A program made the translations under genes and the position numbers. Shown here piece after piece: positions 1 through 64,000 of a stretch of DNA of 64,000 nt; position 1 is the first letter of the stretch; the number at the start of each line of letters is the position of its first letter. Source of the DNA: Mediterraneibacter catenae (GTDB lineage: Bacteria > Bacillota > Clostridia > Lachnospirales > Lachnospiraceae); contig NZ_VMSO01000002.1 in NCBI RefSeq assembly GCF_008691045.1, positions 1 to 64,000 of the forward strand, read 5' to 3'. The notes under the pieces were generated by a model. The model was not told where the DNA came from. It saw nothing but the letters and a program-made list of their open reading frames with translations, and made no database searches.

Positions 1-4
1 GAAT

Positions 5-694
5 TTACAGCTTCAGATTCTTGAAGAGATCTCCCAGACTTGTTCCGATATCTTCGCTCTTCGGAATTACGACTTTCTCTACAGGCTCTTCTTTGACTTC
101 CTCGAGTGCCTTCATGCTCAGGCTGACTTTGCCGTCTTTGACCCCGATAACTTTTACTTTGACTTCATCTCCGACATTGAGTACATCAGACGGAACTTTT
201 ACACGTTTCTGTGAAATCTGGGATACGTGTACCAGGCCGGAGAGTCCGTTTTCCAGTTTGACAAATGCACCGTAGTTCTGCAGTGTCTCAACAGTTCCGT
301 TTAAGACTGTACCGACTTTCAGGTTTGCGATCTGCTCCTCGCGGGCCTTTTTCTCTTTTTCTTTCAGGATCTCACGTGCAGAGAGAACAAGACGGTTGTT
401 CGCCTGATCTACGTCGATCACCTGCACCTCGATGTCTCTCAGGAGATATGTCTCCAGATCCTCAATGTAGGTAAGAGAAAGCTTGGAAGCAGGAACAAAT
501 CCTCTGAGCCCCTCAACCATACAGATAACGCCGCCGTTTACGACACCTTCGACTTTGACTGGGATAACTGTTTTATTTTCCATATATTCCGTAACCCTGT
601 TCCATGGATTGGCGTCATCGATATGATCTTCGTAGTCAGCCATCGTTTCAACAGTTTCATTTTCCTGTAATTCTTCTCTCATTTCTTCGCTCAT
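5..694 (-). CDS. S1 RNA-binding domain protein (ribosomal protein S1-like)
   Basis: Encodes 229 residues with two S1/OB-fold repeats. The first lies at about residues 40-110 (VEGVVNGGVICMVEGLRGFVP), the second at about 125-195 (GTVLNGTVETLQNYGAFV, then GLSGLVHVSQIS). This is the short S1-like protein common in Firmicutes, which binds single-stranded RNA and is usually linked to translation or RNA turnover. I start it at the ATG at 692-694 rather than at an in-frame ATG 22 codons upstream, because a GAGGTG ribosome site sits 7 bases before it and because the protein then begins with an acidic lead (SEEMREEL). The acidic N-terminus and Lys/Glu-rich linker between domains are typical. The exact role of this paralogue is inferred from the fold only. 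Confidence 0.88.
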   Translation of the reverse strand: MSEEMREELQENETVETMADYEDHIDDANPWNRVTEYMENKTVIPVKVEGVVNGGVICMVEGLRGFVPASKLSLTYIEDLETYLLRDIEVQVIDVDQANNRLVLSAREILKEKEKKAREEQIANLKVGTVLNGTVETLQNYGAFVKLENGLSGLVHVSQISQKRVKVPSDVLNVGDEVKVKVIGVKDGKVSLSMKALEEVKEEPVEKVVIPKSEDIGTSLGDLFKNLKL

Positions 695-993
695 TGTATA
701 GCACCTCAACTTACTTAGATTTTTTACGCAGTCAGCATAGCCGGACTTGGTTGCGTTCAATGCAATCAGTATACCATAAACTATGCGGAAAAAACAACCG
801 CTCAGTGCGATAGGATAAGGGAAAATTGTATGTGAACAGTTAAGACTGTACTGTTTGTAGGATTACGGTGATGTGCTGACTGTGCCTGCGCTGGTCTGAT
901 AACAGGAATATTGAGAAAATAAGGTTGACGAAATGTAAAAAAAATGGCAATCTTTAATAAGGCACTTATGAGGATGCGACAGGAGTAGATAAT
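695..993. other. Divergent intergenic region
   Basis: This 299-base gap separates the S1 gene from the pyrophosphatase gene. It holds the S1 promoter at 768-797. For the rightward gene I see an A-rich run and a TTGACG near 924, but no well-spaced -10 partner. No conserved RNA structure or small gene is evident. Confidence 0.4.
768..797 (-). promoter_or_regulatory. Likely sigma-A promoter of the S1-domain gene
   Basis: On the minus strand a TTGTTT -35 box (792-797) and a TATACT -10 box (768-773) are separated by 18 bases. Transcription would start near 761 and give a leader of about 67 bases. Confidence 0.5.
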
Positions 994-2643
994 ATGAATA
1001 GAGATAAGAATAGAAAAGTATATGTTGTGGGGCATAAGAATCCGGATACAGATTCAATCTGTTCTGCTATCGCCTATGCAGCATTGAAGACAAAACTTAC
1101 GAATATACCTCATGAAGCCAGAAGAGCTGGCCAGTTAAATGAGGAAACCCAGTATGTGCTGGAGCGTTTTGGCGTGAAGGTTCCGCGGCTTTTGTCCGAT
1201 TTGCGGGAACAGATCAAAGATGTGGAACTCAAAGAGGTTGATGGACTGAAGAGCAGCGTATCCATACGGACTGCATGGGAAAAGATGCAGGAGTCAAACA
1301 TACATACTCTTCCTGTGACAAGAGACGGAAAACTTGAGGGAGTCATCACTATCGGTGATATCGCGAAGACATATATGGAGGTGTATGACAGCACAATCCT
1401 CTCGAAAGCCCGTACCCAGTACCGCAATATCGCGCGGGCTGTGGACGGAGAAGTGCTCACGGGAAATGAGCACAGCTATCTGCTGAAAGGAAAAGTTGTG
1501 ATCGCAGCGTCCAGCAGGATTCTTATGTCAGATTTTATCAACAAAGATGATCTGGTCATTATGGGGGATCGTAAAGACGCCCAGCAGTGTGCCATCGACG
1601 TAGATGCAAGCTGTATGGTCGTCTGTCAGAATGCGCCTGTTTCAGATAAGATCATTAAACAGGCACAGGAAAAGGAGATAGTGATCATACGGACGCCCCA
1701 CGATACATTTACTGCGGCTCAGCATATCAACCAGAGTATTCCGGTGAAATATTTTATGACAAAGGAGAATCTGGTCACATTTAAGATGCGGGATTATGTG
1801 GATGATGTCAAAGATGTCATGGCACGCAGACGATTCCGTGATTTCCCCATTGTTGACAATAAAGGAAAATTTCTCGGACTGATCTCCAGACGGCGTCTTT
1901 TAAATGTAAAGAAAAAACAGGTGATCCTGGTAGACCACAATGAGAAAAATCAGGCGGTTGAAGGGGTGGAAGAGGCAGAAGTGCTCGAGATCATCGATCA
2001 CCACAGGCTGAGCAGCATCGAGACGATGGGACCTGTATTTTTCCGGAATCAGCCGGTGGGGTGTACCGCTACGATCGTATATCAGATGTACCAGGAAGAG
2101 GGGCAGGAGCCGGATCCGGTCAATGCAGCGCTTCTCTGTTCAGCTATTATTTCAGATACGCTGATGTTCCGTTCTCCGACATGTACGCCGCTTGACGAAA
2201 AAGTAGCGAGAAAGCTCGCCGGGATCGCAGGTGTGGAGGTCGAGAATCTGGCACAGGAGATGTTCAATGCCGGCAGTAACTTAAAAGGAAAGAGCGCAGA
2301 AGAGATCTGCTTCCTTGATTTCAAACAGTTTACTGTCAATGATACGGTGTTCGGAGTCGGACAGGTCAATTCCATGAGTGCAGATGAACTGAAAGAGATC
2401 CGGAAGATCGTTCAGCCGCATCTGGAGAAAGCACGCAGCAGCCACGGGCTCAATATGATCTTCTTCATGCTGACTAATATCATTACCGAATCCTCCGAGC
2501 TCCTCTGCTGCGGACCGGAGGCGAGAGAGAAGATCCTAAGCGCATACGATCTGCCGGAAGATACGGAGACGATCATGCTCAAAGGTGTAGTATCGAGAAA
2601 GAAACAGCTTGTACCCACTCTGGTAGGCGCGCTGCAGCAATAG
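994..2643 (+). CDS. ppaC: Mn-dependent inorganic pyrophosphatase with CBS and DRTGG domains
   Basis: A 549-residue family II (DHH) pyrophosphatase that hydrolyses pyrophosphate to two phosphates in the cytoplasm. The N-terminal DHH part has the metal site GHKNPDTDS (residues 13-21). A first CBS motif follows (HTLPVTRDGKLEGVITIGDI), then a DRTGG domain (KVVIAASS through DLVIMGDR), then a second CBS motif (FRDFPIVDNKGKFLGLIS). The DHH core resumes with VDHNE and the IDHH motif. The C-terminal DHHA2 domain carries the SRKKQ substrate motif near the end. In this family the CBS pair binds AMP/ADP (inhibition) or ATP (activation), and DRTGG-containing members respond to diadenosine polyphosphates. 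An AGGAG site lies 8 bases before the ATG. The flavin reductase gene follows after 9 bases. Confidence 0.95.
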   Translation: MNRDKNRKVYVVGHKNPDTDSICSAIAYAALKTKLTNIPHEARRAGQLNEETQYVLERFGVKVPRLLSDLREQIKDVELKEVDGLKSSVSIRTAWEKMQESNIHTLPVTRDGKLEGVITIGDIAKTYMEVYDSTILSKARTQYRNIARAVDGEVLTGNEHSYLLKGKVVIAASSRILMSDFINKDDLVIMGDRKDAQQCAIDVDASCMVVCQNAPVSDKIIKQAQEKEIVIIRTPHDTFTAAQHINQSIPVKYFMTKENLVTFKMRDYVDDVKDVMARRRFRDFPIVDNKGKFLGLISRRRLLNVKKKQVILVDHNEKNQAVEGVEEAEVLEIIDHHRLSSIETMGPVFFRNQPVGCTATIVYQMYQEEGQEPDPVNAALLCSAIISDTLMFRSPTCTPLDEKVARKLAGIAGVEVENLAQEMFNAGSNLKGKSAEEICFLDFKQFTVNDTVFGVGQVNSMSADELKEIRKIVQPHLEKARSSHGLNMIFFMLTNIITESSELLCCGPEAREKILSAYDLPEDTETIMLKGVVSRKKQLVPTLVGALQQ

Positions 2644-2652
2644 GAGAATTGT

Positions 2653-3333
2653 ATGGCAAAACAGACATGGAAACCGGGAAATATGATCTATCCTCTGCCT
2701 GCTGTTATGGTGAGCACGGCGGATAAGGAAGGAAACAGCAATATACTGACGATCGCATGGACTGGAACCGTGTGTACGAATCCGCCCATGGCATATATTT
2801 CGGTCCGCCCCGAGAGATATTCCTATCATATGATAAAAGAGAGCGGAGAGTTCGTCATTAACCTGACAACGAAGAAACTTTCCCACGCCACAGATTATTG
2901 CGGCGTGCGTTCCGGCAGGGATGTGGACAAGTGGAAAGAATGCCGGCTGACAAAGGGCAGTGCGTCTTCGCTGGAGTATGCGCCTGTGATCGAAGAAGCT
3001 CCGGTTAATATTGAGTGTAAGGTGAAAAGCGTTCAGGAACTTGGCAGCCATCATATGTTCCTGGCAGAGGTGACGGCAGTACAGGTGGATGAATCCTACA
3101 TGGACGACAAAGGAAAATTCGATCTGAACAGCACTGGTCTGATCGCGTACTCCCATGGCGAGTATCTGGATCTGGGAAAAAAGCTCGGGACATTCGGGTA
3201 CAGTGTGCGTAAGAAGCAGGCTCCGCGTAGACAAAGAACAGCAGGCAGCCAGAAAGCAAATGCAAAAAATGCGGTCAGCAGAAAGGCTGCCGGAAAGAAA
3301 CGCACAACAGCGCGAAGAAAGGCGGACAGATAA
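2653..3333 (+). CDS. Flavin reductase-like FMN-binding protein with basic tail
   Basis: A 226-residue protein. Residues 1-185 match the flavin reductase/DIM6-NTAB split-barrel family: an N-terminal WKPGNMIYPLPAVMVSTAD strand, NILTIAWTGTVCTNPP and YISVRPERYSYHMI, features used for FMN binding. Members of this type in clostridia are mostly uncharacterised flavoproteins, and the electron donor and acceptor cannot be told from sequence. The last 40 residues are unusual: about one third Lys/Arg with interspersed Ala, Gln and Thr (KKQAPRRQRT, RKAAGKKRTTARRK), resembling histone-H1-like tails. It starts at an ATG behind AGGAGAATTGT, and its stop overlaps the ATG of the next gene (TAATG), so the two are translationally coupled. 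Confidence 0.82.
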   Translation: MAKQTWKPGNMIYPLPAVMVSTADKEGNSNILTIAWTGTVCTNPPMAYISVRPERYSYHMIKESGEFVINLTTKKLSHATDYCGVRSGRDVDKWKECRLTKGSASSLEYAPVIEEAPVNIECKVKSVQELGSHHMFLAEVTAVQVDESYMDDKGKFDLNSTGLIAYSHGEYLDLGKKLGTFGYSVRKKQAPRRQRTAGSQKANAKNAVSRKAAGKKRTTARRKADR

Positions 3334-4358
3334 TGCTTTATTTCGAAAACGATTATTCAGAAGGCGCTCATGAAGAAGTATTAAAACGTCTGACCGAGAC
3401 GAATATGGAACAGCTTCCGGGATACGGGACAGACCGGTATACAGCATCCGCAAAGGAGAAGATCTGTGCCGCCTGCGGATGTCCGGACGCAGAGGTTTAC
3501 CTTCTGACTGGAGGGACCCAGACAAACCAGATCGTGATCAGTTCCATGCTGGACTCCCATGAGGGCGTGATTGCGGCAGAGACAGGACACGTAGGTACCC
3601 ATGAGGCCGGAGCCATCGAGTGGACCGGACATAAGGTTCTTACATTGCCCCAGACAGACGGGAAAATATCTGCATCAGATCTGGAAGAATATCTGAGCAC
3701 TTTTTATGGAGATGAAAACCATGAACATATGGTATTTCCGGGAATGGTCTATATTTCCCATCCCACAGAGTATGGTACTTTGTATACAAAAGGAGAACTG
3801 GCTGAATTATCCGCAGTCTGCAGTGAATACCGGATTCCCCTTTATCTGGACGGGGCGCGCCTCGGATATGCGCTTGCCGCAGCGGACACGGATGTGACAC
3901 TTCAGGATGTGGCAGAATATTGTGACGTGTTCTACATCGGTGGAACGAAAGTGGGGGCTCTCTGCGGGGAGGCTGTCGTTTTCCCGAAAGAGAATACACC
4001 GTTTCATTTTGTGACAAAGGTAAAGCAGAGAGGGGCTCTTCTTGCAAAAGGCAGGCTGACCGGCGTTCAGTTTGACGCTCTCTTTACCGATGACCTTTAT
4101 TTGAAGATCGGGAAAAATGCAATAGATACTGCAAATGAGCTGAAGCGGGCGCTACGGGAGAAAGGATATGAATTCTTTATTGATTCACCTACGAATCAGA
4201 TCTTCGTGGTTCTGGAAGATGCTCAGATGGACAGATTAAAAGAATATGTGGTATTCAGTTACTGGGAAAAGAAAGATGATACCCACACGGTCGTGCGGTT
4301 CGCGACGAGCTGGGCGACAAAAATGGAAGATGTGAAAAAACTGGCTGCGCTCCTCTAG
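3333..4358 (+). CDS. Low-specificity L-threonine aldolase / beta-eliminating lyase family
   Basis: A 341-residue PLP enzyme of the aspartate aminotransferase fold. Recognisable elements are the N-terminal ENDYSEGAHEEVL, the glycine-rich GGTQTNQ cofactor loop, ETGHVGTHEAGA, LDGARLGYAL (the PLP-ring Asp and the following Arg) and the Schiff-base lysine in YIGGTKVGAL. The family cleaves L-threonine/L-allo-threonine to glycine and acetaldehyde. Related members act as other beta-hydroxy-amino acid aldolases, so substrate is not fixed. The length is normal for the family. The ATG overlaps the stop of the flavin reductase gene by one base, and the stop codon lies inside a terminator stem. Confidence 0.85.
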   Translation: MLYFENDYSEGAHEEVLKRLTETNMEQLPGYGTDRYTASAKEKICAACGCPDAEVYLLTGGTQTNQIVISSMLDSHEGVIAAETGHVGTHEAGAIEWTGHKVLTLPQTDGKISASDLEEYLSTFYGDENHEHMVFPGMVYISHPTEYGTLYTKGELAELSAVCSEYRIPLYLDGARLGYALAAADTDVTLQDVAEYCDVFYIGGTKVGALCGEAVVFPKENTPFHFVTKVKQRGALLAKGRLTGVQFDALFTDDLYLKIGKNAIDTANELKRALREKGYEFFIDSPTNQIFVVLEDAQMDRLKEYVVFSYWEKKDDTHTVVRFATSWATKMEDVKKLAALL

Positions 4359-4380
4359 CGGGAACGCAGCCTTTCTTTAT
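4343..4380 (+). terminator. Rho-independent terminator after the threonine aldolase gene
   Basis: GGCTGCG (4343-4349) pairs with CGCAGCC (4365-4371), with an inner TCC/GGA extension, and is followed by TTTCTTTATT. The stem includes the upstream gene's stop codon and lies between convergent genes, so it may serve both directions. Confidence 0.75.
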
Positions 4381-5627
4381 TGGGGAATGTTTTGATCCAT
4401 TTTCTGCTTGGAGAGAACGCGGCTCTCTTCCCGGAAGGCTGTGGGATGTATCCCGACAGCTTTCCGAAAGTTTTCTGTAAAATAGCTCTGGGAGCTGAAC
4501 TGCAGCCGTTCACTGATCTCATGGATACTCAGATCCGTGTTCGCCAGGAGAAATTTCGCCCGCTCGATCCTCTTTTCCTTTATATAGTCTTTGACGGTCT
4601 TCCCCGTCTCTTTTCTAAATTTTCTTGAAAGATAGTATTCGGTATAACCCTGCTGCTCGGCCAGCTCGGACAGGACGATGCGATCTTCCAGATGAAGCTC
4701 GATGTAGTCGCAACAATTTCTCACAGGCTTTGAATAACCCGGATTCTGTCGGCATTTGTGAACCCGCCGGATGAAATCAGACTGCATGGTGGCGTTGATA
4801 TCTTTTAATTCTTGGATGGAAGTACAGGCCTCTACGCTCTGGAAGTAGTGGTCCGTAAGCGTCAAGGATACTTCCGGTGAAAGCCCGCCCTCGATTGCAG
4901 CTCGGGAAAATAGGATTATACAGACCAGTATCATATTTTTATATTGTCTTCCGTCATTGCTGTTGCTCAGTTTCCCGATATTTCCGCCTAGAGCCAGCTT
5001 CTGTTTCTTTTTCTCAAAGTTAAGATCCCCCTCGCGGACCATGCGGAGTAGTTCCTGTTCTGCTGTATAAGAACCGTGGACGACCAGTTCATTATTAGAG
5101 GATGCTGAGATAGCAGATACAGGCTGCTTATAGTCGGCATCCCGGTATGTCAGATCGCTGACCGAGATCTGTTTCTCATTGATAGCGTAATGGAGCATGA
5201 TACTGTACTCCATGATACGATTCAGTGAGATGACAGGAAGAGAGCGCATGAAAGTAACGGAATTTCTGCGGATTGTTGTGGATAGATTCATCTTCTGGAG
5301 CCGCTGTTCGATATTCTGGGGTGAATTGTCATCGATAAAATACGGTCCAAGTATGTAGATGTTCTGTAGAATGTCATCCTGTTTCTCAAATGCGGCGGTC
5401 CACATCAGACGAATCGAGCTGGTCAGGATCAGTGGATCATTGTTGATTTCTGCGTGTTCAAGAATCAGGTTACTTACATTGTCCAGCTTCAGAAAAGAAC
5501 CGATTGTAGATTCTTCTGGGCAGCTGCTGGAGACAAGCCGGAACGAGCTGTCATAATGCCAGAGATAAAGGTTGTGGCAGCAGCGTATCATATTGCTGAA
5601 AAAACGGAGTCTGTCATTTGAAAACAT
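4377..5627 (-). CDS. AraC-family transcriptional regulator of glycan locus 1
   Basis: A 416-residue regulator. The C-terminal ~100 residues form the double helix-turn-helix of AraC proteins (IVLSELAEQQGYTEYYLSRKFRKETG, then DLSIHEISERLQFSSQSYFTENFRK). The N-terminal ~290 residues are a sensing domain without a cupin motif. It contains RAAIEGGLSPE, which recurs as RAAIDGGLDTD in the regulator of the second glycan locus, so the two are paralogues. It is transcribed away from the GH2 gene across a 201-base AT-rich gap containing direct repeats suited to AraC dimers. It probably activates the downstream hydrolase/transporter genes in response to a sugar. GAGGAG lies 8 bases before the ATG. The inducer is unknown. 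Confidence 0.88.
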   Translation of the reverse strand: MFSNDRLRFFSNMIRCCHNLYLWHYDSSFRLVSSSCPEESTIGSFLKLDNVSNLILEHAEINNDPLILTSSIRLMWTAAFEKQDDILQNIYILGPYFIDDNSPQNIEQRLQKMNLSTTIRRNSVTFMRSLPVISLNRIMEYSIMLHYAINEKQISVSDLTYRDADYKQPVSAISASSNNELVVHGSYTAEQELLRMVREGDLNFEKKKQKLALGGNIGKLSNSNDGRQYKNMILVCIILFSRAAIEGGLSPEVSLTLTDHYFQSVEACTSIQELKDINATMQSDFIRRVHKCRQNPGYSKPVRNCCDYIELHLEDRIVLSELAEQQGYTEYYLSRKFRKETGKTVKDYIKEKRIERAKFLLANTDLSIHEISERLQFSSQSYFTENFRKAVGIHPTAFREESRVLSKQKMDQNIPQ

Positions 5628-5686
5628 ACGGTCATCTCCTCATATCTGAAATTATTTTATAAATTTACTATAACAAATCTTGCTCA

Positions 5687-5715
5687 GATTATCAATAAAT
5701 TGCTTTGATTATCAA
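5687..5715. promoter_or_regulatory. Candidate AraC-type operator: two GATTATCAA direct repeats
   Basis: GATTATCAA occurs at 5687-5695 and again at 5707-5715, a period of 20 bases or about two helical turns. This is the usual layout for direct-repeat half sites of AraC proteins. It sits in the AT-rich gap between the regulator and the GH2 gene it probably controls. Confidence 0.45.
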
Positions 5716-5828
5716 AAATTAAATTTAAATCCAATATACAACTAAAAAATGATAAATAAATATAAAATCTGATAAGAAAAAATCCGTCATACTGCTATGA
5801 TAAACACATACAGAAAGGAGTACGAACG

Positions 5829-8198
5829 ATGCGAAAAGAATTTAACGACGGATGGAGATTTCGGAAAGCGGAGAGCAATACTTATCAGAAAGTATGCCTT
5901 CCCCACGATGCCATGCTGAGTGAAAAGCGCACGCCGGATGCAGGAGGGAAAAGTGCATCAGGATATTTCCTGGGCGGGAGATATATCTATGAAAAAACCT
6001 TCGAGCTGGGAGAAGAGGCGGCAGAAAAGCATATTACATTTGAATTTGAGGGCGTCTATAAAAATGCAGAAGTTTTCATCAATGACAGAAAAGCAGGCGG
6101 AGAATGTTACGGGTATCTTCCCTTCTATGTGTGCGGGGATGACTTCTTAAAAGTCGGGGAAAATGTAATCCGCGTAGAGGCGGACAATTCCATGCAGCCG
6201 GACAGCAGATGGTATTCCGGAGCAGGGATCTACCGTCCGGTGTGGATGCACATTCAGAAAAAAAGTTATATTGAGCCGGAGGGAATACAGATCAGAACGA
6301 TTTCCATCAGCCCTGCGCAGATTGAAGTGAAGACAGAGCATACCGGCGGGGAGATAGAGGTACATATTCTGAAAGACGGAAAAGAGATTATTTCAGGAAA
6401 AGGTGATCAGGTTATTCTTGATATTCCGGATGCAAAGCTCTGGAGCGATGAGACGCCGGAACTTTATACGGCAATGGTGATCCTGAAAGAGAACAACAGA
6501 GAGATTGAGATCGTGGAAGAGACGTTCGGTATCCGACAGATCACATGGGATAAAAACGGACTGTACGTCAATGGCAATCAGACACTGCTGAGAGGCGGAT
6601 GCCTCCACCATGACAACGGTATTCTGGGAGCCTGTGCTTACGATCAGAGCGAAGAGCGTAAGATCCGTATTTTGAAAGCAAACGGGTTCAATGCAGTACG
6701 TTCCTCCCATAATCCGTGTTCGAAAGCGCTTTTAAGAGCATGTGACAGGCTTGGAATGTATGTGATGGATGAGACATGGGATATGTGGTATCGGAAGAAA
6801 AATGCGTATGACTATGCAAATGAATTTGAAGAGCATTACAGGCAGGATATCAAAGATATGGTAAAACGGGATTTTAATCATCCATCTGTCATCCTTTATT
6901 CCATTGGAAATGAGGTCAGCGAACCCGCGGAGAAAAAAGGCGTAGAGCTGGCAAGAGAAATGACAGAGCTGTTCCATGAGCTGGATGACTGCAGACCGGT
7001 CACCGGAGGCTTTAACCTGATGATCATTGCCAATGCGCAGAACGGGAAGGCAGTCTATAAAGAAGACGGCGGCAGAGATGACTCGAATGAGAATAAAACA
7101 GCGGGAATGAACAGCACCATGTTCAATATGATCGCTTCGATGGTGGGAACCGGAATGAACAAGGCGGCAAATGGGAAAAAAGCGGATGAAGCTGCATCGC
7201 CGGTACTGGATGTCGTTGATATCGCCGGATACAATTACGCATCCGGCCGCTACCCGAAAGAGGGGCAGCTTCACCCGGGCAGGCTGATCATAGGGAGTGA
7301 GACATTTCCGCAGGATCTGGCGAAGAACTGGGAGATGACAGAGAAGTATCCTTATCTGGTCGGAGATTTCATGTGGACGGCGTGGGATTATCTCGGCGAG
7401 GCCGGGATCGGAGCATGGTCTTATCATCAGGACGCCAAAGGATTTAATAAACCGTATCCATGGCTGTTGGCGGACACCGGGGCATTCGATATCCTCGGCA
7501 ATCCGACCGGCGAGGCACTGTGGGCGAAAGCTGTGTGGGGAAAGGCAGAGAAACCGCTGATCGCGGTCCAGCCCATCGATCCAGATGGAAAGAAACTTGT
7601 GAAAGCAGTGTGGAGAGGAACCAATGCAATTCCTTCATGGAGTTTCCGGGGATGTAAGGGCAGGAAAGCTGTGGTCGAGGTCTATACACAGGAACCTGTC
7701 GTGGAACTTTATGTAAACGGAAAACGTACAGGAAAGAAAAAGACAAAACTATGCCGTGCAGTCTTTAAGATCAAATATGAACCGGGAGTGCTGGAGGCGG
7801 TATCCATCGGTGCAGACGGAAAAGAGAAGGGCAGGAGCAGCCTTGCATCAGCGAAAGGAAAGAAGGGCATACAGATCCGTATGGAAGAGAAGGAAGTGCG
7901 AACCGGAGATATCGTGTATGCGGATATCCGCATTGCCGGTGAAAACGGGATCACAGAGTCTTGCGCAGATACAGAACTCTCTGTGAAAGTGGACGGCTGC
8001 ACACTGCTTGGATTCGGAAGTGCAAATCCGAGGACAGAGGAACGGTTTGATACAGGTAGATATACTACATATCGAGGATATGCACAGGCAGTGATCCGGG
8101 CGGATACACCGGGAAGGATCAGTGTGACTGTAACGGGCGACGGGCTGAAGCAGGCTCAGGCACAAGTCCTGTGTATTAATGAAAAGACAGTTGAATGA
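5829..8198 (+). CDS. Glycoside hydrolase family 2 (beta-galactosidase/beta-glucuronidase type)
   Basis: A 789-residue retaining GH2 enzyme. In order: an N-terminal sugar-binding jelly roll (RKEFNDGWRFRKAE through SRWYSGAGIYRPVW), an immunoglobulin-like domain, the TIM barrel from about residue 240 (LLRGGCLHHDNGILGA, NAVRSSHNPCS) with acid/base Glu in ILYSIGNEVSE and the likely nucleophile in LIIGSETFPQD, then C-terminal beta domains. There is an insert of about 55 residues rich in Asn, Gly and Met after the acid/base. No signal peptide is present, so it acts in the cytoplasm on imported substrate. It is the first gene of locus 1, with AAAGGAG before the ATG. Whether it removes galactose, glucuronic acid or another beta-linked sugar cannot be decided from sequence. 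Confidence 0.88.
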   Translation: MRKEFNDGWRFRKAESNTYQKVCLPHDAMLSEKRTPDAGGKSASGYFLGGRYIYEKTFELGEEAAEKHITFEFEGVYKNAEVFINDRKAGGECYGYLPFYVCGDDFLKVGENVIRVEADNSMQPDSRWYSGAGIYRPVWMHIQKKSYIEPEGIQIRTISISPAQIEVKTEHTGGEIEVHILKDGKEIISGKGDQVILDIPDAKLWSDETPELYTAMVILKENNREIEIVEETFGIRQITWDKNGLYVNGNQTLLRGGCLHHDNGILGACAYDQSEERKIRILKANGFNAVRSSHNPCSKALLRACDRLGMYVMDETWDMWYRKKNAYDYANEFEEHYRQDIKDMVKRDFNHPSVILYSIGNEVSEPAEKKGVELAREMTELFHELDDCRPVTGGFNLMIIANAQNGKAVYKEDGGRDDSNENKTAGMNSTMFNMIASMVGTGMNKAANGKKADEAASPVLDVVDIAGYNYASGRYPKEGQLHPGRLIIGSETFPQDLAKNWEMTEKYPYLVGDFMWTAWDYLGEAGIGAWSYHQDAKGFNKPYPWLLADTGAFDILGNPTGEALWAKAVWGKAEKPLIAVQPIDPDGKKLVKAVWRGTNAIPSWSFRGCKGRKAVVEVYTQEPVVELYVNGKRTGKKKTKLCRAVFKIKYEPGVLEAVSIGADGKEKGRSSLASAKGKKGIQIRMEEKEVRTGDIVYADIRIAGENGITESCADTELSVKVDGCTLLGFGSANPRTEERFDTGRYTTYRGYAQAVIRADTPGRISVTVTGDGLKQAQAQVLCINEKTVE

Positions 8199-8251
8199 TG
8201 AGACGAGGATTTACGAACAAAACAGGTGAGAGATAAAGGAGGTTTTACAAT

Positions 8252-9940
8252 ATGGAAAAAAAGAGCAGAGGAATGCTTGCAAGAACATTTGAAAAAAAGA
8301 TATTTAACTCAAGAGTGACTTCAGCAAATACACAGAAAAGCGAGATGTGGCTCGGATATTTCGCAGGACCGTGTCTTGTGTACATGGTCTACTATGCGAT
8401 TGCCGGAAGTTATCTGACACAGTTCTATACGGACGTGCTCGGCTTAAGCGGTGTGTTTCTTACAATGATGCCGATTTTTTCTAAGATTTTCGATGCGTTT
8501 ACAAATGTAGTTATGGGTCGGATCATTGACAAGACACGTACAAAACAGGGAAAGGCAAGGCCATGGGTACTGATCTCGGGAGTCTGTATGGCAGTGACCG
8601 GTATTCTGCTCTACACAGTGCCGCGCTCATCCTATGCGGTTCAGATTTTCTGGATCATTTTAAGCTACAATCTGTTCTTTGCCTTTGCATTTACAATCTA
8701 TAACATGAGCCACAGCCTGATGGTGCCGCTCTCTACACGAAACACAAAACAGAGAGATGGACTGGCGATGCTCAACAGTATGGGGATGAATATGCTTCCC
8801 GGACTGCTGGTAACGATCATCCTGCCAATTATGATCCGTGCATTCGGCGTCGGGGAAGATTCGCAGGGAACATGGATCATGATGATGAGCATTATCTCTA
8901 TCCTGGCACTTCCCGGAACGATCCTTGAGTATTATTTTACAAAGGAGCGTGTTACGGAGGAAAACATTTCTGAGGCAGGAGATACAAGAAAAGATGTAAG
9001 TATGGCAAAACAGCTCAAAGCATGTCTTTCTGATCCGTACTGGCTCATTATCATGGGATTTACGCTTGTTTATAATATCTTCAACATCCTGTCTACAAAC
9101 AGTATGCTTTACTACTGCAACTGGGTGCTGGCAGATTCTGTAAATGGCGGAACCGGGCTTCAGGTGCTTGTAAATGCTATCGGGCAGGCTCCGTTAGGTC
9201 TCGGAATCATTGTGTTGTGGCCGTTGGTAAAAAAGTTCGGAAAACGGCGGATCATGATGTTCGGATTCGGAATCGGCGCAGTGGGATCTCTGATCGTATT
9301 GCTGAACCCGGGAAATTTCGGTATTGTACTGGGAGGACTTTTTATAAAATCAATCGGTGCGCTTCCGACTTATGTTATGACGGCGCAGCTTGCAGAATCA
9401 CTGGATCACATTGAGTGGAAGAACGGATTCCGTGCAGACGGATTTTCCGCATCTGTATATGCAATCATCATCACCGTAACAGCCGGTATAGGGCAAAGTA
9501 TCATCCTCGGCGGCATAAGTGCATTCGGCTATATCTCACCGGCATCCACAGCTGAAGTGATCACGCAGCCGGATGCGATCAAGACCTTTTTCTCATGGTG
9601 CTTCGTGGGTATTCCTATGATCGGATATGTGATTGGTTCCCTGCTCATGCTCATCTTTGATGTGGAAGATAAGATGCCGCAGATCATAGCCGACATCACG
9701 GCACGCCACAAAGCAGAGGCAGAGGCCCGCGGAGAGGTATACATCTCCCCGGAAGAAAAAGCAGAGATCGAGCAGAAAGAGCTGGAGATCAAGGCGGAAG
9801 AAAAGCGGATCGAAGAGTTGAAAGAAAAATGCGCGAAAAAGGGACTGAATTTCGAAGAGGAAGAGCGAAAGTATCAGGAGAAGCTTGCTGCGAAAAAAGC
9901 CAAAGAAGAGGCAAAGGCAGCAAAGCGCAAGAAGAAATAA
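8252..9940 (+). CDS. GPH-family sugar:cation symporter with long charged C-terminal tail
   Basis: A 562-residue integral membrane protein of the glycoside-pentoside-hexuronide group of the major facilitator superfamily. It has about 12 hydrophobic segments, ending near residue 470 (FSWCFVGIPMIGYVIGSLLMLIFDV). The GPH hallmark FDAFTNVVMGRIIDKTRTKQGKARPWVL is at about residues 78-105. The final ~90 residues are highly charged, rich in Glu, Lys and Ala and lack Pro and Gly over long stretches, so they should form a cytoplasmic coiled coil. The other GPH symporter in this window lacks this tail. It presumably imports the oligosaccharide or glycoside cut by the neighbouring GH2, GH3, GH43 and GH78 enzymes. 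AAAGGAGG precedes the ATG. A strong hairpin follows the stop. Confidence 0.9.
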   Translation: MEKKSRGMLARTFEKKIFNSRVTSANTQKSEMWLGYFAGPCLVYMVYYAIAGSYLTQFYTDVLGLSGVFLTMMPIFSKIFDAFTNVVMGRIIDKTRTKQGKARPWVLISGVCMAVTGILLYTVPRSSYAVQIFWIILSYNLFFAFAFTIYNMSHSLMVPLSTRNTKQRDGLAMLNSMGMNMLPGLLVTIILPIMIRAFGVGEDSQGTWIMMMSIISILALPGTILEYYFTKERVTEENISEAGDTRKDVSMAKQLKACLSDPYWLIIMGFTLVYNIFNILSTNSMLYYCNWVLADSVNGGTGLQVLVNAIGQAPLGLGIIVLWPLVKKFGKRRIMMFGFGIGAVGSLIVLLNPGNFGIVLGGLFIKSIGALPTYVMTAQLAESLDHIEWKNGFRADGFSASVYAIIITVTAGIGQSIILGGISAFGYISPASTAEVITQPDAIKTFFSWCFVGIPMIGYVIGSLLMLIFDVEDKMPQIIADITARHKAEAEARGEVYISPEEKAEIEQKELEIKAEEKRIEELKEKCAKKGLNFEEEERKYQEKLAAKKAKEEAKAAKRKKK

Positions 9941-9957
9941 AACAGATAATATCAGAA

Positions 9958-9995
9958 CGTTCAGACAGGTGTTGACAGATCAGCCTGTCTGAACG
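9958..9995 (+). other. Intercistronic hairpin after the locus 1 symporter
   Basis: CGTTCAGACAGG (9958-9969) pairs perfectly with CCTGTCTGAACG (9984-9995) around a 14-base loop. No U-tract follows, so it is more likely an RNA-stabilising or processing hairpin, or a partial attenuator, than a full terminator. The GH3 ribosome site begins 17 bases later. Confidence 0.6.
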
Positions 9996-10025
9996 AATAT
10001 AACCGAAATGCAGGAGGCAGATGAG

Positions 10026-12377
10026 ATGGAGAAAGAGAAGATTAGAGAATTGATCGGACAACTGACACTGGAAGAAAAAGCAGGTCTTACAAGCGGACAG
10101 GACAACTGGTTTACCAAAGCCGTGGAGCGTCTCGGTATCCCGGCAGTGCGCACGAGCGACGGACCAAACGGTCTGCGGACGCAGGAGGGCGATACAAACG
10201 GACTGAACGAAGAATTGAGCCGGGAGGCGGTCTGCTTCCCTACAGCCAGTGCCAGTGCCGCCAGCTTTGACACAGCACTTTTAGAAGAAATGGGACATGA
10301 GCTCGGGAAAGAAGCGCAGGCGTTTGGCGTGGATGTGATCCTCGGACCGGGCGTCAATATGAAGCGAAGCCCGCTGTGCGGACGTAATTTTGAATATTTC
10401 TCTGAAGATCCCCACCTTGCGGGAAAGCTGGGAGCGGCATTTGTAAAGGGCGCACAGGCAGAGGGCGTGGGAACCAGCCTGAAGCATTTCTTTGCCAACA
10501 GTCAGGAACACCGCAGGATGGACAGCTCTTCAAAGATGGACGAGCGGACGATGCGGGAAATATACTTGAGCGCGTTCGAGACAGTGGTAAAGGAAGCGCA
10601 GCCATGGACGGTCATGGCGTCTTATAATAAAATAGACGGTATCTATTCTACGGCAAATAAAAAATATCTGACGGACGTGCTGAGGAAAGAGTGGGGCTTT
10701 GACGGACTGGTCATGAGCGACTGGGGAGCCACACACGACAGAGTGGCAGCAGTTCTTGCAGGATGTGACCTTACCATGCCGGCGGAGAATACGGATCAGA
10801 TGCTGGTAAAAGCGGTGGAAGAAGGAAGGCTGAAAGAGAGTGATCTGGATACCTGCTGTGAGCGGATCCTTGCGCTGGCATTTCAGGCGGCGGAAAACAG
10901 AAAAGAGGATGTAGTGTTCGACTATGAGGGAGGGCATGCCCTTGCCAGAAAGATCGCAGATGAGAGCTTTGTATTGCTGAAAAATGAGGGTGCTCTGCTG
11001 CCTCTTGATAAACAGATAAAAACGGCATTTATCGGAGCATTTGCAGAGTCGCCAAGATATCAGGGCGGCGGTTCCAGCCATGTGACCAGCCGGAATGTTG
11101 TCAGCGCCCTGAAAGCCGCAGAGAATGCGAATCTTGATGTGACTTATGCGCCCGGATATGACCTGAAGACAGGAGAGACTACAGAAGAGCTGATACAAGA
11201 AGCCGTGGCAAAAGCGGGAGAGGCGGATGCTGCTGTTGTATTTGCAGGGCTTCCGGATTCCATGGAGTCTGAGGGCGTTGACCGCAGGCATATGCGTATG
11301 CCGGAAGGTCATAACCGTCTGATCAGAGAAGTCTGCAGAGCGAATCCGAACACAGTTGTTGTACTTCATCACGGAAGTCCGGTAGAGATGCCGTGGATCA
11401 CAGAGCCAAAAGCAGTTCTGGATGCATACCTGAGCGGCGAGGCTGTGGGAGAGGCTGTAGTAGATATCCTCTATGGAGATGTAAATCCGTCCGGCCATCT
11501 TGCAGAGACATTCCCGATCAGACTGGAAGACAATCCCAGTTATCTGTCTTATTTTGGAGAGAATGGGACTGTACGCTATCAGGAAGGAATTTTCACAGGA
11601 TATCGGTATTATACGACGAAGAAGATGCCGGTGCTGTTCCCCTTCGGACATGGACTTTCCTATACGAGTTACAAATATTCCGACCTGCAGGTGAGCAGTG
11701 AAAGCCTGTCGGTGGGAGAACCGCTGACTGTGAGTGTAAAGGTAAAAAATACCGGAGACCGCTCGGGAAAAGCACTGATTCAGCTATATGTGTCACCGGA
11801 ACATGTGGAGATGATCCGGCCGGTGCGCGAACTGAAGGCATTTGCCAAAGTAGAGCTAAAACCGGGGGAAACGAAAGAAGTTTTACTGGAACTTCCGGCA
11901 CGGGCGTTCCAGTTCTGGAGTGAGCAGATCCACGGGTGGTGGACAGAGAAAGGAAAGTTCACGATACAGATCTGCGAAAATGCGGAGAAAGTGATCTTGG
12001 AGAAAACGGTGGATATGGATGCAGAGCCGCTTCCGCCGGTGGGAGGTTATACGACGGGCACGCCCATGGGAGAATTCGCAAAGACGAAGAAGGGGTATCA
12101 CTTCTTAAACGAAAATATCAGTTACTTGGTCATGGGAATGGCGCAGGCGGGCTTTATTCCGAAAGAAGTTATGCCTATGCTGGAATCAATACCCGGAGGC
12201 ATTACTTTAGATACCATCCGCATGATGGGACAGCGGATGAATGTGGATGCAGCAGGGAGTGACGGCGTATCGACGCTGATGAATCAGGCATTGGGAATCC
12301 TCTATAATTTCCTGCCGGAGGAAAAGAAAGAAGAACTCAACAGACTGATTGATGAATTAAATGAGGTGACGAAATGA
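10026..12377 (+). CDS. Glycoside hydrolase family 3 (beta-glucosidase type)
   Basis: A 783-residue GH3 enzyme: N-terminal TIM barrel (LTLEEKAGLTSG, SDGPNGLRTQ, GPGVNMKRSPLCGRNFEYFSEDP), a nucleophile Asp in GFDGLVMSDWGATHDRV, a second alpha/beta domain (FVLLKNEGALLPL, YQGGGSSHVT, GLPDSMESEGVDR) and a fibronectin-like domain (VKVKNTGDRSGKALIQLYV). The last ~105 residues are a separate Met-rich helical tail related to tails on other enzymes here. No signal peptide is present. I use the ATG at 10026, since AGGAGG lies 8 bases before it, rather than an ATG 18 bases upstream that would overlap that site. The next gene starts inside its stop (ATGA). It probably removes terminal beta-glucose; xylose or arabinose activity also occurs in the family. 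Confidence 0.9.
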   Translation: MEKEKIRELIGQLTLEEKAGLTSGQDNWFTKAVERLGIPAVRTSDGPNGLRTQEGDTNGLNEELSREAVCFPTASASAASFDTALLEEMGHELGKEAQAFGVDVILGPGVNMKRSPLCGRNFEYFSEDPHLAGKLGAAFVKGAQAEGVGTSLKHFFANSQEHRRMDSSSKMDERTMREIYLSAFETVVKEAQPWTVMASYNKIDGIYSTANKKYLTDVLRKEWGFDGLVMSDWGATHDRVAAVLAGCDLTMPAENTDQMLVKAVEEGRLKESDLDTCCERILALAFQAAENRKEDVVFDYEGGHALARKIADESFVLLKNEGALLPLDKQIKTAFIGAFAESPRYQGGGSSHVTSRNVVSALKAAENANLDVTYAPGYDLKTGETTEELIQEAVAKAGEADAAVVFAGLPDSMESEGVDRRHMRMPEGHNRLIREVCRANPNTVVVLHHGSPVEMPWITEPKAVLDAYLSGEAVGEAVVDILYGDVNPSGHLAETFPIRLEDNPSYLSYFGENGTVRYQEGIFTGYRYYTTKKMPVLFPFGHGLSYTSYKYSDLQVSSESLSVGEPLTVSVKVKNTGDRSGKALIQLYVSPEHVEMIRPVRELKAFAKVELKPGETKEVLLELPARAFQFWSEQIHGWWTEKGKFTIQICENAEKVILEKTVDMDAEPLPPVGGYTTGTPMGEFAKTKKGYHFLNENISYLVMGMAQAGFIPKEVMPMLESIPGGITLDTIRMMGQRMNVDAAGSDGVSTLMNQALGILYNFLPEEKKEELNRLIDELNEVTK

Positions 12378-14170
12378 AATATTACTGTAATCCGATAAAT
12401 ATTGATTACCGCTACCAGTTTACAGTTGACCGCAGAAAAGGAAATGATATTCAGATATCCAGAGAGGCGGCGGATCCATCCATGATTTTCTATAAAGGTA
12501 AATATTATATCTGTGCATCTATGACACTTGGCGTGTGGGTTTCCGAGGATCTGGCACACTGGGAAAATTACAGGCTGCCGGATGAACTTCCCCTGTATGA
12601 CTACGCTCCGGACATTCGCGTGATCGGCGATTATGTGTATTTCTGTGCTTCAAAACGGGGAGAAATCTGCGATTACTACCGTACACAGGATATTGTGAAC
12701 GGTCCTTATGAAAAGATTGACGGAACTTTTGATTTCTGGGATCCGAATCTGTTTCAGGATGATGACGGCAGGATTTATTTCTACTGGGGATGCTCCAATA
12801 TGACACCTGTCTGGGGCGTGGAACTGAATCCGGATGATTTAAGGCCGATAGGTGAGAAGAAAGTCATGATCACGGGAGACGTGAAGACGAAAGGATTTGA
12901 AAGACCGGGAGAGGATCATTCAATCCGTCCGCTGGAGGAAGATGAATTGGAGCAGGCGTTCCAAGGATTCCTTAAGATGCGTGGAATGAAAGAAAATGAC
13001 CTTCCTACGGGAGCGTCCGAGCAGGTGAAAGGGCTGATCAGCAATCAGCCGTACATAGAAGGAGCATGGATGACGAAACATGAGGGGAAATACTATCTTC
13101 AATATGCCTGCCCGGGCGCGGAATACAATGTATATGCAGATGGCGTGTACGTCTCGGATCATCCTATGGGACCGTTTGAACTGGCAAAGAACAATCCCTT
13201 TTCCTATAAACCGGGCGGATTCCTGCCAGGGGCCGGACATGGCTCGACAATGGAAGACCAATATGGAAGCTGGTGGCATACTTCTACCATGCGGATCAGC
13301 GTAAACCAGAGCTTTGAGCGGCGTGTCGGGATCTGGCCGGCAGGATTTGACAGAGACGGCGAACTGTTCTGCAACCAGAATTACGGAGACTGGCCGAGAT
13401 GTGTGGAGAAAGATAGGGAAGATCCATGGTCCGATCCTGAGTGGTATCTGTTAAGTTATAATAAAAAAGTAAAAGCATCATCTTCGGAAGAGGGAAAAGG
13501 CCCCGAGCGTGTAGCAGATGAGAACGTGCGTACATGGTGGCGTGCTGCATCGGCAGAGCCGGGCGAGTGGCTGGAAATGGATCTGGGAGATATCTGTGAT
13601 GTCCGTGCTGTACAGATTAACTTCGCAGACGATAAGATCGATATTCCGGTGCCCGGTGAGATACATCCGGGTACACAACCCAAATACATCGAGGAAGCGG
13701 ACATGAGGATCAGATGGGTACTGGAAGGATCGCAGGACGGCAAGGACTATATTGTTTTGGGAGACAAATCACAGACTGAGACGAATCTGCCGCATGATCT
13801 GGTCATCTGTGAAGAGGGAGAAAAAATCCGATATCTGAGGCTTACCGTCCTGGAGATCCCTTATGGACAGCGGGCTTGCGTTTCCGGTCTGCGTGTATTT
13901 GGAAAAGGAAACGGGGACAGGCCGGAGAAACCAGCATATGAAGTCCGGATGGACGGGGAATTGGATATGATCGTGACGATCGATCAATCGGAAGTTGCAG
14001 GACATAATATTCTTTGGGGATATGAGCAGGATAAACTTTATCACAGTTATCAGACATTTTCGGAAGAGCAGAAGATTGGCGCGCTCGTAAAAGGACAGTC
14101 TGTATATGTAAGAGTAGACAGTTTCAATGAAAATGGAATTACTCACGGAGAAGTAAAGAAGATTAGATAA
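12374..14170 (+). CDS. Glycoside hydrolase family 43 with C-terminal discoidin-like domain
   Basis: A 598-residue protein. Residues ~20-330 form a five-bladed GH43 propeller: the general base Asp is in REAADPSMIFYKGKYY, the pKa-modulating Asp in FDFWDPNLFQDDDGRIYFYWG and the general acid Glu in IEGAWMTKHEGKYYLQYA. Residues ~360-520 resemble an F5/8-type C (CBM32-like) fold (VKASSSEEGKGPERVADENVRTWW, GEWLEMDLGDICDVRAVQINF), with a fibronectin-like end. Known GH43 activities include beta-xylosidase, alpha-L-arabinofuranosidase and galactan-cleaving enzymes. It has no signal peptide. The start overlaps the GH3 stop by four bases, which implies translational coupling. Confidence 0.87.
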   Translation: MKYYCNPINIDYRYQFTVDRRKGNDIQISREAADPSMIFYKGKYYICASMTLGVWVSEDLAHWENYRLPDELPLYDYAPDIRVIGDYVYFCASKRGEICDYYRTQDIVNGPYEKIDGTFDFWDPNLFQDDDGRIYFYWGCSNMTPVWGVELNPDDLRPIGEKKVMITGDVKTKGFERPGEDHSIRPLEEDELEQAFQGFLKMRGMKENDLPTGASEQVKGLISNQPYIEGAWMTKHEGKYYLQYACPGAEYNVYADGVYVSDHPMGPFELAKNNPFSYKPGGFLPGAGHGSTMEDQYGSWWHTSTMRISVNQSFERRVGIWPAGFDRDGELFCNQNYGDWPRCVEKDREDPWSDPEWYLLSYNKKVKASSSEEGKGPERVADENVRTWWRAASAEPGEWLEMDLGDICDVRAVQINFADDKIDIPVPGEIHPGTQPKYIEEADMRIRWVLEGSQDGKDYIVLGDKSQTETNLPHDLVICEEGEKIRYLRLTVLEIPYGQRACVSGLRVFGKGNGDRPEKPAYEVRMDGELDMIVTIDQSEVAGHNILWGYEQDKLYHSYQTFSEEQKIGALVKGQSVYVRVDSFNENGITHGEVKKIR

Positions 14171-14218
14171 ATGTCAGGCAGCAGATATGGCCGGCTTTAT
14201 AAGGAAAGGAGCAAAAGG

Positions 14219-16969
14219 ATGAGAGCAGTACATCTTCGGACAGAATATCTGAAAAATCCTATTGGGATCGATATTAGAAAACCACGGTTCTTCTGGCAGT
14301 GTGAAGGAGGAAAAAAGCAGAGTGCATATCGAATCACGGCTAGGAGAAAGACATTCGGGAATGTATCGGCAGAAAAAAAGACGGCGGAGATGGAGGAGGA
14401 TATTGTCTGGGATACCGGGAAAGTATCTTCTGCATCCATGACACATATCCGGTATGAGGGGAAGACACTTCACAGCAGGGATCTTGTGATCTGGAGTGTG
14501 CAGCTCTGGGACGAGGAAGACAGGCAGGGTGAAGTGTCAGAAGCCTGCTTTGAGATGGGACTTCTTGATCCGGCAGACTGGAAAGCCAAATGGATCACCG
14601 GAGATTACAAGCCGAAGAAGAAAGAACGCTATCCAGTGGATTACTTCCGAAAAGATTTCCGGCTCACGCAGAATAGAGAAAACGTAGTTTCCGCCCGTCT
14701 CTATGCAACTGCCCACGGCGTATATGATGCGGAGATAAACGGGAGATACATTGAGGATTTTGTGCTGGCACCCGGGGTGACGGATTACCGAAAACGTCTT
14801 CAGTATCAGGTCTATGATATTACAGCCGACATAAAGCAGGGATGTAAAGCGGGCAGAACAGGAAAAGCAGATGATGATGTAAATGTGATCACTTCCCGAT
14901 TAGGAGACGGCTGGTATCGAGGATGCGTGGCGGCATACAGCGCTGAGTATGTGTTCGGTCTGCGCACAGCGCTTCTGGCCCAGATCGAGGTCACATATAA
15001 GGATGGCAGCCGGAATGTGATCGGCACGGATGAATCCTTTCAGTGGAGCAATGATGGCCCGGTTCGTTTTGCAGATCTGAAAGACGGCGAGATATATGAC
15101 GCGGGAAAGGCACCCGGATATGGCGGAAAAGCTGTCCTGCTGAAAGAAAAGAATCCTATAGTGCCTGCTGCATCCGATAATGTACCGGTGCGCAGGAAAG
15201 AGCGCTTTACTCCTAAACTTCTCATTGCCGGAGACGGAACAAAGGTACTGGACTTCGGACAGAATATAGCAGGAATGCTGAAATTCTCTATACAGGGGGC
15301 AAAGGGCCAGAAAGTACGTATCGTCTGCGGAGAGGTGCTCGGCAAAGACGGGAAAGTAGACTTAAGCGGCATCCAGGAGTCAAAGCCTGCAAAGGGATGG
15401 AGCCAGTTAAGCCTTGTAAAGAAGCTGCTTGGCGCTCAGATAAAGGGCGATGTCGTCCTGACGCCGAAGCAGGAGATCCGTTTTATATGCAGCGGCAGCA
15501 GGGACGAATTCCAGAACAGCTTCTCTGTATTCGGCTTCCGCTATGCGCAGATCTCCACAGAGAAAGGCCTGGACCTTTCCATCAATCCGGCTGACTTTGA
15601 GGCAGTGGCGGTTTATTCTGATATGGAACAGACGGGAAGTTTCCGTTGTTCCAATCAACTGGTAAACAGGCTTTATGAGAATACAGTGTGGAGTATGAAA
15701 GGAAACTTCCTCGATATCCCGACAGACTGTCCGACCCGCGAACGGCTCGGATGGACAGGGGACGCCCAGATTTTCTTTGATACCGGTGCTTATATGATGG
15801 ATACTGCTGCTTTCTTCCGAAAATGGCTCAGAGATATGCAGGACGATCAGTATGACAACGGTTTGCTCTCTGCGGTTGTTCCCTATCAGGGTGTGGAGAT
15901 GATGTACAAAGCAACAGGTTCTTCCGTGGGATGGGCGGATGCGGTGTATCTGATTCCTTACCGCTATTATAAGCGCTATGGAGACAGGAAGCTTCTGAAA
16001 AGCTGCTGGCCTATGATCAGGAAATATGCAGACTACCTGACGAAGAATCTCGGGATGAAAGATAAGAAAGAGGCAAAGCAGAATCCTTACAATGATTATA
16101 CTTACGAGAAAGGGGTTCATCTGGGCGAATGGCTGGAGCCGGAGGAGTTCCGCGATAAAGTTTACGGTGCACAGGCAAAGCATCCGGAGGAGTGTACAGC
16201 ATATCTCTATTTTGCCATGAAAACCATCGGTGAGATTGCGGAGCTTCTGGGAGAAAAGGAATATGTATCACTCTGCGCCAGATATGCGGATGGAGCAAAG
16301 AAAGCATACGATGCGCTCTTTGTAAAGACCGGAACGCTGAACACAAACCGTCAGGCAAAGCTTGTACGACCGCTGGCTCTCGGGCTGCTGGACGGGGAGG
16401 AGAAGAAAAAAGCACAGAATCTCCTTGTAAAAGCAGTGGAAGATTATAATTATAGAGTCGGAACAGGATTCCTTTCCACACCATTTATCCTTCCGGCGCT
16501 TACCGAGGCAGAAGAGACAGAGACAGCCTACCGGATGCTGGAGAATACAGAGAAGCCGGGATGGCTTGCCGAGGTAAAAGAAGGTGCAACCACAGTCTGG
16601 GAAAACTGGGAGGGCAACTTAAGCCAGAATCATTATTCCCCGGGCGCGGTCTGCCAGTGGCTTTTTGACACTGTGGGCGGCATCCGTCCCGCTGGAGAGC
16701 GGCATTTCATCATAGAACCGGTGCCGGGCGGCAGCCTGACATTTGCAGATGTCAGTTATCTGAGTATTTACGGAAAAGTATCATGCCGCTGGGAAAGAAC
16801 AGAGGAAGGTATATGGTATCACATAGAAGTTCCTTCCAATGTGACAGCAGAGATACGGTTTCCGGACGGACAGACGGTCGAAGCGGAGACGGGAGTCTAT
16901 GAGTTAACTGAAAGGAAGGATAAGAGTAATGACCTATACAAGCATCAGACCGGGGCAGGTATGGAATGA
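14219..16969 (+). CDS. Alpha-L-rhamnosidase, glycoside hydrolase family 78
   Basis: A 916-residue inverting GH78 enzyme. The order is an N-terminal beta domain (LRTEYLKNPIGID, FWQCEGG), a rhamnosidase N-domain (ARLYATAHGVYDAEINGRYI), a concanavalin-like domain with VLDFGQNIAGMLKF, then the (alpha/alpha)6 barrel. The barrel signature is DIPTDCPTRERLGWTGDAQIF, with catalytic acidic residues, and TTVWENW carries the likely general base Glu. I start it at 14219, which has AAAGGAG 7 bases upstream, not at an in-frame ATG 16 codons earlier. There is no signal peptide. Its last 41 bases overlap the next gene. It releases terminal alpha-L-rhamnose from imported oligosaccharides or glycosides. Confidence 0.93.
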   Translation: MRAVHLRTEYLKNPIGIDIRKPRFFWQCEGGKKQSAYRITARRKTFGNVSAEKKTAEMEEDIVWDTGKVSSASMTHIRYEGKTLHSRDLVIWSVQLWDEEDRQGEVSEACFEMGLLDPADWKAKWITGDYKPKKKERYPVDYFRKDFRLTQNRENVVSARLYATAHGVYDAEINGRYIEDFVLAPGVTDYRKRLQYQVYDITADIKQGCKAGRTGKADDDVNVITSRLGDGWYRGCVAAYSAEYVFGLRTALLAQIEVTYKDGSRNVIGTDESFQWSNDGPVRFADLKDGEIYDAGKAPGYGGKAVLLKEKNPIVPAASDNVPVRRKERFTPKLLIAGDGTKVLDFGQNIAGMLKFSIQGAKGQKVRIVCGEVLGKDGKVDLSGIQESKPAKGWSQLSLVKKLLGAQIKGDVVLTPKQEIRFICSGSRDEFQNSFSVFGFRYAQISTEKGLDLSINPADFEAVAVYSDMEQTGSFRCSNQLVNRLYENTVWSMKGNFLDIPTDCPTRERLGWTGDAQIFFDTGAYMMDTAAFFRKWLRDMQDDQYDNGLLSAVVPYQGVEMMYKATGSSVGWADAVYLIPYRYYKRYGDRKLLKSCWPMIRKYADYLTKNLGMKDKKEAKQNPYNDYTYEKGVHLGEWLEPEEFRDKVYGAQAKHPEECTAYLYFAMKTIGEIAELLGEKEYVSLCARYADGAKKAYDALFVKTGTLNTNRQAKLVRPLALGLLDGEEKKKAQNLLVKAVEDYNYRVGTGFLSTPFILPALTEAEETETAYRMLENTEKPGWLAEVKEGATTVWENWEGNLSQNHYSPGAVCQWLFDTVGGIRPAGERHFIIEPVPGGSLTFADVSYLSIYGKVSCRWERTEEGIWYHIEVPSNVTAEIRFPDGQTVEAETGVYELTERKDKSNDLYKHQTGAGME

Positions 16970-17999
16970 TACAGCCGGTAAACCGATACAGGCACACGGT
17001 TTCTCAGTATTCTACAATGAGAAGGACGGATTGTACTACTGGTACGGTGAGAATAAGGAAAAGACAAAAGGCGGCATATTCAACAAAGTGTGGCACTGGG
17101 GCGTACGCTGTTATACTTCAAAAGATCTGTATAACTGGGATGATAAAGGACTGATCATTCCGCCCCAGCCGGATGACCTGACTTCTCCGCTGCATCCGAC
17201 CTACTGTATGGACCGCCCTCATATCATTTATTGTGAGAAGACGAAGAAATATGTGGCATGGTTGAAGATCATGGCTGGAGAGGTGAGCCAGTTCATGACT
17301 GTTATGCAGGCAGATGATTTCCTCGGTCCCTATGAATTTGTGCATAAGATATATAAACCTCTTGAAATGGATACAGGGGATTTCGCGCTCCATGTAGACG
17401 AGGAGACAAAGAAAGCATATATTTTCTTTGAACGTCCGCATTTTGAACTTGTGACAGCAACTCTCAGCGATGATTATACGGAAGTATCGGGAGAATATTC
17501 TGAGCATTATAAAGGCCTTCTGCCGCCTTATACTCGTGAGGCACCTACATATTTTGAACGGAATGGAAGAAAATATCTCTTTACTTCCGGAACCAGCGGA
17601 TATTATCCGAACAAAAGTCAGGTATGCGTATTTGACGATTATCATGGAGAGTATACAGATCTCGGTAATCCCCATATCGGTGACGAGACAAACACTTCGT
17701 TCAGTTCTCAGATAACATCTGTCCTCAAAGTACCGGGAAAAGATCTGTATATCGCCTGTGCGGACCGGTGGATGCCGGGGAAGATGGCCATGAAGATGTC
17801 CGCTCAGGTAATTAAGGGCATGGAGAAGCATTTCAAAGATTACAAGCCGGATTATTCGCCGAAAAAGGCGGAGCCGCTGCCCGGCAAACTATTGAAACAT
17901 ACAGAGAAGACGTGCAAGTCTACATACGTGTGGCTGCCCATTGAGTGGGAGGGAGAAAAGCCGGTGATCCGATGGAGAGATGAGTGGAGACTTGAATAG
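16929..17999 (+). CDS. Glycoside hydrolase family 43-like enzyme
   Basis: A 356-residue protein beginning IRPGQVWNDTAGKPIQAHG and continuing FYNEKDGLYYWYGENKE, the opening of GH43 subgroups that include exo-beta-1,3-galactanases. MDRPHIIYCEKTKKYVAWLK matches the blade with the modulating Asp, and REAPTYFERNGRKYLFTSG matches the general acid Glu blade. There is no signal peptide and no extra binding domain. Its ATG lies inside the end of the rhamnosidase gene, with AAGGAAGGA 8 bases before it, so the two genes overlap by 41 bases. It is the last gene of locus 1. Substrate is inferred only by subgroup resemblance. Confidence 0.8.
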   Translation: MTYTSIRPGQVWNDTAGKPIQAHGFSVFYNEKDGLYYWYGENKEKTKGGIFNKVWHWGVRCYTSKDLYNWDDKGLIIPPQPDDLTSPLHPTYCMDRPHIIYCEKTKKYVAWLKIMAGEVSQFMTVMQADDFLGPYEFVHKIYKPLEMDTGDFALHVDEETKKAYIFFERPHFELVTATLSDDYTEVSGEYSEHYKGLLPPYTREAPTYFERNGRKYLFTSGTSGYYPNKSQVCVFDDYHGEYTDLGNPHIGDETNTSFSSQITSVLKVPGKDLYIACADRWMPGKMAMKMSAQVIKGMEKHFKDYKPDYSPKKAEPLPGKLLKHTEKTCKSTYVWLPIEWEGEKPVIRWRDEWRLE

Positions 18000-18026
18000 A
18001 GAAGAGCCGGTATGAAGTTTACAGAG

Positions 18027-18069
18027 TGCGCAGCCGGGATCAGAACAAAAGTTGAGATCCGACTGCGCA
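18027..18069 (+). other. Hairpin between glycan locus 1 and the anti-sigma gene
   Basis: TGCGCAG (18027-18033) pairs with CTGCGCA (18063-18069), with an inner GGATC/GATCC helix. There is no clear U-tract, so I call it a possible terminator of locus 1 only weakly. Confidence 0.35.
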
Positions 18070-18086
18070 TCCGTCAATAAAGAATA

Positions 18087-19121
18087 TCAGTTATCTGCGT
18101 TCTCTAATGGAAAAGTGACACTCCAATTTCCCTCTATGGGCCCGGATGAAGTAATGAATTCCCCGTACAGATCATATTCGTCAAGTGTTTCAGCAGGGAT
18201 TTCAGTGAAGATATAATCTTCATAGCTGTTTTCTCCTGCATCGTCAAAAAAAGCAACAGAACCATCGGCGCTGACCGTCTCGCCTGTTTTTTTGTATGTC
18301 AGAGCGATTGTTCCGTGGTTATCCGTCTTTAAAATATCTTTATAGCAAACCTGAACATGGAGATATCCGTCGACATAACCGATAGCTGTCAGAGTCACTT
18401 CATCGACAGGCGAACAGATACTGTCGGATGGCTTCAGAACCGTAAGCAAATCCTGCCCGGGATTGTCTTCGTACTCCTCGATAAATTCTGATCCGCCGAC
18501 ACCTCGCGGATAAACTTTTTGTGTCGTGCTGTTAAGTTGGATATCAGACAGAGTTACATCATTGATGATCCCCTTATAAGTTTTCTTATTGCTTAAAATT
18601 TTCCGAAGAGAGAATGTCAGTTTATCGCCGGTGATATCCTGCTCATCCCACTGCTCGATCGTGATAAGGAACTCTGCAGTATGAGTGTCAGGATCATAGC
18701 CGGACAGGATGCAGTGGGCGGAACAGTCGAAAGGAGTATTGATCTGATAACTGTCAAAAAGGTCAATTGTTTCATCAAATTTTGTTCCCTCCAGATCCTG
18801 TACTGAAATATAGATTTCAGCAATATTATCATGTATATATGCTGCCGACACTTCCATTCGGATACCATTGTCTTCGCAGGATAACTGCACCGGTTTGAAG
18901 AATTGCGCCGTGGCGGGTGAAACAGTGTACAGCATATTATAAAATGCAGGCATTGAAGCAGCCATTACAGGAACGGTCAGGATGAATACGAGACAAAGAC
19001 AGGCCGCTATGGCACACCATTTTTTTAACCCCGTTCTTTTTGTCCGGGGCTGTATATCTGCCGCATGAATATATTGCGGACTGATCAGGTCCATTTTATT
19101 CAGTAATTCACTTCCTCTCAT
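18087..19121 (-). CDS. DUF4179 membrane protein, probable anti-sigma factor
   Basis: A 344-residue protein with a short cytoplasmic N-terminus (MRGSELLNKMDLISPQYI), one membrane segment at about residues 34-55 (KKWCAIAACLCLVFILTVPVMAA) and a large extracellular beta-rich domain of the DUF4179 type. Such proteins are encoded next to ECF sigma factors in clostridia. They are thought to hold the sigma factor at the membrane until an outside signal arrives. It starts with ATGA overlapping the sigma gene's stop by four bases, with GGAGG in the sigma gene's coding end. The signal sensed is unknown. Confidence 0.82.
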   Translation of the reverse strand: MRGSELLNKMDLISPQYIHAADIQPRTKRTGLKKWCAIAACLCLVFILTVPVMAASMPAFYNMLYTVSPATAQFFKPVQLSCEDNGIRMEVSAAYIHDNIAEIYISVQDLEGTKFDETIDLFDSYQINTPFDCSAHCILSGYDPDTHTAEFLITIEQWDEQDITGDKLTFSLRKILSNKKTYKGIINDVTLSDIQLNSTTQKVYPRGVGGSEFIEEYEDNPGQDLLTVLKPSDSICSPVDEVTLTAIGYVDGYLHVQVCYKDILKTDNHGTIALTYKKTGETVSADGSVAFFDDAGENSYEDYIFTEIPAETLDEYDLYGEFITSSGPIEGNWSVTFPLENADN

Positions 19122-19678
19122 AGAATATAACCCTCCTTTTCAAGATAGTCACGAAGCCGGTTACGACTTCGAAACAGCATGGTTTTTACTTTGCTCTCAG
19201 AAAGAGAAAAACGTCGTGCAATGTCTGAAATAGAATCCAGATACCAGTAGCGACGTATAAAAACACTTCTTTTTTCTTCGCTGAGTGTGCCGAGAAATTC
19301 GTTGATTGCCTGCCCTAAAACGATATCATCTATCCGGCATTCCATATCATCCGGAGCGGGAATACATTGTTCCATCTCTGCACTGAGTTCAGATATATAT
19401 GCACGTCGTTTCAGTCTGCCGCGTTTACGGCAGCAGTCCAGAGAAATGTGACGGGTAATCCGTGCAAGAAAGGCATACAGATAATTTCTCGGTTCATGCG
19501 GCGGAATTGAGTTCCACGCTTCCAGATAGGTGTCGTTTTCACATTCTTCTGCTGTCTGATGATCTTTTATAATACCATAAGCCAGAGCTCGCAAACAGTT
19601 CCCGTATTTTTCTGAAGTATGTTTAACGGCTGTTTCATCCCGGCAAAAATACAGTTCGATGATTTTATTGTCATCCAA
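19118..19678 (-). CDS. ECF-type RNA polymerase sigma factor
   Basis: A 186-residue sigma-70 family protein. Region 2 is at about residues 15-95 (ALAYGIIKDHQTAEECENDTYLEAWN, YLYAFLARITRHISLDCCRKRGR). Region 4 is at about 130-180 (LSEEKRSVFIRRYWYLDSISDIARRFSLSESKVK, then FRSRNRLRDYL). It begins at a TTG codon (19676-19678), with AGGAGG 7 bases before it; the nearest ATG is out of frame. It is co-transcribed with the downstream DUF4179 gene, the usual sigma/anti-sigma pairing. It likely controls a cell-surface stress response and its own operon. Confidence 0.87.
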   Translation of the reverse strand: MDDNKIIELYFCRDETAVKHTSEKYGNCLRALAYGIIKDHQTAEECENDTYLEAWNSIPPHEPRNYLYAFLARITRHISLDCCRKRGRLKRRAYISELSAEMEQCIPAPDDMECRIDDIVLGQAINEFLGTLSEEKRSVFIRRYWYLDSISDIARRFSLSESKVKTMLFRSRNRLRDYLEKEGYIL

Positions 19679-19735
19679 AGTCTCCCCTCCTCTTTAGTTA
19701 AAAGGCCTTCACTATAATAAGCGCTGTTCAGAATA

Positions 19736-19746
19736 TGAAGGTTACA
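19736..19746 (-). promoter_or_regulatory. Possible ECF -35 element upstream of the sigma gene
   Basis: The minus strand reads TGTAACCTTCA about 60 bases before the TTG start. It contains the AAC core typical of ECF-dependent -35 boxes and could allow autoregulation. I could not fix a convincing -10 partner. Confidence 0.3.
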
Positions 19747-19838
19747 TTTTTTAGAAGATTATAATAATATTTTACATTATGTGTTCTCAATGACAAGCTA
19801 TCATAAAAAATAACAATAAGATGTTAAGCCTCATGATG

Positions 19839-19891
19839 ATTCATTACTAAAAGATTGAAAATACAATCAAATTCATTACTAATATATTGAA
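19839..19891 (+). repeat. Two direct repeats ATTCATTACTAAnnnATTGAA
   Basis: Copies at 19839-19859 and 19871-19891 share 12 leading and 6 trailing bases, with a 32-base period. The second copy overlaps the -35 box of the antitoxin promoter. The ATTCATT core also occurs in the palindrome at 19933-19949, so these are probably binding sites for the encoded antitoxin. Confidence 0.6.
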
Positions 19892-19915
19892 TAGGCAATT
19901 AAAATGTCTTATAAT
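19887..19915 (+). promoter_or_regulatory. Promoter of the RelB/DinJ gene
   Basis: TTGAAT (19887-19892) and a consensus TATAAT (19910-19915) are separated by exactly 17 bases. The start point would fall near 19922, just before the palindrome. Confidence 0.7.
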
Positions 19916-19932
19916 AACGACTAAGAAATAAA

Positions 19933-19949
19933 TGAATGAAGTTCATTCA
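19933..19949. promoter_or_regulatory. Palindromic operator before the antitoxin gene
   Basis: TGAATGAAGTTCATTCA is a perfect 8-bp inverted repeat around a single G, located between the promoter and the ribosome site. This fits autorepression by a ribbon-helix-helix antitoxin. Confidence 0.6.
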
Positions 19950-19965
19950 ATATGGAGGGATTAAT

Positions 19966-20244
19966 ATGTCTAGTACAATACAGGTAAGAGTGGACGATGA
20001 GTTAAAAGCAAAATCAGACAGTTTGTTTAAAGATCTTGGAACAGACACAACAACGGCAATTCGCATTTTTCTCACGCAGGCAGTAGCGTATAATGGATTT
20101 CCCTTCGAAATAAGGAGAAATTCAACTGTAAATAGTCCATATACTCCTATGTCAGAAGAAAGTATGCTGAAAAAGCTTGATGAATCAAAGAAACATGCTG
20201 ATCAGGGACAATGTAGACGAGCAGACGAGGTTGTAGCGGAATAG
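19966..20244 (+). CDS. Orphan RelB/DinJ-family antitoxin
   Basis: A 92-residue protein. Residues 1-50 are a ribbon-helix-helix DNA-binding domain (TIQVRVDDELKAKSDSLFKDLGTDTTTAIRIFLTQAVAYNGFPFE) typical of RelB/DinJ antitoxins. The tail (SMLKKLDESKKHADQGQ, then DEVVAE) would normally continue into a toxin-binding segment but stops shortly after DEVVAE. I use the ATG at 19966 behind GGAGGG rather than an ATG 30 bases upstream that would span the operator. No toxin gene follows: the next 270 bases hold only short broken frames. It may survive as a stand-alone regulator or be the remnant of a toxin-antitoxin pair. Confidence 0.85.
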   Translation: MSSTIQVRVDDELKAKSDSLFKDLGTDTTTAIRIFLTQAVAYNGFPFEIRRNSTVNSPYTPMSEESMLKKLDESKKHADQGQCRRADEVVAE

Positions 20245-20381
20245 CATTTTTCATGAGTTGCAGGATTATGAGAATAGAATAAATTAATACTTCCAGTATA
20301 TTATATATCATATCGGAGAAAATAATTTTGATAATCGGTTTAATCTCTGATAAATGATAATCAATCTCAACAAAGTCCTTG

Positions 20382-20408
20382 CTTAAATCTTTTTATTCTG
20401 TTAATATA
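20382..20408 (+). promoter_or_regulatory. Weak candidate promoter of eno
   Basis: Near 20382-20408 a TTGCTT box and a TAATAT box are about 17 bases apart. Transcription would begin inside or just before the palindrome at 20408-20437. The -35 match is poor. Confidence 0.35.
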
Positions 20409-20437
20409 CATATAGTTAGTAAAGCCTAACTATATGT
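20408..20437. promoter_or_regulatory. 12-bp perfect inverted repeat upstream of eno
   Basis: ACATATAGTTAG (20408-20419) and CTAACTATATGT (20426-20437) form a perfect dyad around TAAAGC. No U-tract follows. It is either an operator next to the eno promoter or a 5'-end hairpin that stabilises the mRNA. Confidence 0.55.
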
Positions 20438-20455
20438 GAATGAATCATGGAAACT

Positions 20456-21813
<1,358 letters not shown>

Positions 21814-21842
21814 GAAGACTATAAAAAAGTAAACTGTACGGG

Positions 21843-21888
21843 AACACGGGGCGAAAGATTTGGAAACGGATTTTTCGCCCCGTGTTTT
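21843..21888 (+). terminator. Rho-independent terminator after eno
   Basis: AACACGGGGCGAAA (21843-21856) pairs perfectly with TTTCGCCCCGTGTT (21873-21886) and ends in TTTT. The 14-bp stem is GC-rich at its centre. Confidence 0.8.
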
Positions 21889-21963
21889 GCGCGGTAATCG
21901 CGGCAGCCGGCCGCCAAATTACAGCAGATAAATTTGTTCCATAAAAGTTGATTAAAATTGTAC

Positions 21964-21992
21964 TTGTAACAGTTGTTAATTGGGCGTATAAT
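21964..21992 (+). promoter_or_regulatory. Promoter of the MATE exporter gene
   Basis: TTGTAA (21964-21969) and TATAAT (21987-21992) are separated by 17 bases, 43 bases before the ATG. Confidence 0.7.
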
Positions 21993-22034
21993 TACCCACG
22001 GTCTATAAAGAAGAAAAGACACAGGGGGACAGTT

Positions 22035-23399
22035 ATGGACAATAAAATACATGATATGACGACAGGCAGCCCGGTCAGACTGATCATACGGTTTATGATC
22101 CCGATGTTTCTGGGCAATGTCTTTCAGCAGTTTTATAATATAGCGGATTCTATTGTAGCAGGGCAGTTCATCGGCGTTACCGCTCTGGCGGCGATCGGCA
22201 GTACAGGATCGCTGATGTTTTTTGTTACCGGATGGCTGAACGGACTGAGCAGCGGCTTCGCTATTCTCGTATCCCAGTGGTTTGGGGCAAAGCAGTATGA
22301 CAGGATGCGCCACTATGTGGCAATGTCAGTTTATCTGGCTGCGGCGTTTGCAATCCTTATGACAGCCGGCCTGCTGATCGCGAACGAGCCGATTCTCAGA
22401 CTTATGAACTATTCGGATGATATTATGCCGGATGTGAAGCTGTATATGGGAATCATTTACGCCGGACTTATTGTTACCGCGGCATATAATTCTCTGGCTG
22501 CATTCCTAAGGGCGCTGGGCGATTCCAAGTCGCCGCTGTATTTTCTGATTATTTCGGCGGCAATCAATGTTGTGCTGGACATTGCATTTATTGTCGTGTT
22601 TGGAATGGGAGTGGAAGGATGTGCATATGCGACTGTGATCGCGCAGGGAATCTCAGCCCTGCTCTGTTTTGTTTACATACTGAAGCGTTTCCCGATCCTG
22701 CATCTGAAAAGGGAAGATTTTAGAGTCAGTTTTGAAAGTTTTGGAAGGCTCCTGGCGCTTGGTATTCCGATGGGGCTGCAGTTCTCTATCACAGCGATCG
22801 GCACCATTATCGTACAGGGAGCGGTGAATATATATGGCGAGATTTACATGGCAGGTTTCTCTGCGGCGGGAAAGCTGCAGAATCTGATCGCAACAGTATT
22901 TACAGCGTTTGGCGCCACGATCGCTACATATGTGGGGCAGAACCGGGGCGCGGGAAAGATGGACCGGGTAAAACAGGGAGTACGCTGCACGCAGATCATG
23001 ATCCTCATGTGGAGTGTTGTCCTTATGGTGCTCATGTACTTTGGGGGCAGATATATGACATGGCTGTTTATCAGTCCGTCAGAGACGGAAGTGGTAAATG
23101 CTGCCGTGACATATTTCCATACGGTATTCTGGTGTTATCCTTTCCTTGGCAGTATATTCCTCTACAGAAACACTCTTCAGGGAATGGGATACGGTCTTGT
23201 GCCGATGCTGGGAGGTATCTTCGAGCTTGTGGCAAGAAGTGCCATTGTCATGATCGTGGCCGGGCACACAAGTTTTGCTGGTGTATGTTTTTCGGATCCG
23301 GCGGCATGGATCGCGGCACTGATCCCGCTTGTGCCATATTATTTCTATAAGATGCACAAGTTGGGCAACAGTTCAGCCATCGCGGACAGTCGGAATTGA
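22035..23399 (+). CDS. MATE-family multidrug/cation exporter
   Basis: A 454-residue, 12-helix membrane transporter of the multi-antimicrobial extrusion family. The N-terminal half has PVRLIIRFMIPMFLGNVFQQFYNIADSIVAGQFIG and AAIGSTGSLMFFVTGWLNGLSSGFAILVSQWFGA, and the second half repeats the pattern (GIPMGLQFSITAIGTIIVQGAVN). MATE proteins expel drugs or metabolites in exchange for Na+ or H+. I start at 22035 behind GGGGGAC; a further upstream in-frame ATG would include the promoter. Its stop lies one base from the stop of the convergent MerR-RDD gene. That closeness suggests, but does not prove, a functional link. Confidence 0.9.
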   Translation: MDNKIHDMTTGSPVRLIIRFMIPMFLGNVFQQFYNIADSIVAGQFIGVTALAAIGSTGSLMFFVTGWLNGLSSGFAILVSQWFGAKQYDRMRHYVAMSVYLAAAFAILMTAGLLIANEPILRLMNYSDDIMPDVKLYMGIIYAGLIVTAAYNSLAAFLRALGDSKSPLYFLIISAAINVVLDIAFIVVFGMGVEGCAYATVIAQGISALLCFVYILKRFPILHLKREDFRVSFESFGRLLALGIPMGLQFSITAIGTIIVQGAVNIYGEIYMAGFSAAGKLQNLIATVFTAFGATIATYVGQNRGAGKMDRVKQGVRCTQIMILMWSVVLMVLMYFGGRYMTWLFISPSETEVVNAAVTYFHTVFWCYPFLGSIFLYRNTLQGMGYGLVPMLGGIFELVARSAIVMIVAGHTSFAGVCFSDPAAWIAALIPLVPYYFYKMHKLGNSSAIADSRN

Positions 23400-23400
23400 T

Positions 23401-24918
23401 TTATGCCTTTGTAACAGAAAAATTGATAGAAAATGACGGTTCGCTTCCATATGCCGGGACAAGCACACGGCTCTGGCTCCATGTATCCGGGCGAAGCTCA
23501 TACCCGTCATATTCGACTGTACAGCTGATAGTTACTCCGGCTTCGGATATCTTGAAGCTGGAGAAGCTGTCTCCGCTTGCCTTGATCTGCGCATAGATAA
23601 AGGTGGGGGCGGCAGGCAGCAGCCGGTAGTCGTCCTGTGCACACAGAAAAGCAAGGGCGGAGACTGCCATCAGATCGCCATAGGATGCAATCGTTATATC
23701 CTCATTTTCACAGGATGCAGAAAAATTCAGACCGGTCATCACACCGTCTTCCACCGTATAATCAAGCTGAGGAAGTTCTGCATAGTTCTCTGCAGTTCCA
23801 GTAATATAAGGCGTACCCGGGATCTTTTCCCACGCTCCGTCCTTGTTCAGGATCAGACGGGAATCATCGATCGTGACAATCCCGTAAACGGTTATATTAC
23901 CGGGAAGGTTCAGCTGCCGGTCGATACTGAAATATCTCTCCATATCATTAAAATTTTCCGCGTACTGCTCAACAGTCAGATCGCCTCTGTTCTGCGGCAG
24001 AGCGCCTGCCTGCCATACAAGAATGAGGGATAGTGTGTTGATCAGGGTCAGGCTGACAAGTGAAACAGATACTTTCAGCGGAATATATCTGTCGTTCAGC
24101 CAGAGAAGCGTTTCCTGTTCCCAGTCAAGTATTTCCCCGTCTTTACATGCTCTGTAAGACTTATATGTCCGTATAATCCAGTATACGGGAAGATTGAACC
24201 CGCAGCCTTTTTTCAGTACAGTCCACGTCCGGTGAAGTGCTTCGCCGTGTGTCAGCCTTGCTCCGGTTTCTGCAGTCACACGCAGACCAAACAGGAACTT
24301 GCCCGGCGTCGTTCCGAACCGGGACAGTATAAATGGTTCTGCCAGGAGAAATAGGCAGTTATATGCGATAATATCTGCAACAAGACCGGCGAATCCCGTT
24401 TCCATAATATTGATGTGAAGGACGAGGGACAGAAACATATTCCACAGGATCATATACATGGCTGCATCTATACTCCGTGCAAAATATCTTACCCAGGGCG
24501 AAGTTACTTTCGGTATTGCATCTTCCTTCAATTCTGCAGGCAATTCCGAAGCTGAAGTGTCAAGAAGATCAAGATAGTACTGTGCATCAAAGCTGCTGTA
24601 AACAGCCCGATCTTTACAGAGCTGTTCGCAGACTTTTACAAAATGTGCGAGGGCCTGCTGTTCCTTCTTTAGAGCCGTAAGGTGGCGAATCAGCAATCCG
24701 GCGAGCTCCTGTTCATTACGGCTTAAGGATTTGATATCTTCCAGACTGAGATGGAGGGTACGAAGAAGCCGGATACGTTTTAAAATACTCAGATCTTCTT
24801 CGGAATAATTCCTGTATCCGTTTGAATTTCTCTCGGGCGTGATAAGTCCCTCTTTTTCATAAAATCTGATATTGGCTCTCGTCATGCCGGAGAGCTCTTC
24901 GATTTCCCTGATTGTCAT
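23401..24918 (-). CDS. MerR regulator fused to an RDD membrane domain
   Basis: A 505-residue fusion. Residues 1-70 are a MerR winged helix (MTIREIEELSGMTRANIRFYEKEGLITPERNSNGYRNYSEEDLSILKRI), and ~75-115 the dimerising helix. Residues ~140-300 form an RDD-like membrane domain with several hydrophobic segments (SIDAAMYMILWNMFLSLVLHI, FGTTPGKFLFGLRV). The last ~190 residues are polar beta-rich sequence without further Cys or metal motifs, likely outside the membrane. The layout implies a membrane-held transcription factor that couples an envelope signal to DNA binding. AAAGGGG precedes the ATG. Its own promoter has the 19-base spacer typical of MerR control. Its target may include the convergent MATE gene or itself. 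Confidence 0.85.
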   Translation of the reverse strand: MTIREIEELSGMTRANIRFYEKEGLITPERNSNGYRNYSEEDLSILKRIRLLRTLHLSLEDIKSLSRNEQELAGLLIRHLTALKKEQQALAHFVKVCEQLCKDRAVYSSFDAQYYLDLLDTSASELPAELKEDAIPKVTSPWVRYFARSIDAAMYMILWNMFLSLVLHINIMETGFAGLVADIIAYNCLFLLAEPFILSRFGTTPGKFLFGLRVTAETGARLTHGEALHRTWTVLKKGCGFNLPVYWIIRTYKSYRACKDGEILDWEQETLLWLNDRYIPLKVSVSLVSLTLINTLSLILVWQAGALPQNRGDLTVEQYAENFNDMERYFSIDRQLNLPGNITVYGIVTIDDSRLILNKDGAWEKIPGTPYITGTAENYAELPQLDYTVEDGVMTGLNFSASCENEDITIASYGDLMAVSALAFLCAQDDYRLLPAAPTFIYAQIKASGDSFSSFKISEAGVTISCTVEYDGYELRPDTWSQSRVLVPAYGSEPSFSINFSVTKA

Positions 24919-24981
24919 GGGTGATATTCCCCTTTCACTGCGCCGGATAAGCCTGTCTTTGTCCGGCTATTGTTTGTATAG

Positions 24982-25012
24982 AGTATACGGCGTGAAGCGG
25001 GTTTACAGTCAA
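24982..25012 (-). promoter_or_regulatory. MerR-type promoter with 19-base spacer
   Basis: On the minus strand TTGACT (25007-25012) and TATACT (24982-24987) are 19 bases apart. The spacer contains the imperfect dyad GTAAAC/GTATAC. Over-long spacers of 19-20 bases are the hallmark of MerR-activated promoters, so the MerR-RDD gene probably activates itself. Confidence 0.7.
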
Positions 25013-25178
25013 GCGGAGAATTGTTAAATCTATGTATAGATACGACGCAGCTTATAAGGAAATAAACGATGTAATCCTCAGAATGCATGAAAATGACTGT
25101 AGAATACATAGACAGATATGATATAATGATTATAGATTTGTGTCATTCGATGAGCGACATTAAAATAAAGGAGCAGTC

Positions 25179-25562
25179 ATGATCGTTTCAGGGAAGAATT
25201 CACCTAAGGTAAGGGAAATTTATAAAGAACGCAGTGAGAAAGCTATCGAATATGCCCGCCGGCAGATTGAGAAATCACCGGTGGCTCCTTATGTGTCGAA
25301 ATTGTATTTGTATGGGAGCTGTGTAAGAGAGGAACAGACTTATCAGAGCGATGTGGATCTGATGTTGGAATTGAAACCGACATTTGATATCAATAGGTTC
25401 AGGGATGAGATCATCCTTCTGAAAAGCCGCGTGAATCCGGGACAGTTGGATATGCCCGAAGTGGATTTGAAAGTTGTGATAGGCGATGAATGGAAAGATG
25501 AGCATACGCTTTATTTTGAAAATATAAAAAAAGAGGGGAGAGACATATGGCAGGACGAATGA
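25179..25562 (+). CDS. MNT-type minimal nucleotidyltransferase (antitoxin of a HEPN/MNT pair)
   Basis: A 127-residue nucleotidyltransferase-fold protein. The signature is GSCVREEQTYQSDVDL: Gly46-Ser47 and the metal-binding Asp58 and Asp60, with a third acidic position near Asp96 (EVDLKVV). In HEPN/MNT systems this component neutralises the HEPN partner, in studied cases by adding AMP to it. The ATG has AAAGGAG upstream, and a consensus TATAAT (25122-25127) lies 50 bases before. It overlaps the HEPN gene by 16 bases. Confidence 0.85.
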   Translation: MIVSGKNSPKVREIYKERSEKAIEYARRQIEKSPVAPYVSKLYLYGSCVREEQTYQSDVDLMLELKPTFDINRFRDEIILLKSRVNPGQLDMPEVDLKVVIGDEWKDEHTLYFENIKKEGRDIWQDE

Positions 25563-25981
25563 ATACTTATGCAGAATTTGCCGAAAATGACTATAAATTT
25601 TTCAGACAGTCATATGACAGCGGAAATAAAGGATCGGCACTTGCGGCACTGGGACAAAGTATATGTGAGAGATACTTGAAGCATATTATCTCTGAATGTG
25701 CCCATCCGGAAAATGAATCTGAAGCGGTATCCAAGGAAAGCGTTTTACGGACACATAGTCTGAGGAGACTGATGCGTTATATATCAGGAGACATGGGCAT
25801 TGATATTCCGGACGAAACGGAAAGTGCATTGGACCGGATCGATGGATTCTATTTTACAACGCGATATCCGGGGGATGACAGCTTTATTCCTACAGAGAGG
25901 GATATTGACAGGGCGGATAAAGCGGTGCACCTGTGCAGGGATTTCGTGTTCCAGACAATGAGTGAGATTGAACAGAAATAA
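25547..25981 (+). CDS. HEPN-domain protein
   Basis: A 144-residue all-helical protein. It has the HEPN pattern NDYKFFRQSYDSGNKGSALAALGQSICERYLKHII, a THSLRRLMRYI helix and the FYFTTRYPGDDSF motif of the classic HEPN family. I do not see the Rx4-6H RNase motif, so ribonuclease activity is uncertain, and it may be a non-toxic substrate-binding partner. It begins inside the nucleotidyltransferase gene behind GAGGGGAG. The esterase gene follows after about 24 bases in the same direction. Confidence 0.8.
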   Translation: MAGRMNTYAEFAENDYKFFRQSYDSGNKGSALAALGQSICERYLKHIISECAHPENESEAVSKESVLRTHSLRRLMRYISGDMGIDIPDETESALDRIDGFYFTTRYPGDDSFIPTERDIDRADKAVHLCRDFVFQTMSEIEQK

Positions 25982-26005
25982 TACAGAAGATAAGGAGTGA
26001 ACATT

Positions 26006-26875
26006 ATGTCTTTACAATCATTAAGTTTCCGTCTGATGGCCGGTCATTCAGATGCGAAAAGAGACCGCGGGCTTAATGCTGCACCGGACGATATTCTGAG
26101 GATTAATGATATCCCCTACGGTCCGGATGTGAAGTGGAATACTCTGGATGTGTACAGGCTGAGAAATTTAAAAGGGAAGCTGCCGGTCATTGTAAATGTC
26201 CACGGAGGCGGATATGTATACGGAAGTACGAAGCAGTATCAGTTTTACTGCATGGATCTGGCGCGGAGAGGCTTTGCAGTGGTCAGTTTTAATTATCATC
26301 TGGCACCGAAGTTTAAATTTCCCACGCCCATTTTTGATCTGAATCTTGTGATGGAATGGATATGTAAGAAAGCCGGCATTTACGGCTTTGACACAGACAG
26401 AGTGGCACTGGTCGGTGACTCTGCAGGAGCGCAGATTACCAGTCAGTATGCAGTGATCTGCAGCAATCCGGAATATGCGGAAGTGATGGAAGTAACGCCT
26501 CCTGATTTCAGACTGAGAGCAGTCGGTCTTAACTGTGGTATGTATGATCTGAGAAAGCGAGCATCTGAAATCTCGGAGAATAAGCTGATGATCGATTATT
26601 TCACGGAGCATCCGGCTGTATACGGGAAGAAGCTGGATGTGCTCGACTATGTGACAGGGAAGTTCCCGCCGGCTTATCTGCTCTCTGCGAAAGGGGATTT
26701 CCTCATGGATCAGTGCGAGCCGATGGCAAAGCTTCTTATGGAAAGAGGCGTTCCGTGCGAGTATAAGATCTACGGAGATGAGAAGACAGGGCACGTATTC
26801 CATGTGGATATGCGTTCGGATCTGGCCCGAAAGGCAAACGATGACGAGATTGCATTTATAAAAAAATACATGTAA
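26006..26875 (+). CDS. Alpha/beta-hydrolase esterase of the hormone-sensitive lipase type
   Basis: A 289-residue cytoplasmic hydrolase. It has the oxyanion-hole HGGGYVYGS motif, the nucleophile elbow GDSAGA, an acidic catalytic residue in the region of SAKGDFLMDQ, and the catalytic His in TGHVFHVD. The family hydrolyses short acyl esters. I start at the ATG at 26006, with AAGGAG 8 bases before it, rather than at a GTG inside that site. It follows the HEPN/MNT pair and converges on the next AraC gene with a four-base gap. Substrate unknown. Confidence 0.88.
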   Translation: MSLQSLSFRLMAGHSDAKRDRGLNAAPDDILRINDIPYGPDVKWNTLDVYRLRNLKGKLPVIVNVHGGGYVYGSTKQYQFYCMDLARRGFAVVSFNYHLAPKFKFPTPIFDLNLVMEWICKKAGIYGFDTDRVALVGDSAGAQITSQYAVICSNPEYAEVMEVTPPDFRLRAVGLNCGMYDLRKRASEISENKLMIDYFTEHPAVYGKKLDVLDYVTGKFPPAYLLSAKGDFLMDQCEPMAKLLMERGVPCEYKIYGDEKTGHVFHVDMRSDLARKANDDEIAFIKKYM

Positions 26876-26879
26876 AAGT

Positions 26880-28076
26880 TCAGATGCAGTCCGGATCCTT
26901 CCGGTACTTGAGTGGCGTCACACCGTACTGTTTCTTAAATGCGGTCTGAAAATGACTCTGACTGGAAAAGCACAGATAGCTGCTTATGACACTGACGGAT
27001 TTGTCAGTGTACTTAAGCAGCTGTTTTGCTTCTTCCATCTTACAGCGCGTGATAAATGCGTTCACCGAAAATCCCAGTTCTTTCTTAAAATAAGTAGAAA
27101 AGTAGCTCCGGCTGAATCCGACGTGTTCCGCCACGTCTTCTACCGTGATATGCTCGCATACATTCTGCTGGATAAAGCGGATGGCGTTCTGGATCATCCC
27201 GTCTGACGAGACCGGCATCTGCGCCTCTTTGACACGCTCGGCAAAGGTATATGCCACCCGCCCCATCAGCTCGTAGAGAGCATCCGGGTCAGAAAGCGAC
27301 TCTGCCGTCTGAATGAAAGAGTCGGAGAGCTGGTATGCGGCATCCGTGTCCAGCCCGCCGTCGATCGCCGCGCGCGTGGCTACGGTAGTGCTCACGATGA
27401 TCGTGTTCTTCAGCTGACGGAGCGCTGTGGGACCGATGATACCTACATTCGCAAAGGATTCGTTGAATTCGAGCTGCGCCAGAGCTTCCGGCCTGCCGGT
27501 GCGGATGATCTCGTGGATCACGGACTCGATCTCATGGGAATGGTTATGTATGGAATCAGCCCTTTTCTCGTACAATGTGTCAGCCGTGCGGGCGGCATGG
27601 AATGTCTGCTGTGGCAGGAGCTCCCGGACAGGGCGTATTTCACCGTTCAGGCAGTAATTGATAAATGCCAGTTTGATCAGAAAGCTGCTCAGAGAGAACT
27701 GCGGTACTCTCTGGAAGAAATCGGAGAATTCCCGGCGCGATTCCTGCGGCACGACATAATCGATGTACATCTGATGAAGCTCGGAGTCAGAGTAAGGAGT
27801 AAGGGAAACCGGGCCGAATATAAGCCGTATGTCCGGATCGGCGTCTGCGGACACACATCCGAAGTAACTTCCGTACTCCGTGGACAGATAAGAGATGTGC
27901 CCGGTATGCCCGGAACGGTCTGTCAGGCGCGGGAGATATTTTGCGGGCGGAAATGTAAGTGCGGACTGTTCCGGTTCCGTATGCGTGAACCTCTGTTCCG
28001 GGAAACGGTACAGGTATGAGGGAATATTGGAATCCAGATACAGCATTTTGAGAAAATCATTTAATGAATGGGACAT
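26880..28076 (-). CDS. AraC-family transcriptional regulator of glycan locus 2
   Basis: A 398-residue regulator. The C-terminal AraC DNA-binding domain reads ITVEDVAEHVGFSRSYFSTYFKKELG and SVSVISSYLCFSSQSHFQTAFKKQYG. The N-terminal ~295 residues form a sensing domain that shares RAAIDGGLDTD with the locus 1 regulator. I start at the ATG at 28074-28076, which is preceded by AAAGGTGG. An ATG 61 codons upstream would add a Tyr/Phe-rich lead reading through the promoter region. It is divergent from the GH3 gene it most likely controls. Confidence 0.87.
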   Translation of the reverse strand: MSHSLNDFLKMLYLDSNIPSYLYRFPEQRFTHTEPEQSALTFPPAKYLPRLTDRSGHTGHISYLSTEYGSYFGCVSADADPDIRLIFGPVSLTPYSDSELHQMYIDYVVPQESRREFSDFFQRVPQFSLSSFLIKLAFINYCLNGEIRPVRELLPQQTFHAARTADTLYEKRADSIHNHSHEIESVIHEIIRTGRPEALAQLEFNESFANVGIIGPTALRQLKNTIIVSTTVATRAAIDGGLDTDAAYQLSDSFIQTAESLSDPDALYELMGRVAYTFAERVKEAQMPVSSDGMIQNAIRFIQQNVCEHITVEDVAEHVGFSRSYFSTYFKKELGFSVNAFITRCKMEEAKQLLKYTDKSVSVISSYLCFSSQSHFQTAFKKQYGVTPLKYRKDPDCI

Positions 28077-28307
28077 AATTACCACCTTTCGTAAGGATGT
28101 AAATATCAGATGCGGGATGACTGCCGCTCCCGCAGGCGGTGAGCAACAACTCAGTAACTGCTGCCTGTTAAAAACAGTGTAGATAAAATACACCCTTCTG
28201 TCAAGAAAATATAAAACAAATATATAAAATACAGAACAAAAAGAAAATACAATACGCATTTCTTAAATTAAAATAAACTCACAAGATGAAACAAGGAGGA
28301 GAACAGC
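28077..28307. promoter_or_regulatory. Divergent control region of glycan locus 2
   Basis: The right half is very AT-rich. ATAAAATACA occurs twice and AAAATAC a third time between about 28190 and 28255, suitable as direct-repeat half sites for the AraC protein. I could not place a confident -35/-10 pair. Confidence 0.3.
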
Positions 28308-30587
28308 ATGGACAAAGAAAAGATCAGGGATCTGATCTTGCAGATGACGCTGGAAGAAAAGGCGGGGATGTGTTCCGGAGCGGATTTCTGGCATACCAAA
28401 GCGGCAGAGCGTCTCGGAATCCCTTCTGTCATGGTAAGCGACGGCCCCCACGGACTGCGCAAGCAGTCAGAGGCGGCGGACCATCTCGGGATCAACGACA
28501 GCATCAAAGCGGTCTGCTTCCCCGCCGGATGTGCGCTTGCCTCAAGTTTTGACAGAGACCTTGCGAAAAAGATGGGAGAGACCATCGGGCAGGAATGTCA
28601 GGCGGAGGATATCAGCACCATTTTAGGGCCTGCGGTGAACATAAAGAGATCCCCGCTGTGCGGACGTAACTTTGAGTATTACTCGGAAGACCCGTACGCG
28701 GCGTCCGAGATGTCGGCGGCGTTTATCCGCGGCGTGCAGAGCAAGAACGTAGGGACCAGCGTGAAGCATTTCCTGGCGAACAATCAGGAGAAACGGCGCA
28801 TGACAAACTCTTCGGACGTAGACGAGCGGACGCTGCGTGAGATCTACATGGTGCCTTTCGAGGGCGCGGTGAAGAACGGGAAACCGTGGACCGTGATGAA
28901 TTCCTACAACCAGATCAACGGAACTTTCGTCGGAGAGTCAAAAGAATATCTCACAGATCTTCTGAGAGCGGAATGGGGATTCGACGGATATGTGATGTCC
29001 GACTGGGGCGCGGTCAATGACAGGGTAGAAGCGCTGAAAGCCGGAATGGATCTGGAAATGCCCTCTTCAAACGGTGTGAACGACGCGCTGATCGTAAAGG
29101 CGGTGCAGGACGGCACGCTGGATGAGGCTGTGGTAGATCAGGCATGCGAGCGGATCCTGAACATCATCTACCGGTACATGGAGAGCCGGGATGCGAGCGC
29201 AGTATTTGACCGTGAGAAAGACCACGGGACAGCGGCTTCGGTCGAGGAAGAGTGTATCGTTCTTCTGAAAAATGACAGTGACGGAAACGGGAAACCCATC
29301 CTTCCGTTGGGCAGAGAACAGAAGATCGCGTTCATCGGAAAGTATGCCCAAGCGCCCCGGTATCAGGGCGGCGGAAGCTCCCATATCAACAGCTGGAAAG
29401 TAGAGTCCGCGCTGGAAGCTGTAAAAGACTTTGCGGACGTGGCTTATGCGAAGGGCTTTGACGACGCACAGGATCAGGCGGATGAAGCACTGGAAGCTGA
29501 GGCAGTGCAGGCGGCGGAAGATGCGGATGCAGCGGTGATCTTCGCAGGACTTCCGGACAGCTTCGAGTCGGAAGGCTATGACCGGACGCACCTGAACCTT
29601 CCGGAATGCCAGAACCGTCTGATCAGTAAGATCTGTGACGTACAGAAAAATGTGGTCGTTGTGCTCCACAACGGTTCCCCGGTCGTGATGCCGTGGAAAG
29701 ACAGAGTGTCCGCAATCGTTGAGGCATATCTGGGCGGACAGGCAGTCGGGAAAGCAGAGGTGAGAGTCCTCTTCGGAGAAGTCAATCCGTCGGGAAGACT
29801 GTCCGAGACATTCCCGAACAGACTGGAAGACACACCGTGCTATCTGACCTACGGCAAAGGCAGAGACCATGCGGAGTACAGAGAAGGCGTGTTTGTGGGA
29901 TACCGGTATTACACCACCCGCGATATGGACGTACAGTATCCGTTCGGGTACGGACTGTCCTACACCACATTCGGATACAGTGATCTGGCCACAGATAAGA
30001 GCGGACTGACAGACGCGGATACGCTGAGTGTGAGCGTGGATGTTAAGAATACGGGAGACCGCTCCGGTAAAGAGGTCGTGCAGCTCTACGTGGCTCCGGT
30101 GAACTCCGAAGTGCCGCGTCCGCTGCGGGAACTGAAAGGCTTTGAAAAAGTGTCACTGGAACCGGGAGAAAAGAAGACGGTGGCATTTACGCTGGACGAC
30201 CGTGCCTTCGCGGTATGGAACGCAGATCTTCACTGCTGGGATGTGCCGGACGGCGCATACAAGATCCAGATCTGCCGAAATGCCCGGGAAGTGATCCTTG
30301 AGACAGAGGTGCAGGTGAAGAACACAAAGCGCCCGAGACAGAAGTACACGGCGAATACCTGCATGGGCGAGCTCTTTGCAGATCCGAAAGCACAGCAGAT
30401 CCTCGGACAGATGATGGGGAACAACGAGCAGGCGAAAGAGATGGAAGAGAAATCGCAGGGAGAGGCAGTCAGCCAGGAGATGCTGGCGGCGATGATGCAG
30501 GACATGCCGCTTCGTCAGCTTATCAGCTTCGTGCCGGGCATGACGTGGGAAGCAGTGGATCAGATACTTAATGCGCTGAATGCGTGA
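28308..30587 (+). CDS. Glycoside hydrolase family 3 (beta-glucosidase type)
   Basis: A 759-residue paralogue of the locus 1 GH3 enzyme. The motifs match: MTLEEKAGMCSGADFW, SDGPHGLRKQ, GPAVNIKRSPLCGRNFEYYSEDPY, the nucleophile Asp in GFDGYVMSDWGAVNDRV, YQGGGSSHIN, GLPDSFESEGYDR and the fibronectin-like VDVKNTGDRSGKEVVQLYV. The last ~79 residues are a Met/Gln-rich helical tail (MGELFADPKAQQIL, then WEAVDQILNALN), also present on the rhamnosidase two genes further on. There is no signal peptide. AAGGAGG precedes the ATG. It is the first gene of locus 2. Confidence 0.9.
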   Translation: MDKEKIRDLILQMTLEEKAGMCSGADFWHTKAAERLGIPSVMVSDGPHGLRKQSEAADHLGINDSIKAVCFPAGCALASSFDRDLAKKMGETIGQECQAEDISTILGPAVNIKRSPLCGRNFEYYSEDPYAASEMSAAFIRGVQSKNVGTSVKHFLANNQEKRRMTNSSDVDERTLREIYMVPFEGAVKNGKPWTVMNSYNQINGTFVGESKEYLTDLLRAEWGFDGYVMSDWGAVNDRVEALKAGMDLEMPSSNGVNDALIVKAVQDGTLDEAVVDQACERILNIIYRYMESRDASAVFDREKDHGTAASVEEECIVLLKNDSDGNGKPILPLGREQKIAFIGKYAQAPRYQGGGSSHINSWKVESALEAVKDFADVAYAKGFDDAQDQADEALEAEAVQAAEDADAAVIFAGLPDSFESEGYDRTHLNLPECQNRLISKICDVQKNVVVVLHNGSPVVMPWKDRVSAIVEAYLGGQAVGKAEVRVLFGEVNPSGRLSETFPNRLEDTPCYLTYGKGRDHAEYREGVFVGYRYYTTRDMDVQYPFGYGLSYTTFGYSDLATDKSGLTDADTLSVSVDVKNTGDRSGKEVVQLYVAPVNSEVPRPLRELKGFEKVSLEPGEKKTVAFTLDDRAFAVWNADLHCWDVPDGAYKIQICRNAREVILETEVQVKNTKRPRQKYTANTCMGELFADPKAQQILGQMMGNNEQAKEMEEKSQGEAVSQEMLAAMMQDMPLRQLISFVPGMTWEAVDQILNALNA

Positions 30588-30627
30588 TTAGGATATAATT
30601 ATACAAGAGGAAAGAGAGGTTAACAAA

Positions 30628-32034
30628 ATGGCAAAGAAACCTTTAGGAAAAGACAAACTGGGCATCCAGAAAGTCATGAGGATGCCGGACTATCTGGGAG
30701 ATGCGGCCGGACAGTTCTCACTGAATGCGATCAGCGGACTGGTAGGGCAGCTTACATACTTCTATACTGAAAAAGTGGGTGTTGCAGCCGGTGCGATCGC
30801 AACAGCACTTCTGATCGTAAAAATACTGGATGCATTTACAGATATTATCATGGGATATATTGTCGACCATACGGCGCCGGGCAAAGAGAAGTACCGCCCG
30901 TGGATCCTGCGGATGGTCCTGCCGGTAGCGATCATGATGGTGCTGATGTTTACAGTTCCGACTAATGTAAGTACTCCGATCCAGATCGTATATATGTTCA
31001 TAACCAACTTCCTGTTCACAGCAGTGATCTACACGATCATCTGCGTGCCGTATCAGGCGATCATGGTTGTCCGCACGAACAGTCAGGAAGAGCGTGCGAA
31101 GATGGGAACATGGCGTGCAGCGGCAGGTTATGTATCCGGAATGATCATCGCGGTTATGATCATCCCGATCACAAATATGTTGGGCGGCGACCAGAAAGCA
31201 TGGATCATGTTCAGCGCCGGACTTGCAGTAGTTTCTGCTATTCTGCTGTTTGTAACTTATAAGACAAGCAAAGAGTATGCTGTTGAAGACGGTCAGGAGG
31301 CTGTGGCAGCTCCGGAGCCGGAAGAAGAAAGCGTTCCGTTTGGAGAGGCGTTAAAAAATCTTTTCCATAATAAATACTGGGTAATGGCGCTGATCCTTGC
31401 CGTATGCTCTAATATTTTCTATGGACTTTCAAATTCATCAGGAACCTATTACTGTAAATGGATCTACGGGGATGACAATCTTGTGGGAATCCTCGGCGGC
31501 GTCGGCCTGATCCCGACAATCCTTGGATTCATTGTAACACCGATCCTGATCAAGACGCTGGGCGTTACCAAATCACTCCGGGTTTCCTTTGTGATCGGAA
31601 TCGTCGGCAATGTTCTGAGAATGATCAATCCGTATAACTTCGTTTACAATGCAGTTCTGGGATGCTTCTCAACATTTGCAAATATTCCGATGATGTGCCT
31701 GCTTGGAACGATCACGGCGATGTCCATAGACTATAATGAATATAAATATGGAAAGCGTATGGTAGGATCCTCTCAGGCAGCAGCAAGCTTCGGCTCCAAA
31801 GTAGGAAACGGCCTGGGAACATCACTGATCGGATGGTGCCTTGCTATCGCAGCATATGACGCGGCGGCCACTGTCCTGACTCCGGCTGTGAAACAGGCAA
31901 TCTTCACATTCAATATCTACGCTCCGCTGGCGATGTTCGTGATCATGTTCATCGTAGCAATGAAGTTCGACCTGGAGAAGAAGCTTCCGGGAATCCGCGA
32001 GGAGCTGGATAAGAGAAAAGCACAGAACAAATAA
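30628..32034 (+). CDS. GPH-family sugar:cation symporter
   Basis: A 468-residue membrane protein with about 12 hydrophobic helices. The GPH signature DAFTDIIMGYIVDHTAPGKEKYRPWIL is at about residues 68-95, and IDYNEYKYGKRMVGSSQAAASFGSKVG in the late half is also family-typical. It is shorter than the locus 1 symporter because it ends soon after the last helix (LEKKLPGIREELDKRKAQNK). It should import the di- or oligosaccharide used by the flanking GH3, GH43 and GH78 enzymes. A hairpin follows the gene. Confidence 0.9.
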   Translation: MAKKPLGKDKLGIQKVMRMPDYLGDAAGQFSLNAISGLVGQLTYFYTEKVGVAAGAIATALLIVKILDAFTDIIMGYIVDHTAPGKEKYRPWILRMVLPVAIMMVLMFTVPTNVSTPIQIVYMFITNFLFTAVIYTIICVPYQAIMVVRTNSQEERAKMGTWRAAAGYVSGMIIAVMIIPITNMLGGDQKAWIMFSAGLAVVSAILLFVTYKTSKEYAVEDGQEAVAAPEPEEESVPFGEALKNLFHNKYWVMALILAVCSNIFYGLSNSSGTYYCKWIYGDDNLVGILGGVGLIPTILGFIVTPILIKTLGVTKSLRVSFVIGIVGNVLRMINPYNFVYNAVLGCFSTFANIPMMCLLGTITAMSIDYNEYKYGKRMVGSSQAAASFGSKVGNGLGTSLIGWCLAIAAYDAAATVLTPAVKQAIFTFNIYAPLAMFVIMFIVAMKFDLEKKLPGIREELDKRKAQNK

Positions 32035-32056
32035 TTAAATATAGCCAATCATGTCT

Positions 32057-32081
32057 CTGCCCCGCCATTTTGACGGGGCAG
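32057..32081 (+). other. Intercistronic hairpin after the locus 2 symporter
   Basis: CTGCCCCG (32057-32064) pairs with CGGGGCAG (32074-32081) around a 9-base loop. No U-tract follows. The position, right after the symporter gene, mirrors the hairpin in locus 1. Confidence 0.6.
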
Positions 32082-32109
32082 TGCCTGAATTAAGGGAGGA
32101 GATCAGTAA

Positions 32110-33639
32110 ATGAGTGAAGACAGACAGGCATTCAACCCATATCTTCCGTTAAATGAATATATCCCGGACGGAGAACCCCATGTATTCGGCGACAGGGTAT
32201 ACATTTTCGGTTCTCATGACAGAGAGGGAGGAACAACATACTGCGAACTGGATTATACGGTCTACTCTGCGCCGGTCACGGATCTGACAGACTGGAGATG
32301 TGAGGGGACGGTATACCGAGCAGAACAGGATCCTCATGTCTGCGCAGACAGAAGCCAGATGTACGCTCCGGATGTCGTGCGGGGGAATGACGGAAGATAT
32401 TATCTGTATTACTGCCTGGCGGGGCAGGCCGGGAAGAACGGATTCGACGGACCGATCTCTGTGGCGGTGTGTGATACCCCGGCAGGAAAATACGAATATC
32501 TCGGAGACGTCCGATACCCGGACGGGAGCCCCATGACGAGATTTATTCCGTTTGACCCGGCTGTGATCAATGATAATGGAACGATCCGTCTGTATTACGG
32601 CTGGTCTCTCCCGATGACACCGGGAAACGGATGGCTGGGCAGAAAGATCACGGAAAAGCTTATGGTCAATATGTTCCATAAATTACCGGAAGAGATCCGA
32701 AGAGAACCGCAGGGCATTATGGGAGCAAACACCGTGGAACTGAAGGATGATATGCTGACGGTAAGAGGCGAACCTGTCAGGATTCTTCCCGGGATCGACA
32801 AGAGTAAAGGAACGGAATATGAGGGACATGCGTTTTTCGAGGCAAGTTCGATCCGGAAGATCGGAGAAACATATTATTTTATTTATTCCACTGAAAAAAA
32901 CCATGAATTGTGTTACGCAGTGAGCCGGTATCCGGACAGAGATTTTCGGTACGGCGGCGTGATCATTTCCAACGGCGATGTCGGGATTGACGGAAGAAAG
33001 GCAAAACGCCGGATCGCGGCAACCGGAAATAATCATGGAAGTATTGAGCAGATCAATGGGAAATGGTATGTTTTTTATCACAGGCATACTCATCTTAACT
33101 CCTACAACCGGCAGGACTGTGCGGAGGAGATTCATATCGATGGGGACGGTTCTATCCGTCAGGTTCCGATGACGTCCTGTGGACTTAACGGGAAACCTCT
33201 CAGACCGGAGGGTGTTTATCCGGCTGCTATCGCCTGTGTGCTCACTGACGGGCATATGCCCCATGTGGGAAACGGCGGCGCTCCGGGCAGACATCCGATG
33301 ATCACACACGGAGAAGGAGAGCAGCATATTACCGGGATACGTAATCACACAGTGATCGGATTCAGATATTTTGCATTTACAGGATCTGTGAAGCTGATCC
33401 TCCGGGTAAGAGGGAATGGAAGAGGACATTTCCTGATCTCAGACGGACAGAAAACTCACAGAACTTCGGTACAGGTGACCGGAAGCGAAAAATGGATGAA
33501 ATATGAAACAGTGGTCAACACAGACCGGACAGCCCCGCTCTATCTGGAGTATAAGGGGACGGGGATGATGGAACTGCAGCAGATAGAATTAAAAAGAGTA
33601 GTATCTGACAAGGAGGAAGAAAATCATGAAAATATATGA
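32110..33639 (+). CDS. Glycoside hydrolase family 43 with C-terminal beta-sandwich
   Basis: A 509-residue enzyme. The GH43 propeller opens with NPYLPLNEYIPDGEPHVFGDRVYIFGSHD (base Asp). It continues with MYAPDVVRGNDGRYYLYYC (modulating Asp) and FFEASSIRKIGETYYFIYST (acid Glu), and NNHGSIEQINGKWYVFYHRH follows. The final ~110 residues look like a carbohydrate-binding beta-sandwich. Related proteins are annotated as arabinofuranosidases or xylosidases. No signal peptide is seen. Its 3' end overlaps the rhamnosidase start by 14 bases, where AAGGAGG provides the ribosome site. Confidence 0.85.
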   Translation: MSEDRQAFNPYLPLNEYIPDGEPHVFGDRVYIFGSHDREGGTTYCELDYTVYSAPVTDLTDWRCEGTVYRAEQDPHVCADRSQMYAPDVVRGNDGRYYLYYCLAGQAGKNGFDGPISVAVCDTPAGKYEYLGDVRYPDGSPMTRFIPFDPAVINDNGTIRLYYGWSLPMTPGNGWLGRKITEKLMVNMFHKLPEEIRREPQGIMGANTVELKDDMLTVRGEPVRILPGIDKSKGTEYEGHAFFEASSIRKIGETYYFIYSTEKNHELCYAVSRYPDRDFRYGGVIISNGDVGIDGRKAKRRIAATGNNHGSIEQINGKWYVFYHRHTHLNSYNRQDCAEEIHIDGDGSIRQVPMTSCGLNGKPLRPEGVYPAAIACVLTDGHMPHVGNGGAPGRHPMITHGEGEQHITGIRNHTVIGFRYFAFTGSVKLILRVRGNGRGHFLISDGQKTHRTSVQVTGSEKWMKYETVVNTDRTAPLYLEYKGTGMMELQQIELKRVVSDKEEENHENI

Positions 33640-36355
33640 CCTGAGGACAGAATACCGTGAGAACCCGATCGGGCTCGCAGTCAAAAGCCCGCGCTTTTCC
33701 TGGAAGATGCGGACGGACGAGAAGAACACAGTCCAGAATATTTACCGGATCGAAGTGACGGACAACGGGAAGACTGTGTGGGATACCGGGATGCAGGAGA
33801 GCAGGGACTCCGTGCTCGTTCCGTATGAGGGCGAGTTGCTTTGTGACGAGACGCTTTACACTGTGAAAGTGACCGTATGGGATAACTACGGACGGGCGGG
33901 CAGCGCTGAGACGACTTTTGAGACAGGAGTCTTCGACCCGCAGACATTCCGGGCAGAGATGATCACCCATGATTTTGAGCAGGAGGAGACAGCCTGTCCG
34001 GTTTTCTATAAGAATATTCTATTGAAAGGCGATGTGAAAAAAGCACGCCTCTACGCGACGGCACAGGGCGTCTATGAATTCGCTGTAAACGGCGTGAAAG
34101 CCGGAGAGAACCGGATGACGCCGGGGTGGACCAGCTACCACAACCGTCTCCAGTACCAGATCTATGATGTGACGGAGCAGATAAAGAGCGGGGAGAACCT
34201 GCTGGAGATGACGGTCGGTAACGGCTGGTACAAGGGCATCCTTGGATTTATGTGCACCTCGGATATCTACGGCGACCGGGTGGGCGCATTTGCGGAGCTG
34301 CATATTACATACGAAGACGGCGGAATCGAAGTTATCGGTACGGATGAGAACTGGGGCGTGCGCACCGGCGAGATCCGTTACAGCGAGATCTATATGGGCG
34401 AGACCATCGATACGGACGCCCCGCAGATCCGGGAAGGAAATGTCTCTGTCAAAGACTTTGACAAGAGCATCCTGACCGCACAGGAAAACGAGCCGGTCCG
34501 CATCACGGAGCGTATCCCGGCGAAAGAACTGATCGTGACCCCGAAGGGAGAGCGTCTGGTGGACTTCGGGCAGAATATCACCGGACTGGCAGAAATCCGC
34601 ATCAAAGGATATAAGGGACAGAAGATTACGATCCGGCACGCAGAGGTACTTGACAAGGACGGCAACTTTTATCCCGAGACGCTGCGCCAGGCGAAATCCA
34701 TCGACACCTATATCTGCAACGGGGAAGATCAGGTCTTCCTGCCACACTTTACGTTCCACGGGTTCCGCTATATCTGCGTGGAGGGAATAGATGAGATGAA
34801 GCCGGAGATGTTCACAGCCTGCGTGATGCACTCTGATATGGAGAGCATCGGATCCTTCCATACGTCCAACAAAAAGATCAACCAGCTCCAGAGCAATATT
34901 TCCTGGGGCATGCGGGACAACTTCCTCGATATCCCCACCGACTGCCCGCAGAGGGACGAGCGCCTCGGATGGACGGGCGACGCCCAGGTATTCTCCTGGA
35001 CGGCTTCCTATCTTCGCAACACCGCGCTTTTCTTCAGCAAATGGATGCGGGATATGTTTGCTGAGTCCTCTCTGGAAAAGGGCGTGCCCCATGTCGTGCC
35101 GGATATCCTCGGCTCCTACAGTTCCTCTGCATGGAGCGACGCGGCGGTCATCATCCCCTGGGTCGTCTATCAGACATACGGGGATACACGGATCCTGGAA
35201 GAAAACTGGAAATGTATGCACGAGTGGGTGGATTACATTACGAACAACTGCGAGGAGAACGGTCTGTGGATGACCGGATTCCAGTACGGCGACTGGCTGG
35301 CGCTTGACAAAGAGGAGAGCGCAGACCGCACCGGCGCGACGGACAAATATATGATCGCCAACGCCTATTATCTGTATGTGACGGATCTGGTAAAGCAGAC
35401 GGCGGAAGTGCTGGGGTATGAGGATGACGCGGCAAAATATGCGTCCCTGTACGAGAAGACACTGGATGCATTCCGGAGAGAATACTATACGGAAACAGGC
35501 CGGATCGTCAGCGAGACCCAGACCGGCTGCATCCTTGCCCTGTATTTCAATCTGGCTAGGGAGAATGACCGCGGCAGAATCCTGAAGACGCTGCTCACCA
35601 ATATCGAGAACCACAAGAACCATCTGGCGACCGGATTTGTGGGAACGCCGTACATCTGCCACGCACTTTCCGAGAACGGAGCTCACGACATGGCCTGCAC
35701 CCTGCTTATGAGGGAAGACTATCCGTCCTGGCTGTACGCGGTCAACATGGGTGCGACGACCATCTGGGAGCGGTGGAATTCCATCAAGCCGGACAGCACG
35801 TTCGATGAGTCGGGCATGAACTCCCTGAACCATTACGCGTACGGATCCATCGGCGACTGGATGTACCGCAAGGCGGCAGGCATCAACCAGTTGGAGCCGG
35901 GGTATAAGAAGATCCTGATAAAACCGATGTTTGTGAAAGGCATAGAGGAGGCGGAAGGAACTTTTGAATCCCCGTACGGTAAGATCGTCAGCGGATATTC
36001 CTGTAAAGACGGGAAGATACATATCCATGCAGAAATCCCTGCCAACACGACGGCGGTGATCGTCCTGCCGGAGAAAGGTGAAAAAATTGAAGTCGGTTCC
36101 GGCGTCTACGACTATGAATATGATACCGGGACAAGCTTGAAGACCCTGCGCTTCAGTATGGACAGCACGCTCTCTGAGATCGTGGCAGAGCCTCTGGCAG
36201 TGCAGATGTTCAACCAGTTCGCGCCGGGCATGCTGGACGGCCCGATGGTGCAGATGGCGATGCAGATGACCCTCGCCGAGATGCTGGGCGCGGCGCCGGA
36301 TGCAAGGCCCATGTTCGAGGCGGTCGTGAATGCGCTGAACGCGCAGGAGGAGTAG
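33626..36355 (+). CDS. Alpha-L-rhamnosidase (GH78) with Met-rich C-terminal tail
   Basis: A 909-residue GH78 enzyme. It has YDLRTEYRENPIGLAVKSPRFSW, KKARLYATAQGVYEFAVNG, LVDFGQNITGLAEI, the barrel signature DIPTDCPQRDERLGWTGDAQVF and TTIWERW with the likely base Glu. After the usual C-terminal beta domain there is an extra ~65-residue Met/Ala-rich helical segment (STLSEIVAEPLAVQMF, then FEAVVNALNA). That segment resembles the tail of the GH3 enzyme in the same operon, and the other two GH78 proteins lack it. There is no signal peptide, so the enzyme is cytoplasmic. The next rhamnosidase gene starts four bases after the stop. Confidence 0.93.
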   Translation: MKIYDLRTEYRENPIGLAVKSPRFSWKMRTDEKNTVQNIYRIEVTDNGKTVWDTGMQESRDSVLVPYEGELLCDETLYTVKVTVWDNYGRAGSAETTFETGVFDPQTFRAEMITHDFEQEETACPVFYKNILLKGDVKKARLYATAQGVYEFAVNGVKAGENRMTPGWTSYHNRLQYQIYDVTEQIKSGENLLEMTVGNGWYKGILGFMCTSDIYGDRVGAFAELHITYEDGGIEVIGTDENWGVRTGEIRYSEIYMGETIDTDAPQIREGNVSVKDFDKSILTAQENEPVRITERIPAKELIVTPKGERLVDFGQNITGLAEIRIKGYKGQKITIRHAEVLDKDGNFYPETLRQAKSIDTYICNGEDQVFLPHFTFHGFRYICVEGIDEMKPEMFTACVMHSDMESIGSFHTSNKKINQLQSNISWGMRDNFLDIPTDCPQRDERLGWTGDAQVFSWTASYLRNTALFFSKWMRDMFAESSLEKGVPHVVPDILGSYSSSAWSDAAVIIPWVVYQTYGDTRILEENWKCMHEWVDYITNNCEENGLWMTGFQYGDWLALDKEESADRTGATDKYMIANAYYLYVTDLVKQTAEVLGYEDDAAKYASLYEKTLDAFRREYYTETGRIVSETQTGCILALYFNLARENDRGRILKTLLTNIENHKNHLATGFVGTPYICHALSENGAHDMACTLLMREDYPSWLYAVNMGATTIWERWNSIKPDSTFDESGMNSLNHYAYGSIGDWMYRKAAGINQLEPGYKKILIKPMFVKGIEEAEGTFESPYGKIVSGYSCKDGKIHIHAEIPANTTAVIVLPEKGEKIEVGSGVYDYEYDTGTSLKTLRFSMDSTLSEIVAEPLAVQMFNQFAPGMLDGPMVQMAMQMTLAEMLGAAPDARPMFEAVVNALNAQEE

Positions 36356-36359
36356 GAAA

Positions 36360-39143
36360 ATGAAGATTGCAAATATCACATGCGAGCGCGTCCATACGCC
36401 TCTGGCGGTGACGAACCGCCACCCCAGATTTTCATGGGAAATTACATCAGACGAAAAAGATGTGCTCCAGAGCGCATATCACATTATTGTAAAGGATCAC
36501 ACAGGCGCCCTTGTCTGGGACAGCGGGAAGGCACAGAGCCGGGAAACTGTCGATATCATGTACGCCGGTGCGCCGCTTGTATCTTCCGGCAGATATGTAT
36601 ATCAGATCACGGTCTGGGACAACCACGGAAATGAAGCGGTAAGCGAAGAGGAACGCTTTGAGACAGCGCTTCTCGACAGCGCGGACTGGAAGGCGCAGTG
36701 GATCGAGCCGTTAGACCCTCTGCCCCAGCTTGCGGAGAATCCGCTGCCAAAAGCACAGGCGATCTGGGGCGAGTGCATGGCGGCGATGATGCGGGGCGAG
36801 CAGCCGAAGTACTATCTGGACAGTGATATATGGGCGCTCTTTGAGGCAGAACCCTATGACCCGCCGGTCCGCTTCCGCCGCACGTTCACACTTGGAGAAA
36901 AGCCGGAATATGCGAAGATCTATATGACTGCCCACGGCATCTACAGCCTGTCCGTCAACGGCAGGAAAGTTCCGGGGACACTGCTGGCGCCGGGATTTAC
37001 GGCCTATGAGAAGCGCCTGAAATATCAGGCATACGATGTGACAGAATTCCTGCAGGCAGGCGAAAACGCCCTCTGCGTGACTGTGGCGGACGGCTGGTAC
37101 AAGGGCAAGATCGCCCTTGGCAAAGGATGCGAGTACGGCGAAGTGCCGGGGCTGCTCATGCAGATGGAATTGTGGGGATCCGGCGGAACGAAGAGTGAAC
37201 TCTGCTCGGACGGAAACTTCACCTGTTCCTATGAAGGGCCGGTGCGCTACGCGGATCTGTTCCGAGGGGAGTGCGTGGACGCCCGCAGAGACGACGGCGA
37301 CCCGTCCGAAGCAGCATATGTGGCGGACAACTGGAAACCGGTAAATGTTTTGGAACGAAAGGAAGAAGATTACGGCATCCTGACAGCCCAGACTGCTCCG
37401 GCGATTGAGGTGTATGAGGAAGTCCCGGCAAGAGAGATCCTGACAACGCCGAACGGCGAGACAGTGGTTGACTTCGGACAGAACATGGCAGGAACGATCC
37501 GGGTAGAGATACGTGCGGAAGCAGGAGAGGAGATCAGCTTCGAGCACGGGGAAGTCTTGGATTCAGACGGCAATTTTACTTATGCATTTTCAGATACAGC
37601 ACATGAGCAGAAAGACGTGTACATCAGCGCCGGGGAGAGCGGGGAAGTCTTTGAGCCGGAGTTTACCTATCACGGGTTCCGCTATGTCTGTGTGACCGGA
37701 GGAAAAGACTGGAGACCGGAGCAGTTCACTGCGAAAGCCATCAGCAGCGCAAACCCGGTGACCGGATCGTTCCGGTGTTCAGATGAGAAACTGAACCAAC
37801 TGCAGGATAATATTTACTGGAGTCAGCGCTCCAATACTGTGGGGATCCCTACCGACTGCCCAACCAGAGAGAAGGCAGGCTGGACAGGAGACGTGGTGAC
37901 ATACGGCGAGACGGCTCTCTACAATCAGGAGATGACCGCATTCTTTGAGGACTGGCTGGAGAGCATCCGCAGGGAGCAGAAAGAAAACGGGCATGTGATG
38001 AATACCGTCCCGCTGATCAAAAACTATATCCAGCAGACCTACGCGGGCTCTCTTGGCTGGGGCGATGTGATTCTGACGCTGCCGATGCAGCTCTACCGCT
38101 TAAGCGGAGACAAAAATGTGCTTGCGGCATGCAGGGACGCAATGGAGAAGTGGGTCAATGCCATGCATATCGCAGCAGACGAGCTCCCGCAGGGGATGGA
38201 AGAAAGCCCGGAGAATGAGAATCAGCATTATCTCATTAATACAGGGTTCCATTTCGGCGACTGGTTGGTGCCAAGCGTGAAGAATGAGGCGGGATTTTCC
38301 GATGGACCGGCTTCTTCCTTCCTGACCATGAATGTGGTTGATACCGCGCTTCTGGCGGCGGATGCAGACCTGTTTGCCGAGACGCTGGAGATTCTGGGAG
38401 AGACAGAGAAAGCAGAAGATTATAAAGCATACGCTCAGAGAGTCCGGAAGGCATTCTGTGAGGAACTGTGTACGGAAGACGGGAAACTGAAACAGGAGAT
38501 GCAGGGAAGCTACATCCTTGCTCTGAAATACCATATGGTTCCGGAAGAAATGGAGAAGGGATTTGCCGCAAGGCTGGCGGAGATGATCGTGGAGAATGAT
38601 TACAAACCGGACGCCGGATTCATGTCGGTTCCGTTTATCCTGGATGTGCTCTGCAACTATGGTTACCGGGATCTGGCATGGAAAGTCCTGAACCAGAAGA
38701 ACTGCCCGGGCTGGATCTATGAAGTGGAGCACGGCGCGACGACCATGTGGGAAAACTGGGATGCGGTCCGTCCGGACGGAGCGGTGGACAAATGTTCTTT
38801 CAACCACTATGCGTTCGGCTGCGTCGGCAATTTCCTTTACCGCAGAGTGCTGGGAATCCAGAATGCCGGTATCGGATATGATCACATCTGTCTGGAGCCG
38901 GGATATGACTTTGATCTCGACTGGGCGGAAGGCTCTTACCACAGCGTGCACGGCGAGATCAGTCTCCGCTGGGAGAAGATGAAAAATGCAGACGGCTCAG
39001 ATGGGGCTGGTATAAAGGTGAGTGGATGGATTCCTGCGAATACAGAGGGGGAACTGGTGCTTCCGGACGGCAGCAGGCAGAAGCTTGGCAGCGGTGGATT
39101 TGAGCTTTTTACAGAAGAATCAAAAATCCCGATGCAAGCATGA
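36360..39143 (+). CDS. Alpha-L-rhamnosidase (GH78), second of locus 2
   Basis: A 927-residue GH78 enzyme, divergent from its neighbour. It has the N-domain YAKIYMTAHGIYSLSVNGRKV, VVDFGQNMAGTIRVEI, the barrel signature GIPTDCPTREKAGWTGD and TTMWENWDAV with the likely base Glu. It carries a longer insert at residues ~120-165 (QAIWGECMAAMMRGEQPKYY) than the other GH78 proteins here. It has no C-terminal Met-rich tail and no signal peptide. The pair of different rhamnosidases suggests two linkage types or two sizes of rhamnose-containing substrate. Confidence 0.92.
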   Translation: MKIANITCERVHTPLAVTNRHPRFSWEITSDEKDVLQSAYHIIVKDHTGALVWDSGKAQSRETVDIMYAGAPLVSSGRYVYQITVWDNHGNEAVSEEERFETALLDSADWKAQWIEPLDPLPQLAENPLPKAQAIWGECMAAMMRGEQPKYYLDSDIWALFEAEPYDPPVRFRRTFTLGEKPEYAKIYMTAHGIYSLSVNGRKVPGTLLAPGFTAYEKRLKYQAYDVTEFLQAGENALCVTVADGWYKGKIALGKGCEYGEVPGLLMQMELWGSGGTKSELCSDGNFTCSYEGPVRYADLFRGECVDARRDDGDPSEAAYVADNWKPVNVLERKEEDYGILTAQTAPAIEVYEEVPAREILTTPNGETVVDFGQNMAGTIRVEIRAEAGEEISFEHGEVLDSDGNFTYAFSDTAHEQKDVYISAGESGEVFEPEFTYHGFRYVCVTGGKDWRPEQFTAKAISSANPVTGSFRCSDEKLNQLQDNIYWSQRSNTVGIPTDCPTREKAGWTGDVVTYGETALYNQEMTAFFEDWLESIRREQKENGHVMNTVPLIKNYIQQTYAGSLGWGDVILTLPMQLYRLSGDKNVLAACRDAMEKWVNAMHIAADELPQGMEESPENENQHYLINTGFHFGDWLVPSVKNEAGFSDGPASSFLTMNVVDTALLAADADLFAETLEILGETEKAEDYKAYAQRVRKAFCEELCTEDGKLKQEMQGSYILALKYHMVPEEMEKGFAARLAEMIVENDYKPDAGFMSVPFILDVLCNYGYRDLAWKVLNQKNCPGWIYEVEHGATTMWENWDAVRPDGAVDKCSFNHYAFGCVGNFLYRRVLGIQNAGIGYDHICLEPGYDFDLDWAEGSYHSVHGEISLRWEKMKNADGSDGAGIKVSGWIPANTEGELVLPDGSRQKLGSGGFELFTEESKIPMQA

Positions 39144-39973
39144 ATGAGGTGGGTCAGATGATGAAACGAACGAAAGTGATATTGATCATCCTGGCGGCGG
39201 TAGTCGTCCTGCAGGCGGCATGGATCGCATTCTGCGGTTGGAAGTGGGGCTGGGGACCGTTCCATAAGCTGTCTGAATACCGGTACAGGAGCATGCCGGG
39301 AAATGCGGACCGGTATGCGGTGTCACAGGTAAAGCCGTCCGGCGATGAGACGCTGAAAGGAAAGACGGTTATCTTCCTCGGTTCCTCCGTTACTTACGGA
39401 GCAGCGTCACTGGGCGAATCCTTTGCCGATGACCTGAGTGCCAGGCTGCAGTGCAATGTTGTGAAAGAAGCGGTGTCCGGCACGACGTTGTCCACTACCA
39501 GCCCGAACTCCTATGTAACTCGGCTGGATAACATCAAAACGCGGCAGGCAGACCTCTTTATCTGCCAGCTCTCGACCAACGATGCCTCACAGAAGAAGCC
39601 GCTGGGCGAGGTCACTGATTCCGAGCGGATGGAGGATTTTGACACAGATACTGTGGCGGGAGCGATGGAGTATATCATCGCATATGCGAAAGACAAATGG
39701 GACTGTCCGGTGGTATTTTATACAAATCCGAAGTATGACAGCGACGAATATGCGGCGATGGTTGAATTACTGTATGAGATCCGGGATAAATGGGGGATCG
39801 GTGTGATCGACCTGTGGACAGAACTGCCGGAGATCACGGAAGAGGAGCGCGCGCTTTATATGGCGGATGCGATCCATCCGACACGCGCCGGATATCTGGA
39901 GTGGTGGACGCCGGTGATGGAGAAAGATATCATAGAAATGATGGAACTAACGCCGGAAAGCAGTGAGAAGTAA
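39140..39973 (+). CDS. Membrane-anchored SGNH/GDSL hydrolase
   Basis: A 277-residue protein. A single N-terminal membrane segment at about residues 11-33 (KVILIILAAVVVLQAAWIAFC) is followed by an SGNH hydrolase domain: block I Ser in IFLGSSVTYGAAS, block III Asn in QLSTNDAS, and the Asp-His pair in ADAIHPTRAGY. These enzymes remove acetyl or other acyl groups, often from plant glycans. It is the only clearly exported protein of the two glycan loci. The start is either the ATG overlapping the rhamnosidase stop or the ATG at 39158, which has GAGGTGG at a good distance. The last gene of locus 2. Confidence 0.83.
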   Translation: MNEVGQMMKRTKVILIILAAVVVLQAAWIAFCGWKWGWGPFHKLSEYRYRSMPGNADRYAVSQVKPSGDETLKGKTVIFLGSSVTYGAASLGESFADDLSARLQCNVVKEAVSGTTLSTTSPNSYVTRLDNIKTRQADLFICQLSTNDASQKKPLGEVTDSERMEDFDTDTVAGAMEYIIAYAKDKWDCPVVFYTNPKYDSDEYAAMVELLYEIRDKWGIGVIDLWTELPEITEEERALYMADAIHPTRAGYLEWWTPVMEKDIIEMMELTPESSEK

Positions 39974-39982
39974 TGAAATTAT

Positions 39983-40019
39983 ACAGGGAGGGATCATCCG
40001 GCGGATGATCCCTCCCTGT
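39983..40019. terminator. Bidirectional terminator between locus 2 and the DUF368 gene
   Basis: A perfect 17-bp stem (39983-39999 with 40003-40019, core GGGAGGGATCATCC) closes around GGC. Modest T-runs lie on both sides. It separates two convergent genes. Confidence 0.75.
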
Positions 40020-40066
40020 TGCCAATTGCTCTCGACAATATGATATTAAAGTTTGTTTTTGCCGTA

Positions 40067-40942
40067 TTATTTTACTTCCACCCTGCTGTTAAATTTATCC
40101 AGAAGCAATGCGATCACGATCCCGACTGCGATGCATATGATGTTCACAATCGCTGTCCCCGCACTCATGAATCCGGATACCGGGATGATCATGACTGTCG
40201 CCGCGATCACGATCCCGATGATGCCGTGGAACGCGAAAGAGTAGAAGTTGTCGAACAGCGCGTTGATCGCTTTCGCAAGGCATATCACAGTGACAAGAGC
40301 CCCGATGCCCGCAGGGATAAGGATGCTCATATCAAAGTGCCCGATCCCGTCCACGAACGGAGTGTAAAGTCCCAGAGGCATCAGCAGTGTGGAGAAGCTC
40401 ATGCCTGGCGCGATCACACTGAGCGCCAGACAGAATCCGCAGAACAGATACCAGAAGAAGTTCGGAGCCACTTCTACGGAGAACAGCTGGAAACCGATCA
40501 GAATCGCGAAGATCACGATCATGCAGACGATCATCGAGATAAAGGAACCTCTGCTTCGGCCCTGCTCGCCCGCTTCACGGAACAACGAAGGCAGCATTCC
40601 AGTGATCAGTCCGATGAAAACACAGACCGACGGATCCGGATATTTCTCCAGGAAGAAGGAGAGGATGTTCGCCACCCCGAGGAAACCGATCACGCCGCCG
40701 ATAAATACCGGGATCAGCGGAGGCACATGGGATCTGAAATTCTTAAACGGATTGGACAGAAGTTCCATGATCGGCTTGTAGATGCCGAAGATCACACTCA
40801 GTACGCCGCCGGATATACCGGGGAGTACAGCCCCCAGTCCGATCAGCGCCCCCTGAAGGATGCGGTAGACGAACTGAAGCGGATTTACACTTTTTTTCTT
40901 TCTCTGATTCATATGTTCATTGATCCTTTCATTCTGAAACAT
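40067..40942 (-). CDS. DUF368-family membrane protein (undecaprenyl-phosphate transporter type)
   Basis: A 291-residue polytopic protein with about nine hydrophobic segments. The DUF368 hallmarks are GALIGLGAVLPGISGGVLSVIFGIYKP near residue 31 and GFCLALSVIAPGMSFSTLLMPLGLY in the second half, two related PGxS re-entrant motifs. DUF368 proteins have been assigned as undecaprenyl-phosphate flippases (PopT) that recycle the lipid carrier for cell-wall synthesis. A later start at residue 11 (MNQRKKKS, 40912) is possible. A palindrome lies just upstream. Confidence 0.83.
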   Translation of the reverse strand: MFQNERINEHMNQRKKKSVNPLQFVYRILQGALIGLGAVLPGISGGVLSVIFGIYKPIMELLSNPFKNFRSHVPPLIPVFIGGVIGFLGVANILSFFLEKYPDPSVCVFIGLITGMLPSLFREAGEQGRSRGSFISMIVCMIVIFAILIGFQLFSVEVAPNFFWYLFCGFCLALSVIAPGMSFSTLLMPLGLYTPFVDGIGHFDMSILIPAGIGALVTVICLAKAINALFDNFYSFAFHGIIGIVIAATVMIIPVSGFMSAGTAIVNIICIAVGIVIALLLDKFNSRVEVK

Positions 40943-40946
40943 TTAG

Positions 40947-40963
40947 TTGCTATTTTATAGCAA
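40947..40963. promoter_or_regulatory. 17-bp palindrome upstream of the DUF368 gene
   Basis: TTGCTATTTTATAGCAA is a perfect 7-bp inverted repeat around TTT. On the minus strand it contains TATAAA, so it may be an operator over a -10 box. Confidence 0.4.
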
Positions 40964-41069
40964 TAACATTCACAAACATATTCCTTTATACTATCTTTTA
41001 TGCTTTTTTTCAAGTATATTTTTGTGTATACTAAGAGAAACAGGGCGTGTCAGAAACAGGAGGGATTTG

Positions 41070-42629
41070 ATGCACTATTTAAATACGGACGCACAGATAA
41101 TTATGTTCCGGGATATGCTGAACAGTGAGATTTATGTGGACAAGAGCAGCCTTATCCAAAAGATCACACCGCTCATCCGTACAAACGCAAAGTATGTATG
41201 TATTACCAGACCACGCAGATTCGGCAAAACAGTAAATGCCAACATGTTAGGGGCGTACTACACAAAAGGATATGATACACATGAACTGTTTGACGACTTG
41301 AATATCGCGCATACAGATCATTATGAAAGCCATATAAACCGTTACAATGTGATACACATTGATTTCAGCGTTTTTCCGGATTTTTGCGACGGATATGACG
41401 TTTATCTGAAAAATATCCTCAGAAAACTGCAGGAAGATCTAAGAGAAACATATCCGGCGCTTAAAGGCAGAGAATACGGGGGGATCAGTGAAATGCTGTC
41501 CGATACGAAAGATTCGTTCATCTTCATTTTAGATGTATGGGATTCTGTATTCAGCGAGAAATATGTAACAGAAGCAGATAAGATACATTTTCTGAGATTT
41601 CTAAAAACGATGCTCAAAGACAGACCATATGTGGATCTGGCGTATATGACAGGGGTACTGCCGATTGCGAAATACTCCAGCGGTTCGGAACTGAACATGT
41701 TCTGGGAATATAATTTTATGAACGATCAGGTGTATGAAGAACAGTTTGGACTTACAGAAGATGAAGTAAAACAACTTTGCACAAAATATGATACAGTAAG
41801 CTATGAAGATCTGGAGTGGTGGTACGACGGATATCTTATGAGCGATGGAAGGCATCTGTTCAATCCAAGGTCAGTAAACAGGGCGCTGACAGATGGCGTC
41901 TGCAAAAATTACTGGACGGAGACCGGACCGATGAACGAGGTGGCGGACTGTATTGAAAATAATGTGGAAGAGGTGCGCGAGGATATCGTCAAAATGGTCT
42001 CCGGTGTGCCGGTAGAAGCAGATTTGAGTGGCTATAGTGCGGCTGAACAGGAGTTATATACAAGAGACGAGATCCTCTCTGCTATGGTCGTATATGGGTT
42101 CCTGTCCTATCATGACAACTGCCTGAAAATCCCGAATCACGAATTAATGGAAAAATTCCAGCGGGTGCTTTCCCGTGACAGCATGGGAGAAGTGAAAGAG
42201 ATCGTAGACAGATCCAAAGAAATGCTTGCAGCCACGCTTGCATGTGATGCGGATAAAGTGGCGGCTATTCTGGAAGATGTACATGACAGAGAAATACCGT
42301 TTCTTATGTATAATGATGAAAATTCCCTGTCATGTGTGATCACGCTCTGCTATCTCTATGCGCGGAAAGATTATCGGATAGAGCGTGAAGAAAAGAGTGG
42401 GAAAGGGTACTGCGACTATCTTTTTATTCCCAGAAAAAGAGGTGTCCCCGCAATAGTCCTGGAACTTAAAGTGGATGATTCGGCTGAAAATGCGATCCGT
42501 CAGATAAAAGATAAAAAATATGTACAAAGAGTGGAATCTTTCGGCAATGTCATTCTGACCGGAATCAGTTATGACAGGAAACATAAGAAACATGAGTGCA
42601 TTATTGAAAAAATATCCCTGATAGATTAA
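41070..42629 (+). CDS. AAA-like ATPase with C-terminal PD-(D/E)XK nuclease-like domain
   Basis: A 519-residue protein of the AAA_like/PD-DEXK_9 group. The N-terminus has MLNSEIYVDKSSLIQKI and a Walker A-like VCITRPRRFGKTVNANML (near residue 50). GYLMSDGRHLFNPRSVNRAL lies in the middle. The C-terminus has GKGYCDYLFIPRKRGVPAIVLELKVDDSAENAIRQIKDKKY, whose Asp, Glu-x-Lys spacing fits a PD-(D/E)XK core. I start at 41070 behind AGGAGGG; the longer frame would add a hydrophobic lead over the promoter region. These genes are numerous in gut Firmicutes and Bacteroidetes, and their role (nuclease, defence or mobile-element relic) is not established. Confidence 0.85.
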   Translation: MHYLNTDAQIIMFRDMLNSEIYVDKSSLIQKITPLIRTNAKYVCITRPRRFGKTVNANMLGAYYTKGYDTHELFDDLNIAHTDHYESHINRYNVIHIDFSVFPDFCDGYDVYLKNILRKLQEDLRETYPALKGREYGGISEMLSDTKDSFIFILDVWDSVFSEKYVTEADKIHFLRFLKTMLKDRPYVDLAYMTGVLPIAKYSSGSELNMFWEYNFMNDQVYEEQFGLTEDEVKQLCTKYDTVSYEDLEWWYDGYLMSDGRHLFNPRSVNRALTDGVCKNYWTETGPMNEVADCIENNVEEVREDIVKMVSGVPVEADLSGYSAAEQELYTRDEILSAMVVYGFLSYHDNCLKIPNHELMEKFQRVLSRDSMGEVKEIVDRSKEMLAATLACDADKVAAILEDVHDREIPFLMYNDENSLSCVITLCYLYARKDYRIEREEKSGKGYCDYLFIPRKRGVPAIVLELKVDDSAENAIRQIKDKKYVQRVESFGNVILTGISYDRKHKKHECIIEKISLID

Positions 42630-42686
42630 AATAATCCAGGGAATAAAATCTTAAAGACAGAAAATGAGCAGGAGGAGAATATTGAT

Positions 42687-43604
42687 ATGAAGAAACCGGT
42701 TCTTGTCATAATGGCAGCAGGTATGGGAAGCAGATACGGCGGCCTCAAACAGATCGACCCCGTGGACAAAGAAGGTCAGATCATCATGGATTTTTCAATC
42801 TATGATGCAAAGCAGGCCGGATTTGAGAAAGTCGTATTTATTATCAAGAAAGAAAATGAAACTGACTTCAGGGAGGCAATCGGCGACCGGATCGCGAAAT
42901 CTATGGAAGTCGCTTATGCTTATCAGGACATCAACAATATCCCGGCAGGTTTTTCTGTCCCGGAGGGACGTGTGAAACCATGGGGGACAGCACATGCGGT
43001 CTTAAGTGCGATCGATGAGATTGACGGGCCGTTTGCCGTGATCAATGCAGATGACTATTACGGACAGCACGCTTTTAAAGTGATCTATGAGTATCTCACA
43101 ACTCATGAAGATGATAACAAATACCGGTATACAATGGTAGGCTACCGGCTCAAAAATACAGTGACGGACAACGGGTATGTTTCCCGCGGCGTCTGTGAAC
43201 TCAACGAGGATAAAGAACTTGTCAGCGTGACCGAGCGTACCAGGATCGAGAAGAAAGAGGACGGCATTGCCTACTCTGAGGACGGCGGAGAGACCTGGAC
43301 CTCTATTGACGGTGATACGCTCGTATCTATGAATATGTGGGGATTTACCCGCAGCATGCTGGACGAAATCCAGAAAGGGCTCCCGGCATTCCTTGAAAAA
43401 GGCCTGAAAGAGAATCCGATGAAATGCGAGTATTATCTCCCAGCGGTAGTGAGCACTCTTCTGGCTGAGGATAAAGCAGCCGTGACTGTGCTTGAGTCAG
43501 AAGATAAATGGTATGGCGTTACTTATAAGGAAGACAAGCCTGTCGTGGTGGCTGCGATCCAGTCGCTGAAAGACGCAGGACTCTATCCAGAAAAATTATG
43601 GTGA
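42687..43604 (+). CDS. Sugar-1-phosphate nucleotidyltransferase family protein
   Basis: A 305-residue protein with the nucleotidyltransferase signature VIMAAGMGSRYGGLKQIDP (GxGxR...K) and the metal-binding AVINADDYYG. It has KPWGTAHAVLSA for base recognition, and EYYLPAVVSTLL later in the chain. It lacks a left-handed beta-helix acyltransferase domain. Family members join an NTP and a sugar-1-phosphate. Its position before galE suggests a UDP-sugar product, such as from glucose-1-phosphate or galactose-1-phosphate, but nucleotide and sugar are inferred. The start has AGGAGGAG upstream. Confidence 0.82.
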   Translation: MKKPVLVIMAAGMGSRYGGLKQIDPVDKEGQIIMDFSIYDAKQAGFEKVVFIIKKENETDFREAIGDRIAKSMEVAYAYQDINNIPAGFSVPEGRVKPWGTAHAVLSAIDEIDGPFAVINADDYYGQHAFKVIYEYLTTHEDDNKYRYTMVGYRLKNTVTDNGYVSRGVCELNEDKELVSVTERTRIEKKEDGIAYSEDGGETWTSIDGDTLVSMNMWGFTRSMLDEIQKGLPAFLEKGLKENPMKCEYYLPAVVSTLLAEDKAAVTVLESEDKWYGVTYKEDKPVVVAAIQSLKDAGLYPEKLW

Positions 43605-43611
43605 GCTGATA

Positions 43612-43649
43612 TGCATGGTACTGCGGTAGCAGTGCCATGCAACATTTTT
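43612..43649 (+). terminator. Rho-independent terminator after the nucleotidyltransferase gene
   Basis: TGCATGGTACTGC (43612-43624) pairs with GCAGTGCCATGCA (43629-43641) with one G-U pair around GGTA. ACATTTTTA follows. Confidence 0.85.
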
Positions 43650-43696
43650 ACTAAAAGATGATTTAAAATTATAAAGAAATATCCTGACGTCTGTGC

Positions 43697-43702
43697 TATA
43701 CT
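43697..43702 (+). promoter_or_regulatory. Possible extended -10 promoter of galE
   Basis: TGCTATACT forms an extended -10 element 56 bases before the galE start. No good -35 box is visible. Confidence 0.35.
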
Positions 43703-43757
43703 GAGTTCGTAAACAGGAAAACATAATATGCAGTCTTATCTTAAGGAGGAAACGATC

Positions 43758-44774
43758 ATGTCTATTTTAGTAACCGGAGGAGCCGGATTTATCGGAAGCC
43801 ATACTTGTGTAGAACTTTTGAATGCAGGCTATGATGTCGTAGTAGTAGATAATCTGTACAATGCTTCTGAGAAAGCTCTGGACAGAGTGAAAGAGATCAC
43901 GGGAAAGGATCTGAAATTCTATAAAGCGGATATCCGTGACAGAGAGGCAATGAATGAAGTCTTTGAGAAAGAAGAGATCGAATCCGTGATCCACTTTGCA
44001 GGACTGAAGGCGGTAGGCGAGTCCGTACAGAAGCCGTTGGAATATTATGAGAACAATATCGGCGGAACGATCACTCTCTGCGACGTGATGAGAAACCATG
44101 GTGTGAAGAACATCATCTTCAGTTCTTCTGCAACAGTATACGGTGACCCGGCATTTATTCCGATCACAGAGGAATGCCCGAAGGGAACCTGCACAAACCC
44201 GTACGGATGGACAAAATGGATGCTGGAGCAGATCCTGACTGACCTGCACACGGCAGATCCGGAGTGGAATGTTGTCCTCCTGAGATATTTCAATCCGATC
44301 GGTGCACATAAGAGCGGACTGATCGGCGAGGATCCGAAAGGCATCCCGAACAATCTGATGCCTTACATCACACAGGTAGCCATCGGCAAACTGAAATGTC
44401 TCGGTGTATTCGGCAACGATTATGATACACCTGACGGAACAGGCGTGCGCGATTACATCCATGTGGTAGACCTTGCTGTCGGACATGTGCGCGCAGTTGA
44501 AAAATTGAAAGAAAAAGCGGGAGTGTCTGTCTACAATCTGGGAACAGGAAATGGATATTCAGTTCTCGATATGGTCAAGGCATTTGAGAAAGCCTGCGGC
44601 AAGGAGATCCCGTATGAGATCAAACCGCGCCGTGCCGGCGATATCGCTACCTGCTACTGCGATGCAACAAAAGCAAAGAAGGAACTGAACTGGGTTGCAG
44701 AACGCGGGCTCGAGGAGATGTGTGAAGACTCCTGGAGGTGGCAGAGCCAGAACCCGAACGGATATAATGATTGA
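43758..44774 (+). CDS. galE: UDP-glucose 4-epimerase
   Basis: A 338-residue short-chain dehydrogenase-type enzyme interconverting UDP-galactose and UDP-glucose. The NAD-binding loop is [17 protein letters not shown] at residues 5-21. Further features are [13 protein letters not shown], the catalytic SSSATVYG Ser/Thr region and the [10 protein letters not shown] Tyr-x3-Lys pair. [18 protein letters not shown] and [13 protein letters not shown] complete the family pattern. Length is normal. I start at 43758, behind AAGGAGG, not at an ATG ten codons earlier. With galT and galK at the right end it completes the Leloir pathway in this window. Confidence 0.96.
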
Positions 44775-44783
44775 CAGATTATT

Positions 44784-45464
44784 ATGAAACGCAACATAGA
44801 CTTGAAAGAAATATCCGATGGCAGACTCTATTCCTCCGGGGATATGGTGAAAGTGGAATGTCATGATTGTGAAGGATGTTCGGATTGCTGCCAGGGGATG
44901 GGCGATTCGATCATCCTTGATCCGATGGATATCTGGCGGCTGCACAGAGGCATCAAAAAGGATTTTTCAGTATTGATGGGAGAAAATTACATCTCACTCG
45001 GAGTCGTGGACCGCATGATCCTGCCTAATCTGAAGATGGATGTACAAAAAGATGCCTGCCCGTTCCTCAATGATGAGGGCCGGTGTTCGATCCACAGCTG
45101 CAGACCGGGACTTTGCCGGCTGTTCCCTCTTGGGAGATATTATGAAGAGAACGGATTTAAATATTTTATCCAGATCCATGAATGTTCAAGAAAAGACCGC
45201 GGGAAAGTCAAGATCAAAAAATGGCTTGGCATCCCGAATCTGAAAGCCTACGAGAGCTATATCATGGAGTGGCATGATTTCTTAAATGAATGTGAGAGTG
45301 CCATGGAGTCATTAAGCGATGATAATACAAGAATCCTGACCCTTTATGTACTCCGCATATTTTATGAGACATCCTATATGGCCCAGGATGAAAACGCGTT
45401 TTATGAAGAATTCCGTGCAAGGATGACCGGGGTAAGAGAAAAACTGGGTATGGAGTCTCGGTGA
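44784..45464 (+). CDS. YkgJ-family cysteine-cluster protein
   Basis: A 226-residue protein with the YkgJ/UPF0153 cysteine pattern: CHDCEGCSDCCQGMG near residue 28 and CPFLNDEGRCSIHSCRPGLCRLFP near residue 92. The cluster probably binds zinc or iron-sulfur. The rest is helical. It starts 9 bases after galE and has no clear ribosome site, so it is likely translated by coupling to galE. Function is unknown for the family. Confidence 0.82.
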   Translation: MKRNIDLKEISDGRLYSSGDMVKVECHDCEGCSDCCQGMGDSIILDPMDIWRLHRGIKKDFSVLMGENYISLGVVDRMILPNLKMDVQKDACPFLNDEGRCSIHSCRPGLCRLFPLGRYYEENGFKYFIQIHECSRKDRGKVKIKKWLGIPNLKAYESYIMEWHDFLNECESAMESLSDDNTRILTLYVLRIFYETSYMAQDENAFYEEFRARMTGVREKLGMESR

Positions 45465-45495
45465 GAGAGCCCGGAATACGGGCTCACCGTTTTTT
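45459..45495. terminator. Terminator between the YkgJ and P-type ATPase genes
   Basis: GAGCCCG pairs with CGGGCTC around GAATA, extended by CGGT/ACCG across a small bulge, followed by TTTTTT (45490-45495). It overlaps the stop codons of both convergent genes. Confidence 0.8.
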
Positions 45496-47367
45496 CTGCT
45501 TCTCTTTCCATCTCAGAAGCAGTGCAGAGTTTATAATGACGAGAACGGAACCTGCATTATGTACCAGTGCCCCGACAACCGGATTAAGTATTCCTGTAAT
45601 TGCCAGAATAATGGCAACAAAGTTCAGTGTCATCGAGAATGTAAGGTTCAGACGGATCGTCGTCATCATCCTTTTGGCAAGCCGGAGAAGATGCGGGAGT
45701 TCCCGTATATCATCGTTTACCAGAGCGATGTCTGCCGCGTCTACGGCAATATCGCTTCCAATCTTGCCCATGGCGATGCCCACGCAGGCTTTTTTCAGCG
45801 CCGGCGCATCGTTGATGCCGTCTCCGATCATACAGACGGGCTGATTCTGCTGTTCATAAGAATCAATCCAGATCAATTTGTCTTCGGGCAGGCAGTTTGC
45901 GTGCATTTCACTGATATGGAGCTGTCGGGCGATATGTCCGGCAGCATTTTCATGGTCTCCCGTCAGAAGGACAGGAGTCACACCGCAGGCTTTTACAGCA
46001 TCTATCGTATCCGCAGCATTCTGACGCAGTGTATCAGAGAGAGCAATAAAGCCGGCGCTTCTGTTGTCCACTGCAAGGTAGATGACAGTACACCCTTTTT
46101 CAAGAAATATTTCAGCCTTTCCGATCATTTCCTCTGTGAGAGTAATATCGCTCTCAGCAAATAGTTCCAGATTTCCGGCAAACACTCTATGACTGTCTGT
46201 CAAAGCGCGCACGCCCCTGCCTGGCAGCATTTTGAAATCCTCCGGAGCTGTAGGTGCATTTTTCATTTCTTCTTTATAAGAATGGACAATGGCTTTTCCG
46301 AGAGGATGTTCAGAATTGAGTTCCGCACTGGCTGCATACGCATACAGATTACCCCATGACAGATCTTTCAGATAACTTACTACAGCGGTCACCTGCGGTG
46401 TGCCGTAAGTGAGTGTCCCCGTCTTATCAAATGTGATTTTTTTTACAGCAGCCAGCCGTTCCAGCGCATCCCCTTCGCGGACAAGAAAACCGTGTTTTGT
46501 AGCGTTCCCGATCGCTGCCATGATAGCAGTGGGAGTAGCAAGCACAAGGGCACATGGACAGAACACGACAAGAATTGTCACTGCCCGGATGATCTCACCG
46601 GAAATCAGCCATGTAAGCACTGCGGCGGTCAGCGCGATCACTACGATCCATGTAGCCCACCGATCCGCAAGACTTACGATCTTCGCCTTACCTGCATCCG
46701 CTGACTGTACCAGACGGATCATCCGCTGAATCGAACTGTCTTCCCCGACTTTTGACGCCTTCATCTCAAAGGCACCGAACTGGTTTACCGTACCGCTGGA
46801 TACTTCATCTCCGGGTCTTTTATCTACGGGAAGAGATTCCCCTGTCATGACCGCCTGATTGACAGACGTTTCGCCGGAAGTGATCACTCCGTCAACAGGG
46901 ATAGCCTCTCCGGGAAGGACACGCAGCAGATCACCTACATGAACATCCTCAGCAGGAATGATCTCTTCAGATGTGCCGGATATTCTCCGGGCCGTGCGGG
47001 GCGTCAGATGAACCAGTTTTTCGATCCCGGCCCGGGCCTTTGCCACGGTCAGATCCTCTAAGAGTGCTCCCAGCTGCATGATAAACGCGATTTCGCCGGC
47101 GGCGAAATCCTCTCCAATGATGATAGAAGCTATAAGCGCGATGGAGACAAGAACATCCGCTTTGATGTCAAAGGCCGTGACAAGTCCTATGACCGCCTCC
47201 ATGATGATCGGTATTCCGCACAAGATGATCGCAACCCATGCCATATCAAAAGAAAATGGGGAATATCCGAAGATGCTGAACAGAAGAGAAGCTCCGGACA
47301 GGATCAGAAAGATAATATCTCGTTTCAGGCCTCCCCATTCCATGATATCTTCAAGTTTCTTCATCAT
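45484..47367 (-). CDS. P1B-type heavy-metal-translocating ATPase
   Basis: A 627-residue metal pump. The actuator motif MTGESLPVDK, the membrane metal motif CPCALVLATPTAIMA, the phosphorylated Asp in DKTGTLTYG, the HPLGKAIV nucleotide site and GDGINDAPAL are all present. There is no N-terminal HMA or Cys-rich metal-binding domain. The last helix reads NAGSVLVIINSALLL, unlike the Met/Ser motif of typical copper pumps, so the metal is uncertain. The start is one of two adjacent ATG codons (47367 or 47364) behind AAGGAG. It has its own promoter with CsoR-type operators, and the sensor gene lies directly upstream. Confidence 0.87.
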   Translation of the reverse strand: MMKKLEDIMEWGGLKRDIIFLILSGASLLFSIFGYSPFSFDMAWVAIILCGIPIIMEAVIGLVTAFDIKADVLVSIALIASIIIGEDFAAGEIAFIMQLGALLEDLTVAKARAGIEKLVHLTPRTARRISGTSEEIIPAEDVHVGDLLRVLPGEAIPVDGVITSGETSVNQAVMTGESLPVDKRPGDEVSSGTVNQFGAFEMKASKVGEDSSIQRMIRLVQSADAGKAKIVSLADRWATWIVVIALTAAVLTWLISGEIIRAVTILVVFCPCALVLATPTAIMAAIGNATKHGFLVREGDALERLAAVKKITFDKTGTLTYGTPQVTAVVSYLKDLSWGNLYAYAASAELNSEHPLGKAIVHSYKEEMKNAPTAPEDFKMLPGRGVRALTDSHRVFAGNLELFAESDITLTEEMIGKAEIFLEKGCTVIYLAVDNRSAGFIALSDTLRQNAADTIDAVKACGVTPVLLTGDHENAAGHIARQLHISEMHANCLPEDKLIWIDSYEQQNQPVCMIGDGINDAPALKKACVGIAMGKIGSDIAVDAADIALVNDDIRELPHLLRLAKRMMTTIRLNLTFSMTLNFVAIILAITGILNPVVGALVHNAGSVLVIINSALLLRWKEKQKKR

Positions 47368-47396
47368 AATAATTATTCTCCTTGCAAACTCTCGAT

Positions 47397-47440
47397 TATA
47401 CCTATGAGGGTATAGGTACATTATATACCTATAGGGGTAT
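47397..47440. promoter_or_regulatory. Two CsoR-type operators
   Basis: TATACCTATGAGGGTATA (47397-47414) and TATACCTATAGGGGTAT (47424-47440) are near-identical dyads of the TACC...GGGTA type bound by CsoR proteins, 27 bases apart. The second covers the -10 region and spacer of the ATPase promoter; the first lies around the start point. Confidence 0.75.
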
Positions 47441-47450
47441 GGGTTGTCAA
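47422..47450 (-). promoter_or_regulatory. Promoter of the metal ATPase gene
   Basis: On the minus strand a consensus TTGACA (47445-47450) and TATATA (47422-47427) are 17 bases apart; TATAAT at 47420-47425 gives 19. The CsoR dyad occupies the spacer and -10, so repression by promoter occlusion is expected. Confidence 0.75.
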
Positions 47451-47512
47451 TAAAAGCGAAGAAAAACACACAAAAGCTGAGAAAAATTCTCGAATACTCT
47501 TGTGCGCCGGGG

Positions 47513-47788
47513 TTATTTCATATTTGCAAACCGTTCTACTGCTTTCGTAAAGTTAGCGATCGTCTGGTCTACATCTCCGTGTTCAATACCATCGCGTACA
47601 CAATGGTTGATGTGCCCTTCAAGGACGATCTGCCCCACTTTATGCAAGGCGGATTTTGCCGCATTTATCTGTGAAAGGATGTCTTCACAGGGAATGTCTT
47701 CGTCGATCATCCGATCGATTGCCTGCACCTGTCCGATGATTTTTTTCAGACGTCGGTGCAGATTGTCGGAATCCATACACTGTTTCAT
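47513..47788 (-). CDS. csoR: CsoR/RcnR-family metal-sensing repressor
   Basis: A 91-residue all-helical repressor (HRRLKKIIGQVQAIDRMIDEDIPCEDILSQI). The metal triad Cys34, His59 and Cys63 has the same spacing as the Cu(I) ligands of CsoR. Copper would release it from DNA and allow expression of the downstream ATPase. The start has AAGGAGG upstream. It has its own consensus-like promoter, while the ATPase has a second, operator-controlled one. Confidence 0.9.
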   Translation of the reverse strand: MKQCMDSDNLHRRLKKIIGQVQAIDRMIDEDIPCEDILSQINAAKSALHKVGQIVLEGHINHCVRDGIEHGDVDQTIANFTKAVERFANMK

Positions 47789-47816
47789 AGTCAGTCCTCC
47801 TTGGTTATTTGTTGTT

Positions 47817-47845
47817 ATTATCGTTTAAACACAAATTTTTGTCAA
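47817..47845 (-). promoter_or_regulatory. Promoter of csoR
   Basis: TTGACA (47840-47845) and GATAAT (47817-47822) on the minus strand are separated by 17 bases. I see no CsoR dyad here, so csoR may be expressed constitutively. Confidence 0.75.
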
Positions 47846-47856
47846 CTTTATCCGTA

Positions 47857-47932
47857 GAAATATAAGTTCAGGCCGCGCCATTCGGAAAACAATGGCTGGA
47901 AATATAAGCTCAGCCCGCGCCATTCGGAAAAC
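47857..47932. repeat. Tandem 34-base repeat, period 42
   Basis: Two 34-base copies (47857-47890 and 47899-47932) differ at only two positions and are separated by AATGGCTG. The unit is the right-hand end of the longer dispersed repeat described for 47899-47988. Confidence 0.85.
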
Positions 47933-47988
47933 CGCACTGGCGTGCTTACTGCGGCTGCACCGCTGTTTTCCTTATATACAGGCGCTCA
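47899..47988 (-). repeat. Dispersed intergenic repeat, copy A
   Basis: Read on the minus strand, this 90-base block aligns with 59276-59365 on the plus strand, with about 62 of 77 identical positions outside a short variable loop. Conserved parts include TGAGCGCCTG, AGCCGCAGT, the stem GCAC/GTGC and CGAATGGCGCG. Confidence 0.75.
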
Positions 47989-48087
47989 TCTCATCTGCAG
48001 ATCGTTCTCCAGATCCTTATGCAAGCATAAATCTGTCGAATGACCTGCAGATGGCTGAACTGTCGGCATAAAAATAAAAAACACATG
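47989..48087. other. Non-coding stretch before the ldh promoter
   Basis: It holds short dyads (ATCTGCAGAT near 47992, TTATGC/GCATAA near 48022) and a second CTGCAGATGG. I see no gene or recognisable RNA. Confidence 0.4.
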
Positions 48088-48105
48088 TTGTCAAATTATT
48101 AACAA
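48088..48105. promoter_or_regulatory. Probable Rex operator over the -35 box
   Basis: TTGTCAAATTATTAACAA matches the Rex consensus TTGTTAA-N4-TTAACAA at all but one position. Rex represses fermentation genes when NADH is low relative to NAD+. Its position over the -35 box fits repression. Confidence 0.65.
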
Positions 48106-48116
48106 TGTGATATGAT
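48088..48116 (+). promoter_or_regulatory. Promoter of the ldh-hdr-flx-frd operon
   Basis: TTGTCA (48088-48093) and TATGAT (48111-48116) are separated by exactly 17 bases. The start point should be near 48123, giving a leader of about 155 bases before ldh. Confidence 0.8.
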
Positions 48117-48277
48117 AGAAAAAGCGAAATCTGATTAATGAAGCAAGGAGTCACAACCGATGTAGAATGATATGTTAGATAAGAACAACATTTAAAGCTA
48201 CAATGACAACGAGGTTATTGATCACGATTTCTTTTTTATTTTCAGAAAAAATTATAAAGAAAGGCAGAGGAGAAACT

Positions 48278-49225
48278 ATGAGCAGCAAAATTACTATCAT
48301 CGGCGCCGGAAGTGTCGGAGCTACAATCGCGTACAAGCTTTCCTATGAGGACTTCGCATCCGAGATCGTTATGATCGACATTAATAAGGAGAAAGTCGAA
48401 GGCGAAGTTATGGACATCGAGCAGGGCACATGTTTCAGAAGCCCGATTTCCATCATTGCAGGCGATTATGAGGATGCCAAAGGTTCTGATATCGTTATTA
48501 TCACATCCGGCATTGCGCGTAAGCCGGGTCAGACAAGAATTGAGCTTGCGCAGACAAATGTCAATATTATCAAATCTATCACACCGGAGATCGTAAAAGC
48601 AGCACCGGATGCTAAATATATCATCGTAAGCAACCCGGTTGACGTTCTGACTTATGTATTCACAAAGATCTCAGGACTTCCGGAAAACCAGATCATCGGA
48701 TCGGGAACACTGCTGGATACAGCACGTCTCCGCTACGGTCTGTCCAGACATTTCAACGTTGCACAGAAAAATATTCATGCTTATGTATACGGCGAGCACG
48801 GCGATTCTTCCTTCGTTCCGTGGTCAGGAGCTAATATTGCAAGTATGCCGATCGATGACTACTACAAGGCAATGAAAGATCTCGGAGCAGACCTTACAGA
48901 GCTTGACAAGCCGGCTATGGAAGAGTATGTGCACAAATCAGGCGGCCAGGTAATCGCTAAGAAAGGGGCTACTTTCTATGCAGTAGCTGTATCTGTCGTT
49001 GAACTGTGCAATCTGGTGCTTGCAGCTTCGGATTCTGTTGCGACAGTATCTTCTATGATGCACGGAGAGTATGGTGTGGATGACGTATGTTTAAGCGTGC
49101 TTTCACTGGTAGGACCGAACGGAGTACAGGGTAAGGTTCCAATGCACCTGACAGACGAAGAAGTAGAGAGACTTCAGGCAAGTGCAAATAAACTTAAAGA
49201 AGTAATCGCTCAGTTAGATATCTAA
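48278..49225 (+). CDS. ldh: NAD-dependent L-lactate dehydrogenase
   Basis: A 315-residue enzyme interconverting pyruvate/NADH and L-lactate/NAD+. The NAD fold is ITIIGAGSVGATIAYKL at residues 5-21. The substrate-specificity loop reads ARKPGQTRIEL: Gln at the key position marks lactate rather than malate dehydrogenase. SNPVDVLTYV, DTARLRYGLS and YVYGEHGDSSFVPWSG carry the catalytic Asp, Arg and His. AGAGGAG precedes the ATG at 48278; an earlier in-frame ATG has no ribosome site. It is the first gene of the redox operon, with 14 bases to hdrB. Confidence 0.94.
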   Translation: MSSKITIIGAGSVGATIAYKLSYEDFASEIVMIDINKEKVEGEVMDIEQGTCFRSPISIIAGDYEDAKGSDIVIITSGIARKPGQTRIELAQTNVNIIKSITPEIVKAAPDAKYIIVSNPVDVLTYVFTKISGLPENQIIGSGTLLDTARLRYGLSRHFNVAQKNIHAYVYGEHGDSSFVPWSGANIASMPIDDYYKAMKDLGADLTELDKPAMEEYVHKSGGQVIAKKGATFYAVAVSVVELCNLVLAASDSVATVSSMMHGEYGVDDVCLSVLSLVGPNGVQGKVPMHLTDEEVERLQASANKLKEVIAQLDI

Positions 49226-49239
49226 AGGAGGTAAACACT

Positions 49240-50037
49240 ATGAAATACAGCTATTTCCCCGGCTGTACGCTGAAGAACAAAGCAGTGGATCTGGATCACT
49301 ATGCCAGAGTGTCCGCAGAGGCTTTGGGCTTTGAGCTGGAAGAGATCAGCGAGTGGCAGTGCTGCGGCGGAGTATATCCGCTCGGCACGGACGAGATTGC
49401 GACAAAGCTTGCTTCCGTACGTGCGCTCAATGATGCAAAAGAGCACGGACAGGATCTTGTCACAGTCTGTTCAGCCTGTCATCACGTGATCAAAAGGGTA
49501 AATGATGACATGAAAAATGTCGATGATATCCGCACAAGGGCGAACAACTATATGAAACTCGACGAGCCATATGCCGGAGAGACAACAGTACTTCACTATC
49601 TTGAGGTACTCCGTGACCGGGTAGGATTCGACGAACTGAAGAAAAAAGTTGTAAAACCACTCACAGGAAAAAAGATCGGCGCTTATTACGGCTGCCTTCT
49701 TCTCCGTCCGGGCAAACTGATGGCTTTTGACGATCCGGAAAATCCGACGATCATGGAGGATTTCATCCGTGCCATTGGAGCGGAGCCTGTAATCTATCCT
49801 TACAGAAACGAGTGCTGCGGCGGATACATATCTCTGAAGGAAGAGGACATGTCCAAAAACATGTGCCGTAAGATTGAGGAGAGCGCGGCAGGTTTCGGCG
49901 CTGATATGCTGATCACAGCCTGTCCGCTGTGTATGTACAATCTGAACAAGAACAACGGCGGCAATCTGCCGGTATACTATTTCACAGAGCTTCTGGCAGA
50001 AGCGCTGGGACTTAAAGAGGAGGTGGATGAACAGTGA
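49240..50037 (+). CDS. hdrB: HdrB-like heterodisulfide reductase subunit (two CCG domains)
   Basis: A 265-residue protein with two complete CCG cysteine motifs. The first has Cys9, Cys41-Cys42-Gly and Cys77/Cys80; the second Cys152, Cys192-Cys193-Gly and Cys228/Cys231. In methanogen HdrB these bind two noncubane [4Fe-4S] clusters that cleave a disulfide. Here methanogen coenzymes are not expected, so it may serve an unknown thiol/disulfide or relay electrons to the fumarate reductase subunits further on. No membrane segment. Its stop overlaps the start of hdrC. Confidence 0.9.
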   Translation: MKYSYFPGCTLKNKAVDLDHYARVSAEALGFELEEISEWQCCGGVYPLGTDEIATKLASVRALNDAKEHGQDLVTVCSACHHVIKRVNDDMKNVDDIRTRANNYMKLDEPYAGETTVLHYLEVLRDRVGFDELKKKVVKPLTGKKIGAYYGCLLLRPGKLMAFDDPENPTIMEDFIRAIGAEPVIYPYRNECCGGYISLKEEDMSKNMCRKIEESAAGFGADMLITACPLCMYNLNKNNGGNLPVYYFTELLAEALGLKEEVDEQ

Positions 50038-50423
50038 AAACAGAACACAGTCGCGCAGAGATGATCAAAGAGATCAGCGGCGTGAATCCGCTGAAATGTA
50101 TGAAATGCGGTAAATGTTCCGCTTCCTGTCCCTCCTATAATGAGATGGATATCAAACCGCACCAGTTTGTCTCCTATGTGATCAACGAGGATATTGAGTC
50201 ACTGGTCAAATCAAAATCTCTCTGGAAATGCCTTTCCTGTTTTGCCTGTGTAGAGAGATGCCCGCGTGACGTAAAGCCGGGCAAGCTGATCGACGCTGCA
50301 AGACAGATCGTTGTGCGTGAGAGAGGACAGAACTATCTGCTGGCGGACGAGATCCCGGAACTGATCGATCCCGATACACCGCAGCAGCTTCTCGTAAGTG
50401 CACTCAGAAGATACAGGAGGTGA
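50034..50423 (+). CDS. hdrC: HdrC-like ferredoxin subunit
   Basis: A 129-residue soluble protein with two [4Fe-4S] motifs, CMKCGKCSASCPSYNEM near residue 19 and CLSCFACVERCPRDVKPGKL near residue 63. It links HdrA and HdrB electrically in soluble HdrABC complexes. It starts at a GTG that overlaps the hdrB stop, with GAGGAGG just upstream, so translation is coupled. No membrane helix. Confidence 0.9.
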   Translation: MKTEHSRAEMIKEISGVNPLKCMKCGKCSASCPSYNEMDIKPHQFVSYVINEDIESLVKSKSLWKCLSCFACVERCPRDVKPGKLIDAARQIVVRERGQNYLLADEIPELIDPDTPQQLLVSALRRYRR

Positions 50424-50429
50424 TAACAG

Positions 50430-52418
50430 GTGCAGAGGATAGGAGTATTTGTCTGCCACTGCGGATCTAATATCGCAGCTACGGTAGACGTAAAGAAAGT
50501 CGCTGAGATGGCGCTCCACGAGCCGGGAGTTGTTCATGCCGAGGACTATCAGTACATGTGTTCTGAGGCAGGGCAGGAGCTGATCCACAAGGCGATCAAA
50601 GAGAAACATCTGACCGGACTTGTCGTCTGTTCATGTTCTCCGCGTATGCACGAGACGACATTCAGAAATGCAGCGGAGAGAGCGGGACTTAACCCGTATA
50701 TGGTGGAGATCGCAAACATCCGTGAGCACTGTTCCTGGATCCATAAGGATATGGAAGAGGCGACGGAAAAGGCAGTCATCCTGATGCGTGCGGCAGTTGC
50801 GAAAGTAAACTTAAACGCACCGCTGAAACCGGGCGAGAGCCGTGTTACAAAGAGAGCGCTTGTGATCGGCGGCGGTATCGCAGGTATCCAGACAGCGCTC
50901 GATATCGCAGAGGCAGGATATCCGGTTGATATCGTGGAGAAGACCCCGAGTATCGGAGGAAGGATGTCGCAGCTCGACAAGACATTCCCGACACTGGACT
51001 GTTCATCCTGTATCCTGACGCCGAAGATGGGAGAAGTAAACGCCCATCCGCTCATCAATATCTATACATATAGTGAAGTAGAGAGCGTATCCGGTTTCGT
51101 GGGAGATTTCACAGTTGAGATCCGCAAGAAAGCAAGAAGCGTCGATATGAATAAATGTACGGGCTGCGGCGTATGTCAGGAGAAATGTCCGAGCAAGAAG
51201 ACGCCGAGCGAATTCAACCGCGGCCTGAATACAAGAAGTGCCATCTACACACCGTTTGCACAGGCGGTTCCGAACGTTCCGGTTATTGACCGTGATGCCT
51301 GCATCAAGTTCAAGACAGGAAAATGCGGTATCTGTTCGAAAGTGTGCCAGGCTGGCGCTATCGACTATGATCAGATCGACGAGATCGTTACAGAGAAATA
51401 CGGCGCGATCGTTGTCGCTACAGGATTCGACATGATCAAGCTTGACAAATATGATGAGTATGCATACAGCCAGAGCAAGGATGTCATCACATCTCTCGAG
51501 CTGGAGCGTATCATGAACGCTGCAGGACCGACAGGCGGACATCTGGAGCGTCTCTCCGACGGAAAGGCTCCGAAGGAGATCGTATTTATCCAGTGCGTGG
51601 GAAGCCGCTGCGCGGACGACAGGGGCAAGAGCTACTGTTCAAAAGTCTGCTGTATGTACACTGCAAAACACGCGATGCTCATCCGCGACAAATATCCGGA
51701 TACAAATGTGACGGTATTCTACATTGATGTGAGAACACCGGGCAAGAACTTCGATGAGTTCTACCGCAGAGCAGTAGAAGACTACGGTGTAAACTACATC
51801 AAAGGACAGGTCGGAAAAGTCATTCCACAGCCGAACGGAAAGCTGCTCGTACAGGGCGCTGACCTGATCGACAACAAACAGATCTTAAAAGAGGCTGATA
51901 TGGTTGTCCTTGCTGCTGCGATCGAGCCGAACCCGGATGTAAGAAAGATCGCTACTATGCTGACAGCAAGTATCGATACGAACAACTTCCTCACAGAAGC
52001 TCACGCGAAGCTTCGTCCGGTAGAGTCACCGACAGCCGGTATCTTCCTTTCCGGTGTATGCCAGGGACCGAAAGATATTCCGGAGACTGTATCTCAGGCA
52101 GGAGCTGCCGCTGTAAAGGCGATCGGACTTCTCGCCAAAGATAAACTGCTGACCAATCCGTGTACGGCACATTCCGACGAGCTGATGTGTAACGGATGCT
52201 CCCAGTGTGCGAATGTCTGCCCGTACGGAGCGATCACCTATGAAGATAAAGAGGTGAACGATCACGGAATCCGTGAGACAAGACGTATTGCGGTTGTAAA
52301 CGATGCGCTTTGTCAGGGATGCGGCGCTTGTACCGTAACATGTCCGTCCGGAGCAATGGACCTGCAGGGATTCTCGAACAGACAGATTCTAGCGGAGGTG
52401 GATGCGATATGTCTATAG
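50430..52418 (+). CDS. hdrA: HdrA-like FAD and iron-sulfur subunit
   Basis: A 662-residue flavoprotein. It opens with GVFVCHCGSNI (Cys9, Cys11). The FAD/thioredoxin-reductase fold is at residues ~142-170 (ALVIGGGIAGIQTALDIAEAG). Cys motifs follow: CSSCILTPKM, CTGCGVCQEKCPSKK (from residue 243), CGICSKVCQAGAI and CVGSRCADDRG with YCSKVCCMYTAKHA. Two C-terminal ferredoxin clusters close the chain (CNGCSQCANVCPYGAIT and CQGCGACTVTCPSGAMD). HdrA is the flavin-bifurcating hub in characterised HdrABC complexes. It starts at a GTG behind AGGAGG. Confidence 0.93.
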   Translation: MQRIGVFVCHCGSNIAATVDVKKVAEMALHEPGVVHAEDYQYMCSEAGQELIHKAIKEKHLTGLVVCSCSPRMHETTFRNAAERAGLNPYMVEIANIREHCSWIHKDMEEATEKAVILMRAAVAKVNLNAPLKPGESRVTKRALVIGGGIAGIQTALDIAEAGYPVDIVEKTPSIGGRMSQLDKTFPTLDCSSCILTPKMGEVNAHPLINIYTYSEVESVSGFVGDFTVEIRKKARSVDMNKCTGCGVCQEKCPSKKTPSEFNRGLNTRSAIYTPFAQAVPNVPVIDRDACIKFKTGKCGICSKVCQAGAIDYDQIDEIVTEKYGAIVVATGFDMIKLDKYDEYAYSQSKDVITSLELERIMNAAGPTGGHLERLSDGKAPKEIVFIQCVGSRCADDRGKSYCSKVCCMYTAKHAMLIRDKYPDTNVTVFYIDVRTPGKNFDEFYRRAVEDYGVNYIKGQVGKVIPQPNGKLLVQGADLIDNKQILKEADMVVLAAAIEPNPDVRKIATMLTASIDTNNFLTEAHAKLRPVESPTAGIFLSGVCQGPKDIPETVSQAGAAAVKAIGLLAKDKLLTNPCTAHSDELMCNGCSQCANVCPYGAITYEDKEVNDHGIRETRRIAVVNDALCQGCGACTVTCPSGAMDLQGFSNRQILAEVDAICL

Positions 52419-52852
52419 AAAAGAATGAAGAATTCAGACCAAAGATTGTGGCGTTCTGCTGTAACTGGTGCAGCTACGCCGGAGCGGATCTCGCGGGAAG
52501 CAGCCGTATGACCTACTCGGCGGACGTCAAGATCATCCGCGTTCCCTGCTCCTGCCGTGTCAACCCGATGTTTATTTTAAGAGCGTTTGAAAGGGGAGCG
52601 GACGGCGTTATCATGTGCGGTTGCCATCCGGGAGACTGCCATTATACTTCCGGTAACTTCTACGCAAGAAGACGTATGACCCTTCTCTTCTCCATGCTTG
52701 ATTACATCGGAGTGGAAAACGGCCGTACCCGTGTGGAGTGGGTATCAGCCGCAGAGGGGGCGAAGTTCTCACAGACAATGCATGAGTTTGTGGACAAGAT
52801 CACATCCCTCGGCAAAAACGTAAGATTGGAGGATTTAAGATGCAGGAATTAA
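52409..52852 (+). CDS. flxD: MvhD/FlxD-type iron-sulfur protein
   Basis: A 147-residue protein matching the MvhD family: VAFCCNWCSYAGADLAGSSRM, VPCSCRVNPMFILRAFERGADGVIMCGCHPGDCHY. It binds a [2Fe-2S] cluster and docks electron-donor modules onto HdrA. In hydrogenase-linked systems the donor is MvhAG; here the Flx proteins downstream take that place. The ATG overlaps the hdrA stop by ten bases and has GGAGGTGG upstream. Confidence 0.9.
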   Translation: MSIEKNEEFRPKIVAFCCNWCSYAGADLAGSSRMTYSADVKIIRVPCSCRVNPMFILRAFERGADGVIMCGCHPGDCHYTSGNFYARRRMTLLFSMLDYIGVENGRTRVEWVSAAEGAKFSQTMHEFVDKITSLGKNVRLEDLRCRN

Positions 52853-53814
52853 TCAACCGCGCAAAAGAGCTTCTGGCCGACGGAACTGTGGCAAGAGTGC
52901 TCGGATGGAAAGCCGGGGACCTGCCTTACAATCCGGAACCGGCTTACTTTGAGAAAGAAGAAGACTTTGCGGATTTCGTATATAACGGATTCTGCGGAGC
53001 AAACTTAAGCAAATATATGATCGAGGCTTCCAAACTGGAAGGCAAGACGCTTGTATGCTTAAAACCATGTGATACATACAGCTTCCAGGAGCTGATGAAA
53101 GAGCACCGTGTGGACAGAGATAAAGCGTATATCATCGGTGTGGGATGCAAAGGAAAGCTTGACATCGAGAAGATCAAAGCTATGGGGATCAAAGGTATCA
53201 AGAGTATCTCCGGTGCAGAGATCGAAGACGAGGCAGAGACGCTTACGATCGATACGATCTATGGAGAGAAGAGCTGTGCGTACACAGACGCTATGCTTGA
53301 GAGATGCCATGTATGCAAGGGCAAAGACCACATGGTATTTGACGAGATCATCGGCGAGTCCAAAGAGACAAAAGACGCAGACAGATTTGCAGAAGTAGAA
53401 AGAATAGAAGCTATGAGCCCGGAGGAGAAATTCGCTTTCTTCCAGAAGGAACTGAGCAAATGTATCCGCTGCAATGCCTGCCGTAACGTATGTCCGGCCT
53501 GCTCCTGCCGCAAGTGTGTGTTCGACAGCAACAAGTTCGACAGCGCGCAGAAGGCAAACGTTGATTCCTTCGAGGAAAAGATGTTCCATATTATCCGTGC
53601 TTTCCACGTTGCAGGAAGATGTACGGACTGTGGCGAGTGCAGCAGAGTCTGTCCTCAGGGAATCAGACTGCATCTGTTCAACCGCAAATTTATCAAAGAT
53701 ATCAACGAGCTCTACGGAGAATACCAGGCAGGTGCTGATCTGGAGCCGAGAACTCCGCTCACCAACTATGAGTTTGACGACGCAGAGCCGGGAATTGTGG
53801 CAGAAAGGGGATAA
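52840..53814 (+). CDS. flxB: FlxB-like iron-sulfur protein with FrhB-type domain
   Basis: A 324-residue protein. The N-terminal ~190 residues resemble the FrhB/FdhB-type domain (FVYNGFCGANLSKYMIEA, VCLKPCDTYSFQELMKEH, CHVCKGKDHMVFDEIIG). Two [4Fe-4S] motifs follow, CIRCNACRNVCPACSCRKC and CTDCGECSRVCPQGI. It overlaps flxD by 13 bases. In Flx modules such proteins pass electrons between the NADH-oxidising FlxA and HdrA. Assignment of B versus C within the module is by resemblance. Confidence 0.8.
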   Translation: MQELINRAKELLADGTVARVLGWKAGDLPYNPEPAYFEKEEDFADFVYNGFCGANLSKYMIEASKLEGKTLVCLKPCDTYSFQELMKEHRVDRDKAYIIGVGCKGKLDIEKIKAMGIKGIKSISGAEIEDEAETLTIDTIYGEKSCAYTDAMLERCHVCKGKDHMVFDEIIGESKETKDADRFAEVERIEAMSPEEKFAFFQKELSKCIRCNACRNVCPACSCRKCVFDSNKFDSAQKANVDSFEEKMFHIIRAFHVAGRCTDCGECSRVCPQGIRLHLFNRKFIKDINELYGEYQAGADLEPRTPLTNYEFDDAEPGIVAERG

Positions 53815-53817
53815 TGT

Positions 53818-54858
53818 ATGTATAAGATAGCGAAAGAAAATCTGACGGCATTATTTCAGAAGATTGCCGCAGAACAGGAATTATATCTTCCGGTAAGAAA
53901 CGAAGGCCAGGTAAACTTCGCCGCATGGTCGGAGGATGCACAGGTCGATATCGATACGTTAAAGACAGTAAAATCTCCGAAAGACGCCTTCTTCCCGCAG
54001 AGCGAGACGCTCTACACCTGTGTCAGGGACGGAAAGAAGATCAGCATTGAGCCTGAGGCGTTAAAAGAGCAGGATTTCGTTGTGTTCGGCATGAGAGCCT
54101 GTGATGTAAGAGGTGTGGAAGTGCTGGACAAAGTATTCCTCGTAGATCCGCTTGATACGTTCTATGCGGCAAGAAGAGATCACGGTACGATCGTTGCCCT
54201 TGCCTGCCACGAGCCGGAGGAAACATGCTTTTGTAAGGTGTTCGGCATTGACGCGGCTGATCCGGCTGCAGATGTTGCCACATGGATGATCGGAGAGGAT
54301 CTGTACTGGAAACCGCTTACAGAAAAGGGTGAGGCGCTTACAAAGGCAGTTGCTGACCTTCTTACAGAGGATGCAGCTGCGGATGAGGCTGTTGAAAAAG
54401 AGAAAGAGGCGATCCACAATATCATCGAGCAGCTTCCGTATACACATCTCTCTCTTGAGGGATGGAACGGAGATGTCCTCATGGAAAAATTCGAGGATCC
54501 GCTCTGGGATGAACTGTACAAACCGTGTCTTGCGTGCGGAACCTGTACATTTGTCTGCCCGACCTGCCAGTGCTATGACATCAAAGACTACGATGCAGGA
54601 AAGAACGGCGTGCAGAGATACCGCTGCTGGGATTCCTGTATGTACTCTGACTTCACGATGATGGCTCACGGCAATAACCGTAAATCACAGAAAGAGAGAT
54701 TCCGCCAGAGATTCATGCACAAACTGGTATACTTCCCGGCAAACAACGATGGAATGTATTCCTGTGTAGGATGCGGAAGATGCGTGGAGAAATGTCCGGA
54801 ATCCTTAAATATCGTAAAAGTTATCAAAGCATTTGCAAAACAGGGAGGTGAAAAGTAA
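53818..54858 (+). CDS. flxC: FlxC/sulfhydrogenase-beta-like iron-sulfur protein
   Basis: A 346-residue soluble protein of the HydB/AsrA type. It begins with YKIAKENLTALFQKIAAEQELYLPV and FVVFGMRACDVRGVEVLDKVF, and ends with two [4Fe-4S] motifs, CLACGTCTFVCPTCQCYDI and CVGCGRCVEKCPESLNI. The family partners with FAD/NAD(P)H-binding subunits like the next gene product to carry electrons from NAD(P)H. The stop and the next start overlap (TAATG). Confidence 0.83.
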   Translation: MYKIAKENLTALFQKIAAEQELYLPVRNEGQVNFAAWSEDAQVDIDTLKTVKSPKDAFFPQSETLYTCVRDGKKISIEPEALKEQDFVVFGMRACDVRGVEVLDKVFLVDPLDTFYAARRDHGTIVALACHEPEETCFCKVFGIDAADPAADVATWMIGEDLYWKPLTEKGEALTKAVADLLTEDAAADEAVEKEKEAIHNIIEQLPYTHLSLEGWNGDVLMEKFEDPLWDELYKPCLACGTCTFVCPTCQCYDIKDYDAGKNGVQRYRCWDSCMYSDFTMMAHGNNRKSQKERFRQRFMHKLVYFPANNDGMYSCVGCGRCVEKCPESLNIVKVIKAFAKQGGEK

Positions 54859-55712
54859 TGAGTGAATGTACATGTCACAAGAACTATACACTGGATACCC
54901 TGATCCCGAAAGTAGGCGTGATCACTGACATCCGCGAGGAGACGCCGGATGTTAAGACATTCCGTGTCAATGCTCCGGAGGGTGGCAAGCTCTTCGAGCA
55001 TATGCCGGGACAGTGCGCGATGCTCTGCGCTCCGGGAATCAGCGAAGGTATGTTTTCGATTACTTCTTCGCCGACTAATAAAGAATATCAGGAATTCAGC
55101 ATCAAGAAGTGCGGAGTGCTCACAGATTATCTCCACAGCCTTGAGGTAGGCGACGAGATCACGGTCAGAGGACCGTACGGCAATCATTTCCCTGTAGAGG
55201 ATAAACTCAAAGGAAAAGACCTGCTGTTCATCGCCGGAGGTATCGGACTTGCGCCGCTGCGTTCCGTTATCAATTACGTGCTGGACAACCGTGACGACTA
55301 CGGCACAGTGGATATCGTTTACGGATCACGTTCCGCCGACGATCTGGTTCAGTTGAAAGAGATCCAGGAAGTATGGATGAACGCTCCGGATGTCCATGTT
55401 CACCTGACCATTGACCGCGAGCAGGAAGGCTGGGACGGCCATGTGGGATTTGTCCCGAATTATGTGAAAGAACTGGGATTCGACGTAAACAAGACGGCTC
55501 TGATCTGCGGACCACCGATCATGATCAAGTTCACACTGGCCGGTCTTGAGGAACTCGGCTTCTCCAGAGAACAGGTCTATACGACACTGGAGCTTCGCAT
55601 GAAATGCGGAATCGGAAAATGCGGAAGATGTAACATCGGTTCAAAATATGTATGTAAAGACGGTCCGGTATTTCGGTGCGATGAAATCGATGAGATGCCG
55701 AATGAATACTAG
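54858..55712 (+). CDS. flxA: FlxA-like FAD/NAD(P)H-binding oxidoreductase
   Basis: A 284-residue ferredoxin-NADP+ reductase-type protein. GMFSITSSP binds FAD, LFIAGGIGLAPLRSVINY and LICGPPIMIKF bind the nicotinamide nucleotide, and MKCGIGKCGRCNIGSKYVC carries a C-terminal [2Fe-2S] cluster, as in PyrK and sulfhydrogenase gamma. It is the only NAD(P)H-binding subunit in the Hdr/Flx set and so the likely entry point for NADH electrons. Confidence 0.87.
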   Translation: MSECTCHKNYTLDTLIPKVGVITDIREETPDVKTFRVNAPEGGKLFEHMPGQCAMLCAPGISEGMFSITSSPTNKEYQEFSIKKCGVLTDYLHSLEVGDEITVRGPYGNHFPVEDKLKGKDLLFIAGGIGLAPLRSVINYVLDNRDDYGTVDIVYGSRSADDLVQLKEIQEVWMNAPDVHVHLTIDREQEGWDGHVGFVPNYVKELGFDVNKTALICGPPIMIKFTLAGLEELGFSREQVYTTLELRMKCGIGKCGRCNIGSKYVCKDGPVFRCDEIDEMPNEY

Positions 55713-55729
55713 GGAAAGGAAGAAATATC

Positions 55730-56404
55730 ATGGAAAATATGGTAAATGTATATTTTTTCGGTAAGAAATACAGTGTGCCGGCTGACCTGACGATCATGAC
55801 AGCTATGGAATATGCTGGTTATACGCTGAAAAGAGGATGCGGCTGCCGTCACGGCTTCTGCGGTGCCTGTGCTACGATCTACAGGATCAAGGGCAAAAAT
55901 GAGCTGAAGACCTGCCTTGCCTGTCAGACACAGGTAGAAGAGGGCATGTATGTGGCAACTGTTCCGTTCTTCCCGACAGACAAGAGAACATATGACATTG
56001 AAGACATCAAGCCGGAGCAGAGGATCATGATGGATCTCTATCCGGAAATCTACAGCTGCATCGGCTGTAACGCCTGCACAAAGGCCTGCACTCAGGACCT
56101 TAACGTTATGCAGTATATTGCATATGCACAGCGCGGCGAGTTCGAGAAGTGTGCGGAAGAGTCGTTCGACTGTATCGGATGCGGATGCTGTTCCGTAAGA
56201 TGTCCGGCAGAGATTTCCCACCCGATGGTAGGAGTCCTTGCAAGAAGACTTACAGGAAAATACATTGCACCGGAATCCAAACACCTGACAGAGCGTGTGG
56301 AAGAGATCCATCACGGCGACTATGATCAGCTGATCGAGCAGATCATGCAGAAGCCGATTGAAGAGATGCAGGAACTTTACAACAACAGAGAGATCGAGAA
56401 ATAA
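55730..56404 (+). CDS. frdB: Fumarate reductase iron-sulfur subunit, non-quinone type
   Basis: A 224-residue protein. The N-terminal plant-type ferredoxin domain has Cys39, Cys44, Cys47 and Cys62 or 65 for a [2Fe-2S] cluster. The helical part has two complete [4Fe-4S] motifs (Cys110/113/116/120 and Cys148/151/154/158). Membrane-bound succinate dehydrogenases and fumarate reductases instead have one [4Fe-4S] and one [3Fe-4S] cluster next to quinone, so this form suggests a soluble donor. AAAGGAAG precedes the ATG. The flavoprotein gene follows after 12 bases. Confidence 0.87.
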   Translation: MENMVNVYFFGKKYSVPADLTIMTAMEYAGYTLKRGCGCRHGFCGACATIYRIKGKNELKTCLACQTQVEEGMYVATVPFFPTDKRTYDIEDIKPEQRIMMDLYPEIYSCIGCNACTKACTQDLNVMQYIAYAQRGEFEKCAEESFDCIGCGCCSVRCPAEISHPMVGVLARRLTGKYIAPESKHLTERVEEIHHGDYDQLIEQIMQKPIEEMQELYNNREIEK

Positions 56405-56416
56405 GGAGGGAAGATC

Positions 56417-58018
56417 ATGTTTACACCGGAAATGATGGAATCCGTAAAGAAAGTGGAGGCCACCAGAGCACAGCGTCTGGGTGTAGAGCCGAGACGAATG
56501 ACGGCGGATGAGAAAGATGCTCTCCTTAAGGAATTCCATCCTGATTACAGGGAAGAGGCATTTGCAGAGATCAAGGTAGGCCCGAACAAGGGACAGAAAG
56601 CGCCGAAAGAGCTGGTGCATCTGCTCCATTCTAACAGCCGCCTTCTCGCTGAGAAAGTTGATATTAACAAAGTAGACTACGATGTTGACGTGCTCGTCAT
56701 CGGAGGCGGCGGCGCAGGCGCGTCTGCAGCAATCGAGGCAAACGAGGCGGGAGCTAATGTCATGATCGTGACAAAACTCCGTATCGGCGATGCCAACACG
56801 ATGATGGCAGAGGGCGGTATCCAGGCTGCCGACAAAGAGAATGATTCTCCTGTACAGCATTATCTGGATGCATTCGGAGGCGGACACTTTGCCGCAAGAC
56901 CGGAACTCTTAAGACGTCTTGTTATGGAAGCGCCGGATGCGATCAAATGGCTCAATGAGCTGGGTGTTATGTTTGATAAGGATGAGACAGGCCGTATGAT
57001 CACAACACACGGCGGCGGAACATCCAGAAAGAGAATGCACGCCTGCAAGGATTACTCCGGAGCTGAGATCATGCGTACACTCCGCGATGAAGTATTAAAC
57101 CGCCAGATCCCGGTTGCTGAGTTCACTGTAGCAGTAGAACTGATCAGAGATGACAGAGGCCAGGTGGCAGGAGCGGTTCTTCAGAACCTGGAGACAGAAG
57201 ATTACCTTGTTGCAAAGGCTAAGACGGTTATCATCGCTACAGGCGGTGCGGGACGTATGCATTATCAGGGATTCCCGACTTCAAACCACTATGGCGCTAC
57301 AGCAGACGGTCTGATCCTCGGATACCGTATGGGAGCTCCGCTCCTGTATCAGGACACGATCCAGTATCACCCGACAGGAGTTGCATTCCCGTCCCAGATT
57401 TTCGGCGCACTCGTAACAGAGAAAGTACGTTCCGTAGGTGCACAGCTTGTAAACGTGGACGGTGAGGCGTTCATGCATCCGCTGGAGACACGTGATGTGG
57501 CTGCATCAGGTATTATCCGCGAGTGTACAGCGCGCGGCAAGGGCGTGAACACACCGCTTGGAAGCGGCGTATGGCTTGATACTCCGATGATCGAGATGAT
57601 CGGCGGACCGGGAACGATCGAGAAACGGATCCCGGCGATGCTCCGTATGTACATGAAATATGATATCGATATGAGAAAACTTCCGATTCTTGTATACCCG
57701 ACACTGCACTACCAGAACGGCGGACTTGAGATCGGCGGAGACGGATTTACAAAAGTAATCGACAACCTGCTTGTAGCAGGAGAGGCTGTCGGCGGTATTC
57801 ATGGAAGAAACCGTCTGATGGGCAACTCGCTTCTGGATATCATCGTATTTGGACGCAATGCAGGTAAGGCTGCCGCTGCGAAAGCGAAGAATGTAGAGCT
57901 GGGTAATATGAATCTGGATCACATTCAGGCATACGCTGAGGAGTTAAAAGAGGCAGGAATTGACACCGGTGATGTATCCCCGCTCCTTCTTCCGAAGTAT
58001 GCAAGACATGAGAGATAG
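56417..58018 (+). CDS. frdA: Soluble fumarate reductase flavoprotein subunit
   Basis: A 533-residue flavoprotein of the SdhA/FrdA family. The FAD fold starts only at residue 91 (VLVIGGGGAGASAAIEANEAG), after an 88-residue N-terminal extension unusual for the family. Catalytic positions are kept: His318-Pro-Thr, Arg359 (the likely proton donor), His431 and the GRNRLMGNSLLD loop. The His that binds FAD covalently in quinone-linked enzymes is replaced (DANTMMAEGG, Asn127), so FAD should be non-covalent. No hydrophobic anchor subunit is encoded nearby. It reduces fumarate to succinate, most likely with electrons from the Hdr/Flx proteins. Confidence 0.88.
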   Translation: MFTPEMMESVKKVEATRAQRLGVEPRRMTADEKDALLKEFHPDYREEAFAEIKVGPNKGQKAPKELVHLLHSNSRLLAEKVDINKVDYDVDVLVIGGGGAGASAAIEANEAGANVMIVTKLRIGDANTMMAEGGIQAADKENDSPVQHYLDAFGGGHFAARPELLRRLVMEAPDAIKWLNELGVMFDKDETGRMITTHGGGTSRKRMHACKDYSGAEIMRTLRDEVLNRQIPVAEFTVAVELIRDDRGQVAGAVLQNLETEDYLVAKAKTVIIATGGAGRMHYQGFPTSNHYGATADGLILGYRMGAPLLYQDTIQYHPTGVAFPSQIFGALVTEKVRSVGAQLVNVDGEAFMHPLETRDVAASGIIRECTARGKGVNTPLGSGVWLDTPMIEMIGGPGTIEKRIPAMLRMYMKYDIDMRKLPILVYPTLHYQNGGLEIGGDGFTKVIDNLLVAGEAVGGIHGRNRLMGNSLLDIIVFGRNAGKAAAAKAKNVELGNMNLDHIQAYAEELKEAGIDTGDVSPLLLPKYARHER

Positions 58019-58032
58019 GAAAGGGAGAGAAA

Positions 58033-59202
58033 ATGTTTTTAGTTAACTGGTTTCAGGAAAGTGTAATGGGGGAAACCCTGATGGTCTTATTCCTTGTAGC
58101 CACCATCGGCTATCTTGTGGGAAGCATTACGATCAAAGGGGTCGAGCTGGGGACGGCAGGCGTGCTGCTTGTCGCCCTGGTATTCGGTCATTTCCTCGGA
58201 CATGATGAAGCTCTGGTCGAAGGCCTGGGAATGTTTCAGGATCTGGGACTTATCTGTTTTGTTACGTCTGTCGGCTTTATTGCCGGACCGAAGTTCTTCC
58301 GTAACTTTAAGATCAATGCGAAATCTTATATTCTGCTCGGATTTATCATCATTGCGATCGGTGCGCTTGTTACTTCAGGCATCATTACGATCGCAGGAGT
58401 TCCGACTGATATCACAGTCGGTATGATGTCCGGAGCCCTGACGAGTACGCCGGGACTTGCAGCGGCGCTTGATGCCACAGGTTCCGCCAACGCCTCCATC
58501 GGATACGGTATTGCCTATCCGTTCGGCGTAGTAGGAGTGGTGCTCTTCGTACAGCTGATGCCGAAGATCCTGCATACAGATATGGATGCGGAGCGCGCGC
58601 AGTTTGAAGCTGCCCAGAATGTGGGAGATATAGCGAAAAAAGATAAACTGTTCCACGTAGATCCGATGGGATTTTTCCCGTATGCGCTGGCGATCGCTCT
58701 CGGTATCGTCCTGGCGAAGATCGTGATCCCGCTTCCGGGCGGAGCGCAGTTCTCTTTGGGAACGTCAGGCGGCCCGCTGATCGCGGGTCTGATCCTCGGT
58801 CACTTCGGCCACGCCGGAAAGATCAGCTTTCATGTGGAAAAATCTGTGCTTGAGTGCTTAAGAGAATTCGGTCTTGCGCTGTTCCTGATCGGAGCAGGTG
58901 TGGAGGCCGGATCGGGATTCATCGAAATCCTCAAGGAACACGGACTGATCCTGTTCGTGTATGGTGCACTGATCACACTGATCCCGATGATCGTCGGATA
59001 CTTTGTTGCCACAAAGCTGATGAAACTGAGTCTGTTCAACACACTAGGCTCCATCTGCGGAGGGATGACAAGTACACCGGCCCTGGGAACACTGATCCGT
59101 GTGACAGGAACGGACGATGTGGCATCAGCTTATGCGGCTACATATCCGGTAGCGCTTGTGTTCGTCGTGCTGGCCTGCCAGTTTATCGGAATATTCTTAT
59201 GA
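58033..59202 (+). CDS. Aspartate:alanine exchanger (AAE/YidE-YbjL) type permease
   Basis: A 389-residue membrane protein with about 10-11 hydrophobic segments. Two family repeats are visible: MSGALTSTPGLAAALDATGSANASIGYGIAYPFG and ICGGMTSTPALGTLIRVTGTDDVASAYAATYPVA. The family's founding member, AspT, exchanges aspartate for alanine. Lying between fumarate reductase and fumarase, this one could import aspartate, malate or fumarate or export succinate. It lacks the TrkA-C domains of larger relatives. Substrate is inferred from context. Confidence 0.8.
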   Translation: MFLVNWFQESVMGETLMVLFLVATIGYLVGSITIKGVELGTAGVLLVALVFGHFLGHDEALVEGLGMFQDLGLICFVTSVGFIAGPKFFRNFKINAKSYILLGFIIIAIGALVTSGIITIAGVPTDITVGMMSGALTSTPGLAAALDATGSANASIGYGIAYPFGVVGVVLFVQLMPKILHTDMDAERAQFEAAQNVGDIAKKDKLFHVDPMGFFPYALAIALGIVLAKIVIPLPGGAQFSLGTSGGPLIAGLILGHFGHAGKISFHVEKSVLECLREFGLALFLIGAGVEAGSGFIEILKEHGLILFVYGALITLIPMIVGYFVATKLMKLSLFNTLGSICGGMTSTPALGTLIRVTGTDDVASAYAATYPVALVFVVLACQFIGIFL

Positions 59203-59442
59203 TAGAATCGTGGGAGCGCAGAGCGCGGAACGATTCGTAGATATCATAAAAGATCCGGTTGCTCCATGTATGAGCTGAGCGCCTGCTAATGAGCAAAGAA
59301 GCGGCGTAGCCGCAGTGAGCACTGTCAGGTGCGGCTTTGCGAATGGCGCGAGCCGAACGAAAAATAAAACAACAGATATAAGGCTGTCCCTTAGGGCAGC
59401 CTGAAAAGTATCAACTTTAAAACAGGAAAGGAGTTGACTTCC
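59203..59442. other. Intergenic region between permease and fumarase genes
   Basis: It contains the stem GAATCGT/ACGATTC (59205-59236), repeat copy B, and a hairpin GGCTG..CAGCC with inner CCC/GGG (about 59382-59401). No clear terminator U-tract or promoter was found, so the fumarase genes are probably expressed at least partly from the upstream promoter. Confidence 0.5.
59276..59365 (+). repeat. Dispersed intergenic repeat, copy B
   Basis: Homologous to copy A at 47899-47988 in the opposite orientation. It folds as GCGGC-GTA-GCCGC, then GCAC-TGTCAG-GTGC, then a GGCT/AGCC helix enclosing GCGAATGGCGC. The apical loop of the second stem differs in length and sequence between copies while the stem is kept. 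Confidence 0.75.
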
Positions 59443-60285
59443 ATGCGTGAAATCAATGTAAGTACACTCACCGATGTAATTGAGAGACTCTGCATCGATG
59501 CCAACAACCATCTCCCGGGAGATGTAAAATGTGCCATCCGCGACTGCCGCGCCTGCGAGGACGGCGAGATCGCACAGGGCGTCCTGGACAACATCATCGA
59601 GAACTTCGAGATCGCGGACAGCGAGAATGTACCGATCTGCCAGGATACAGGTATGGCGTGTGTGTTCCTTGAGATCGGACAGGACGTACATCTTGTCGGC
59701 GGTGATTTGAAAGAGGCTGTTGACGAGGGTGTACGCCGCGGATATACAAACGGATATCTGAGAAAATCAGTCGTAAAAGATCCGGTGCGCCGCGGTAATA
59801 CCGGCGACAATACACCTGCCATGCTTTATACAGAGATCGTTCCGGGCGAGAATATTAAGGTTACGGTAGGACCGAAAGGATTCGGAAGCGAGAATATGAG
59901 CCAGATCCGTATGTTCAAACCGTCAGCAGGCCTTCAGGGAATCAAAGATTTCATCATCGAGGCTGTAGAGACAGCAGGACCGAATCCGTGTCCTCCTATG
60001 GTAGTGGGCGTCGGTATCGGCGGTACATTTGACAAATGTGCACTCCTTGCGAAAAAGGCGCTGATGAGGCCACTTGATTCTTCCAATCCGGATCCGTTCT
60101 ATGCAGATCTTGAGAAAGAAATGCTCGAGAAGATCAACGAACTGGGCATCGGACCTCAGGGATTCGGCGGAAAGACGACAGCGATCGGACTCAATATTGA
60201 GACTATGCCGACACATATTGCAGGAATGCCCTGCGCGGTAAATATCAACTGTCATGTGACACGCCACAAATCGGAGGTGATATAA
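59443..60285 (+). CDS. Class I fumarate hydratase, alpha subunit
   Basis: A 280-residue subunit of the oxygen-sensitive [4Fe-4S] fumarase/tartrate dehydratase family. Cysteine ligand candidates are in [13 protein letters not shown] and [32 protein letters not shown] is also family-typical. It hydrates fumarate to malate reversibly; in fermentation it would run from malate to fumarate to feed the reductase. I start at the ATG at 59443, with AAAGGAG 9 bases upstream, rather than the TTG three codons earlier. Confidence 0.92.
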
Positions 60286-60843
60286 ATGGCAAGAAAGATT
60301 ACATTACCACTCACAGAGGAACTTGCTAAAACACTCCATGCAGGAGATCAGGTGCTTCTTACGGGAACGATCTATACATCCCGTGATGCCGGACACAAGA
60401 GAATGTGCGAGGCACTTGCCAAGGGTGAGGATATTCCGTTCGATCCGAAAGATGCGACGATTTACTATGTAGGACCGACTCCGGCGAAACCGGGACAGGT
60501 CATCGGAAGCGCAGGACCGACAACAAGCGGACGTATGGATGCATACGCGCCGACAATGATGTCAGTGGGCGCGCGCGGCATGATCGGAAAGGGTGCACGC
60601 CTTCCGGAAGTGGTTGACGCCATGAAGAAATACAGCGGCGTGTACTTTGGTGCTATCGGAGGTGCAGGCGCACTGCTCGCAAAATGTATCAAGAAAGCAG
60701 AGCTTATCGCTTTCGAAGATCTCGGGGCAGAGGCTCTCAGAAAACTCTATGTAGAGGATATGCCGGTTGTTGTCATTATTGACAGCGAGGGAAATAACCT
60801 CTATGAAGAAGGAAGAAAGGCTTACCTTGATTCTAAAAAATAA
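60286..60843 (+). CDS. Class I fumarate hydratase, beta subunit
   Basis: A 185-residue C-terminal-type subunit: LHAGDQVLLTGTIYTSRDAGHKRM, YYVGPTPAKPGQVIGSAGPTTSGRMD, MIGKGARLPEV, YFGAIGGAGALLAKCIKKAE and GAEALRKLYVEDMPVVVIIDSEG all match the family. It pairs with the alpha subunit encoded immediately before, with the ATG directly after the alpha stop and GGAGGTGATATAA as ribosome site. A strong terminator closes the operon. Confidence 0.92.
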   Translation: MARKITLPLTEELAKTLHAGDQVLLTGTIYTSRDAGHKRMCEALAKGEDIPFDPKDATIYYVGPTPAKPGQVIGSAGPTTSGRMDAYAPTMMSVGARGMIGKGARLPEVVDAMKKYSGVYFGAIGGAGALLAKCIKKAELIAFEDLGAEALRKLYVEDMPVVVIIDSEGNNLYEEGRKAYLDSKK

Positions 60844-60865
60844 TTGACGGAGATACAAATAATCC

Positions 60866-60910
60866 GCCGGAACACAAGTGTCGCTTGTGTTCCGGCTATC
60901 TTTTTGTTTC
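60866..60910 (+). terminator. Rho-independent terminator of the redox operon
   Basis: GCCGGAACACAAG (60866-60878) pairs perfectly with CTTGTGTTCCGGC (60884-60896) around TGTCG, followed by TATCTTTTTGTTT. Confidence 0.92.
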
Positions 60911-61167
60911 TGGGAATATTATGGTGAAAAAGTTTCACTGGCAGTTTGAGGATATCTGTGCTACTATATATTCAAAGCATTATATTTCCAGCATGTTTTA
61001 TTCTCTTACAGCATAAAAGCTGTGTCACAGGTTCTATTACATTCAGGAAAATCTCGATGCTTTTGATTCCCAATTAATAGCAGAGAGATTTTTGTATATG
61101 CTGTGGCTGATTGTCAGACAGGATGCGGCGGTCTCTTTGCGGTACATTTTCACAAGGAGGCTGAAAT
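60911..61167. other. Non-coding region, possible decayed gene
   Basis: After the terminator there is no intact gene. From about 61014 one frame stays open for ~50 codons up to the start of the next gene (HRFYYIQENLDAFDSQ is part of it) but has no start or ribosome site. It may be a remnant or chance. Confidence 0.3.
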
Positions 61168-62058
61168 ATGACAAATGATACTATGTCAATGATGTTACCC
61201 GTCAACCGTACTTACAAATCAACCGTATTTATCATGCTGTTTGAGGACAGAAATAATCTGTTGGAACTGTATAATGGGATGAGCGGGAAACATTATACAA
61301 ATCCGGAATTGTTGGAGATCAATACACTTGAGAATGCAATCTATATGTCAATCAAAAATGATATTTCATTTTTGATCGACGGGCGTCTCTCGTTGTACGA
61401 GCATCAGTCTACGTATAGCCCGAATCTTCCGTTGCGTTTTTTGTTCTATATTTCGCATTTGTATTCCAGAATGACGAAAGATGATAATCTGTATGGTACA
61501 AAGAAAGTTCATATTCCCGAACCGGAGTTTGTTATCTTTTATAATGGAAGAGAAGAAATGCCAGAGCGGCAGGTGCTGAAATTATCAGATATGTACACAA
61601 CAAAGGACAAGCAGGTGAGGTTGGAACTTGAAGCTGTAATGCTAAACATATCAGGAGAGAATAACCATAAATTAAAAGCAGCATGTCATACCTTGAGGGA
61701 ATATGCTATTTATACGGACAAAATACGGAAGTATACAGAGATAATGGGCCTGTCTGATGCAGTAGAACGGGCAATACAGGAGTGTATTGAGCAAGGTGTA
61801 TTGAAAGATTTTCTGGAGAGGCACAGAACGGAGGCGAAAGCGATGAGTATATTCGAATATGATCAGGAGAAGCATATGCGTCAGGAGAGAGAAGCTGCCT
61901 GGGAGGATGGGCATTTGGCAGGTATAGAAGATGGACTAAAGAGCCAGATAGAAAAGAAGCTCGCCAAAGGGAAGACTCTGACGGAGATTGCTGATGAGCT
62001 AGAGGAAACAGAAGAACGCATCAGAGAACTGACTGACAAGATTAAAGGAAAAGAGTAG
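61168..62058 (+). CDS. Rpn-family recombination-promoting nuclease / PD-(D/E)XK transposase-like protein
   Basis: A 296-residue protein. It starts VNRTYKSTVFIMLFEDRNNLLELYN and continues ISFLIDGRLSLYEHQSTYSPNLPLRFLFYI, where Asp and Glu-x-Gln fit the nuclease core of the Rpn/PDDEXK_2 family. The C-terminal ~60 residues are charged and helical (EDGLKSQIEKKLAKGKTLTEIADELEETEERIREL). Such genes occur in many copies in Lachnospiraceae genomes. AAGGAGG precedes the ATG. There are no inverted repeats of an insertion sequence around it. Confidence 0.85.
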   Translation: MTNDTMSMMLPVNRTYKSTVFIMLFEDRNNLLELYNGMSGKHYTNPELLEINTLENAIYMSIKNDISFLIDGRLSLYEHQSTYSPNLPLRFLFYISHLYSRMTKDDNLYGTKKVHIPEPEFVIFYNGREEMPERQVLKLSDMYTTKDKQVRLELEAVMLNISGENNHKLKAACHTLREYAIYTDKIRKYTEIMGLSDAVERAIQECIEQGVLKDFLERHRTEAKAMSIFEYDQEKHMRQEREAAWEDGHLAGIEDGLKSQIEKKLAKGKTLTEIADELEETEERIRELTDKIKGKE

Positions 62059-62069
62059 GAAAATAACAG

Positions 62070-62126
62070 AACACCCGGGAAATGACATGAAATAACGTCC
62101 AAACATGTCTCCCGGGTGTTTTATTA
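62070..62126. terminator. Bidirectional terminator between the Rpn gene and galT
   Basis: AACACCCGGGA (62070-62080) pairs with TCCCGGGTGTT (62110-62120), with an inner GACATG/CATGTC helix. TTTTATTA follows on the plus strand and a T-rich run on the minus strand. It serves both convergent genes. Confidence 0.85.
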
Positions 62127-62151
62127 TCCGTTAGTATAGTTTAAAGTAAGA

Positions 62152-63642
62152 TTACAGCACACTGATAAAGCGACGGAATGCTTCCAGTCCCTCGTCTGTG
62201 TATTTATATACACCGGCATCCTCAAGTACCTGACAGAAAACTTTGCCGACTTCCTGCTCCAGGATGTGCATGATGTTGTCTTCGTTGATATCTGTATAGG
62301 ACGGCAGGAATTCGTCTACCCAGTCCGCGTGTTTTTCGATCTGTTCGTTGCTGCGGATGTCTTTCCCTTCCAGGATGTATTCTTTCAGCAGTTCCATTTC
62401 GCCTTTCAGGCGGGCCGGAAGAACAGCAAGACCCATAACCTCGATCAGGCCGATGTTTTCTTTCTTGATGTGATGCAGGTTTGCATGCGGGTGATATACA
62501 CCGAGCGGGTGCTCCTCTGTAGTAATATTGTTCCTGAGAGTCAGATCCAGCTCGTACAAACCGTCTTTCATACGTGCGATCGGAGTGATCGTATTGTGCG
62601 GAGTTCCGTCTGTCTCGGCGTAGATAAATGCATCCTCATCGGTGTAGGAACGCCATTTGCCGAGAATATGGTCCGCAAGGTCGATGATCCGCTCCGTGTC
62701 TTTGCCGCGCAGACGGATAACTGACAGAGGCCATTTTACGATGCCGGCCTCTATGTCTTCATAACCGGTCACTGTAAAGTTTTCGATGACCGGAGCTTTT
62801 GCCATGGCAAAAGTATAGTGGCCTCCCTGGAAGTGGTCGTGACTTAGGATCGAACCGCCTACGATCGGCAGATCCGCATTGGAACCCAGGAAGTAATGCG
62901 GAAACAGTTTGATGAAATCAAACAGCTTGGCAAATGCACTGCGGTCTATCTTCATCGGAATATGCTCTCCGTTAAACACGATGCAGTGCTCGTTGTAATA
63001 TACGTAAGGCGAGTACTGAAATCCCCATTTCTTTCCCTGGATCGTGATCGGGATGATGCGGTGATTCTCCCGTGCGGGATGGTTCACGCGTCCTGCATAG
63101 CCCTCGTTCTCCATGCAGAGCTGGCATTTCGGGTAAGAGGATGACTTTGCGGCTCCCGCGGCTGCGATGGCTTTCGGATCCTTCTCGGGTTTGGAGAGAT
63201 TGATCGTGATATCCAGAGTGCCATACTGGGTGTCTACCGTCCATTTACGGTCGCGGCTGATGCGGTAGCGGCGGATATAATCGCTGTCCTGACTCAGCTT
63301 GTAATAATATGCAGTCGCAGCTTCCGGTGAATTTTCATATTCTTTCCAGAAACGCTCCTGGATCTGCGCCGGACGCGGTACGAGACAGTTCATAAGTTTT
63401 GTGTCGAACAGATCGCGGTATGTAACACTGTCCTCGATGATGCCGCGTTTTACAGCCTCGTCGAGAAGATCTTTCAATACATCTTCCAGAACAATATTGT
63501 CCGGATCGCAGGGCACATCCTCATAATCGTCTTCCTTCATAAGGTCAAGCAGGAGATTGGTTGTATAGATCCGTTCGCTTTCAGGCGTCAGTCCTGAATT
63601 GATTCCGTATTGTACCAGTTTTTTTATTGATTCATAAATCAT
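62152..63642 (-). CDS. galT: UDP-glucose--hexose-1-phosphate uridylyltransferase
   Basis: A 496-residue enzyme of the larger Gram-positive GalT type, distinct from the ~350-residue E. coli form. It transfers UMP between UDP-glucose and galactose-1-phosphate. Typical parts are CLVPRPAQIQERFWKEY, YPKCQLCMENEGYAGRVNHPARENHRIIPI, YYNEHCIVFNGEHIPM, LPIVGGSILSHDHFQGGHYTFAMAK with the His cluster, and LGVYHPHANLHHIKKENIGLIEVMG. AAAGGAG precedes the ATG. It lies 50 bases downstream of galK in the same direction. Confidence 0.95.
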   Translation of the reverse strand: MIYESIKKLVQYGINSGLTPESERIYTTNLLLDLMKEDDYEDVPCDPDNIVLEDVLKDLLDEAVKRGIIEDSVTYRDLFDTKLMNCLVPRPAQIQERFWKEYENSPEAATAYYYKLSQDSDYIRRYRISRDRKWTVDTQYGTLDITINLSKPEKDPKAIAAAGAAKSSSYPKCQLCMENEGYAGRVNHPARENHRIIPITIQGKKWGFQYSPYVYYNEHCIVFNGEHIPMKIDRSAFAKLFDFIKLFPHYFLGSNADLPIVGGSILSHDHFQGGHYTFAMAKAPVIENFTVTGYEDIEAGIVKWPLSVIRLRGKDTERIIDLADHILGKWRSYTDEDAFIYAETDGTPHNTITPIARMKDGLYELDLTLRNNITTEEHPLGVYHPHANLHHIKKENIGLIEVMGLAVLPARLKGEMELLKEYILEGKDIRSNEQIEKHADWVDEFLPSYTDINEDNIMHILEQEVGKVFCQVLEDAGVYKYTDEGLEAFRRFISVL

Positions 63643-63692
63643 GGAAGATTTCTCCTTTCAGAAAAATATGTGGATTTAAAAATATTCATCGC

Positions 63693-64000
63693 TTAATCAA
63701 TCCGTGAAGCTCCGTCTCCGATATCTACAGTATAGAATTCAGCTTCATGTCCGACTTTCTCTTTATATGTTTTTCCAATGTCGTTAATGAAGGTATCCAC
63801 AGCGTCATTTTTGACAATGCTCACTGTACATCCGCCGAATCCGCCTCCGGTGATACGGGAGCCGATGACGCCTGGAATCTTCCATGCAAGATCAACAAGA
63901 ATGTCAATTTCCTCGCAGGATACTTCGTAATCATCACGAAGAGAGATGTGGGACTGGTTCATGAGCTGGCCGAATTTATTGATATCCCCGTCTCTTAAAG
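63693..64000 (-). CDS. galK: Galactokinase, C-terminal part (runs off the window edge)
   Basis: About 102 codons of the C-terminus are present; the 5' part lies beyond position 64000. It reads FGQLMNQSHISLRDDYEVSCEEIDILVDLAW and the GHMP-kinase motif GVIGSRITGGGFGGCTVSIV, diagnostic of galactokinase. It phosphorylates galactose for GalT, whose gene follows. The partial state is due to the window boundary, not damage. Confidence 0.93.
   Translation of the reverse strand, partial: LRDGDINKFGQLMNQSHISLRDDYEVSCEEIDILVDLAWKIPGVIGSRITGGGFGGCTVSIVKNDAVDTFINDIGKTYKEKVGHEAEFYTVDIGDGASRID

What the first reader, a model, noticed from the sequence alone, without database searches (positions are those of the whole stretch)
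48278..60843. Operon for a soluble, probably electron-bifurcating fumarate reductase built from Hdr, Flx and Frd modules
Seen: twelve genes in one direction encode lactate dehydrogenase, HdrB, HdrC, HdrA, MvhD/FlxD, FlxB, FlxC, FlxA, FrdB-like, FrdA-like, a permease and two fumarase subunits. Many neighbours overlap or lie within 20 bases. Known: HdrABC complexes split electron pairs by flavin bifurcation, Flx modules feed them NADH, and thiol:fumarate reductase shows that Hdr- and Frd-type proteins can be combined. Inferred: NADH oxidation is coupled to fumarate reduction and ferredoxin reduction in the cytoplasm. That would conserve energy from fumarate without a quinone or membrane enzyme. 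I know of no characterised complex with exactly this composition.
Basis: partly seen in the sequence, partly recalled or inferred. Interest (0 to 1): 0.9.

Follow-up and report, generated by a model that had tools for sequence, protein, structure and literature searches.

The report
Hdr-Flx-linked soluble fumarate reductase operon
A gut bacterium with no sign of quinone synthesis carries one gene set that probably turns oxaloacetate into succinate and uses the last step to charge ferredoxin; the idea is already in print for other bacteria, but the sequences show that it is widespread and hint at how it is wired.

Summary
The operon is real and at the stated coordinates. It has thirteen genes, not twelve, and the first is by its specificity residue a malate, not a lactate, dehydrogenase (Arg102 in 90 of 90 readable orthologue rows; a Gln102 homologue lies elsewhere in the genome). 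The unit thus encodes oxaloacetate -> malate -> fumarate -> succinate plus an AspT-family carrier. The nine-gene core HdrBCA-FlxDBCA-FrdBA is complete in 107 of 107 loci not cut by a contig end (106 in this order). FrdA keeps the fumarate-reductase catalytic residues, with Asn at the covalent-flavin position (130 of 130 rows); FrdB and HdrB show E-type cysteine patterns; HdrA keeps both published bifurcation residues (110 of 110). The genome shows no UbiA or Sdh_cyt and has Rnf. Best reading: an E-type fumarate reductase docked on an Hdr-Flx bifurcating engine, NADH -> ferredoxin + fumarate. That proposal is in print for Pseudoclostridium thermosuccinogenes (PMC7282089), and a Tfr-Flx-Hdr link for tubeworm symbionts (PMC6315080), so this is a new member of a proposed kind for which I found no biochemical test. 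Added here: the malate dehydrogenase, distribution, an aspartase variant, and HdrCB-FrdBA mini-operons pointing to HdrB -> FrdB. Bifurcation is undemonstrated.

The parts
48088..48116 (+). promoter-like site (TTGTCA-17-TATGAT, TG before the -10)
   Evidence: consensus scan, 10 of 12 matches; such sites are barely above chance here
48278..49225 (+). malate dehydrogenase of the LDH-like type (reader: lactate dehydrogenase)
   Evidence: Ldh_1_N/C; Arg at LDH position 102 in 90 of 90 readable orthologue rows; other homologue with Gln102 at C2:75061-75981. Against: NCBIfam scores it as L-LDH above cut-off (346 and 343 bits), with one malate dehydrogenase subfamily model just above its cut-off (283.6 against 283)
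49240..50037 (+). HdrB / SdhE-like: two CCG domains, ten cysteines for two non-cubane [4Fe-4S] clusters
   Evidence: CCG; SdhE model 144 bits, HdrB model 141 bits, both below curated cut-offs; ten Cys invariant in 108 of 108 rows
50034..50423 (+). HdrC, two [4Fe-4S] clusters
   Evidence: Fer4_8; HdrC models best but below cut-off
50430..52418 (+). HdrA, FAD, putative bifurcation site; K413/E359 equal K409/E356 of M. thermolithotrophicus HdrA
   Evidence: full-length match to solved HdrA 5odc, 689 bits; residues in 110 of 110 loci; role of residues: PMC12054007 passages
52409..52852 (+). FlxD / MvhD
   Evidence: FlpD, 179 bits
52840..53814 (+). FlxB
   Evidence: Fer4_8 and, below its cut-off, FrhB_FdhB_C; 59 of 391 class genomes
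53818..54858 (+). FlxC, sulfhydrogenase-beta/AsrA-like
   Evidence: Fer4_22; ShyB/HydB/AsrA models, below cut-offs
54858..55712 (+). FlxA, NAD(P)-binding flavoprotein, proposed entry point for NADH
   Evidence: FAD_binding_6, NAD_binding_1, DHODB Fe-S
55730..56404 (+). FrdB: [2Fe-2S] + two [4Fe-4S], E-type pattern, no CCG domain
   Evidence: Fer2_4 + dicluster; C39/C44/C47/C65 and two four-cysteine sets (C110/113/116/120, C148/151/154/158) in 133 of 133 rows
56417..58018 (+). FrdA: fumarate reductase flavoprotein with ~88-aa N-terminal extension, profile matches ending near residue 512, Asn in place of the covalent-FAD His
   Evidence: FAD_binding_2; catalytic residues and Asn127 in 130 of 130 rows; model pLDDT 87.8, top Foldseek hit E. 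coli FrdA
58033..59202 (+). AspT/YidE-family permease, probable dicarboxylate carrier (succinate export or exchange; inferred)
   Evidence: Asp-Al_Ex; AspT/YidE/YbjL domain over cut-off, both aspartate:alanine antiporter models below cut-off
59443..60285 (+). class I fumarase, alpha subunit
   Evidence: PF05681; fumarate hydratase equivalog 413 bits, cut-off 276; tartrate dehydratase alpha 187 bits, cut-off 365
60286..60843 (+). class I fumarase, beta subunit
   Evidence: PF05683; Fe-S hydro-lyase equivalog 295 bits, cut-off 238
60866..60896 (+). terminator-like hairpin after the last gene
   Evidence: 14-pair stem with a T-rich tail

Best explanation
The operon encodes the reductive C4 branch of a fermenter that probably lacks quinones: oxaloacetate -> malate (MDH) -> fumarate (FumAB) -> succinate (FrdBA), with an AspT-family carrier. 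FrdBA is built like an E-type fumarate reductase core that uses HdrB (as its SdhE) and HdrC (as its FrdF), but instead of serving a quinone these two connect to HdrA. Proposed path: NADH -> FlxA -> FlxB/FlxC -> FlxD -> FAD of HdrA, where electron pairs are split: one electron to ferredoxin, the other through HdrC -> HdrB -> FrdB -> non-covalent FAD of FrdA -> fumarate. Net: 2 NADH + fumarate + 2 Fd(ox) -> 2 NAD+ + succinate + 2 Fd(red). Rnf can then use the reduced ferredoxin. Shown: gene content, conservation, residues, no UbiA or Sdh_cyt hit, presence of Rnf and PEPCK. Inferred: one complex, the path, the direction, bifurcation.
For: Nine core genes in 107 of 107 untruncated loci. In the class survey 54 of 391 genomes have FrdB and all 54 also have FlxB. 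HdrA K409/E356 equivalents in 110 of 110. FrdA catalytic equivalents of E. coli H232, T244, E245, R287, H355, R390 in 130 of 130 rows; fumarate reductase fold. The neighbouring fumarate source changes: fumarase here, aspartase in Ilyobacter polytropus. Hdr-Flx-FrdBA appears in three places of the FrdBA tree, with three gene orders. HdrC-HdrB beside FrdB without HdrA or Flx in 5 of 38 loci outside the class, FrdA following in 4, the fifth cut by its contig end. No UbiA (controls 14 of 14 positive), no Sdh_cyt (controls 7 of 14 positive); RnfC with Rnf neighbours; ATP-PEPCK. About -33 to -49 kJ/mol from standard potentials.
Against: I found no biochemical demonstration. HdrABC homologues do not prove bifurcation (PMC5861303), and the Moorella MetFV-HdrABC-MvhD complex did not reduce ferredoxin (PMC8578096). 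The same FrdBA family lacks any nearby Hdr in 17 of 38 genomes outside the class (12 of the 17 with over 8.8 kb read on both sides of FrdB), so FrdBA does not need Hdr as such. In D. vulgaris the Flx-Hdr acceptor is thought to be DsrC, not fumarate (PMC10920352). The FrdB-FrdA readthrough model was poor (pLDDT 63.6) and HdrB-FrdB docking could not be modelled. NADH rather than NADPH is inferred from family only.
Confidence: 0.7

Rival explanations
1. A soluble but non-bifurcating NADH:fumarate reductase: the Hdr-Flx proteins only conduct electrons from NADH to FrdBA.
For: FlxA has an NAD-binding fold; the Moorella MetFV-HdrABC-MvhD complex did not reduce ferredoxin (PMC8578096 passages); NADH to fumarate alone is strongly downhill, -68 kJ/mol.
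Against: HdrA keeps K409 and E356 equivalents in 110 of 110 loci, residues proposed to mark bifurcating HdrA (PMC12054007); seven extra subunits would be an expensive wire.
Confidence: 0.15
2. Two separate enzymes in one operon: Hdr-Flx reduces a disulfide or a DsrC-like carrier, and FrdBA takes electrons from the resulting thiols, like thiol:fumarate reductase.
For: HdrB has both CCG motifs (108 of 108 rows), the site of disulfide chemistry in methanogens; in D. vulgaris the Flx-Hdr acceptor is thought to be DsrC (PMC10920352); TfrA is the best NCBIfam model of FrdA (325 bits, below its 718 cut-off).
Against: FrdB lacks the C-terminal CCG domain that TfrB has, so it has no thiol site of its own; none of the 13 genes looks like a thiol or DsrC-type carrier.
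Confidence: 0.08
3. The complex runs in reverse (confurcation): succinate plus reduced ferredoxin give NADH.
For: Hdr complexes can in principle run either way; related FrdBA occurs in genomes whose lifestyle I could not determine.
Against: Uphill by about 33-49 kJ/mol under standard conditions; Asn replaces the covalent-FAD His in 130 of 130 rows, and loss of that bond is recalled to impair succinate oxidation more than fumarate reduction; PEPCK, malate dehydrogenase and fumarase fit a succinate producer.
Confidence: 0.04
4. FrdA reduces another unsaturated acid (for example aconitate, crotonate or an aromatic acrylate), not fumarate.
For: Distant family members lie beside aconitase, PrpF and MmgE/PrpD genes (L261, L262), which suggests other substrates there.
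Against: Fumarase in the operon, aspartase beside the Ilyobacter copy, fumarate-reductase catalytic residues kept; the L261/L262 group branches apart.
Confidence: 0.03

Closest known systems
'Succinate operon' of Pseudoclostridium thermosuccinogenes (PMC7282089, passages; preprint by Koendjbiharie and van Kranenburg 2019 seen only as a citation)
   Same: fumarase, Flx-Hdr genes, two-gene fumarate reductase and a putative succinate transporter in one operon; ferredoxin-coupled fumarate reduction proposed
tfrAB-flxABCD-hdrABC in reverse TCA clusters of tubeworm symbionts and Thioflavicoccus (PMC6315080, passages)
   Same: TfrAB-type fumarate reductase genes interspersed with flxABCD-hdrABC and a proposed direct electron route, with Rnf genes nearby
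   Different: part of CO2 fixation together with korABCD; reductase described as TfrAB; not compared by sequence here
FlxABCD-HdrABC of Desulfovibrio vulgaris (described in PMC10920352, passages; Ramos 2015 seen only as a citation)
   Same: same kind of NADH-to-Hdr subunits
   Different: acceptor thought to be DsrC, not a fumarate reductase
E-type Sdh/Frd: Syntrophobacter frdABEF and Wolinella SdhABE (PMC3570798, PMC2680327, passages)
   Same: FrdB/SdhB with a second [4Fe-4S] instead of [3Fe-4S]; ten-cysteine HdrB-like subunit; no transmembrane helix subunit
   Different: treated there as quinone-linked; here HdrA-Flx is attached and no UbiA was found; FrdA here has an N-terminal extension and ends shortly after the FAD domain
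Thiol:fumarate reductase TfrAB of methanogens
   Same: Frd and Hdr modules combined; TfrB fuses FrdB-like and HdrB-like parts
   Different: no HdrA or Flx, donor is CoM-SH plus CoB-SH (recalled); FrdB here lacks the CCG part
MvhAGD-HdrABC (methanogen heterodisulfide reductase)
   Same: HdrA related over its whole length (5odc, 689 bits); same HdrC-HdrB chain
   Different: donor is hydrogenase, acceptor is CoM-S-S-CoB

Membership tests
Flx-Hdr enzymes | HdrA with K409/E356 equivalents plus HdrB, HdrC and FlxABCD in one unit | tested here: met
Flx-Hdr enzymes | NADH-dependent ferredoxin reduction coupled to a high-potential acceptor | not testable with these tools
   needs an enzyme assay
E-type succinate:quinone oxidoreductase / fumarate reductase | FrdB with [2Fe-2S] and two [4Fe-4S] clusters, not [3Fe-4S] | tested here: met
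   cysteine sets in 133 of 133 rows; feature as given in PMC2680327
E-type succinate:quinone oxidoreductase / fumarate reductase | SdhE-like subunit with ten-cysteine CCG motif | tested here: met
   HdrB, ten Cys in 108 of 108 rows; but SdhE model 144 bits is far below its cut-off of 500
E-type succinate:quinone oxidoreductase / fumarate reductase | quinone as partner | tested here: not met
   no UbiA in the genome (controls 14 of 14 positive); indirect, since uptake of quinones or a UbiA-free route is not excluded; so it is built like E-type but not filed as a quinone enzyme
Classical quinol:fumarate reductase | membrane anchor subunits and covalent FAD | tested here: not met
   no Sdh_cyt hit (controls 7 of 14 positive) and none beside FrdBA; Asn at the covalent-FAD position in 130 of 130 rows; FrdC/FrdD families not searched
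Thiol:fumarate reductase TfrAB | TfrB with fused C-terminal CCG domain | tested here: not met
   FrdB of 224 aa has no CCG match
P. thermosuccinogenes type succinate operon | fumarase + Flx-Hdr + two Frd genes + putative transporter in one operon | tested here: met
   by published description, not by sequence comparison
L-lactate dehydrogenase | Gln at position 102 of the substrate loop (recalled) | tested here: not met
   Arg in 90 of 90 readable orthologue rows, although the L-LDH models score above cut-off

The most novel reading that the evidence does not exclude
FrdBA of this type is a quinone-free plug-in fumarate reductase core. HdrB and HdrC are its native docking partners, as in the HdrC-HdrB-FrdB-FrdA mini-operons, and different donor engines (FlxABCD-HdrA, multi-HdrA assemblies with FlxD, membrane FMN/cytochrome modules) have been attached to it repeatedly; Flx-HdrA stands in three places of the tree with three gene orders (gain and loss not told apart). 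Hdr bifurcation would then be a general way for quinone-lacking gut Clostridia to gain ferredoxin from making succinate.
Probability: 0.45. Interest if true: 0.7.

Novelty: new member of a known kind. Interest (0 to 1): 0.5.

Why it matters
If fumarate reduction charges ferredoxin in quinone-free gut Firmicutes, succinate formation would drive Rnf ion pumping without a respiratory membrane enzyme. That would change energy budgets for the Lachnospiraceae that carry the operon (Blautia, Mediterraneibacter and relatives) and add fumarate to the acceptors of HdrA-type bifurcation. Named strains and Ilyobacter polytropus carry it, so the open question is directly testable.

Tried and rejected
AlphaFold job 1 (FrdB-FrdA read through the TAA between them, 34 rows at least 71% identical to the window) gave a poor model (pLDDT 63.6) and was not used. 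HdrB-FrdB docking: the 5 HdrCB-FrdB loci were checked for an in-frame readthrough and none is in frame, so it was not modelled. Co-evolution statistics were not run: too few independent sequences. 'FrdA is really NadB' was rejected: an FAD_binding_2 protein beside nadA and nadC lies elsewhere (L209). 'FumAB is tartrate dehydratase' was rejected by curated cut-offs. 'Hdr-Flx and Frd are always together' was rejected outside the class: 17 of 38 loci have FrdBA without Hdr; five of the 17 (L243, L244, L251, L258, L279) were read for less than 4 kb on one side. The divergent Flx-Hdr cluster L205 has FrdA-like stretches a few kb away (30% over 307 and 50% over 66 residues), so 'without Frd' there means without this FrdB. 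A third FrdA-like hit in the genome (C8:50592, 28%) was not identified. FrdC/FrdD anchors, MenD and MqnA were not searched; the case for no quinone synthesis rests on UbiA alone. The 'viral' fold library was not used; 'pdb_via' was not available.

The FrdBA tree is a quick tree of 60 rows that I chose: the window, 20 of the 132 near loci, and 39 of 40 distant ones (L264 has no FrdA). Long rows (L242, L259, L280, L277, L261) are unsure in place; labels depend on the stretch read; the five label changes are gains or losses, not told apart. Row counts (130, 133, 108, 110, 90) include a few duplicate loci (four pairs with identical FrdB DNA).

Because of PMC6315080 I lowered the interest from 0.55 to 0.5, and the odds of the novel case from 0.5 to 0.45 because gain and loss are not separated.

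Full report
Observation. Eleven of 12 junctions are between -13 and +17 nt; a 240-nt gap separates the permease from FumA. The longest terminator-like stem of the region follows the last gene (60866-60896); a promoter-like site lies at 48088-48116, but such sites are barely above chance here (27 against 18.8 +/- 5.0). The host is probably a Mediterraneibacter-like Lachnospiraceae: the FrdB protein is 100% identical in three 'Candidatus Mediterraneibacter' records.

First gene. In the alignments shown to solved LDHs the residue facing Gln102 is Arg; one of the five, 1y6j, named L-lactate dehydrogenase, has Arg as well, so the name of a deposit does not settle it. Arg is found in 90 of 90 operon orthologue rows that could be read (83 by one motif, 7 by a variant; the 91st, L159, is truncated before the loop). 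The genome has another homologue, 42% identical, with Gln. That Gln102 to Arg turns LDH into malate dehydrogenase is recalled knowledge. With fumarase and FrdBA this makes an oxaloacetate-to-succinate set; an ATP-type PEPCK is elsewhere in the genome.

Fumarate reductase. FrdA keeps the equivalents of E. coli FrdA H232, T244, E245, R287, H355 and R390 in 130 of 130 rows, window included (numbering and roles recalled). At the covalent-FAD histidine all 130 have Asn, and so have the 39 distant loci with a FrdA. Before the FAD domain there are 88-99 residues, and profile matches end near residue 512 of 533. AlphaFold on 54 rows gave pLDDT 87.8, pTM 0.90; Foldseek ranks E. coli FrdA first. Its best paralogue in the genome lies with nadA and nadC and is NadB by context; a third, weak hit was not identified. 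FrdB has cysteines for one [2Fe-2S] and two [4Fe-4S] clusters, the pattern PMC2680327 calls characteristic of E-type enzymes (passages). HdrB carries ten invariant cysteines (108 of 108 rows); its two best NCBIfam models are SdhE (144 bits) and HdrB (141 bits), both below cut-off.

HdrA. It aligns end to end with solved HdrA. K409 and E356, reported to stabilise the FAD intermediate and proposed to mark bifurcating HdrA (PMC12054007 passages), are present in the window (K413, E359) and in 110 of 110 loci; three rows missed by my first patterns (L059, L079, L083) were read individually and then recounted.

Conservation. Of 132 loci (52 of the 53 other class-survey hits, and the best 80 of 346 named ones; 128 distinct by FrdB DNA), 107 have the whole nine-gene core, and the other 25 run out of sequence 0-238 bases upstream of their first core gene. 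106 keep the window's order; L059 has fumarase and FrdBA in front. The malate dehydrogenase is present in 88 of 101 loci with over 1.3 kb upstream of HdrB, and FumA in 80 of 106 with over 4 kb downstream of FrdA. In 391 genomes of the class, FrdB occurs in 54 and FlxB in 59; all 54 are among the 59. Of the other five, one contig (G032) ends inside FlxA, and four (G037, G065, G070, G155) hold a divergent Flx-Hdr, FlxB 31-35% identical in its best stretch, without this FrdB; one of these (L205) has FrdA-like stretches a few kb away. Of the 16 same-family genomes listed, 2 carry FrdB, the window's included, so the distribution is patchy.

Outside the class. A phylum sample found FrdB in 38 further genomes (39 of 398 with the window). 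All 38 were fetched: 5 have full Hdr-Flx; 11 have HdrA-like stretches (several per locus) with FlxD/FlxB-like matches but no FlxA or FlxC; 5 have only HdrC-HdrB next to FrdB, with FrdA in 4 and one cut by its contig end; 17 have no Hdr nearby, 12 of them with over 8.8 kb read on both sides. Examples among the 17: fumarase with malic enzyme (L243), FMN-binding and multihaem cytochrome genes (L250, L260), and ferredoxin-cytochrome b561 fusions with aconitase or PrpF (L261, L262). Ilyobacter polytropus (Fusobacteriota) carries aspartase-HdrBCA-FlxDBCA-FrdBA on its plasmid pILYOP01, FrdB 66% identical; the aspartase passes the subfamily model (682 bits, cut-off 510) but not the aspA equivalog (648, cut-off 681). 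A 60-row FrdBA tree needs at least five changes of the Hdr-Flx label and places Hdr-Flx rows in three parts: the Clostridia with Ilyobacter; L059, L245, L246, L252 and L265 with FrdBA in front; and L277 with HdrC before HdrB (quick tree, some rows long, gain and loss not told apart).

Interpretation. The mini-operons suggest that HdrBC and FrdBA are a natural pair, as in the E-type frdABEF of Syntrophobacter (PMC3570798 passages). HdrBC is also the standard exit of HdrA. Joining the two gives NADH -> Flx -> HdrA -> HdrC -> HdrB -> FrdB -> FrdA, with ferredoxin as second acceptor. The genome shows no UbiA (controls 14 of 14 positive) and no Sdh_cyt (controls 7 of 14 positive), and has RnfC with Rnf neighbours. 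With standard potentials (fumarate +33 mV recalled) the coupled reaction releases about 49 (Fd -420 mV) to 33 (Fd -500 mV) kJ/mol. Not shown: the complex itself, ferredoxin reduction, NADH specificity. Published cautions: PMC5861303 (homologues do not prove bifurcation), PMC8578096 (the Moorella complex did not reduce ferredoxin), PMC10920352 (D. vulgaris Flx-Hdr acceptor probably DsrC).

Prior art. PMC7282089 (passages) describes a fumarase, Flx-Hdr, fumarate reductase and putative transporter operon in P. [quoted passage not shown] PMC6315080 (passages) reports tfrAB interspersed with flxABCD-hdrABC in tubeworm symbionts and Thioflavicoccus and suggests a complex. My searches (listings capped at 25 of 34, 30 of 146 and 10 of 11) showed no biochemical test of such an enzyme; most listed papers were not opened, and bioRxiv preprints and most subscription papers are not held.

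Noticed in passing
window 47857-47937 and 59329-59356 (inverted): A dispersed intergenic repeat lies upstream of the operon (two copies 42 nt apart) and, inverted, in the permease-FumA gap; its core CGCGCCATTCG occurs 31 times in the genome against 0 for the reversed control. It looks REP-like.
   Followed up: partly
window 61168-62058: A 296-codon ORF after the operon has no Pfam or NCBIfam match at 0.001.
   Followed up: partly
L261 6930-7913 and L262 6956-7942, with neighbours: Distant FrdBA copies sit beside a ferredoxin-cytochrome b561 fusion and aconitase (L261) or PrpF and MmgE/PrpD genes (L262), suggesting a related reductase for another unsaturated acid such as aconitate.
   Followed up: partly
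L250 10661-11590, L260 6676-8304: FMN-binding Fe-S proteins, and in L260 a NapC/NirT- and c7-like cytochrome, beside FrdBA and fumarase hint at a membrane-linked donor for the same FrdBA core.
   Followed up: partly
L255, L257, L268-L270, L272-L276, L278: Eleven phylum-level loci carry repeated HdrA-like stretches and FlxD/FlxB-like sequence before FrdBA; one such 472-aa ORF (L257 10376-11791) has no Pfam hit at 1e-5.
   Followed up: partly
L203, L204, L205, L206: Divergent Flx-Hdr clusters without a tblastn match to this HdrB or FrdB but with several HdrA-like stretches; their acceptor is unknown.
   Followed up: no
L242 (Cupriavidus metallidurans CH34 megaplasmid): FrdB (33%) and FrdA (46%) homologues in a betaproteobacterium, no Hdr within the 5 kb read on each side.
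   Followed up: no
PDB 1y6j: A solved 'L-lactate dehydrogenase' also has Arg at the 102 position and may be a malate dehydrogenase; not checked.
   Followed up: no
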